From NCBI GenBank assembly GCA_014360805.1, contig JACIWU010000028.1:1-35032 (forward strand): DNA of 35,032 nt, written 5' to 3'. Position numbers and translations under genes: made by a program. Origin of the DNA: Chloroflexota bacterium (GTDB lineage: Bacteria > Chloroflexota > Anaerolineae > DTLA01). Below, in pieces: positions 1-35,032 of the stretch (its first letter is position 1; every line of letters begins with the position of its first letter). Below the pieces are notes generated by a model. That model searched no databases. It worked only from the letters and a program-made list of their open reading frames with translations, and was not told where the DNA came from.

Positions 1-148
1 CGTAGATTATAATCCACATATCGGAGAACGTCAAGGCGCGTGGTGAACTCGTACAGCGCGGGCTTCCGACCAGTCCCGCACCTATTCGCGGCCCCACCGG
101 CCAGCACGGCAGGCAGCATTCGCGGTCTGGAACCCAGCGAAACAGCAC

Positions 149-187
149 AAAAGCCGCGAAAGGCGCAGAAGCCCCTTCGCGGCTTTT
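149..187 (-). terminator. Strong intrinsic terminator of the Wood-Ljungdahl operon
   Basis: A perfect 12-bp inverted repeat (149-160 with 176-187, arm AAAAGCCGCGAA) encloses a 15-nt loop. The arms end in four A/T pairs, so both strands give a GC-rich stem followed by a short U run; it could work in both directions. It lies about 110 nt past the acsE stop codon, at the 3' end of the minus-strand operon, with no gene between. No gene enters from the left inside this window, so only the minus-strand role is supported by context. Confidence 0.8.
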
Positions 188-234
188 CGCCGGTTCCGTG
201 TTCACGGGAATGCCGTGTGCAGGCGCGCCCGCCC

Positions 235-290
235 CGCCGCTCCCCTCTTCCCTGCCGGCGGGGAAGAGGGGGCCAGGGGGTGATGGGGTA
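235..290. repeat. Partial palindromic repeat related to the 29225 and 34786 elements
   Basis: An 11-bp perfect inverted repeat (242-252 with 261-271, arm CCCCTCTTCCC, 8-nt loop) is followed by a purine-rich tail ending in GGTGATGGGG. The same design, a C/T-rich arm, a G/A-rich arm and a tail like CAGGGTGAGGGG, is found in the longer elements at 29225-29396 and 34786-34933. It sits between the acsE stop and the operon terminator. Confidence 0.5.
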
Positions 291-294
291 AAGA

Positions 295-1215
295 CTACAT
301 CTTCAGGTACGAATCCGCGAAGATGATCTCGTTCTTCAGAATCCGCACCGTCTTGTAGATGGCAACCTGCTCCGGATCGTTCATGTCCACCACGGACGGG
401 TCAAAAGGCTCCATGGCCTGGGTCGTGTCGTACAGGTGGAGCAGAAGCCGCCCCACCGGCGTGCTATCGTCGCGGGTCTCAACGATCTGCATGAACCGCA
501 TCAGTTCCCGATCCAGCGGGTCGGCGATGGCAGCATCCAGCCCCGCGGCCATCAGCATCACCAGGTAGGTGCGGTTGATGAGGCTGCGGTTCTCGTGCGA
601 CACCTGGTTGGAGACGTTGGACAGCCCCACCACCGTGTTGAGCGGCGGCTCCCACAGTTTCATCAGGCGGACGGCCTCCACTGCGTTGGGAACGTATTCC
701 TGCGACCCCGCCACCGTCAGCACCAGCGGGTCAAAGTAGATGTTCTCCACCGGCACGCCGGCCTCCGTGAGTTTCGGCAGGAGAATCTCCATGGCAATGT
801 TGAAGCGGTCCTCGGCGCTCACGGGGATGCCCGATTTCGTCATCGTGAGCGCGATGATGTTGGCCCCATACTTGGCGGCCAGCGGAGCCATGGCGGCCAG
901 GCGCTCTTCCTCGGCTGAAGTAGAGTTGATGAAAGGCTTGTTCTTGCACTTCTTCAGGCCGGCCTCAATGGCGGCGGCGTTGGTCGTATCCAGTGAGAGC
1001 ACCACATCGGGAATGGCCTCCTGGACGGCGTCCACGATCCATTCCATGATCTCCACGCCCGCCTTTTTCTGGGGGCCGATGTTCAGGTCAATCACCTGGG
1101 CGCCGGCGTTCCACTGCGCAAGGGCCACCTTCTGGATGTAGGCGGTGTCGCGATTGTTGACGGCCTCCCGAATCTTGGGCGCAATGATGTGGATGTTTTC
1201 CCCGATTATCAGCAT
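295..1215 (-). CDS. acsE: Methyltetrahydrofolate:corrinoid/iron-sulfur protein methyltransferase
   Basis: This enzyme moves the methyl group of 5-methyl-THF to the cobalt of the AcsCD corrinoid protein in the methyl branch of the Wood-Ljungdahl pathway. The 306-residue protein is a single pterin-binding TIM barrel. The N-terminal MLIIGENIH start, the VIDLNIGP strand (about 41-48), LSLDTTN (about 73-79) and the VGLSNVSNQ strand are typical pterin-domain signatures; the Asp and Asn residues there bind the pterin ring in this family. The ATG is preceded by a strong AGGAGGT with 7-nt spacing, so the start is firm. It is the last gene of the operon, 95 nt after acsV, and is followed by a terminator at 149-187. 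It is close to the usual family length (about 260-300). Confidence 0.93.
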   Translation of the reverse strand: MLIIGENIHIIAPKIREAVNNRDTAYIQKVALAQWNAGAQVIDLNIGPQKKAGVEIMEWIVDAVQEAIPDVVLSLDTTNAAAIEAGLKKCKNKPFINSTSAEEERLAAMAPLAAKYGANIIALTMTKSGIPVSAEDRFNIAMEILLPKLTEAGVPVENIYFDPLVLTVAGSQEYVPNAVEAVRLMKLWEPPLNTVVGLSNVSNQVSHENRSLINRTYLVMLMAAGLDAAIADPLDRELMRFMQIVETRDDSTPVGRLLLHLYDTTQAMEPFDPSVVDMNDPEQVAIYKTVRILKNEIIFADSYLKM

Positions 1216-1310
1216 GTATGCACCTCCTCGTGTTCTTGTGCGCTTCCGCGCGATTGTGAAAAGCCGATGACCCCACGAACACTGCGAGTGCGCGCGATTT
1301 CCGTGCGCAG

Positions 1311-3281
1311 TTACTTTCCCTGAGACTGGCGGCCTATGCTCTGCAGGAGCCGCATGACCGAAGGGAACGCCGCCGTGTCGGTATGCGGCAGGAACAGCGC
1401 CGACGTGAACTGGTCCATGAAGGTGTTGTCCGCGCTCAACTCCAGGTAGGTCATCTTACTGGCGATGTCCACGACCGCCTGGCGCATGTTCGCACACATC
1501 AGTGCCGCATAGGCCCCAAGGGCCGACGTGTTGCCCAGATAATGGAATCGGTCCCACGGCATGTCGGGCAGAAGCCCGATTTGGATCGCCTTCTCCACGT
1601 CAATGTACTTGCCGAACGCCCCGCCGATGAGCACCTGCTCCACGTCGGCCAGTTCAATCCCCACGCTGCGCGTCAGTACCGAGAACCCCGCGTAGATGGC
1701 AGCCTTGGCGCGGATGAGGTTAGCGATGTCCACCTCGGTGATGACGATGTCGGTCTTCTTCGTGCGCGTCTCGGAGGCCCACGCCACCACGTACTCCGGT
1801 CCGTGCTCGCCCATGCGGATGCGCGGCGTGTTCAGGGTACGGTTGAGTTTGCCCGCCTTGTCCATCACGCCCGAGATGAACATCTCGGCCAGCAGCGAGA
1901 TCATCCCCGACCCGCAGATGCCCTCCGGCGGAGCGTCGCCGATGGTACGATAGGTAGGCTCGTAGGTCTTGGCGCTGATCCAGACTTCTTCAATCGCGCC
2001 GATTGTCGCCCGCATGCCCGACTGCACGCCCGCGCCCTCAAACGCAGGCCCCGCCGAGCACGCGCACGAGATCAGCCAGTCCGAATTGCCCAGGACAATC
2101 TCGCCGTTGGTGCCCACGTCAATGAACAGGCTCAGTTTGTCGGTGGTGTACAGTTTGGAACTCAGAACGCCCGCCGTGATGTCGCCCCCGACGTAGGCGC
2201 CCACCCCAGGCAGGCAGTCCACCGTCGCATCGGGGTTGATGTGGATGCCGAGTTCGTGCGCCCGCACCGGCGACGGGTGCGTGATGGTGGGAATGTACGG
2301 TTCCAGGCGAATCGCCTCCGGATCCAGGCCGAGGAACAGGTGGGTCATCGTCGTGTTGCCGGCCACCGTCATCTTGTGAATCTCGGTGCTGGCGATGTTG
2401 TTCCTGCCGCACAGTTCCTCAATCAGCCCGTTGATGGTCTGCACCACCAGCCGCTGGAGGTGATCCAGCCCGCCCGGCTTCTTGGCGTAGATGATGCGCG
2501 AGATCACGTCCTCGCCGCAGGAAATCTGCAAGTTGTACGCCGAGGCCGTGTCCACCACTCGCCCCGCCGCCATGTCCACCAGGTACACGACGTTGGACGT
2601 CGTCCCGATGTCCACGGCAATCCCATACAGCGTCTGCGTCTGATCCCCCGGAGCCACGTCCACCAGGCGCGGTGGGCCGTCGGGGTTGACCCACGTGCCC
2701 ATCTCCAGCGTCAGTGTAACGTCCCAGTTCGCCCCCCGCAGGGCCTTCGCCAGCCTGCGGAGCGTCGGCAGCGCCACCGTCAGGTCGCGGATGTCGTACT
2801 GTCGCGCCAGTTCCCGCGACACGCGCTCAAAGTCCGTCGTGTTATCCTGCAGGCTGGGGGGCTCAATCTGCAGATGAACCTTGCGCAGCGTCGGCTTGGC
2901 GGCCCAATCGCACGCAGCGGGCAGTTCGTAGGCCCGCTCCGCGCCCCGCTCCGTGGGCAGCCTGCGGACGATGATCTCCTCAATCGGCGGAACGAAGACC
3001 TCCAGGTCGCCCAGGACGCGCGTCTGGCATGCGAGGGCATACCCCTGCTCCAGTTCGGTTGCGCTGAGCCTCCCGGTCGCCTTGCGCTCCACATCGCCGC
3101 GGGTAATCACGACTTTGCAGCGTCCGCAGCGCCCCTGGCCGCCGCACGGGAGGCTGACAGGCACGCCCGCGGCGATGGCCACATCCGACAGGATATCGCC
3201 GGGGCGCGCCTGGGCCACGATCCCCGACGGCTGGAACGCCACCTTGCACGAATTCTCAGGCATCACCACATCCCTGCTCAA
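1311..3281 (-). CDS. acsV: Corrinoid protein reductive activator (RACo/AcsV-like ferredoxin-ASKHA ATPase)
   Basis: RACo-type proteins use ATP and a [2Fe-2S] cluster to re-reduce Co(II) of the corrinoid protein after accidental oxidation. Four cysteines near the N-terminus (C46, C52, C55, C85) form the CX5CX2CXnC motif of a [2Fe-2S] ferredoxin domain. A linker region (about 100-210) leads to an actin-like ATPase part with DIGTTSN (224-230), VAGNTTMTH (306-314) and a second phosphate loop IDVGTNGE (near 385). The start is uncertain: a TTG at 3281 has GGAGGAAGG with about 8-nt spacing (656 residues), while an ATG at 3263 has only a weak AGGG (650 residues). Lying between acsC and acsE, its partner is almost certainly AcsCD. 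Confidence 0.92.
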   Translation of the reverse strand: MSRDVVMPENSCKVAFQPSGIVAQARPGDILSDVAIAAGVPVSLPCGGQGRCGRCKVVITRGDVERKATGRLSATELEQGYALACQTRVLGDLEVFVPPIEEIIVRRLPTERGAERAYELPAACDWAAKPTLRKVHLQIEPPSLQDNTTDFERVSRELARQYDIRDLTVALPTLRRLAKALRGANWDVTLTLEMGTWVNPDGPPRLVDVAPGDQTQTLYGIAVDIGTTSNVVYLVDMAAGRVVDTASAYNLQISCGEDVISRIIYAKKPGGLDHLQRLVVQTINGLIEELCGRNNIASTEIHKMTVAGNTTMTHLFLGLDPEAIRLEPYIPTITHPSPVRAHELGIHINPDATVDCLPGVGAYVGGDITAGVLSSKLYTTDKLSLFIDVGTNGEIVLGNSDWLISCACSAGPAFEGAGVQSGMRATIGAIEEVWISAKTYEPTYRTIGDAPPEGICGSGMISLLAEMFISGVMDKAGKLNRTLNTPRIRMGEHGPEYVVAWASETRTKKTDIVITEVDIANLIRAKAAIYAGFSVLTRSVGIELADVEQVLIGGAFGKYIDVEKAIQIGLLPDMPWDRFHYLGNTSALGAYAALMCANMRQAVVDIASKMTYLELSADNTFMDQFTSALFLPHTDTAAFPSVMRLLQSIGRQSQGK

Positions 3282-3333
3282 GGGGCGAACCTTCCTCCGC
3301 CGAGTGCGGGGCGGGTTCGCCTCTTTGGGGTCG

Positions 3334-4683
3334 CTACTTCCAGACGTTCTTCAGGTAGGACGGGATGTCCACAGCCTCGCGAGGGCCGACGCGCACATCC
3401 CACCCGGGCAGTTCTTCTTCCAACTCGCCCGAAATGGTGGCCACCAGGCCAGGGATGACGATCTTCTTGTGGTTGATCCTATCGGGCACGCCAAAGGACT
3501 TCACCGCCTTGGCAATTCGCTCGGCGTCAAACTTGCCCGCCGCCCACGCGGTCAGCACCGACATCCCTTCCGCGTCCGTGATGAGTACCCACGCGGGCAG
3601 GCCGCTGGCCTCCACCTCGCCGGCCACGCTGAAGTAGGTCAGCGAGAAGTTAGTCGTAACCAACAGCGGCGACTCGGGCTTCGGCGCGTTGAACTCGTAC
3701 ACGCCCGGGCTCACCTGGATGGGCTTCTGCGGGTCGGTGAAGATGTTCAGCCGCAGCGTGAGCAAGATGTAAAGCGCAGCCGGGTCAAAGTGATCCAGGA
3801 CCACAATGCCGCCGTACTTGGCGATCGCCTGGGCCGCCGCCACAACTTCCTCTTCAAACGAGCCTGCCCCCTCGCCGGGGAAGGCCGCCAGCGGATAGCC
3901 CAGGGGCCGGAAGTTCTTCTTCAGGGCCAGGCGGCGCAACTGGGTGAACAGGGCCAGGTTAGCGGCTAGGGTGCGCGCCCCGGGATCCAGCACGATGTTC
4001 TCCATGCCCGCCGCCTTCACATCCTCCGCCAGGTTCGCCAGCGCGCCGAGGTCGCCATCGGCTCGCACTAGCACCGAAGCGTTGGCAGCCTTCGCGGCCT
4101 TGACCATATCCTGCCAGTTCTGGGCCGTCGCGGGGCCAACCAGGGGCGCAAGCCCGCCCTCTTTCGCCAAGCCCGCCGCGATGGCCTCAGGGTTGTCCGA
4201 CAGGAGCACCATAGGCCGCTTCGTCTTGGCGCGCACCGTCGCCACGGCCTGGGCGAAGGTTTCGGGGCTGCCCGAGACGTTCTGCACCGCGATGCCGTCC
4301 ACGAACAGTTCCATGCCCACGCGCTCGGTCTTGAACCCCACGATCTCGGCCACCTTGGCCTCCAGGTCCGCAGTGGGCAGGTTGTCGGGCACGCGCACGA
4401 ACACGCCCGGCTGGTGGAAGAAGGTCTTCTCGTGGCGGAAAAGCACCGTCTCGTTGCCCACTTCCACCTTATGGTCCGCGCCGCCCAACGCGATCAGCCG
4501 GATGGGCGGGGCCGAGGCGGCCTCCAGGGCCTGCTTGGCCTCCTCCGACACATACGGGCATGCCGAAAGTTCGGCCTGCTTGGCCGCCAGTTTCATGCCG
4601 AACGCAAGGCAGGTGGGAAACCCGCACTCCTTGCAGTTGGTCTTCGGGAGCAGTTTGTAGATTTCAAGTCCGCTCAGTGGCAT
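3334..4683 (-). CDS. acsC: Corrinoid/iron-sulfur protein large subunit (CODH/ACS gamma)
   Basis: AcsC carries the cobalamin and a [4Fe-4S] cluster and brings the methyl group from AcsE to acetyl-CoA synthase. The first 45 residues hold the cluster motif with C17, C20, C25 and C42 in the context PKTNCKECGFPTC. A TIM-barrel part follows, and the C-terminal third should hold the B12 domain. The 449-residue length matches the family. The ATG has AAGGAGGACAAG directly upstream. It starts 31 nt after the small membrane protein gene and about 260 nt after the partner gene acsD, so the subunits are made together although a third gene lies between them. Confidence 0.95.
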   Translation of the reverse strand: MPLSGLEIYKLLPKTNCKECGFPTCLAFGMKLAAKQAELSACPYVSEEAKQALEAASAPPIRLIALGGADHKVEVGNETVLFRHEKTFFHQPGVFVRVPDNLPTADLEAKVAEIVGFKTERVGMELFVDGIAVQNVSGSPETFAQAVATVRAKTKRPMVLLSDNPEAIAAGLAKEGGLAPLVGPATAQNWQDMVKAAKAANASVLVRADGDLGALANLAEDVKAAGMENIVLDPGARTLAANLALFTQLRRLALKKNFRPLGYPLAAFPGEGAGSFEEEVVAAAQAIAKYGGIVVLDHFDPAALYILLTLRLNIFTDPQKPIQVSPGVYEFNAPKPESPLLVTTNFSLTYFSVAGEVEASGLPAWVLITDAEGMSVLTAWAAGKFDAERIAKAVKSFGVPDRINHKKIVIPGLVATISGELEEELPGWDVRVGPREAVDIPSYLKNVWK

Positions 4684-4714
4684 CTTGTCCTCCTTGTAGA
4701 TGAACGTTCCTGGA

Positions 4715-4930
4715 CTATCTTACACTCAGAATGAGCAAGGCCGCGCCGGCGATGAAAAACACCACTGTCCCGATTTGCCGGCGGCGGTACAGGCGGTACA
4801 GTCTCTCCGGCGGCAGGCGCAGCGGCGTCGGATCACCCCAGACCAGGTTGGGCCTGAATGCGCTCAGGGTGCTGATGATCAGCAAAACGAGCCCCGCAGC
4901 CGCCGTTAGCCAGTCCACCTGCGCAAGCAC
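4715..4930 (-). CDS. Small two-helix membrane protein inside the acs operon
   Basis: I do not recognise a family for this 71-residue protein. It has two hydrophobic stretches: about residues 8-23 (TAAAGLVLLIIST) and about 53-69 (TVVFFIAGAALLIL). Between them is a basic, Arg/Pro-rich loop containing RLYRLYRRRQ, so a helical hairpin with the loop in the cytoplasm is likely. The start is GTG, with GAGG six nt upstream and only 14 nt after the acsD stop; acsC follows after 31 nt. This tight spacing between two subunits of one complex argues for a real gene. A membrane-anchoring role for the corrinoid protein is possible but is only inference. Confidence 0.7.
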   Translation of the reverse strand: MLAQVDWLTAAAGLVLLIISTLSAFRPNLVWGDPTPLRLPPERLYRLYRRRQIGTVVFFIAGAALLILSVR

Positions 4931-4944
4931 GCTAAACCTCGCCG

Positions 4945-5913
4945 CTAGTGCGCCATCAGTTGCTCAATGGCCTTGCGAACGATGGGCACCGAATCGGGAT
5001 GGCGCAGCGTAACGATATCCGCACCGGCCTCCAGCAGGGCGACCGCCGTTACGGTCTCCCACAGGACGCCGCGCCTCTTCCAGTCGCCCCATGCGGCCGG
5101 CACACCCTCGCCCACCTTGGACTCCTTCTGCCGCCACGACTCCTCGCCGGTGAAGCAAATCATGGGCATCTGGGTCATGCTGTCGCCAGTGAGGGCCGCG
5201 ATGCGCAAGCGTTCCATCACCGAGTAGGTGTATTCCAGGCCGTACCCCAGCGCGCCCGTCGTCGGGTCCATCAGGATGCGGTCGGGTTCCATCTGCATGT
5301 CGCTGACCAGAATGTTCAGTTGCTTGGCCAGGTTGACGTCAATGGGACTAGAATTGATGACCAGATGCCCGTGGGCCAGCGCCGCCGCAACAATCGTGCG
5401 GTAGTTCTTGTCCTCGCACAGGCCCAACGCCAGGCGCTCGCCCGCGCCTGCCTCGGCCACGGCCACCAACAGTTCGTTGTCCTTCTCGGCCTGGCCCGGC
5501 CCACGCACGATGAGCGGCAGCCCGGTTGCCTGGAGCACGGCCTTCGCAACGGCAGCCGCTTGCGCGCCCGTGGTCTCGGTCCCATCGCCGTTGACCCCGC
5601 GAAACTTAAGCATAACCAAGTCTGCGCCCAGTGCCTCCGCCTTCTTCGCCCACTCGGCCGGATCCTTCAGCGTGTCGCCCCACGCCTGCAACAAGACAGG
5701 AGACCAATCGTTTGGATACGAGTCCTGGATTTCAATGGCAATCACCGGAGGGTGGGGAATGCTTCCCTCAAAATGGAGGAAGGGCAGGGTGGTTTCACCG
5801 CCCACCGTTACGGTCTTGGAACGGGTCCCTTTCTGGTCGCGGGTGGCTCCGAGGGTTACTTCTCGGACCTTGCCGGTCCATTTCTCCAGCGGTGTTTCTA
5901 CGGTAACTGGCAT
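4945..5913 (-). CDS. acsD: Corrinoid/iron-sulfur protein small subunit (CODH/ACS delta)
   Basis: AcsD is the TIM-barrel partner of AcsC; together they form the methyl carrier between AcsE and acetyl-CoA synthase. The 322-residue length fits the family. Characteristic stretches are TVGGETTLPF, HPPVIAIEIQD and the ADLVMLKFRGVNGDG strand, followed by the DPTTGALGYGLEYTYS segment near residue 225. An AAGGAGAG about 9 nt before the ATG lies inside the end of the upstream CBS gene, whose stop is only 5 nt away, so translational coupling is likely. It carries no cysteine cluster, as expected for the small subunit. Confidence 0.94.
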   Translation of the reverse strand: MPVTVETPLEKWTGKVREVTLGATRDQKGTRSKTVTVGGETTLPFLHFEGSIPHPPVIAIEIQDSYPNDWSPVLLQAWGDTLKDPAEWAKKAEALGADLVMLKFRGVNGDGTETTGAQAAAVAKAVLQATGLPLIVRGPGQAEKDNELLVAVAEAGAGERLALGLCEDKNYRTIVAAALAHGHLVINSSPIDVNLAKQLNILVSDMQMEPDRILMDPTTGALGYGLEYTYSVMERLRIAALTGDSMTQMPMICFTGEESWRQKESKVGEGVPAAWGDWKRRGVLWETVTAVALLEAGADIVTLRHPDSVPIVRKAIEQLMAH

Positions 5914-5918
5914 GGATT

Positions 5919-6332
5919 CTACTCTCCTTTCTCTGAGTCTGGAAGGTTGGCCATATCCTTGACAATATCGTCCATGGTGAGGATACCCACAGGGCGCTGC
6001 GGCGCGGGGCGAGCGTGCAGGATGATGAGTTGATGCACGCCGCGATCCAGCATAATCTGGACGGCCGCCTGGACCGGGATATCGGGGATGATGGTGGCGA
6101 CTTGGGTCGTCATGATGTCTTCGGCGCGGAGATTCGCGAAGGGCTTGAGGTACGCCCGCACCATGTCGGTGCGGGAAATGATGCCGACAAGTTCGCCGTT
6201 CGGGTTCACGACGGCTACGGCGCTGGCGCGGTCGCGGGCCATGAGCGCCGCGACTTCCGTCAGCGGAGTGTCAGGAGCGCATGTTACAACCCCCCGGTGC
6301 ATGACATCACGAACGTACCGCACGCCGGACAA
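5919..6332 (-). CDS. Tandem CBS-domain protein
   Basis: The 137-residue product is a CBS pair with no other domain. The first motif begins VRYVRDVMHRGVV and ends at GIISRTDMVRAYL; the second begins LRAEDIMTTQVATI and ends at GILTMDDIVKDM. CBS pairs usually bind adenosine nucleotides and act as energy sensors. I chose a TTG start at 6332 because GGAGG lies 6 nt upstream and the CBS fold starts right after it. A GTG at 6323 has poorer spacing, and an ATG at 6404 would add an unconvincing 24-residue tail. The gene sits between acsB and acsD and nearly touches acsD, so it probably senses energy or cofactor state for this pathway; its target is unknown. Confidence 0.8.
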   Translation of the reverse strand: MSGVRYVRDVMHRGVVTCAPDTPLTEVAALMARDRASAVAVVNPNGELVGIISRTDMVRAYLKPFANLRAEDIMTTQVATIIPDIPVQAAVQIMLDRGVHQLIILHARPAPQRPVGILTMDDIVKDMANLPDSEKGE

Positions 6333-6447
6333 CCTATTCCTCCCCACGCAAGAATTCGTCTGCACAAGGATAGCCTGGGAGGCGCCGCCCGTCAAGCGCA
6401 GCACAACCCAGGCCTGGCGCAGGCGGTCTTCCGCGACGCGCCATTGG

Positions 6448-6506
6448 AGCGGTCAGCCATCCGCAGCGCCCAACCGCTGATCGCCCATCGCTGATGGCTG
6501 ACCGCT
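6448..6506 (-). other. Long stem-loop just after the acsB stop codon
   Basis: A perfect 13-bp inverted repeat (6448-6460 with 6494-6506, arm AGCGGTCAGCCAT) can be extended by 5 bp (6464-6468 with 6489-6493) past a 3-nt bulge, leaving a 20-nt loop. On the minus strand it begins 8 nt after the acsB stop. There is no U run after it, so it is not a standard intrinsic terminator. An intercistronic RNA-stability element that protects the acsA-acsB message, or a REP-like insertion, are both possible. Confidence 0.6.
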
Positions 6507-6513
6507 TCTGTTG

Positions 6514-8799
6514 CTAGAACAGCGGCGGCATGGTCAGCGCCGGATGCCCCTTCTCCTCCAGGAAGGGCAGCATCTCATCCACCGTCGTCGCCACGCGCTC
6601 GTCCGCGATCTTGTCCAACAGGTCGGGGTCGCCCTCGCGCGCGGCGGCCGCCTTGAGTTCCTCGGCCATCGTCTCCTTGAGGATGGACGACATCCACACG
6701 ATGCGCTTGAGGCCGCCGTCGGCCGCGATGAACTTGCGGCTCACCAGGAAGTACTTGCCCACGCCCATCACGCCGGGCGTCTGGAGCCCGCCGCCGGCCA
6801 CCCCTGCCAGCGTGGAGAACGTCATCCCCGCCGGCGTCATGCTCGGATCCTCGCGCGACACCACCATGAACCCGTTGGCCTCGGGCACTACCATCATGAT
6901 CGCCTCAAAGCAGCCGCACGCCGTCATCGGGTTCTCCATGATGGAGTACATGGAAACCTCTTGTACCGTCCCGTGCGAAGCCGCCTGTACGAACTCGTTC
7001 ACCTTGTCAAAGTAGCCCTTGACTGGGTCCAGGCACTTCCCCTTGGGGATGGGCTGGTTCGGGCCGGTGGGGTTGATCTGGTACGAAGCCTTGCAGTCCA
7101 GCCAGTTATAGGCTCCGCACAGCCCAAGGCGCTCGGGCGAGACCACGCACACGTGGTTCGGCGCGAAACTCTGGCACAGCGTGCAGGAGTAGAACTCCTC
7201 CACCGACTCGTCCGTCATATCGGCCAGGCGCTGGTTGCGGTAGTTGTACGCCTCGCGCGCCTTCGCCAGCCATTCCTCTATCTTCTGCGGATCCGTGTAG
7301 ATGGTTACCTGAATCTTGTCCACGATGGCGCCGAAGTCCGCATGGAAGCGGGCGACCAGAATCTTGCCGAAGTGCTCCAGGTTGAACCCCTTCTCGGCGG
7401 CGGCTTTGCTGATGCGGATCCAGGCGATGTCGCGCTGCCCGATGTGCTGGATGCCCGACGCGCCGTTGATGAAGTAGTGAATCTGTCGCTCCAGCACGGG
7501 TTCAAAGTCCTCTTGCATCTTGCGGCCCGCCACTTCCACCACGATGCCCATATCCATGGCGCCGCCGACCGGCACGTTCTCAATGCCTGGCCCGACCACG
7601 GTAACCTTGCCGTCTTCCACGGCGTCAAAGTCGGTCATGCGCAGGTACTCAAAGCACCGCGCCTTCTTGCCGCCGAACTCAATCCGCATATCCTCGCGGC
7701 GCACGCGCTCGCCCTCAAAGGCCGACCCGTAGGGCACGGGGATGGGCACTTCGGTAACCTTGATCTTCACGCCGCGCACTTCAATGCACCGCTGGACGAG
7801 GCGCTTGGCCCGCTCCAGGTCATTCTCGCCGGGGATGTCGTCAAACGGCATGGAGATGACGTGCTCGTAGGACGTGATGCCGGTGGGCAAAATCTGCGGA
7901 ATGACCGTGTCGGCGATCACGGGGAACCCGTAGTTGATCGCCCCGGCCGCCGCTGCGTACTTCAGGTCGTCCACCTCGCCCAGCGCCAGCACGAAGGCGA
8001 ACACGCGGTACTTGTTATACAGCAGGATATCCCGCGCCATGCCGCCCTTCATCCCGCCGAACGTCAGCGCCGAGCGGGTTGCGAACCCCAACGCGTAGAT
8101 GGCCGAAATCGTGTCGGTGCCGAACGGCACGGTGTAGGTGTCGTACCCGAGTTCTACGCCTTCCTCCATCAACTGATGGATGATGCTCCGCCCGTTCACG
8201 TTGCCGCTGAGGAACACCAGGATGTTGCGCTGCTGCAACTGGCGTACGATCTCCACGGCCACCTCGTTGGACTTGGCGCAGCCGACGATGGCCGCGAAGC
8301 CGGGCATGCGCCCGTCCACCAACTGGATACCCCAGGCGCGCAGTTGGATGTCGTCAATGGGGCCGTTGAGCGTGCCCCCGTTCCCCTCGCCCTCAAACTC
8401 CGGCGATGTGAAACTGCCGCCCTTGGCGATCTTGCCGCCCCAGGTGATCTTCTCGGGCTGCTCGCCGTAGGCGAAGCGAATGCCCTCAATCAACTCCGCC
8501 GCGAACAGGGTGGCGATGCCGGAGTCCAGCGTCTCGCCCAGGTAAGGAAGCCAGACTTGCTCACGCGGAATCGGGTGCAACAGCGCCTTGGCCCGCTCAA
8601 GCACCGCCGGCATATCGCCCAGTTTGGACACCTCAATCCCCGTGAGGCCCAGGATGACGGGCAGGTAGTAGGCCGTGTTGGTGAACTGCACCGGCGTGTC
8701 CGGCCCAAGTTCCTTGAGCGCCTTGTTGAGCAGTTGCTCCGCCTCATAGACCAGCGCCGTGGCCCCGCGGATGGCTCGTGTGGCTATGTATCTGGACAT
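6514..8799 (-). CDS. acsB: Acetyl-CoA synthase (CO-methylating), ACS subunit
   Basis: AcsB joins CO, the corrinoid-bound methyl group and CoA into acetyl-CoA at the nickel-containing A-cluster. The A-cluster ligands are all present: C539, C542, C551 and C561 hold the [4Fe-4S] cluster, and C628-G-C630 bind the two-metal site. They sit in the hallmark contexts CTLCQSFAPNHVC, RLGLCGAYNWLDC and TACGCFEA. Spacing between these residues equals that of the Moorella enzyme (C506, C509, C518, C528, C595, C597) with a constant offset of 33, so extra residues lie only in the N-terminal half. The 761-residue protein starts at an ATG with AAGGAGG 8 nt upstream, 39 nt after acsA. It should form a complex with AcsA, with CO passing through an internal tunnel. 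Confidence 0.97.
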   Translation of the reverse strand: MSRYIATRAIRGATALVYEAEQLLNKALKELGPDTPVQFTNTAYYLPVILGLTGIEVSKLGDMPAVLERAKALLHPIPREQVWLPYLGETLDSGIATLFAAELIEGIRFAYGEQPEKITWGGKIAKGGSFTSPEFEGEGNGGTLNGPIDDIQLRAWGIQLVDGRMPGFAAIVGCAKSNEVAVEIVRQLQQRNILVFLSGNVNGRSIIHQLMEEGVELGYDTYTVPFGTDTISAIYALGFATRSALTFGGMKGGMARDILLYNKYRVFAFVLALGEVDDLKYAAAAGAINYGFPVIADTVIPQILPTGITSYEHVISMPFDDIPGENDLERAKRLVQRCIEVRGVKIKVTEVPIPVPYGSAFEGERVRREDMRIEFGGKKARCFEYLRMTDFDAVEDGKVTVVGPGIENVPVGGAMDMGIVVEVAGRKMQEDFEPVLERQIHYFINGASGIQHIGQRDIAWIRISKAAAEKGFNLEHFGKILVARFHADFGAIVDKIQVTIYTDPQKIEEWLAKAREAYNYRNQRLADMTDESVEEFYSCTLCQSFAPNHVCVVSPERLGLCGAYNWLDCKASYQINPTGPNQPIPKGKCLDPVKGYFDKVNEFVQAASHGTVQEVSMYSIMENPMTACGCFEAIMMVVPEANGFMVVSREDPSMTPAGMTFSTLAGVAGGGLQTPGVMGVGKYFLVSRKFIAADGGLKRIVWMSSILKETMAEELKAAAAREGDPDLLDKIADERVATTVDEMLPFLEEKGHPALTMPPLF

Positions 8800-8838
8800 G
8801 CGATTCCTCCTTGAAAGGTGCAGATCATGTGTCGGTCG

Positions 8839-10782
8839 CTACTTGGAAGCGGCCACGGTCTTCAGATACTCCAGCATAAACGCGTCGCCGCTCTTCCCGA
8901 AGCGGTTCGGATCCCACGGAACAAGGCCCAACTTCTCGCGCTTCTTGTCAATGTGCGCCAGCGACTTCTCCAGAATCTTGCGCCAGTCGGGTTCAAACTC
9001 CAGTTTGCCGCCCACCTGCGATTCCCAGCCCTCGGTCATCAGCCGAGTAACCACATCGCTGGCGGACACAGGCGAATGGACGCCGAACAGCACGTAGGCC
9101 CCCGACGCTACGAAGTACGTCCCGATGGCAATCGCCTTCTCGCACATGTACTCTGGGCAGATGCCCACCGCCGGCAGGTCGTCTATATCCTCGCCCAGGC
9201 CGCCCTCGGTTGCCATCTGCGTCAGCACCGTCAGGATGCGCGAGTTGTCCACGCATGAACCCAGGTGCAGCACCGGCGGCACGCCCACTGCCTCGCAGAC
9301 CTCGCGCAGCCCCTTGCCGGTCGCCGCCCAGATTTCCGGCGACAGCAGCCCGTACTTGGCCGAACCCGTCGCCGCGCAGCCGGTTACCACGACCAGCACG
9401 TCGTTGGCCACGAACTCCTTGACCAGGTTGTAGATGCCCTCATCCTGCGGGACGCGCGCATTGTTACACCCCACGACGCCGGCAGCGCCGCGAATGCGCC
9501 CCTGCACGATGGCATCGTTCAGCGGGCGGAACGACCCGCGATACACGCCGCCCTGCATGTAGTTGAGATACTCGTGGGAGAACCCCGCGACGATGTTATT
9601 CTTGATAGGCGGGATGCGGGTCTTGCCACGGTTCGGGTAGTTGTCAATGGCCGCGCGCACGATGGCCTTTGCCGAATCCAGCGCGCGGCTCTCGTCAAAC
9701 TCAATGTGCGTCGCGCCAGGAATCTTGGCCTTCGGCGAAGTCGTGATGAGTTTCGTGTGGTAGTTCTCGGCCAGCGACGCCAGCGCCTGCATGATGCACT
9801 GCACGTCCACGATCATCGCCTCCACCGCGCCGGTGATGATGGCCAACTCTTGGTGGAGGAAGTTGCCCGCCGGCGAGATGCCGTGGCGCATGAGAATCTC
9901 GTTGCCGGTGCAGCAGATGCCCGCCAGATTGATGCCATTAGCGCCCTTCGTCTTGGCGTAGGCGATCAACTCCGGATCCTGGGCTGCCGCGACGATCATC
10001 TCCGACAGCGTCGGCTCATGCCCGTGCACGATGATGTTCACCTGATCTTCCTTCAGGACGCCCAGGTTGATCTCGGTGCTGATAGGCGCGGGTGTGCCGA
10101 ACAGAATATCGCTGATGTCGGTGGCCAGCATGGACCCGCCCCAGCCGTCGGCCAGAGACGTGCGCAGCGAATGGCGCAGGATGTTCTCGGGATCCAAATC
10201 CACGCCCTCATGGGTGCGGTGGAGCGTCTCCACAATCTCGCGGTCCACGCCTCGCGGCACGATGCCCAGTTTCTTCCAAATCTCCTGCCGCTTCTTGGTG
10301 GCACGGGTTACGTAGGTAACCTGCCCCGTCTGCCGCCCGAAGTTGGCGAGGGCTTCGGTGGCTACGTCCAGCGCGATCTCCTCTTTCGTGCGTCCCTGGG
10401 TGGGGATGCCCATATACCGCGCCACGGCGTGGAGTTTGGCCACATCGCGGATGCGGTAGCCCTGCCCCTCGCCCTTGGCCACGTGCAGCAGGGTCATCGC
10501 CAGGTCGCGCCCGTGATCCGAGTGGGCCGAAGCGCCGCCGGCCACCATGCGGGCGAAGTTGCGCGCGGCCACGGTGTGGACATCGGCCCCGCAAACGCCG
10601 CGCGTCGTCTTGCCCACAAGGCGGCATGGGCCCATGAAGCAAATCTTGCAGCACGCGCCCGTTTCGCCGATGGGGCACGGCTTCACTTCCTCGGCGCGGC
10701 TAAAGGCCGTAGAAATGTTCTCCTCCGCAGCGATTTTCAGCATCTCAATGGCCGCGGGGTCAATGGTTTTGAACTCTGTCAT
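8839..10782 (-). CDS. acsA: Carbon monoxide dehydrogenase, Ni-containing catalytic subunit
   Basis: AcsA reduces CO2 to CO for the carbonyl branch, and can run in reverse. N-terminal cysteines C36, C44, C45, C48, C53 and C64 (CPIGETGACCKIC) build the B and D clusters. Likely C-cluster ligands are in HGHEP (H253/H255), GICCTGNE (C290/C291), VQC (C329), VVGCNN (C439), VTGCAATG (C469) and LGSCVDN (C510). The 647-residue length fits the CooS/AcsA family. The chosen ATG at 10782 has AGGAGGG with good spacing; an upstream start at 10806 would place that site inside the gene. It follows the HMA-fold gene by 36 nt and precedes acsB by 39 nt, the usual acsAB pairing. Confidence 0.97.
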   Translation of the reverse strand: MTEFKTIDPAAIEMLKIAAEENISTAFSRAEEVKPCPIGETGACCKICFMGPCRLVGKTTRGVCGADVHTVAARNFARMVAGGASAHSDHGRDLAMTLLHVAKGEGQGYRIRDVAKLHAVARYMGIPTQGRTKEEIALDVATEALANFGRQTGQVTYVTRATKKRQEIWKKLGIVPRGVDREIVETLHRTHEGVDLDPENILRHSLRTSLADGWGGSMLATDISDILFGTPAPISTEINLGVLKEDQVNIIVHGHEPTLSEMIVAAAQDPELIAYAKTKGANGINLAGICCTGNEILMRHGISPAGNFLHQELAIITGAVEAMIVDVQCIMQALASLAENYHTKLITTSPKAKIPGATHIEFDESRALDSAKAIVRAAIDNYPNRGKTRIPPIKNNIVAGFSHEYLNYMQGGVYRGSFRPLNDAIVQGRIRGAAGVVGCNNARVPQDEGIYNLVKEFVANDVLVVVTGCAATGSAKYGLLSPEIWAATGKGLREVCEAVGVPPVLHLGSCVDNSRILTVLTQMATEGGLGEDIDDLPAVGICPEYMCEKAIAIGTYFVASGAYVLFGVHSPVSASDVVTRLMTEGWESQVGGKLEFEPDWRKILEKSLAHIDKKREKLGLVPWDPNRFGKSGDAFMLEYLKTVAASK

Positions 10783-10818
10783 TGGGGGTCCCTCCTGATA
10801 GCCCACCAGTTGCTGCGA

Positions 10819-11151
10819 TTAGTACTTGCGATGGTCGCCCGACATCTTGAGGTCGGCCAGGTTCGTCTCAGTCATGCGCCCAGCCACAGTGTACCACATG
10901 GCGTTGTCTTTGGTCTGCTCCGGATACGTGGGGAGTTCCAGTTCCACGCCAACGGGATAGCCTGCATCGGCCAGGGCCTTCTCAAGCGTGTCGGGGTTCA
11001 CGCGGTTCGGATCGTAGGTAATGCGGACGGTTTTCCATGCTGAACTGGCGTAGACATCTTCCACGCCGGGGATGCCCAGGAGTGCCTGTCGGACAATGGG
11101 CACGTGGTGGTCTGCCCACATTCGCGGGACGCTATACTCAACGTCTTCCAT
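10819..11151 (-). CDS. HMA-fold (heavy-metal-associated) protein with Met/His in place of the Cys motif
   Basis: The 110-residue product has one HMA-like ferredoxin fold (about 4-70): a first strand VEYSVP, a helix after the metal loop, the IPGVEDVYASSAWKTVRITYDP hairpin shape (quoted in part only: GVEDVY and TVRITYDP), and a second helix LEKALADAGYP. In metal chaperones the loop is MXCXXC. Here M11 is kept but the cysteines are replaced by A13 and H16, with H15 beside it, and the protein has no cysteine at all. A tail (71-110) follows the domain. The ATG at 11151 has GGGAGAAGG upstream. It is the first gene after the internal promoter and directly precedes the nickel enzymes, so a nickel-handling role is plausible but unproven. 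Confidence 0.8.
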   Translation of the reverse strand: MEDVEYSVPRMWADHHVPIVRQALLGIPGVEDVYASSAWKTVRITYDPNRVNPDTLEKALADAGYPVGVELELPTYPEQTKDNAMWYTVAGRMTETNLADLKMSGDHRKY

Positions 11152-11227
11152 AGCCTTCTCCCTCGCTTGGTTGTGGATGGTGCTGATGGTTTGCCGACTC
11201 ACGCCGCTAGTCGCGAGCGCACACTTC

Positions 11228-11270
11228 ATTATAACGATTTTTGCGCCGCCCCACAAATTGATTATGTGGG
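11228..11270 (-). promoter_or_regulatory. Internal promoter and overlapping dyad upstream of the HMA-acsA-acsB block
   Basis: On the minus strand TTGTGG (11251-11256) and a perfect TATAAT (11228-11233) are separated by exactly 17 nt. The expected start near 11221 gives a ~70-nt leader before the HMA gene. An inverted repeat CCCACA-N9-TGTGGG (11250-11270) overlaps the -35 box and could be an operator. The site lies in the 223-nt gap after fhs, the largest gap inside the operon. Confidence 0.6.
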
Positions 11271-11301
11271 CTTATCTACCAGGGCTATCTGGATAGATTC
11301 T

Positions 11302-11361
11302 TGCCAAATGCGATTGGCATAAGGCCCTGCCGGGCGGGGCCTCCACGCCCACACCCGGCAG
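11302..11361 (-). other. Two inverted repeats in the fhs-HMA gap
   Basis: TGCCAA-N6-TTGGCA (11302-11319) is a compact dyad of operator size, about 45 nt upstream of the internal -35 box. CTGCCGGG (11327-11334) pairs with CCCGGCAG (11354-11361) to form a stem soon after the fhs stop codon. Neither has a U run on the minus strand, so termination between fhs and the HMA gene is not clearly encoded. Confidence 0.35.
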
Positions 11362-11374
11362 GAACAGTCGTGCT

Positions 11375-13249
11375 CTAGAACAGACCCACGACCCGGCCGG
11401 TCTCCAGGTCAAGATCCACGTCGGTGAAGGCCGGGCGGGTTGGCAAGCCGGGCATCGTGCGCATGGTGCCGCACAGCGGGTACAGGAACCCCGCCCCAAC
11501 GCTCGCCCGCACGTCCACCACCGGCAGCGTCCAGCCGCGCGGCGCGCCCTTCAGCGTGGGATCATGCGTAAACGACAGGTGGGTCTTCGCCATGCAGATG
11601 GGCAGGTGGCTCAACCCCAACTTGGTGAACAGTTCAATCTTCGCGTTGGCTTCCTGCGTGTACGTAACGCCATCGGCCCGATAGATTTCGCGGGCGATGG
11701 TCTCAATCTTTTCCTTGATGGACATATCGTCCGGATACAGGAAGCGGAACTGCGACGGCTTCTCGCATGCCGCGATCACCGCCTCGGCCAGTTCCGCGCC
11801 GCCTTCGCCGCCCTTGGCCCAGACTTCGCTCACAAAAGCGCCCTCGGCGCCCGCCGCAACCGCTGCCTCTCGGATCAAGGCAATCTCAGCCTCCGTATCG
11901 GTTGCAAAACGGTTGATGGCCACCACTACCGGCACGCCGAATTTGCGCGCATTCTCCACATGCTGAATCAGGTTGGGCAGGCCCGCTTCCAAGAGTCGCA
12001 GATTCTCCTCTTTGTAGGCCTTGTCCAGCGGCTTGCCCGGGACCACAGCGGGGCCGCCACCGTGCATCTTCAGCGCCCGCACGCTGGCGACCAGCACCAC
12101 GCAGTTGGGCACCAGACCGGAAACGCGGCACTTGATGTTCATGAACTTCTCCATCCCGCAGTCCGCGCCGAACCCGCTTTCCGTAACCACATAGTCGGCC
12201 AGTTTCAAGGCAATGCGGTCGGCCAGGATGGAACTGTTCCCCTGGGCGATGTTGGCAAACGGGCCGCAATGGACAAACGCCGGGCTGCCCTGCAGCGTCT
12301 GCATTAGGTTGGGCATGACGGCATCCTTCAGGAGGACGGTCATGGCGCCGGCCACGTTGAGGTCCTCGGCGGTGATGGGTTCGCCCTTCTTGCTCGTGCC
12401 GATGATGATGCGGCCCATGCGCTCGCGCAGGTCGGCCAGGCCGCTGCACAGCGCCAGCGCCGCCATGATCTCGGACGCCACCGTGATGTCGTAGCCGGTC
12501 GCCCGCGGCGGGCCGTCGTTGACGGTCCCGAGGCCGATGATGATATTCCGCAACTGGGCATCGCTCACGTCCACAACCCGCCGCCACTGGATGGAGTACG
12601 GGTCAATGTTCAGGCGGAACATCCGCTCGCGGTCCGCGTCGCTCAGGTCCGACGGCCGCTCGGACTTGATGCCCAGTTTCGCCAGGCGTTTCCGCATAGA
12701 CGGCGTGTACTGATCATCGGGGCATAGCGCCTTGGCCAGGAAGTTGGTGCTCCAGCGCGACTCTTTCTGGATGCGGTTGTCAATGGCAGCGGCCAGCAGG
12801 TTGTGGGCCGCGCCCACGGCGTGGATGTCGCCCGTCAGGTGCAGGTTGAAATCCTCCATGGGGACAACCTGGCTATAGCCGCCGCCTGCAGCGCCGCCCT
12901 TGATCCCGAAGGTCGGACCTTGCGACGGCTGGCGGATGCACGTGAAGACATTCTTGCCCAGGTAGGCCAGCCCCTGGCTCACGCCGATGGTCGTTACCGT
13001 CTTGCCTTCGCCCAGCGGGGTGGGGGTGATCGCCGTAACGTCAATGTACTTGCCGTTGGGGCGATCCTTCAGCCGCTCCAGGACGCTCAGGTGCACCTTG
13101 GCCTTGTACTTCCCGTACAGGTCCACTTCGTCCGGCAGCAGCCCGATCTCTTCCATGATCTCGGTGATTGGGCGAAGTTTGGCTTCTTGCGCGATCTCAA
13201 TGTCGCTGGGTACGGGGGTCCTGCGTTCTACGTTGAGTTGCTTTCCCAT
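11375..13249 (-). CDS. fhs: Formate--tetrahydrofolate ligase, long form
   Basis: Fhs makes 10-formyl-THF from formate, THF and ATP, the entry step of the methyl branch. The ATP loop TPLGEGKT, the [12 protein letters not shown] stretch, [12 protein letters not shown] and the C-terminal TMPGLPTRP are all family signatures. At 624 residues it is longer than the classic acetogen enzyme (about 556-560). The extra length includes a segment near residues 150-200 (around [20 protein letters not shown]), which resembles the long form seen in eukaryotic C1-THF synthases. The ATG at 13249 is preceded by AAGGAAACT and a further AGGAGG; an upstream ATG at 13294 lacks a good site. It follows folD by 63 nt. 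Confidence 0.95.
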
Positions 13250-13312
13250 AGTTTCCTTCTGCCTCCTTGAGTTTGATTTGCGTCCAATGATCACCTCGTC
13301 CGCGCCAGCCCC

Positions 13313-14191
13313 CTAACGAAGCAACAAGCGGGCCGCCTGCAGGACGTTGAGCATCAGCATCACGTTGGTCATGGGGCCGGTGCCGCCGGGCACGGGCGTG
13401 ATGGCCCCCGCCACCTCCACCGCCGACGCGAAGTCCACATCGCCCACCATTTTACCATCCACGAAGTTGACGCCAAAATCAATGACCACGGCGCCGGGCT
13501 TGATCCAGTCGCCCGTGATGAGGCCAGCTTTGCCCACCGCCGCGCACAGAATGTCCGCCTGGCGGCAGATGCTCGCGAGGTCCGCCGTGCGCGAATGCGC
13601 CAGCGTAACCGTGGCGTTCTCCCGCAGCAGGAGCAGCGCCATCGGCTTGCCCACAATGTTGGACCGGCCCACGACCACGGCGTGCTTACCGGCCAGTTCC
13701 ACCTTGTACCGCTTCAGAATCTCCATCCCGCCCGACGGAGTGGCCGGCGCGAAAAAGTCCAGCACGCCCGCGGGCCGACCGACAGGGGCCACCTGCGCCA
13801 ACCGCCCCGTATTCACCGGATGCACGCCGTCCACATCCTTCTGCGGGGCGATGGCCTCCTTGACCACGGCCTCGTCAATGCCCTTCGGCAAAGGCTCCTG
13901 CACCATGATGCCGTGCACGTTGAGATCTGCCGACAGGCTCGCCACCACGCGCACGATTTCCTCCTGCGACGCCGTCTCGGGGAGAGCGTGGAGCGAGAAG
14001 CCCATGCCGGCGCCCTCAAACGTCTTGCGGATGGCGTTGGCATAGGACACCGACGCGGGGTCTTCGCCCGCCCGCACGATGGCCACCGACGGAGCAAACC
14101 CATGCGCCGCTTTGAACTGGCCCACCGCGGCCGCCACTTCTTCCTTCAGGGTCTTGGCGAGTTCCTTCCCGTCTAGAATCATCGCGGACAT
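13313..14191 (-). CDS. folD: Methylene-THF dehydrogenase FolD, cyclohydrolase lysine missing
   Basis: FolD normally oxidises or forms 5,10-methylene-THF with NAD(P) and also hydrolyses methenyl-THF. The 292-residue protein has the substrate motif region at Y50, the VQEPLP loop (Q98), the PQKDVDG motif (D121) and the nucleotide site GRSNIVGKP (175-183). The lysine that should follow Y50 at +4 (K54 in E. coli FolD, K56 in the human enzyme) is I54. That lysine is required for cyclohydrolase but not for dehydrogenase activity, so this FolD is probably a dehydrogenase only. The ATG at 14191 has AGGAGA, which overlaps the fchA stop; the genes are 11 nt apart and FchA can supply the missing step. 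Confidence 0.94.
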   Translation of the reverse strand: MSAMILDGKELAKTLKEEVAAAVGQFKAAHGFAPSVAIVRAGEDPASVSYANAIRKTFEGAGMGFSLHALPETASQEEIVRVVASLSADLNVHGIMVQEPLPKGIDEAVVKEAIAPQKDVDGVHPVNTGRLAQVAPVGRPAGVLDFFAPATPSGGMEILKRYKVELAGKHAVVVGRSNIVGKPMALLLLRENATVTLAHSRTADLASICRQADILCAAVGKAGLITGDWIKPGAVVIDFGVNFVDGKMVGDVDFASAVEVAGAITPVPGGTGPMTNVMLMLNVLQAARLLLR

Positions 14192-14202
14192 TCTATCTTC
14201 TC

Positions 14203-14835
14203 CTAAAGTTTTGAGACCACGAGATCGTAGATTTCCTCTTTCATCTCGGCCTTGCCTGCCAGGAGGCTTTCCAGCGCAGCGCGCTCGCGCGCCACAAACT
14301 CGGCATCCTTGATGGCCGCCAGATTGATGAGGACGTTGAGGGCGGCGGATCGGAGCGCGGCTTCCGCCAACAGCGCCGCCACGCCCGCATCCGACACGGC
14401 GCCCACATTCCCCTTCTCTGCGATGGGCTTGCAGAGTTGCAGCACCTGCACGCATGCCTCCGCAATCTGCATGGGCACACGGGTCGCATCGCGGAGAATG
14501 TCCTGAATCGCGGCGGTGCGGGCGGCCTTCTGCTCCTCGGTCTCCTTGGGCATCTTGTAAGCAGAAGACAGGCGGTAGTACACGGCGATGTCCTCATCAA
14601 TGAGCGCGGTGAGGCGGGCGCGCAAGGCCTCCGTTTGCGCCAGGAGCGCCTGAATCTCCCCTTGCACGTCGGCGTACTTCGGCTTGCCCACGGTCAGGTT
14701 GCACACCATGCTCGCCAGCGCCGCGCCCAGCGCCCCCACCAGGGCCGCGCCGCTCCCCCCGCCGGGCACAGGAGCCTGCGACGCAAGTTCATCCAGGAAC
14801 TGCGCAACGGTCTTGTGACTGAACGTTTCGGTCAT
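14203..14835 (-). CDS. fchA: Methenyl-THF cyclohydrolase (FTCD cyclodeaminase family)
   Basis: FchA interconverts 10-formyl-THF and 5,10-methenyl-THF between the Fhs and FolD steps. The 210-residue protein shows the family signature PVPGGGSGAALVGALGAAL at about residues 19-37, CNLTVGKPKY after it, and DEDIAVYYRL near residue 80. It is all-helical, as expected. The ATG at 14835 has GGGAGG 7 nt upstream; longer versions starting at 14850 or 14898 would bury that site. It is the first gene of the operon, behind a long leader with an intrinsic terminator. Confidence 0.93.
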   Translation of the reverse strand: MTETFSHKTVAQFLDELASQAPVPGGGSGAALVGALGAALASMVCNLTVGKPKYADVQGEIQALLAQTEALRARLTALIDEDIAVYYRLSSAYKMPKETEEQKAARTAAIQDILRDATRVPMQIAEACVQVLQLCKPIAEKGNVGAVSDAGVAALLAEAALRSAALNVLINLAAIKDAEFVARERAALESLLAGKAEMKEEIYDLVVSKL

Positions 14836-14867
14836 GTCGTTGCCTCCCATCCAAAGTTGTGCCCAAC

Positions 14868-14888
14868 AAAAAACTCGCGATAGGCGAG
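14868..14888 (-). terminator. Intrinsic terminator in the operon leader, 33 nt before fchA
   Basis: On the minus strand a 5-bp GC-rich stem (CTCGC with GCGAG, 14884-14888 with 14874-14878), closed further by a G-U pair, has a 5-nt loop and is followed at once by six U residues (14868-14873). The stem is short, so termination may be partial. It lies between the operon promoter and fchA, so it would act as an attenuator rather than an end-of-operon signal. Confidence 0.6.
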
Positions 14889-15295
14889 CAAGAAGCACGG
14901 CGCGGCCTGGCCGCCGCGAACGCGAATGGCCACACCAACTCCCCGACGGACGTCGGTGCAGCGCCCTTCAGTCCGGGCCGGACGGTAGCCTCCATGCTCC
15001 ATTGGTCGCCGTTGACGGTCTTCTACTTCGCCGATGGCGGTTTCTCAAGGTCGCAAGCCGAAAACACGCGCAGAGCCAGAGCATCTGCATGGGTGCCGGG
15101 ATTTGCAAGAGAAGCGCCGAGTGCCTCGGGCGCGCATATTCCGGGGGAGAGAAAGTGGGACAGCCGCACGTCCGCGCAGGCCAACATCGTTGCCACAGCG
15201 GAGCAAAGGGTGCCAGGTTCCTCAAAACCACCAACTGGCAGCAGAGTCATGGTCCCCCGCTATCGGAGCAGTACACGCGGGCATCCGTGCCCACT
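14889..15295 (-). ncRNA. Candidate structured leader RNA of the Wood-Ljungdahl operon
   Basis: The region from the predicted start (~15295) to the leader terminator has no convincing gene. Near its 3' end a three-way junction can be drawn: an outer helix ACCAAU (15001-15006) with GUUGGU (14934-14939), a hairpin GUCCG-GCC-CGGAC (14971-14983) and a hairpin CCGAC-GUCC-GUCGG (14943-14956). Between the two hairpins lies a 14-nt purine-rich strand (AAGGGCGCUGCA). A further hairpin CGCGGC-N6-GCCGCG follows, and UCGCG upstream of it could pair with the CGCGA arm of the terminator as an antiterminator. It matches no riboswitch class that I recognise. It may be a regulator of the folate branch, but that is inference. 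Confidence 0.4.
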
Positions 15296-15301
15296 TTCAC
15301 T

Positions 15302-15330
15302 ATTATACCACAACTCTCAAAACTAGGCAA
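15302..15330 (-). promoter_or_regulatory. Main promoter of the Wood-Ljungdahl operon
   Basis: On the minus strand TTGCCT (15325-15330) and a perfect TATAAT (15302-15307) are exactly 17 nt apart, giving a start near 15295. It lies about 75 nt beyond the stop codon of the upstream lipoprotein gene and about 465 nt before the fchA start codon. The surrounding sequence is unusually AT-rich for this window. Confidence 0.7.
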
Positions 15331-15405
15331 CCTGCGCCCGTCGGTGTCAAGAACCCTCCGGCGGAATCACAAGACACCAACTCGCAAACGGGGCAGGACA
15401 TTCCG

Positions 15406-18400
15406 CTACCGTCCGACGTCGTGCCGTTCCCAGAACGCAGGCCCGACGTCGGCGTTCACCAGCACGTAGAGGTCGCCCTCGGCGCGCAACAGCCAGCCAT
15501 GCTCAAAACGCTGTGCCTGCGCCGTAAGTCCGCGCTCGGGTTCCAGCGCCCATCCCAGGCGCTCGCGAAGCCACCGGTTCTCGCGCCACACCTTACCGAA
15601 GCCGCGAATCGGCTGAAAGCGCCCAGTTGGCGGCACAATGGCCGGATCGTGGTCGGGCTGTTCGGGCGTCCAGGTGTCGGTGATGGCGTACCAGTCGCCG
15701 CCAACGGAGAGGAGCGCGTACACCTCGCCCACGTCCTGCCGCCACAGCATCAGCCCGCCCTCAAAGGGTTCAACGGCCGCGGCGGTGTCGTGGGCGGTCT
15801 CCTCCGAGGCCCAGCCCAACGCCTCGCGCACGGTCCGGTCCGAGCGCCACAACGCCGCGAAGACACCATCGGGCCAGTAGAAGCCCGGCGGCGGCTGGAG
15901 AAACGCCATGGGCGTCGGCGTGGGCACGGGCGTGGGCGGGGGAGGCGGCGTAAAAGTGGGCGTGGGCGCAGGCGCTTCTGCCCACGACAGTTGGCCCAAC
16001 CTCAACGGCTCCACGCGCCCGTCCTCCGTCCCCGCCCAGATTCGCCCGTCCGGCCCGAGCGCAAGGCACGAGACGCCGCCCGCGCCGCCTGCCTGCTCCC
16101 AGTTCAGCCCGCCGTCGGTGGAACGCAGCAGTCGCCGCTCTTCGCGCCCACCGTAGAACATCTCCGACGCCAGCGCGTACACCGTTCTGCTCGCCCCCCA
16201 GTCGGGCGCAAACAGGAACGTGAAGCGGGCGATGATGGACGCCAGCGGTGGCCCCACCGGCTCCCACGTCTGCCCGCCGCCCCGCGACAGGAAGATGCCG
16301 CCGTTCTCGGCCGCCGCCAGCGCCACCCCGTCATCGGCGAAGCGCGGCGACAAGGCGAGCGCCTTGACGGAGTACGAGGGCACCGGAATCGCGCCCACGC
16401 GCTGCAGGGCGTCCCCGGAGCCGCGGGCCACGTACACCTCCGTGCGGCCGTACTCCTCACCGGTCGCCAGCACCACAAACGCGGGACCGGCGGACGAAGC
16501 GACGCGCACCCCCGCCACGTCTGAAATCCGCCGCCAGGCGCGCCCGCCGTCCGTCGTGCCAAACACGCCGGTATCGCCCGCCAGAAGCATCGCCGCCCCA
16601 TCCTCGCCAAAGTTGGGCGACAGGGCCAGGTCTCGGATGTAGAAATCGGTCAGGCCGCGCGCCCACACTCCCCAGGTTCGCCCGCCGTCGGTGGTGCGGA
16701 ACAGCCCGCCGGCGTCGTAGGAGCCGTCGGCCGGAAAAGCGAAAAACGTCGCGCGTTCCCCAGGCGCAGGGGCCAGTCGCAAGAGTGCGCCCGCGGCAAA
16801 CCAACCCTGCACCGGCACCCAAGCGCCTGTCTCGCTCCGAAACACGGGAGAACCTCCCGGCTCGCCGACGGCCGCCAGCATGGAGCCTTCGCCTCCCACC
16901 GCCAACTCGCGCACCGGTCGCGGCGAAAGCCCTGCCGGGGACTGCGCAACCACCGGCGAGGGTTGGGGGTCCACAGCCACCACCGTGCCGCTGTTGGCCG
17001 ACGCCACGTAGAACCGACCGCGGCGTTCGTCCAGCAGCGTAACGTCGGGGAAACGCACCGACAGCGGCCGGAATCCCAACACATCGCCCGACGCCGCATC
17101 CACCGCCACCAACCCGCCCCACGCCCGCACGTACACGCGCCCGCGCGCGGAATCCAGGAACACCCGCCCGCCCAGGCCCAGCGTCCGAGTCAGCAGGCGG
17201 CCATCCGCCTCCCACGCCGACAGCGTGGCGCGCGGATAACTGGCGGCAAGCCATATGCGCCCTGTCTGCTCGTCCAGCGCCAGGCCGTCCACGAACCGCT
17301 GATCGCTCTGGATGGCCGTCTCCAGCCGCGCCAGCGTCTTTGCGTCGTAGATATCCAGCCACGACCGCGCGCCCGAGCCGGCGGCGTTGTTGGTCATGGT
17401 AACGAACAGCCAATCGGTCGTCGGCAAGTAGAGGGCCTCTACCGCGCCTGGGGAATAGAGTTGTTGCCCCTCGCGGACGGTGCCGGCCACGGAACCGGCC
17501 ATCTGGAAGGTGGTCAGGTCCGCGATGAACACGCCTTGATTCGTTACGAAAAGGCGATTCCGCGCGGCATCCACGCTCACCTGGCCGGCCTTCGGGATCT
17601 CCGCGACCGCCTCGCCCGTGGCCGCGTCCAGGACAAGCGTCCGGTCCGCGCGAGCGTCGGCCATATACAGACGCCCGCCGTGCAGAGTCATCCGGCCCTC
17701 GTGCAGGCGGCCCAGGCCCGCGTCCAGGATTTGCGACGCGCGGATTGGCGTCATGCCTGCGACATCCACCACGTGCAGGGCGCCGGTGGAATCCAGGACG
17801 AACAGATGCCCCGCAGCCTCGTCCAGCGCCATCTGCACGACGCTCACTCCCAGATGCAGAATCTTGCCCACCTGCCCCGTGGCCAAATCCACCGTGAACA
17901 GCACATCGCCCAGGCGCACCAGCGCGCCTTTGTACACGAACGCGGTGGAGTACGCCAGGTTCGCGTATGGGAGCCTCACCGTGTTGAGCACCGCGCCGGT
18001 CTCCGGATCCCGTGCCTGGATGCGCGACCACGGTGCACCATCATAGCCATCCTGGAGCAGAAGGGTCCGACCATCCTCGCCCACCACAAGCCGACTCGTG
18101 TGGTACGGTTCCCCCACGTCCCACTGGGCCGCGAAGCCGTCGCCTCGGATGACGGCCACCCGTGCCACCGGCTGCTGCCGCGTGAAAGCCTGCACCGTCG
18201 CGTAAACTTCCGGCCCCGCTGGGTTTGCCGTCAGCGCATAGACCTGGGCCCCGGGTTCCAACATGCCCACAAACCCCAGGTCATCGGCGCGATAGACGAA
18301 CACGCCATTGCTCCCCGAGTCGGAAACGTAAACCCGCCCCGCGCGTGGGTTCACCGCCAGCAGAACATTAGGAGACAGGGCATCGGGCAGAGTTGTCGCC

Positions 18401-18990
18401 GCCTGCTCCTCCAGCGAAAGCGCGTCCAGGCGGCGCAGGTGCTTCTGGTTTGCCACGTAGAGATGGCCGCCCGCCGCATCCAAGGCCAGCGCGCGCACAT
18501 CGGCGACCGTGCCCAGCACCTGGCCTACGGGCCGGCCATCCGTCCCCGTCGCCACCACCGCCGCGATCTCGCGCGCGTCCGGCGTGCGCCCGGTGATGTA
18601 GAGCCGCGCCCCGTCAGCCGACAGCGCCGCCGACGACATCCAGTCCACTTCCACCGACAGCGGGGCTGTGGCGCGCACCTGGCCCGCTTCCAGGTCAACA
18701 ACGGCAAGCACGCTGGCATCGGTGCGGGCGTCTCCCTCGTTCCCGACGGCGTACACCAGGCCGTGCGCGGCGTCCAGCGCGCCGGCGAGGACGCTGTACG
18801 TATCGCCCGCCGGCACGCCCAAGTCCACCGAGGTCGGCTTCGGGATAGGGGTCGCCGATGGGGATGGCAAAGGCGTGGCGCTCGGAGTCGGCGCGGCCGA
18901 AGGCGTGGGCGTTGGCGTGGTGCAACCGACAAGCAGCATCGCGGCGAGCGCGACGGTCATCGCTGCGCGAATCAGACGGGGACGTTTCAT
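15406..18990 (-). CDS. Giant lipoprotein: beta-propeller, BNR-type repeats and tandem C-terminal repeats
   Basis: The 1194-residue protein starts with a lipoprotein signal peptide ending LLVGC (C23), followed by a Thr/Pro/Ser linker to about residue 55. Residues ~56-690 hold many YVTN/WD-like blades (for example GHLYVANQ, GRVYVSDSG, GHLFVLDS, NRLFVTNQG). A second part has repeated sortilin/BNR-like motifs: FRTTDGGRTWG, GTTDGGRAWRR, LSRGGGQTWE and LRSTDGGLNWE. After another Pro/Thr linker come two copies of an LGFP-like unit (WRSDRTVREALGWA and WRENRWLRERLGWA). It is probably displayed on the outer face of the membrane. Its ligand is unknown and no enzyme motif is visible. GGAGG stands 7 nt before the ATG. 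Confidence 0.85.
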   Translation of the reverse strand: MKRPRLIRAAMTVALAAMLLVGCTTPTPTPSAAPTPSATPLPSPSATPIPKPTSVDLGVPAGDTYSVLAGALDAAHGLVYAVGNEGDARTDASVLAVVDLEAGQVRATAPLSVEVDWMSSAALSADGARLYITGRTPDAREIAAVVATGTDGRPVGQVLGTVADVRALALDAAGGHLYVANQKHLRRLDALSLEEQAATTLPDALSPNVLLAVNPRAGRVYVSDSGSNGVFVYRADDLGFVGMLEPGAQVYALTANPAGPEVYATVQAFTRQQPVARVAVIRGDGFAAQWDVGEPYHTSRLVVGEDGRTLLLQDGYDGAPWSRIQARDPETGAVLNTVRLPYANLAYSTAFVYKGALVRLGDVLFTVDLATGQVGKILHLGVSVVQMALDEAAGHLFVLDSTGALHVVDVAGMTPIRASQILDAGLGRLHEGRMTLHGGRLYMADARADRTLVLDAATGEAVAEIPKAGQVSVDAARNRLFVTNQGVFIADLTTFQMAGSVAGTVREGQQLYSPGAVEALYLPTTDWLFVTMTNNAAGSGARSWLDIYDAKTLARLETAIQSDQRFVDGLALDEQTGRIWLAASYPRATLSAWEADGRLLTRTLGLGGRVFLDSARGRVYVRAWGGLVAVDAASGDVLGFRPLSVRFPDVTLLDERRGRFYVASANSGTVVAVDPQPSPVVAQSPAGLSPRPVRELAVGGEGSMLAAVGEPGGSPVFRSETGAWVPVQGWFAAGALLRLAPAPGERATFFAFPADGSYDAGGLFRTTDGGRTWGVWARGLTDFYIRDLALSPNFGEDGAAMLLAGDTGVFGTTDGGRAWRRISDVAGVRVASSAGPAFVVLATGEEYGRTEVYVARGSGDALQRVGAIPVPSYSVKALALSPRFADDGVALAAAENGGIFLSRGGGQTWEPVGPPLASIIARFTFLFAPDWGASRTVYALASEMFYGGREERRLLRSTDGGLNWEQAGGAGGVSCLALGPDGRIWAGTEDGRVEPLRLGQLSWAEAPAPTPTFTPPPPPTPVPTPTPMAFLQPPPGFYWPDGVFAALWRSDRTVREALGWASEETAHDTAAAVEPFEGGLMLWRQDVGEVYALLSVGGDWYAITDTWTPEQPDHDPAIVPPTGRFQPIRGFGKVWRENRWLRERLGWALEPERGLTAQAQRFEHGWLLRAEGDLYVLVNADVGPAFWERHDVGR

Positions 18991-19077
18991 CTGGATGCCT
19001 CCGTTTCACAGCCGTCCCTGCGGCTGTTCCCTGTATCCCACAGACGCAGGGTGTGCCGCGGCTGTTCCCCTTTGCAA

Positions 19078-19923
19078 TCACCGTCCTAGGAGGAACCGCA
19101 GGGGCATGTCAAGACGCGCCCGCCAGGCCGCTTCGTTATGGTCTGCCCCGACGAACTTGCGCGTAACCCAGTCCACGCCGCCCGTGTACCCCAGCGCCCG
19201 CATGCTCTTGTCCATCGCTTGCTGGTATGGCTCGTACTCCGCATCCAAGCCCTCGGTGCCATGGTCAAAGTAGATTCTGTGGGAACCGGCCCTGGGAAGC
19301 GCGGCCCCGAAATAGTCCACCAGAACCATCCCTCCAGCCGGCCAGTGCGTGGACAGGCACGCGGCCCCGCCGAACACCTCGGGGTACTCGGCCAGCGCAT
19401 AGAGCGAAACGAGGCCGCCCATGCTGGATCCCGCGACAAAGGTGTGCCGCCTATCCGGCAACGTGGGGTACGCCGAGTCTATGAACGGCTTGAGTTCAGT
19501 TGTCAGGAAAAGCAGGTAGTCATCGGAAATCGGCGCTCTCCCATGCTCGCGGATGAACTCGTCGCGCACCGCTCGGGCATCGGGCCGCGCCAAGGGCTTC
19601 GCGGGCATGTACTCGCGCCACCGGTTGGCCCCATGCCAGACGCCCACGACGATGGCCCCTTTGGGAATCTGCCGACTTCGGAGAAGCCGCGAAACCGCTT
19701 CGTCCACACCCCAGTCCTGGCCGGTAGTGGACAGAGCAGGATCAAAGAGGTTGTGCCCATCGTGCATGTACAGCACCGGATGGCCCTCGTCCCCGCTCAC
19801 ACAGTCAGGCGGAAGCCAGACATCCACAGTGCGCGGTTCCACGTGAGCCGATGGGAACCGCTGGTACCGCTGAATCCATCCGCCCCCATCCGATAGCGGC
19901 ACATCTACTGAGCGCAAAATCAT
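19078..19923 (-). CDS. Serine esterase of the esterase D / enterochelin esterase type
   Basis: The 281-residue protein is an alpha/beta hydrolase. It has the early strand-loop YMHDGHNLFDP (about 52-62), the nucleophile elbow GSSMGG with S167, and a candidate catalytic H262 in VGADHNEAAW. The acid is probably D220 or D227 around YFDHGTEGLD. Family members cleave carboxyl esters, including iron-chelator or acyl-sugar esters. No signal peptide is visible, so it should act in the cytoplasm. The ATG has GGGAG upstream and lies 23 nt after the patatin gene, suggesting one operon. Its substrate cannot be read from the sequence. Confidence 0.82.
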   Translation of the reverse strand: MILRSVDVPLSDGGGWIQRYQRFPSAHVEPRTVDVWLPPDCVSGDEGHPVLYMHDGHNLFDPALSTTGQDWGVDEAVSRLLRSRQIPKGAIVVGVWHGANRWREYMPAKPLARPDARAVRDEFIREHGRAPISDDYLLFLTTELKPFIDSAYPTLPDRRHTFVAGSSMGGLVSLYALAEYPEVFGGAACLSTHWPAGGMVLVDYFGAALPRAGSHRIYFDHGTEGLDAEYEPYQQAMDKSMRALGYTGGVDWVTRKFVGADHNEAAWRARLDMPLRFLLGR

Positions 19924-19946
19924 TCACCGTCTCCCAGTGGGTCAGT

Positions 19947-20840
19947 TCACGTGGCGGACGACGGGTCTCCGGCACTCAGGAGCCGCTTCCACCACGGCTT
20001 GCAGGCACTCAGACGCTGGGCCAACTCGGCGCGGGTCGTGATGTACCCCTGCGCGATCAACTCCTCCGTGTGGGAAAAGTCCCACCCCTGCACCGGTTCC
20101 CGCCCCATCAGGCCGATGTGCCAGACTTCCACGCCGCGCTCGGCGGCCAGCGCCATCTCCAAATCCAGTTGGCGCTGCTCCACCGTGCGCATCAGTTTGG
20201 CGAGGAATAGCCCGAACCGCTCATCGCCAATGGGAATACAACGGGGATCGGCCAGGTCCAGCGCGATGATGGACCGCGCGCCCTGGGCCAGCGCCGGCTC
20301 CACCGGCACATTGCTGACCACGCCACCGTCCATCAGCAGATAGTCGCCTTTCTCCAGCGGTCGCACCCACGGCGGCAGCGCGGTGCTGGCCAACAGCCCT
20401 TCCAGCACCGAGTCATCGGGGTTCGCCCCGTACAGCACAGGCCGCCCTGAATTCAAATCGGCCGCGACCAAGATGAGCCGCACCCCGCGGATGTCCCCGA
20501 AGCGCATGTCGGGCGAGATGCCGTGGCTGATGAAGAAATCGCGCATGCGGTGGTACGGCTGCCAGCCCGGGCGGTTGAACAGCACCCGCAGCGTGAGCCA
20601 CAGGTAGTTGGCGGGCATCAGATCGGCGGCAGCGGCATCGCGCCACGTCTGCACCAGCGACTCCAGCGCCGCAAGACTCACGCCGTGCAAAGCCAGGTGG
20701 GCCGCGTTCGCCGCGCCGATAGACGTCCCCACGAGCAGGTCGGGCTTGAAACCCGCCTCCAGCAGCGCCCGCAGCGCCCCGACTTGCAATGCCCCTCGCG
20801 CGCCTCCGCCGCCCAACACAAAAGCCAACGGCCTACGCAT
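19947..20840 (-). CDS. Patatin-like phospholipase (RssA/YchK type)
   Basis: Patatin-like proteins are acyl hydrolases with a Ser-Asp dyad. The 297-residue protein shows all signatures: the oxyanion loop GGGGARG (10-16), the nucleophile motif GTSIG (38-42, S40) and the acid in DGG (D171). There is no signal peptide or membrane helix, so it is probably a cytoplasmic lipid esterase, like bacterial RssA homologues. AAAGGAGG precedes the ATG. It lies 39 nt after the DUF2804 gene and 23 nt before the esterase, so the three are likely co-transcribed and may all act on lipids. Confidence 0.88.
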   Translation of the reverse strand: MRRPLAFVLGGGGARGALQVGALRALLEAGFKPDLLVGTSIGAANAAHLALHGVSLAALESLVQTWRDAAAADLMPANYLWLTLRVLFNRPGWQPYHRMRDFFISHGISPDMRFGDIRGVRLILVAADLNSGRPVLYGANPDDSVLEGLLASTALPPWVRPLEKGDYLLMDGGVVSNVPVEPALAQGARSIIALDLADPRCIPIGDERFGLFLAKLMRTVEQRQLDLEMALAAERGVEVWHIGLMGREPVQGWDFSHTEELIAQGYITTRAELAQRLSACKPWWKRLLSAGDPSSAT

Positions 20841-20879
20841 CTGCGCCTCCTTTCCCGCGACAACACAGCCGCGCGGGCG

Positions 20880-21914
20880 CTACCACCGCGCCCGGTGCTC
20901 TTCGGCGAATCCGATCAAATCCCTGATGGCCACTTCCTCCCCGTCGTCGGCGATCGCTCTCCCGTTGTACCGCCCGAACATCTGGTGCACCTCGCTGAAG
21001 ATGACGCCGAGATTCGTACGCGCCGTGCGGTCCAGGAACGGCGTGAACGTCAGGTTCAGCCTCCCCTCGTTGTCGGTAAATCGCCAGGGCTTCATGTAGT
21101 CGCCGGGGGCGTACTCAAACCGCACCCGATCCAGTTTGTGGATGCGGTTGGCGAGGATGAGGGCATTTTCCGTCGCAGCCGAAAGATCGCCGAAACCCTG
21201 GCCCAGGTTCAAGCCCACCGTGCGCCCGTCGGGCAGGAACCCCGACGCGCTCGCCCAGTTCCAGAACGAGCGGTACTCCCACACGCCGCGCCCCCAGTCC
21301 AGCGAACCGATGCAGGTTGCGGGATCAAGGGTCTCGCGGATGTCGCCGTAGCGCAGACTGCCAGAGGCGGGCAGGCAGTTGATCTTGCGGTTGTAGTAGA
21401 AACGCCGCTTGCCGATGGGGATGACAATGGTCATGGACTCGTACCCGGGCGGCGCTGCGAGGGTGATGTCAGCCTCTATGCCGCGCCCGCCGTGGAACTT
21501 GGGCCACGAGACCACGACGCGGCGCTCGGCGTCGCGCACGCCGAATTCCAGTCGCACGCCGCTGCCTTCAAAGCGACTGTCGCCCTCGGTGCTGTTGCGC
21601 GGCAGCACGACTCCCCGACTCAACGGCACGACAAGCCCTTCCTCATGCAACTCGCGGGTCTGAAAGTCCACCGTGTACACGAAGATGTTGCCCGCGTAGC
21701 CGAGGTCGGCGATGGTGGCCGAAAAGAAGCGGCGCGGCGTGAAGACGGCGTAGTAATCCCAACGCTTGACGCGGAACCGTTGGAGGGGCCGCAGCGCGTA
21801 GAATCGCGCGGCTTCCAGGTTGCAGTCCAGAAGCGGCTGCCGAGACCAACCCACCTGGGCGAGTTTCCCCTCGGGCGTCAGCAGCGAACCGGGCTGGGTC
21901 AGTTCTCTCTGCAT
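20880..21914 (-). CDS. DUF2804 family protein
   Basis: The 344-residue protein begins QRELTQPGSLLTPEGKL and continues into GWSRQPLLDCN, the usual opening of DUF2804 proteins, and is rich in beta strands through its length (for example YYAVFTPRRFF and FVYTVDFQTREL). The family has no firmly established biochemical role that I can cite; it resembles lipocalin-like or carotenoid-hydratase-type beta folds. No signal peptide is visible. GGGAGG precedes the ATG, and a clear promoter with a dyad lies just upstream. It is the first gene of the DUF2804-patatin-esterase-lipoprotein run. Confidence 0.78.
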   Translation of the reverse strand: MQRELTQPGSLLTPEGKLAQVGWSRQPLLDCNLEAARFYALRPLQRFRVKRWDYYAVFTPRRFFSATIADLGYAGNIFVYTVDFQTRELHEEGLVVPLSRGVVLPRNSTEGDSRFEGSGVRLEFGVRDAERRVVVSWPKFHGGRGIEADITLAAPPGYESMTIVIPIGKRRFYYNRKINCLPASGSLRYGDIRETLDPATCIGSLDWGRGVWEYRSFWNWASASGFLPDGRTVGLNLGQGFGDLSAATENALILANRIHKLDRVRFEYAPGDYMKPWRFTDNEGRLNLTFTPFLDRTARTNLGVIFSEVHQMFGRYNGRAIADDGEEVAIRDLIGFAEEHRARW

Positions 21915-21925
21915 CGTCTGCCTCC

Positions 21926-21978
21926 CTGTAGATGTGGAGCTTCGTCCACAGTCTACAGGGAAAGGCAGGCGTCGTCAA
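21926..21978 (-). promoter_or_regulatory. Promoter with a long dyad over the -10 box, upstream of the DUF2804 gene
   Basis: On the minus strand TTGACG (21973-21978) and TAGACT (21950-21955) are exactly 17 nt apart. A long inverted repeat covers the -10 box and the expected start site: CTGTAGA (21926-21932) and TGTGGA (21933-21938) pair with TCCACA (21945-21950) and TCTACAG (21952-21958), with a 6-nt centre and one unpaired base. This is the size and position of a repressor operator. No regulator gene lies nearby. Confidence 0.6.
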
Positions 21979-22120
21979 GCCCGTCGTCGGGCGCTGGCCT
22001 AGGGCTTCAGTTGCATGTAGGCCGCCCCGAGCGCAAGCGCCGCGACCCCGTTCAGCACAGCCGGTGCCGAGATTCCGCTCCTACGCCCTTATCGCACGCT
22101 GCCGGCGCCGAAGGGCCGGG

Positions 22121-25100
22121 CTATGCCTTCCCCCAAGTCGGCAGGAACGGCAACGCCGCTTCCAGTCCCCTGAACACCACGGCCATCTCGGCCGCGCCAA
22201 CCAGCGACAACTCGCCCTCAAACGCCTGCTTCAGTTCAACGCCGCCCACCGCCCAGTCGGACGACAGGGACACGTTCACATGCGCGTCTTCGTACACCAG
22301 GCCGTCGTCGGCGATAGTCAACGCCGACTCGCGCCCCCCCTTGCGTCGGCGGATGGTGCGCCCGGAGATGTAGAAGGCGTTGTCGGTCTCTCGGCCGAAG
22401 TCGGCCTCGTTCAAGAAGAGACGCGGCTTCTCCAGATAGGGCTTGCCCTGATGCACGCAGAAGGTGGCGCAGTTGCCGCACTCGTTGCAGAAATCGTCCA
22501 CGTGCACGATTTGGCGCGTTTGCGTGATTTCAAGCACCTCTTCGCGCACGACCTCCGCCCGCCCGTCCCGACACGCCAGCACGGGCACCGTCCAGCGCCC
22601 GGGCGCCACGGCGTAGGCGTAGTTGGCGCGGTTCGGGCAAACCTCCACGCATTTGTCGCACAGCGCCGAGCATTGCAGACAGCGGGCCGCCTCGGCGCGG
22701 GCCGCATCCTCGGTCAGCGACTGCTCCACCAATTCAAACCCCGCGCGCTGGCCAACCGGCAGCATGTCGGGCTTGTGCTGAGGCTCTTTGCGGGCGCGGG
22801 CGCGCTTGACGGCGAGAATCTCGTCGTCGGACAGTTCGGGCAGGCGCGGCAGCAAATCGCGGAACGGCACGCCCAACTCCGCGCAGATCGCTTCAGCGGC
22901 GCGGCGCCCATCGGCGCAGGCCTGGATGATGATGGCCGGGCCGCGCGCTGCGTCGCCGCCCGCGTACACCCGCGCCGGGCCCGCCCGCCCCGTGGCCGGG
23001 TCAACGCCGATGGCACCGTCGGCCCGCAGCGAGATCGCGCTGCCGTTGAGGAACGCGATGTCGGGCTTCTGGCCGATGGCGACGATGATGGCGTCGGCCT
23101 CCAGGCGGAACTCGCTGCCAGGGATGGGCACAGGCTTTCGGCGGCCATCGGCATCGGGTTCGCCCAGTCGGTTCCGCACGCATTCCAGCGCCGCCACCCG
23201 GCCGTCCTCCAGGATGATCCGCACCGGCGACGCGAGTTCCAGCACCGTGTTGCCCTCGTCCAGCAGGTCCTGGACTTCCTCCGCCTCGGCGGGCATCTCC
23301 TGGCGGGTGCGGCGGTAAACCACCGTAACCGCCTCGCCCGTCAGGCGGCGGGCCGTGCGCGCGGCGTCCATGGCGGTATTCCCGCCGCCGATGACCAGCA
23401 CGCGCTTGCCGAGTTCGGGGGCCTTCCCGCGCGCCGCACGGGCCAGGAAGTCCAGCGCCGCGTACACACCCTCGCCGTCCTCGCCCTCTATCCCCAGCCG
23501 TGCGTCCCGCTGCCACCCGCAAGCCACGTACACCGCATCGTACCCGTCCTGCAGCAGTTGTTCCGGCGGCTCGGTGATGGGGTGCGACAGGAGAATCTCT
23601 ACGCCCAGTGCCTTGATAAAGTCAATGTCCTCTTCCACAATATCCCTGGGCAGGCGGAACTCCGGGGCCAGCGCCAACATCCCGCCGGGCACGTCCCTGG
23701 CCTCAAAGATCGTGGCCTGCACCCCGCTGAGGGCCAGGAAATACGCTGCCGCAAGCCCCGACGGCCCGCTGCCGATGATGGCCACTTCGTAGTCGGTGGG
23801 CTCGGGCATGTCCATCGTGATCTCGCCGTTCTCCACGGCAAACCGCTTGAGCGCGCGGATCGCCACCGGCTCGTCGTAGTTGTTGCGGGTGCACCGGGTC
23901 TGGCACAGGTGCGTGCACACGTAGCCCGTTACGCCCGGCAGCGGATTGCGGGCCATGATGACCTCCAGCGCGCGATCGTAATTACCCCGCGCAATCAGCC
24001 GCGCGTATTCGGGCACATCCTGCCGCACCGCGCACTGTTCCACGCATGGCGCCGTGATGCAGTCAAAAAGCCCCAGGGGCGACTCAACCTTCGGCAGCCC
24101 GTAGGGGTGGTACGCCTTCTTGTAACGCGGGTGCGTCCGCGCCTCAGCGGCGGCGCGCTCCAAATTCGCCATGCGGTCCTTCGCCAGGTCGGCCAGGCTC
24201 CCCGCCGCCCGCGCATGCATCTCGCGCTCCAGGTTCTCCAGGTACTGCACGAATCGGGAATACCCGCCCGGCTTCAGGATATCCGAAACCGCCGTAACCG
24301 GCAGCGCGCCGCACGAGAGGATCGTCGGCAGGTTCAGCGCGTCGGCGCCGGCCGAGTAGGACACGTGCAGGTCGCCGTTGAACTCCTGCGCCAGTTTGCG
24401 GAACAGAGTCATCGTGATGGGGTAAAGCGCGCGGCCCGACATGTACATCTCCCCGCCCGGCAGATACCCCTTGTGGTTGGCCATGGCGAGCGTGTTGCTC
24501 AGTTTCACGCCAAACACGAGGCCGCACTCCTGCGCGGTTTCCTTCAGCGAGCGGATGAGTTGCACCGCGCGCGGGTACTGAAGGTCGTGGTCAAACACCC
24601 TGTCAGGGATGTCTATCTCGGTGTAGCCCAAGTCGTCGTGAAGGATGCGCATCACGGTGTCCTTGCCCAGCAGCGTGGGGTTCAGTTTCACCATCGTGTG
24701 CAGCCCGCGCTCCTCCATGAGGTAGCGGGCGATGCGCTCAATCTCATCCGGCGGGCACCCGTGCATCGTGGACAGCGTTACGTTATCGGTTAGCCGCGAC
24801 GGGATGTCCACGTCGGCGAACTGCGGGAACTGCGCCTCCAGCACGGCCCGTATCTCGGCGAGGTCTTCGGATGCGTCGGCCAGCCGATCCATGAAGCGGG
24901 TCATCGGCGCGCTCTGGATACCCTGCAGATTGTAGCCGACGCTCATGTTGAACACCGTGCCGAACGGGGCGTCGTCAAACCCCAGAGCGTGGCGCAGGAT
25001 GTGCAGCAGCGCCCACGCCTTGACGTACTCCGACGCCGACTGCTCCAGTTTCAACTCCTGCGACCACTCCACGTTGTAGCCTTCGTCGGCCATGTCAATG

Positions 25101-25396
25101 CAGGGGCGGTCTATCTTCAACTCGTCCATGATCTGGACGGTCTTCAGTTCAATGAATCGCCCGCCCGACAGCCAGGCGCACACGATATTCTGGGCCAATT
25201 GCGTGTGGGGGCCGGCGCCAGGCCCGATAGGCGTGGCCAGGGTATGGCCGAATATCTCGCTGGCGTAGGGCGCGCTCGCCTTGGGCCTGTAGAACAGCGC
25301 GCGGGGGATGCCGAAGATGGAGCCGTTGTGTTCCAGTTCGCGGAGAATCCAGCGAAGAAGCACGTCAAACGGTTGCGGCCTCATGATATCGGACAT
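22121..25396 (-). CDS. ygfK: YgfK-type iron-sulfur flavoprotein (putative selenate reductase / purine-cluster oxidoreductase)
   Basis: The 1091-residue protein has the YgfK domain order. Residues ~1-390 are like a dihydroorotate-dehydrogenase barrel, with STMHGCPPDEIERI near 210 and the KLNPTLLG strand. Cysteines C446, C451, C455, C494, C498 and C502 match the two-cluster domain of the glutamate synthase small subunit. FAD (GSGPSG, 542-547) and NAD(P) (GGGNTAMDAA, 670-679) sites follow. The C-terminus carries ferredoxin-like motifs C906/C909/C913/C916/C920 and C970/C973/C976/C980. Homologues in E. coli and gut anaerobes sit in selenate or purine/urate degradation clusters; here it stands alone. 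The ATG has AGGAGGG and the gene has its own promoter. The electron acceptor is unknown. Confidence 0.88.
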   Translation of the reverse strand: MSDIMRPQPFDVLLRWILRELEHNGSIFGIPRALFYRPKASAPYASEIFGHTLATPIGPGAGPHTQLAQNIVCAWLSGGRFIELKTVQIMDELKIDRPCIDMADEGYNVEWSQELKLEQSASEYVKAWALLHILRHALGFDDAPFGTVFNMSVGYNLQGIQSAPMTRFMDRLADASEDLAEIRAVLEAQFPQFADVDIPSRLTDNVTLSTMHGCPPDEIERIARYLMEERGLHTMVKLNPTLLGKDTVMRILHDDLGYTEIDIPDRVFDHDLQYPRAVQLIRSLKETAQECGLVFGVKLSNTLAMANHKGYLPGGEMYMSGRALYPITMTLFRKLAQEFNGDLHVSYSAGADALNLPTILSCGALPVTAVSDILKPGGYSRFVQYLENLEREMHARAAGSLADLAKDRMANLERAAAEARTHPRYKKAYHPYGLPKVESPLGLFDCITAPCVEQCAVRQDVPEYARLIARGNYDRALEVIMARNPLPGVTGYVCTHLCQTRCTRNNYDEPVAIRALKRFAVENGEITMDMPEPTDYEVAIIGSGPSGLAAAYFLALSGVQATIFEARDVPGGMLALAPEFRLPRDIVEEDIDFIKALGVEILLSHPITEPPEQLLQDGYDAVYVACGWQRDARLGIEGEDGEGVYAALDFLARAARGKAPELGKRVLVIGGGNTAMDAARTARRLTGEAVTVVYRRTRQEMPAEAEEVQDLLDEGNTVLELASPVRIILEDGRVAALECVRNRLGEPDADGRRKPVPIPGSEFRLEADAIIVAIGQKPDIAFLNGSAISLRADGAIGVDPATGRAGPARVYAGGDAARGPAIIIQACADGRRAAEAICAELGVPFRDLLPRLPELSDDEILAVKRARARKEPQHKPDMLPVGQRAGFELVEQSLTEDAARAEAARCLQCSALCDKCVEVCPNRANYAYAVAPGRWTVPVLACRDGRAEVVREEVLEITQTRQIVHVDDFCNECGNCATFCVHQGKPYLEKPRLFLNEADFGRETDNAFYISGRTIRRRKGGRESALTIADDGLVYEDAHVNVSLSSDWAVGGVELKQAFEGELSLVGAAEMAVVFRGLEAALPFLPTWGKA

Positions 25397-25456
25397 AGGT
25401 CGTCCCTCCTGTTGGTTTCGGACCGGCGATCGGTGCGAACGGCGTTACGCAAGCGA

Positions 25457-25485
25457 ATTGTACCCGCGAGTGGGAACGGGGTCAA
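25457..25485 (-). promoter_or_regulatory. Promoter of ygfK
   Basis: On the minus strand TTGACC (25480-25485) and TACAAT (25457-25462) are exactly 17 nt apart. The predicted start near 25450 gives a leader of about 54 nt before the ygfK start codon. Confidence 0.65.
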
Positions 25486-25503
25486 GCGGGCGTGAGCAGC
25501 GGC

Positions 25504-25598
25504 TCGGCTCTGGTTTTGTGTTGGTGGCAAGGTGCGACGCACTTTCGGAAGTGCGTCGCACCTGTACCCATGCCGCGACCAACAGAGTCTGGAACCGA
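25504..25598 (-). repeat. 95-bp near-palindromic element, copy 1
   Basis: The element starts TCGGCTC and ends GAACCGA. Its centre is a perfect 15-bp stem (25530-25544 with 25549-25563) around a TCGG tetraloop, and an outer arm TGTTGGT (25519-25525) pairs with ACCAACA (25578-25584). Its reverse complement aligns along its whole length with copy 2 at 27645-27739, which is the same size. No protein is encoded. The design is that of a MITE or large REP unit. Confidence 0.8.
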
Positions 25599-25647
25599 GC
25601 CTGAGGAACGGCTCGGCGCCGTTCACCTCGTCATCGGCGCGGTTACA

Positions 25648-25685
25648 CGACGGGACGCGCAGCCGGTGCCGCACCCATCCCGTCG
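25648..25685 (-). other. Stem-loop directly after yhhQ
   Basis: A perfect 8-bp inverted repeat (CGACGGGA at 25648-25655 with TCCCGTCG at 25678-25685) lies right at the yhhQ stop codon, with a 22-nt loop. There is no U run, so it may protect the mRNA 3' end rather than terminate transcription. Confidence 0.4.
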
Positions 25686-25686
25686 C

Positions 25687-26415
25687 TCACGACGCATGCC
25701 CCCCACCCAGGTCGGCAATCCGAAACGGGTTGAAGTCCGTGTCGTGGTCGTAGTAATCCTCATTCTCCGCCCGCTTCAGGAAATTGACGACCTGGTACGT
25801 TACCGGCGTCATCACGACTTCCAGCCCGGTCTTGAACAGATAGTTGGAAACGAAGATGCTCAACAGGACGCCCCAGGACATGGTGCCGGCGAACGCCAGG
25901 GCAACGAACAGCAGCGTATCCACGCCCTCGCCGACGAGGGTGGAGCCGATGGTGCGCGTCCACAGCCAGCGCCCGCGGGTCATCAGTTTCATCTTCGCCA
26001 GCACGTAGGAGTTGGAGAACTCGCCCGCGAAGTAGGCGACCAGACTGGCGAGCACGATTCGCGGCGTCGCCCCCAGGACTGCGTCATACGCCTGCTGCCC
26101 CACCCGCGCCGACCATTCGGCCTCGCCGGGGATGCGCCCCACGACCCACAGGGTTAAACTCATCAGCGCCGTGCAGAAAAACCCCGTCCATATCACCCGC
26201 CGCGACCGCCGATACCCGTACACCTCCGTGAGAACGTCCCCGAAGATGTAACTCAACGGGAAAAGGAGCGTACCGCCGTCAAAAGTCAGGAACGGCAGGC
26301 CGAAGGTTACGATCTTGGCGGACGACGCAATGTTGCTGATGAGCAACACAGCGACAAACAACGCCATGACGAAGTCAAAGTACCGATAGGCGCGTCGTTC
26401 GGTTGAGATGGTCAT
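25687..26415 (-). CDS. yhhQ: Queuosine precursor transporter (YhhQ/DUF165 family)
   Basis: YhhQ proteins import a queuosine precursor (preQ0/preQ1) for tRNA modification. The 242-residue protein has about six hydrophobic segments, beginning with FVMALFVAVLLISNI near residue 15. It carries the family signature FPLSYIFGDVLTEVYGY (about 52-68) and the GEFSNSY segment near residue 131. Its start codon overlaps the ttuA stop (ATGA), so it is translated together with ttuBA. The pairing of a tRNA thiolation pair with a queuosine transporter makes this a tRNA-modification operon. No other queuosine gene is in the window. Confidence 0.9.
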   Translation of the reverse strand: MTISTERRAYRYFDFVMALFVAVLLISNIASSAKIVTFGLPFLTFDGGTLLFPLSYIFGDVLTEVYGYRRSRRVIWTGFFCTALMSLTLWVVGRIPGEAEWSARVGQQAYDAVLGATPRIVLASLVAYFAGEFSNSYVLAKMKLMTRGRWLWTRTIGSTLVGEGVDTLLFVALAFAGTMSWGVLLSIFVSNYLFKTGLEVVMTPVTYQVVNFLKRAENEDYYDHDTDFNPFRIADLGGGHAS

Positions 26416-27371
26416 GTTTCATCCTCGTCCTGGCCCGTCGGGGCGTCGGATTGCCAGAGTCGGCAGAAGGCGCACAGCCCGGGCGCGGTCGTCGGCTGCC
26501 CGCACTGTTCGCACGCATGGAGCGCGCGCTCGCCCCCCTCCGCAAACTGGATGCTCCCGCTCTGCTTCGCGCGCACGAACTGGGTGAAGAAATACGCCTT
26601 CGCCCCCGGAGACCGCTGCTCCAGTTGATTCAGGATTTCTTTGTAAAACAGCGTGCGCGCGCCGACAGCGTGGGGGCATTCATCCTGAATGTAGTCTATG
26701 CCGCACACGAGGGCATACGCCGCCACCTCGCGCTCGTACATCAGGCACAGCGGCTTCACCTTGCGCACCAGCCCCTCATCGTCGGCGGGCAACACGGGGA
26801 ACTGCCGCGCCAGATAGCCCGGCTGCCACGTCAGCGTGTTCTGCATGAGCACTGCGGCCTCGTCGTCCAGGTTGTGGCCCGTAACCAGCACCGAGAACCC
26901 GCCCTCCCGCGCAAAGCGATTCATGATGTGCCGCTTGACCAGCCCGCAAAGCGAGCACACCTTGCGAATCCGCCCGCGCCGCAGCGCCAGGTCGGGCACC
27001 GAAAGCCCGTACCGGTCGCGGACGCTCACCACGTGGCAGGTCGCGCCTCGCGCCTCCGCAAACCGCAGCGCTCGCACCTTGGACTCGGTGGAGTAGCCCC
27101 CGTCCGGAATGCCCAGATCAATGTACATCCCCTCCGCGTGATAGCCCAGGCGCAGGAGCACATCCCACACGCTCAAACTGTCCTTGCCGCCCGACACCGC
27201 CACGAGCACCTTATCGTCGGGCGACAGCATCCCAAACTGCCGGATGGTGCGCTCCACCTGCCCGCGGAACCAGTCCGGGTAGCATTCGTCGCACAGCGCC
27301 AGTTTGTGGCGGCGCATGTTGATGGCGGCCGGCCGCCCGCACTTGCGACACTTCATCCTGCTGTCGCCCAT
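26412..27371 (-). CDS. ttuA: tRNA 2-thiolation enzyme of the TtuA/NcsA family
   Basis: The enzyme adenylates a tRNA uridine and inserts sulfur delivered by a ubiquitin-like carrier. The 319-residue protein has an N-terminal zinc site (C8, C11, C27, C30), the ATP pyrophosphatase loop SGGKDS (60-65), the cluster cysteines C139, C142 and C232 seen in TtuA, and a C-terminal zinc site (C287, C290, C300, C303). All are arranged as in Thermus TtuA, which makes 2-thioribothymidine at position 54. A sibling family thiolates position 34, so the exact target is open. The ATG at 27371 has GGAG 5 nt upstream, 13 nt after ttuB. Confidence 0.9.
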   Translation of the reverse strand: MGDSRMKCRKCGRPAAINMRRHKLALCDECYPDWFRGQVERTIRQFGMLSPDDKVLVAVSGGKDSLSVWDVLLRLGYHAEGMYIDLGIPDGGYSTESKVRALRFAEARGATCHVVSVRDRYGLSVPDLALRRGRIRKVCSLCGLVKRHIMNRFAREGGFSVLVTGHNLDDEAAVLMQNTLTWQPGYLARQFPVLPADDEGLVRKVKPLCLMYEREVAAYALVCGIDYIQDECPHAVGARTLFYKEILNQLEQRSPGAKAYFFTQFVRAKQSGSIQFAEGGERALHACEQCGQPTTAPGLCAFCRLWQSDAPTGQDEDET

Positions 27372-27384
27372 CGCAACTCCGCCC

Positions 27385-27576
27385 TCACCCGCCCGAAACC
27401 ACCGCGACCAGGGTGATCTCGTCGCCGTCCTCCAGGATCGCCGAGTCGTCCACCAACTTGCCGTTGCGCAGGACGAGCACGGCCTCCGGGTCAAGCCCCA
27501 GTTTCAGGATGGCGTCGCGGGCCGTCATCCCGGCCTTCAGTTCGTATTGCTTTCCGCGATACCGCACCACTACCAT
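27385..27576 (-). CDS. ttuB: Ubiquitin-like sulfur carrier (TtuB/ThiS/MoaD type)
   Basis: The 63-residue protein has the beta-grasp pattern of ThiS/MoaD proteins: strand MVVVRYRGKQYEL, a helix with ARDAILKLGL, then VLVLRNGKLV and DEITLVAVVSGG. The C-terminal Gly-Gly is where an E1 enzyme adenylates the carrier before it is loaded as a thiocarboxylate. The adjacent ttuA, 13 nt away, makes it the likely sulfur donor for tRNA thiolation rather than for thiamine or molybdopterin. AGGAGG precedes the ATG. A candidate E1 enzyme is encoded at 29461. Confidence 0.88.
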   Translation of the reverse strand: MVVVRYRGKQYELKAGMTARDAILKLGLDPEAVLVLRNGKLVDDSAILEDGDEITLVAVVSGG

Positions 27577-27596
27577 GGACGTGCCTCCTGCAAGCC

Positions 27597-27625
27597 ATTG
27601 TACGCAAGAAGGCGCACGTCGGCAA
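27597..27625 (-). promoter_or_regulatory. Promoter of the ttuB-ttuA-yhhQ operon
   Basis: On the minus strand TTGCCG (27620-27625) and TACAAT (27597-27602) are exactly 17 nt apart. The predicted start near 27590 leaves a very short leader that still includes the AGGAGG site. It lies inside the stretch bracketed by the two 95-bp elements. Confidence 0.6.
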
Positions 27626-27644
27626 CATGGCCGCCGACGCCGTG

Positions 27645-27739
27645 TCGGTTCCAAAGTTTGTTGGTGGCGCCATGGACATGGGTGCGACGCACTTTCGGAA
27701 ATGCGTCGCACCTGGGTCACCCACACAAGACGGAGCCGA
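27645..27739 (+). repeat. 95-bp near-palindromic element, copy 2
   Basis: The element starts TCGGTTCC and ends GGAGCCGA, so its ends are imperfect inverted repeats of each other. Its core is the stem GGTGCGACGCACTT-TCGG (27681-27698) with one mismatch on the far arm. Compared with copy 1 it is in the opposite orientation and of equal length. It lies between the divergent ttuB and htrA genes. Confidence 0.8.
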
Positions 27740-27804
27740 ATCCCGCCGCGCTTTTTCTTACGTACTCCTAACCTCCCTCTCACCTGCGGTTAATGTCATG
27801 CCGG

Positions 27805-27830
27805 TATAATGCTTCTCCGAAAGGAGGTGA
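27805..27830 (+). promoter_or_regulatory. -10 box and strong ribosome binding site of the HtrA-like gene
   Basis: A perfect TATAAT (27805-27810) is followed by AAGGAGGTGA (27821-27830), six nt before the ATG at 27837. The transcript would have a leader of only about 20 nt. I could not find a good -35 box at 16-18 nt, so the promoter may depend on an activator or another sigma factor. Confidence 0.5.
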
Positions 27831-27836
27831 ACGCCC

Positions 27837-29069
27837 ATGTTTCGCAAGAGAAACCCCATCGCGTTCAGCATGGTCGTACTATTGCTTGTCGTCCTTCTCG
27901 CGGGCTGTTCTGTCGCACCGTTCGCGGCCAGCCAGGCCCCGCAGCCCACGCCGACCCCCACACCCTTGCCCACCGCCACATTGCCGGCTCCGGCGCCAGA
28001 GGCCGCCACGTTACCAGCGATGCCCCAGACGGACTACGAGGAGCAGTTGCTCGTGCGCGTGTATGAGGAAGCAAGCCCCTCGGTTGTGAACATCCGCGTC
28101 CGCACCAGAGTGAGCAGCGGCTTCCCTGGATTTGGCGACTTCGTCCAGCAAGGCCAGGGGTCTGGCTTCATCTGGGACACGCAAGGGCACATCGTAACCA
28201 ACTACCACGTCGTGGAGAACGCCACGGCGATTGAGGTAACCTTCAACGATGGCATCTCGCTGCCCGCCACCCTCGTGGGCGCGGACCCCGATAGCGACCT
28301 GGCCGTGATCAAGGTGGACCCCGCCGAGCACGACCTGAAGCCGGTCAAACTGGGCGACTCGGACGCCCTGAAGGTGGGCCAGCGCGCCATCGCCATCGGG
28401 AACCCATTCGGCCTTGAGGGCACCCTCACCGCAGGGGTCATCAGCGCGCTGGGCCGCGATCTTCCCGCCGCTTCCACGGGCGCCAGCCTGGTCGGCTACC
28501 GCATCCCCGACGTGATCCAGACCGACGCGCCCATCAACCCGGGCAACTCGGGCGGACCGCTCCTCAACAGCAATGGAGAAGTCATCGGGGTCAACGCCGC
28601 CATTGAGTCCTCCACCGGCACCTCTGCGGGCATCGGCTTCGCCATTCCGGTGTCCATCGTCAAGCAGGTGGTGCCGTCGCTGATCCAGACCGGCTCGTAT
28701 CGGCATCCGTGGCTCGGCGTTACGGTGGCCACGCTCTCGCCCAAGGTTGCCGAAGCCATGGGCCTGCCGCGAAAGCAGCAGGGCGCGCTGGTTGTGGAGG
28801 TAACCGCCAACGGTCCGGCCGCGGCCGCCGGCCTGAGGCCCAGCAGCCGGGTCGTACAAATAGACGGCGATCAGGTTACCGTGGGCGGCGACGTGATTAT
28901 CCGCATAGATACCACCGAGATCAAGCGCTCCGAGGATTTGATCAGTTACCTGGTGCGGCGCACATCGGTGGGACAGCAGGTTACCCTCACCGTGTTGCGC
29001 GACGGCAAGGAGATGGAGATCAAGGTAACCCTAGGCGAGCGCCCGACAACCCGCGAGCGCAACACCTAG
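27837..29069 (+). CDS. htrA: HtrA/DegP-like serine protease, membrane-anchored lipoprotein
   Basis: The 410-residue protein is a trypsin-like quality-control protease outside the cytoplasm. A lipoprotein signal ends LLAGC (C24), followed by a Pro/Thr linker (about 35-65). The catalytic triad is H124 (TNYHVV), D154 (DSDLAV) and S238 (GNSGGPL). One PDZ domain covers about 288-400 (WLGVTVATL and GPAAAAGLRPSSRV). It resembles the single-PDZ proteases common in Chloroflexota and Gram-positives. It is divergent from ttuB and has a perfect ribosome binding site. Confidence 0.95.
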   Translation: MFRKRNPIAFSMVVLLLVVLLAGCSVAPFAASQAPQPTPTPTPLPTATLPAPAPEAATLPAMPQTDYEEQLLVRVYEEASPSVVNIRVRTRVSSGFPGFGDFVQQGQGSGFIWDTQGHIVTNYHVVENATAIEVTFNDGISLPATLVGADPDSDLAVIKVDPAEHDLKPVKLGDSDALKVGQRAIAIGNPFGLEGTLTAGVISALGRDLPAASTGASLVGYRIPDVIQTDAPINPGNSGGPLLNSNGEVIGVNAAIESSTGTSAGIGFAIPVSIVKQVVPSLIQTGSYRHPWLGVTVATLSPKVAEAMGLPRKQQGALVVEVTANGPAAAAGLRPSSRVVQIDGDQVTVGGDVIIRIDTTEIKRSEDLISYLVRRTSVGQQVTLTVLRDGKEMEIKVTLGERPTTRERNT

Positions 29070-29224
29070 CCGGGCGCGGGGTGCCCGCGGCGTCGGCAGA
29101 ATGCTCAACCTCCGGCGGCGAGGTTTACGGGAGCGGGCCGCCAGACCCCACCGCTCCCGACACGAAGCAACCTCGCGTTTCCTATTCGTGCCGATTCGTG
29201 TTATTCGTGGATGACACCAGCCCG

Positions 29225-29396
29225 CAGGGCTTCGCCCTTTCAGCCCGATGCTTCAGCGTCGGGCGGGCTGTTCCCTCTCCCACCGGGAGAGGGCCAGGGT
29301 GAGGGGCGCACACGGACATGGCGGCGACGCACCTCACCCCAGGCCTTCGGCGTCCCCTTCTCCGCGCGCGGAGAGGGGGCACGAGGGGGTGAGGTT
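29225..29396 (+). repeat. Composite multi-hairpin repeat
   Basis: Successive hairpins are GCCCGA-N10-TCGGGC (29243-29264), CCCTCTCCC-ACC-GGGAGAGGG (29273-29293) with a tail CAGGGTGAGGGG, and a second palindromic half running from a C-rich CCTCACCCC to GGGGGTGAGGT near 29395. The same order of parts is found at 34786-34933. It lies in the 391-nt gap between htrA and thiF. A TTCGTG-rich triple direct repeat (ATTCGTG, about 29180-29205) precedes it. Confidence 0.7.
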
Positions 29397-29424
29397 GCCA
29401 TGCCGCGCCCACTCGTGCTAAAAT
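29395..29424 (+). promoter_or_regulatory. Promoter of the thiF-cinA operon
   Basis: TTGCCA (29395-29400) and TAAAAT (29419-29424) are 18 nt apart, giving a start near 29431 and a ~30-nt leader. The -35 box begins exactly where the composite repeat ends. Confidence 0.55.
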
Positions 29425-29460
29425 GCCTCCACCCGAAGCCCCCGTGAGGTGAGAGTGTGT

Positions 29461-30309
29461 ATGAACGAGAACGCTTTGCGAGACCGACTCCTGGCGTCTG
29501 CCGTCCACGAAGGCGAACTCCGCCTGTTGCCCCTCGCCGCCGAGAAAGCCCTGGCCGAGGAATTCGGCCTGCCCCACCGCGAGGTGCAAATCGCCGCGGT
29601 GCAAAACCGCATCCTGCCCGCGCGCTACCAGCGCAGCCTGGGCACGGTCGGCTGGGACGGCCAACTCGCGCTGCTCCGCGCCACGTGCGGCATCGTGGGC
29701 CTGGGCGGCCTCGGCGGGTGGATCGTGGAGGGCCTGGCCCGCATGGGCGTGGGCTGCCTCATCCTCATTGACGGCGACCGATTCGCCGAGAACAACCTGA
29801 ACCGCCAAGCCCTGTGTTGGGAGTCCACCCTCGGACAGCCGAAGACGGTTGCCGCCGCCGAGCGCGTCCGCAACCTCAACCCCGCCGTGGAAGTCCGCGC
29901 CCACGCCGTGTGGGCCGACGAGCATTCGCTGCCCGACCTGCTGCGCGGCGCCACCGTGATCGTGGACGCGCTGGACACCCTGCCGACGCGCATCGTCCTG
30001 CAGAAGGTCGCCCAGAGTCTCGGCGTGCCCATGGTGCATGGAGCCATCGCGGGATACATCGGCCAGGTCATGACCATCTTCCCAGGCGACGCCGGCCTTC
30101 TCGCCCTGTACCCCGAGGGCAAATCGCCCGAACGCGGCGCCGAGGCGTTGTGGGGCAACCCCGCCGCCACGCCTATGATGATCGCGTCGTGGCAAATCCA
30201 GGAGGTCGTCAAGATCATCACCGGCCGCGGCCAGCCGCTCCGCAACCGCATGCTCCTCATGGATGCCGAACAGGGCACGGCGGAAATCCTGAAACTCGGA
30301 GACCTCTGA
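29461..30309 (+). CDS. ThiF/MoeB/HesA-family E1-like adenylyltransferase
   Basis: E1-like enzymes adenylate the C-terminal glycine of ThiS/MoaD/TtuB-type carriers. The 282-residue protein has a helical N-terminal extension (1-70), the ATP loop GLGGLGG (80-86), D105 after ILIDGD, R115 in the LNRQ motif, K128 and D169/D172 in VDALDT. The two CXXC pairs that bind zinc in MoeB and ThiF are missing; only C76, C99 and C119 occur. ATG (29461) has GAGG 11 nt upstream, and a GTG at 29455 has GAGG 5 nt upstream, so the first residues are uncertain. It may serve TtuB, but its operon partner is cinA. Confidence 0.85.
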   Translation: MNENALRDRLLASAVHEGELRLLPLAAEKALAEEFGLPHREVQIAAVQNRILPARYQRSLGTVGWDGQLALLRATCGIVGLGGLGGWIVEGLARMGVGCLILIDGDRFAENNLNRQALCWESTLGQPKTVAAAERVRNLNPAVEVRAHAVWADEHSLPDLLRGATVIVDALDTLPTRIVLQKVAQSLGVPMVHGAIAGYIGQVMTIFPGDAGLLALYPEGKSPERGAEALWGNPAATPMMIASWQIQEVVKIITGRGQPLRNRMLLMDAEQGTAEILKLGDL

Positions 30310-31496
30310 TGCGGGCCGAAATCATCACATCGGGAACCGAACTCCTGCTGGGCGACCTGGTGGACACCAACGCCGCGTACCTTTCGCGCCAGTTGCGCGC
30401 CCTCGGCATTGACGTGCACTACCGGACGACCGTCGGCGACAACGAGCAGCGCACGGCCGAGGCCATCTCGCTCGCCATGCGCCGCGCCGACTTGGTCATC
30501 ACCACCGGCGGCCTCGGCCCAACCGTGGACGACGTAACGCGCCAGGCAGTGGCCCGCGCCACCGGCCGCCCGCTTGCCCTCCACCCCGAACTCCTCGCCG
30601 CCATTGAGGCGCGCTTCCGCAGTTTCGGCTATCGGATGACGGCGAACAACGTTCAGCAGGCGTACATCCCGCAGGGCGCCGTCGCGATTGAGAACCCCGT
30701 GGGCACAGCCCCCTGCTTCGCCGTGGAGACCCCCACCGGCGCGGTCATCTCGCTCCCCGGCGTGCCCCGCGAACTGGAGTACCTCATGGAGAATGCCGTC
30801 ATCCCCTACCTGCGTCGGCGGTTCGGACTCCACGAGGTCATCAAGACCCGCGTCCTGAAGACCTGCGCCATCGGCGAGAGCGCCATAGACCAGCAGATCG
30901 CCGACCTGATGCAGACCTGCAACCCCACGGTGGGCCTCAACGCGCACCCAGGCCAGACCGACGTCCGCATCACCGCCAAGGCTGCATCGGAAGAAGAGGC
31001 CGACCGGCTGCTGGCCGAAATGGAGGCGAAAATCCACGAGCGACTGGGAGATAGCATCTACGGCACCGGCACCCAGACGCTGGAGGAAGTGCTCTTGCAA
31101 TGGCTCCAGGCGCGGGGAGAGACGGTGGCGGTTCTGGAGACGCCAACTGGCGGCCAGTTGACGCAAAGGCTGGCCTCGGTGCGCGGCGTCGCGGGGTTCC
31201 TGGGCAGCATCGTCGCCCCCGCCGACGAAAGCCTACGCGCGCTTGTGCCCGCGTGGAGCGAGACTCCCGACCCCTGCCTGTCGGCGCGCGCCGCAGCCGA
31301 CAGCGTCCGCGAGCGGTTCGGCGCCACCTACGGCCTGGCCATTGTCCCCTGTGCCGAGGGCAGCGCCATCGCGTTCTCAGGCCCGCGCGGCTCGGGGTGT
31401 CAGGTCGTTACGCGCCCGTCCCGCGACGCATTCGGGCGAACCTGGATCGTTACCACGGCGCTCAACCTGTTGCGCCGCCACATCCTGAACCAATAG
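30309..31496 (+). CDS. cinA: CinA-like protein with a degenerate C-terminal amidase domain
   Basis: CinA joins a molybdopterin-binding-like domain, which in related enzymes is an ADP-ribose pyrophosphatase, to a PncC-type nicotinamide-mononucleotide deamidase. The 395-residue protein has the first domain intact (EIITSGTELLLGD, TTGGLGPTVDDVT at 65-77, and SLPGVPRE). In the C-terminal domain the signature ESCTGG is replaced by ETPTGG (277-282), so the catalytic serine is lost and deamidation is unlikely. Its ATG overlaps the thiF stop codon (TGATG), indicating translational coupling. Confidence 0.9.
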   Translation: MRAEIITSGTELLLGDLVDTNAAYLSRQLRALGIDVHYRTTVGDNEQRTAEAISLAMRRADLVITTGGLGPTVDDVTRQAVARATGRPLALHPELLAAIEARFRSFGYRMTANNVQQAYIPQGAVAIENPVGTAPCFAVETPTGAVISLPGVPRELEYLMENAVIPYLRRRFGLHEVIKTRVLKTCAIGESAIDQQIADLMQTCNPTVGLNAHPGQTDVRITAKAASEEEADRLLAEMEAKIHERLGDSIYGTGTQTLEEVLLQWLQARGETVAVLETPTGGQLTQRLASVRGVAGFLGSIVAPADESLRALVPAWSETPDPCLSARAAADSVRERFGATYGLAIVPCAEGSAIAFSGPRGSGCQVVTRPSRDAFGRTWIVTTALNLLRRHILNQ

Positions 31497-31534
31497 GCCC
31501 AGAGGCCATCTACCTGCGACGGCGGAGGGAGACC

Positions 31535-32413
31535 ATGACGACAATCCTGGCGCTCATCGGATCGGCGCGCCCCTGGGGGAACAGCGAGGTGCTGGCGCGT
31601 GAGGCCCTGGCCGGCGCGCGCGACGCCGGAGCCGACACGCTGGCCCTGCTGCGCCTCACCGACCTGCGCGTGGAGCCGTGCACCGGCTGCCTCGTGTGCG
31701 CCCTGCGAGGCCAGGCGTGCCCCATCTCCGACGACGTCGCGTTCCTGATGGAGCAAGTGCGCCAGGCCGATGCGTTTCTCATCGCCGCGCCCGTGTACTT
31801 CGTCGGCCCCGTGGCCCAGGCCAAGCGCGTGCTGGATCGGATGCTCATGTGGGCCTCGTCGCCCGATTGGGCCGCCGTTCTCCCCAAGCCGGCCATCACG
31901 CTGACCGCCGCCGGCCTGGAACCCTGGCGCGGCGTCGCGCAAGCCCTCTACAACGCGCTTGCCATGAGCCTGGGCGGGCGACTCCTCGGATGGATGACGG
32001 CCTACGCCACAGGCCCGGGTGAGGTGCTATTGCAGCCGGATGCCCTGGCCGCCGCCCGCGACCTGGGCCGCCGCCTGGTAACCAGAGAGGACGCCCCGCG
32101 CCAGGAATTCGCCTGCCCCACGTGCGGTTCCGACGCCTTCCACATCCGCGGCGACCGCGTCGTGTGCCCCATCTGCGGCCAGGAAGGGCGGCTGATGGCA
32201 CAAGAAGGCACGCCGCGCATCCGATTTGACGACAGCCCTCGCAGCGAACGCTGGTCGCCGTCGGGGTTCTACCGGCATACTCAGGAGTGGATCGTCCCAT
32301 CGGGCGAGCGGTTTCTCGCGCGTCGCCAGGAAATCAAGGCGCTGCGCGCGCGGTACGAAGGCTTGGGCGAGACGTGGATTCGCCCGCCGAGCCGCGCCGC
32401 CGACACGCGTTGA
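31535..32413 (+). CDS. Iron-sulfur flavoprotein (Isf-like) with C-terminal zinc ribbon
   Basis: The 292-residue protein has a flavodoxin-like FMN domain (about 1-185) with LIGSARPWGNSE and the APVYFVGPVAQAK loop. The compact motif C49-X2-C52-X2-C55-X6-C62 is that of iron-sulfur flavoproteins with a [4Fe-4S] cluster. A zinc ribbon follows (C194, C197, C211, C214). Isf proteins move electrons between ferredoxin and other acceptors, mostly in anaerobes. It lies 38 nt after cinA and 10 nt before a dehydratase-like pair, so it may feed electrons to them; that is inference. The ATG has GGAGGGAG upstream. Confidence 0.85.
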   Translation: MTTILALIGSARPWGNSEVLAREALAGARDAGADTLALLRLTDLRVEPCTGCLVCALRGQACPISDDVAFLMEQVRQADAFLIAAPVYFVGPVAQAKRVLDRMLMWASSPDWAAVLPKPAITLTAAGLEPWRGVAQALYNALAMSLGGRLLGWMTAYATGPGEVLLQPDALAAARDLGRRLVTREDAPRQEFACPTCGSDAFHIRGDRVVCPICGQEGRLMAQEGTPRIRFDDSPRSERWSPSGFYRHTQEWIVPSGERFLARRQEIKALRARYEGLGETWIRPPSRAADTR

Positions 32414-32423
32414 GGCAAGACCC

Positions 32424-33542
32424 ATGTCCCACGAGAAAGACGCCATCTTCGCCGCGTTCAAGGCCGCTGCGACGCTGCCGCCCGACCGCTGGCGCGCCGA
32501 GTATCCAGGCCAGCCCGTCGCCGTGTTCTGCTCCTACGTGCCCGAGGAACTGCTCCACGCCGCGGGATTCGTCCCCGTGCGGCTCCGCAAGCAGCCCCCG
32601 CGGTCGGGCGCGTGGAGCGAGCACCTGCAGAGTTACGCCTGCCCCCTGGCGCGCTCGCTCCTGGAGCAGGGCGCCGAGGGCCAACTGGCGGGGTTCGCGG
32701 GCGCGGTCTTCGCTCACTCGTGCGACGCCATGCAGGCCCTGGCCGACATCTGGCACCTGCGGTTCGGCGACACGTTCGCCTGGGTTGTGAACGTGCCCAC
32801 ACGGCTGGACGGCCCTCACGCTGCGGCCTACCTGGTGCGCGAACTGGCCGCGATGCGCGCGGCGCTGGAGCGGCACACCGGCAGGCCCATTGGCGACGAG
32901 GACATCCGCGCCGGCATCGCCCTGTGCAACCGCGTGCGCGCGCTCCTGGCCTGCCTGGACGCCCTACGCGACCGCATTTCCAACGCCGAGTACTACGCCG
33001 CAATCCTGGCCGCGCAGACCATGCCCAAGGAGACCTTCATCCCCCTCGCCGAGAGCCTCATCCCGCGGTTGGAGGCGGCGCCGCCGCGACGGGGCCGCGC
33101 GCGGGTCATCGTCGTCGGCGCAATCCTGGACGACCTGACGGTGCCCGCGCTCGCGGATGATGTCGGCCTCGCTGTCGTCGGCGACGACCTGTGCACCGGA
33201 ACGCGCTACTTTGAGGGCACGGCACGCATGGACGCGCCGCCGCTGGAGGCGCTGGCGGAACGTTTCCTCACGCGCACGCCCTGCGCGGCCAAACATCGGG
33301 ATGACTGGCGCAGGGGGCAGGCGCTGCGCCTGCTGGCCCAGCAGCGGGGCGCGCGGGGGGTCGTCTTCTACCTGCAGAAGTTCTGCGAACCCCACGCCTT
33401 TGACTACGCCGACGCGCGCCGCGATCTGGAGGACGCAGGCATTCCCCACATCGTCCTGGAGGACGACACCGGCCCGGCCACGGCCCAATGGCGCACGCGG
33501 CTCCAGGCTTTCGCCGAGATGCTGGGAGGCACGCCCGGATGA
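32424..33542 (+). CDS. 2-hydroxyacyl-CoA dehydratase-like subunit (HgdB/BcrC family)
   Basis: Family members bind a [4Fe-4S] cluster and, with a partner subunit and an ATP-driven activator, carry out difficult radical reductions or dehydrations. The 372-residue protein has the N-terminal CSYVPEEL (C36), SYACPLA (C73), HSCDAM (C100), DDLCTGTRYF (C257) and the typical C-terminal KFCEPHAFDY (C321). It starts 10 nt after the iron-sulfur flavoprotein gene and overlaps its partner by 4 nt. No activator ATPase (HgdC type) is in the window. Benzoyl-CoA reductase-type or double-cubane proteins are alternatives in the same family. Confidence 0.82.
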   Translation: MSHEKDAIFAAFKAAATLPPDRWRAEYPGQPVAVFCSYVPEELLHAAGFVPVRLRKQPPRSGAWSEHLQSYACPLARSLLEQGAEGQLAGFAGAVFAHSCDAMQALADIWHLRFGDTFAWVVNVPTRLDGPHAAAYLVRELAAMRAALERHTGRPIGDEDIRAGIALCNRVRALLACLDALRDRISNAEYYAAILAAQTMPKETFIPLAESLIPRLEAAPPRRGRARVIVVGAILDDLTVPALADDVGLAVVGDDLCTGTRYFEGTARMDAPPLEALAERFLTRTPCAAKHRDDWRRGQALRLLAQQRGARGVVFYLQKFCEPHAFDYADARRDLEDAGIPHIVLEDDTGPATAQWRTRLQAFAEMLGGTPG

Positions 33543-34747
33543 CCACCCGCCCCTATCGCAAACTACGGAGCACAACCGCATTGAGCCGACTGATGGCGGC
33601 CTACTACCTGTGCAGCCGCTGGGTCGGGCGGGTGCGGCCCATGGCCTGGGTAACCAGCGGCGCGCCCGTGGAAATCCTGGAAGCCATGGGCATCGCGTCG
33701 GTCTATCCCGAGAACTACGGCGCTCTGTGCGGCGCGCAGCGGGTGGCCACGGACTTATGTCAAGTTGCCGAGGCGCAGGGGTTTTCGCAAGACCTGTGCT
33801 CCTATGCGCGCACGTCCATCGGCGCCGTCTTCGCGCCCGAAAGCGCCCCGATGGGCGGCCTTCCCCTGCCCGACCTGCTCATCGCGTCCAACAACATCTG
33901 CGGCACTGTGGTCAAGTGGTACCAGTTCCTGGCACACCATTTCGGCGTGCCGCTGTTCCTGCTGGACGTGCCCTATGTCCACGCCGACGAGCCGCCCGAG
34001 CACGCCATCGCCTACGTGGAAGCGCAACTCCGCGAGATGATCGCCTGGCTGGAGGCCCACACCCGCCGCCGAATGGACGTGCGCCGCTTGCGCCGCGTCA
34101 TCGCGTATTCCAACGAAGCCGTCGGCCTGTGGAAGGAAATCCGCGAACTGTGCAAGGCGCGCCCGTCCCCGCTGAACGCGCCAGACCTGTTCGTAACCAT
34201 GGCCCCCATCGTGGTGCTGCGTGGGACTCGCTGGGCGCCGTGGTACTACCGGCGACTGAAGCGCGAAGCCGAGGGGCGCGTCGCCCGCCGCGAGGGCGCC
34301 GTCGTGGACGAACGCATCCGCCTGTTGTGGGACAACATCGCCATCTGGCCGCGGCTGTTTTCGGTGTTCAGCGCGTTCATCAAGCGCGGCGCTTGCTTCG
34401 TCGCCGACACGTACACCAACGCCTGGGCGGTGTCGGTGGATGCCGACGACCCCATCCACGGGCTGGCCCTGGCCTACACGACTGTGTACATCAACCAGCA
34501 GATTCCCAACCGCGCACGCCTGATGCTCCAGATGGTTCGGGACTACGGGATAGACGGCGCGGTGTTCCACTCCAACCGCTCGTGCAAGCCCTATTCGTTC
34601 GGGCAGTACGACCTGCGCCGCATCTTGGAACGCGAGGCGGGCATCCCCACGCTCATCCTGGAGGCCGACATGTGCGACACGCGGGCCTTCGCCGAGAGCC
34701 AACTGGCCACGCGCATCCAGGCGTTCATGGAGAACCTGGCGCCGTAG
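33539..34747 (+). CDS. 2-hydroxyacyl-CoA dehydratase-like partner subunit
   Basis: The 402-residue protein belongs to the same family as its neighbour and is likely the second subunit of a heterodimer. It has SGAPVEILEAMGI with NYGALCGAQ (C64), TDLC (C74), QDLCSYAR (C87), SNNICGTVVKWY (C121) and HSNRSCKPYSFGQ (C349). The last motif corresponds to the HSCKP region that holds a cluster ligand in the partner type of subunit. The ATG lies within the ATGA overlap with the previous stop, so the two are coupled. A stem-loop terminator follows at 34757. The substrate is unknown. Confidence 0.82.
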   Translation: MTTRPYRKLRSTTALSRLMAAYYLCSRWVGRVRPMAWVTSGAPVEILEAMGIASVYPENYGALCGAQRVATDLCQVAEAQGFSQDLCSYARTSIGAVFAPESAPMGGLPLPDLLIASNNICGTVVKWYQFLAHHFGVPLFLLDVPYVHADEPPEHAIAYVEAQLREMIAWLEAHTRRRMDVRRLRRVIAYSNEAVGLWKEIRELCKARPSPLNAPDLFVTMAPIVVLRGTRWAPWYYRRLKREAEGRVARREGAVVDERIRLLWDNIAIWPRLFSVFSAFIKRGACFVADTYTNAWAVSVDADDPIHGLALAYTTVYINQQIPNRARLMLQMVRDYGIDGAVFHSNRSCKPYSFGQYDLRRILEREAGIPTLILEADMCDTRAFAESQLATRIQAFMENLAP

Positions 34748-34756
34748 CGCGCCACG

Positions 34757-34786
34757 CCGAGCGGTCATTCCGGGGCTCGGTTCTAT
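34757..34786 (+). terminator. Candidate terminator of the thiF-cinA-isf-dehydratase operon
   Basis: A 6-bp GC stem (CCGAGC at 34757-34762 with GCTCGG at 34775-34780) with a 12-nt loop is followed by a short T-rich stretch (TTCTATT). It begins 10 nt after the last stop codon. The T run is interrupted, so it is a weak intrinsic terminator. Confidence 0.45.
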
Positions 34787-34933
34787 TCAGCCCGATGCCT
34801 CCGGTCGGGCGGGCCGTCCCCTCTCCCGCTGGGAGAGGGCGAGGGTGAGGGGCACTCGCGGGCCACACATCTCACCCCCGACCTTCGGCTTCCCCCTCTC
34901 CGCTGGCGGTTCAGGGGCGGACAGGGGTGAGGT
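34786..34933 (+). repeat. Composite multi-hairpin repeat, second copy
   Basis: The order of parts matches 29225-29396: GCCCGA-N9-TCGGGC, then CCCTCTCCC-GCT-GGGAGAGGG (34819-34839) with a tail CGAGGGTGAGGGG, then a half from CTCACCCCC to GGGGTGAGGT. The second half has diverged in the middle. No gene is seen from here to the end of the window. Confidence 0.7.
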
Positions 34934-35032
34934 GCGTGTCGGAAAACTCAGGCGGTTCGTGGGCATGGGCACCTTCTGAATATGAACGCGTGCAAATGGT
35001 GTGCTTGAATCTGCGCCTGCCAGTTCGGGGCA

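Follow-up and report, generated by a model that had tools for sequence, protein, structure and literature searches.

An HMA-Fold Protein with an Asp-His-His Loop, Encoded Directly before acsA, Is a Candidate Accessory Protein of Nickel CO Dehydrogenase in Anaerolineae

Introduction

Why does a Wood-Ljungdahl operon of a Chloroflexota bacterium carry, directly before acsA and acsB, a gene for a small protein that has the fold of heavy-metal chaperones and not a single cysteine? The question is raised by the 35,032-nucleotide stretch analysed here (the window). Nickel delivery to CO dehydrogenase (CODH) and acetyl-CoA synthase (ACS) is only partly understood. Maturation of the C-cluster of CODH uses CooC, sometimes aided by the nickel-binding proteins CooT and CooJ; the roles of these three proteins are debated, and the helpers do not cover all operons (PMC6006190). 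In the open literature we found no paper that joins an HMA protein or COG2608 with CODH, and two surveys of CODH gene context make no reference to such a protein in their main texts. The fold and the kind of role that we discuss are known; their combination and the Asp-His-His site are new.

Results

The Protein Has an HMA Fold

The gene occupies positions 10819..11151 on the minus strand, with an ATG at 11151, a stop at 10819 and a GAGGGAG-type ribosome-binding site ahead of the ATG. Its translation contains 110 residues and, as the initial annotation had stated, 0 cysteines. The PF00403 (HMA) profile scores this protein at 30.8 bits against a Pfam gathering cut-off of 24.8, and two relatives also score above this value (L049: 26.5; L160: 26.1). 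NCBIfam models of the CopZ/MerP type stay far under their curated cut-offs (MerP: 32.8 vs 92.55; CopZ_Bs: 28.2 vs 91; UxxU: 22.7 vs 95). An AlphaFold2 model built from 69 aligned homologues predicts a ferredoxin-like beta-alpha-beta-beta-alpha fold, with pLDDT values of 96-98 across residues 1-70 and 67-75 across the tail. Alignment of this model with VIA-align to CopZ (2qif) and MerP (1osd) gave Z scores of 13.5-13.6 (2qif: 13.6) and 1.0 Å over 68 residues. An HMA fold had been proposed before, with structure prediction as a check, and the profile score, the Z score to CopZ and the predicted structure all agree with it.

The Conserved Site Is Asp-His-His

The loop that stands in place of MXCXXC is encoded by the codons for P9-R-M-W-A-D-H-H-V-P-I19 (11095..11127, minus strand), and the translated sequence matches the earlier reading M11-W12-A13-D14-H15-H16. 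We searched 60 genomes of the class by similarity to the whole protein, without requiring any motif; with members defined by E below 1e-12, the family occurs in 34 genomes. P9, D14, H15, H16 and V17 are invariant in all 34 loop-spanning sequences gathered without motif selection; homologues lacking the loop, to which the initial annotation had looked as counterevidence, did not appear among them. S36, G64 and Y65 are invariant in 35/35 rows of the same unselected alignment. One further family member (L160) carries T instead of V at position 17. We also scanned 84,980 species genomes with the pattern Px[ML][YW][AG]DHHV, which gave 268 pattern matches, 247 of them encoding a relative; the best 80 of these 247 loci were fetched, and their loop is conserved by design of the search pattern.

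Position 11 is less constant (69 M, 28 L, 1 I and 1 V among 99 sequences). Conservation of the M-X4-HH loop, which the initial annotation had raised as a check, thus holds for the histidines, present in 34/34 sequences of the unselected set, and fails for the methionine: since leucine takes this position in 28/99 sequences, Met11 cannot be a required ligand, and we dropped it as a candidate. Judged from the alignments, the conserved site is Asp-His-His and not Met/His. In all 99 intact sequences the first cysteine position of MXCXXC holds A or G and the second holds H, and 84 of 100 family sequences are free of cysteine altogether. Placed on the metal loop, Asp-His-His would offer donors of the kind that suit a borderline divalent ion.

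The second conserved part is the C-terminal tail, a candidate docking peptide encoded by the codons for T96 to Y110 (...DLKMSGDHRKY; 10822..10866, minus strand). Among 100 sequences, 83 have endings like MSG[DE][FH]RKY, 11 are longer with LWPCPG, and 6 end otherwise, some by truncation. Because the tail is conserved in sequence while its model confidence is low, it may be a peptide that becomes ordered on a partner. In the subgroup with the longer C-terminus (L046, L047, L049-L052, L054, L121, L132, L135, L157-L159), the LWPCPG motif holds the single conserved cysteine.

The Gene Keeps Its Place before acsA

The minus-strand order of the operon is fchA-folD-fhs-HMA-acsA-acsB-CBS-acsD-acsC-acsV-acsE, and the initial annotation was correct in placing the HMA gene in a Wood-Ljungdahl operon directly before acsA-acsB. 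The gene acsA (8839..10782, minus strand) encodes the catalytic subunit of Ni-CODH (TIGR01702), and acsB (6514..8799, minus strand) encodes acetyl-CoA synthase. The usual upstream neighbour is fhs (11375..13249, minus strand; frame start approximate) for formate-THF ligase, and the constant downstream neighbour is acsA. Whether the position before acsA is conserved had been raised as a check, and the relatives bear it out: acsA is the next recognised same-strand operon gene in 77/77 loci with room (from the best 80 of 247), including one (L087) in which other genes intervene. The genes between HMA and acsA in L037 and L087 are NADH-dehydrogenase-like.

In 106 of the 107 HMA loci with room, acsB follows acsA. 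The exception is G040, where HMA-acsA is followed by unrelated genes on its contig and acsB-CBS-acsD-acsC-acsV lies within a different contig. In this genome acsA may have been split from acsB, with the HMA gene remaining beside acsA; an assembly error is also possible. Across over a hundred related operons, then, the HMA gene is kept in the same place.

Other parts of these operons also deserve mention. The two-CBS-domain protein between acsB and acsD (5919-6404, minus strand), present there in many relatives too and doubled in tandem in L024, is a possible adenylate-responsive regulator of CODH/ACS. In L029 (11708-17026, +) and L052 (500-4400, -), an intein interrupts acsB within the A-cluster-holding C-terminal domain of ACS and carries a LAGLIDADG homing endonuclease. 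A natural ACS-CdhD fusion, with acsB and acsD in one open frame, occurs in L032 (12942-16622, +), L029 (11705-17029, +) and L035 (3413-7213, -); Pfam detects both domains in L029 and L032.

The Gene Accompanies acsA and acsB Jointly

In the class sample of 60 genomes, acsB occurs in 36 and acsA in 39, and all 34 HMA-bearing genomes have acsA. Three genomes contain acsB without the HMA gene (G013, G048 and also G045, where acsB is at a contig edge and no CODH was found), and G017, G023 and G033 have CODH with neither acsB nor HMA. Matches among the 251 genomes of the phylum sample are bimodal, with 11 members at E below 1e-29 and generic HMA proteins from 1.9e-15. All 11 HMA-bearing genomes have acsA and acsB; none of the 17 genomes with acsB but without acsA has the HMA gene, and neither does any genome of the class or phylum samples that has CODH without ACS. 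Nine genomes of the phylum sample have acsA and acsB but no HMA gene; acsA adjoins acsB in five of them (G105, G106, G114, G202, G216) and lies apart from it in at least three (G097, G228, G287). By these counts the HMA gene goes with acsA and acsB together, and its tightest physical bond is to acsA. Homologues far from CODH/ACS genes, which had been named as grounds for giving up a CODH-related role, were encountered neither in the fetched loci nor in the class genomes.

In both genomes of family f12 (G013, G048; L197, L198), acsA has been relocated away from the acs operon and the HMA gene has been lost. A second CODH, 66% identical to AcsA, is encoded in the window genome (L156:8694-11500, on G000:C3) and in L199:6652-9459 (G002:C22); directly before it, in place of the HMA gene, are hemerythrin and DUF2249 genes, and an NDHDPKPL motif is present in the DUF2249 protein. 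AcsA proteins show the same likeness (about 65%) whether or not the HMA gene accompanies them, and no alignment column separates the two groups, so that AcsA features marking a need for HMA were discarded as a candidate.

Within the genus, the HMA gene has dN/dS values of 0.05-0.14 and is under purifying selection. Trees of HMA and AcsA both divide the Actinobacteria into two groups, and four of the seven actinobacterial rows join the same three Chloroflexota (L088, L091, L095) in both. The simplest reading of these trees would be two joint transfers of HMA and acsA to Actinobacteria. HMA distances correlate with those of AcsA (r 0.65) and AcsB (0.62) and not with those of Fhs (0.21); a mirror-tree choice between AcsA and AcsB as partner failed at these values (0.65 vs 0.62). 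The operon also occurs in L100, a contig labelled Thermoguttaceae (Planctomycetota) whose HMA and AcsA group with Chloroflexota; this contig is either a transfer or mis-binned.

A Candidate Promoter Is Conserved in the Genus

All three congeners share an invariant block in the fhs-HMA gap. It contains an exact TATAAT (11228..11233, minus strand), a candidate -10 box, and the palindrome CCCACATAATCAATTTGTGGG (CCCACA-N9-TGTGGG; 11250..11270, minus strand), a candidate operator conserved in the genus only. A sigma-70 consensus scan reported no promoter in this gap; the scan is silent on TATAAT for want of a qualifying -35 box. The internal promoter claimed in the initial annotation is therefore plausible and unproven, with the conserved block for it and the empty scan against it. 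It would also be genus-specific, since the gap is often under 100 bases in other genera. As the mark of a wider regulon the palindrome was rejected (two sites in the genome, none outside the genus). Rfam models matched nothing in the window or in nine relatives, so a known RNA ahead of the HMA gene, such as a nickel/cobalt riboswitch, was rejected too. Immediately past the fhs stop is a 15-bp GC-rich hairpin without a T run (window 11326-11362), and the gap of the window folds with a z of -4.6, better than 200/200 shuffles.

The Protein Occurs beside CooC

The initial annotation had counted the lack of a CooC-type ATPase in the window in favour of a nickel-related role. The observation is correct for the window, but it lends no support, because a genome-wide search with a domain check located a CooC-type MinD-family ATPase elsewhere in the same genome (G000:C53:21122-21865) and 33 of the 34 HMA-bearing genomes encode one (E below 1e-60). 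The gene is often on the same contig, about 10-13 kb from the HMA gene and downstream of the operon start. We assign the ATPase to the CooC/AcsF type by its similarity to the ATPase inside the acs operons of HMA-less relatives. Such a gene lies inside most of the HMA-less acs operons examined and rarely inside HMA-bearing ones. This exclusion pattern at the operon level would fit an HMA gene that substitutes for CooC, but CooC in 33/34 HMA genomes eliminates this option and implies that the HMA protein works beside CooC.

CooT was found in 15/34 HMA-bearing genomes. The window protein itself does not match the CooT profile (PF10133), with HMA models alone reported at E up to 10. It lacks a CooJ-like His-rich C-terminal domain, with 3 His in 110 residues and two of these in the loop, and it lacks the P-loop with deviant Walker A motif of CooC/AcsF, which the ATPase on G000:C53 has.

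Discussion

The HMA protein is probably a helper, not described before, in the maturation or assembly of ACS-linked Ni-CODH. This reading as a CODH accessory draws on the HMA fold, on D14-H15-H16 in 34/34 sequences and on acsA as the next gene in 77/77 loci (from the best 80 of 247). It draws further on the co-occurrence with acsA, on the HMA gene of G040 staying with acsA and on two putative joint transfers, as well as on the conserved low-confidence tail, CooC in 33/34 genomes and the precedent of CooT and CooJ (PMC6006190). In the form that we give an even chance, the protein is a dedicated AcsA accessory protein of Anaerolineae-type operons, with a predicted metal-handling head (most likely for Ni(II)) and a partner-docking tail, acting beside CooC. 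In the HMA head, an Asp-His-His loop would have replaced the soft cysteine pair and would favour a harder divalent ion, which we infer to be most likely Ni(II). The conserved tail would dock on a partner, with AcsA or the AcsA-AcsB complex as the likeliest, and during C-cluster maturation the ion might be held, handed over, or the site kept occupied. The protein would work next to the ATPase CooC instead of replacing it, like CooT and CooJ elsewhere. A bolder version, which we put forward tentatively and with clearly less than even confidence, makes it the first HMA-fold nickel chaperone, a standard operon part whose Asp-His-His loop and docking tail would serve, jointly with CooC, to load the C-cluster of ACS-linked CODH.

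Several observations weigh against the accessory reading. Asp14 may be a mere helix N-cap and the loop a docking surface. No AcsA column marks a need for HMA, family f12 has lost the HMA gene with acsA moved, no HMA gene accompanies the other CODH of the window genome, and some acsA-acsB operons do without it (G105, G106, G114, G202, G216). Against metal supply in particular stands the fact that just one cysteine position became a ligand type.

This last point leads to the main rival of a metal-handling accessory, a structural or regulatory assembly subunit of CODH/ACS that has lost metal binding and uses the DHH loop and the tail to contact proteins, either linking AcsA to AcsB or binding an electron donor. 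Metal-free HMA folds are known as protein-binding modules. The replacement of C13 by A/G and of C16 by H leaves one possible ligand for two cysteines, the tail type is conserved (83/100 RKY-like, 11 CPG-like), and the gene tracks acsA and acsB jointly, never occurs in the CODH-only genomes examined and fits the distances of AcsA (0.65) and AcsB (0.62) alike, with Fhs at 0.21. Yet the metal loop is exactly where three neighbouring polar residues, including two His, are invariant, a plain contact surface would be expected to vary more over about 35 families, and G040 has HMA with acsA alone, subject to the assembly caveat. We consider such a subunit possible but somewhat unlikely.

A quite improbable alternative is a role in sensing, buffering or shielding metal instead of donating it, in which the protein would bind Ni, Zn or Cu close to the product of the operon and report metal status or keep the wrong metal from the A- or C-cluster. 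The candidate promoter with its palindrome, seen at the genus level, has this gene as its first, and the gene product shares its fold with metal buffers such as CopZ, but the protein has no DNA-binding or effector part, it is cysteine-free and hence a poor Cu(I) binder, and the palindrome is confined to the genus. That the gene is a passenger with no specific CODH/ACS role is hardly credible: operons are inherited and transferred as blocks, but a dN/dS of about 0.05, an invariant loop and retention in >100 operons despite varying gaps and gene order elsewhere speak against it.

A gene fixed before acsA across some 35 Anaerolineae families, and apparently co-transferred to another phylum, has a strong claim to being a factor of maturation or assembly that was missing so far. 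It would be a clear example of an Asp/His site arising in a chaperone fold that otherwise uses cysteines, and it may explain the difficulty of making such CODH/ACS enzymes active in other hosts.

Compared with HMA proteins of the CopZ/Atx1/MerP type, the window protein has the same fold over residues 1-68, a PF00403 score above cut-off and the conserved loop-5 tyrosine (Y65). It differs in that A13-D14-H15-H16 takes the place of MXCXXC, its relatives mostly have no cysteine at all, and the family adds a conserved 40-residue tail and the tie to acsA. With CooT and CooJ it shares being a small protein encoded beside CODH genes and occurring with CooC (PMC6006190, PMC13056359). CooT is an all-beta dimer that uses Cys2 and CooJ has a His-rich C-terminus (PMC6006190), whereas the window protein has an HMA fold and 3 His; CooT moreover coexists with it in 15/34 genomes. 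If the accessory reading is right, the HMA gene and the genes of the CooC/AcsF MinD-family ATPases both serve CODH/ACS maturation, but the HMA protein has no P-loop and coexists with CooC in 33/34 genomes.
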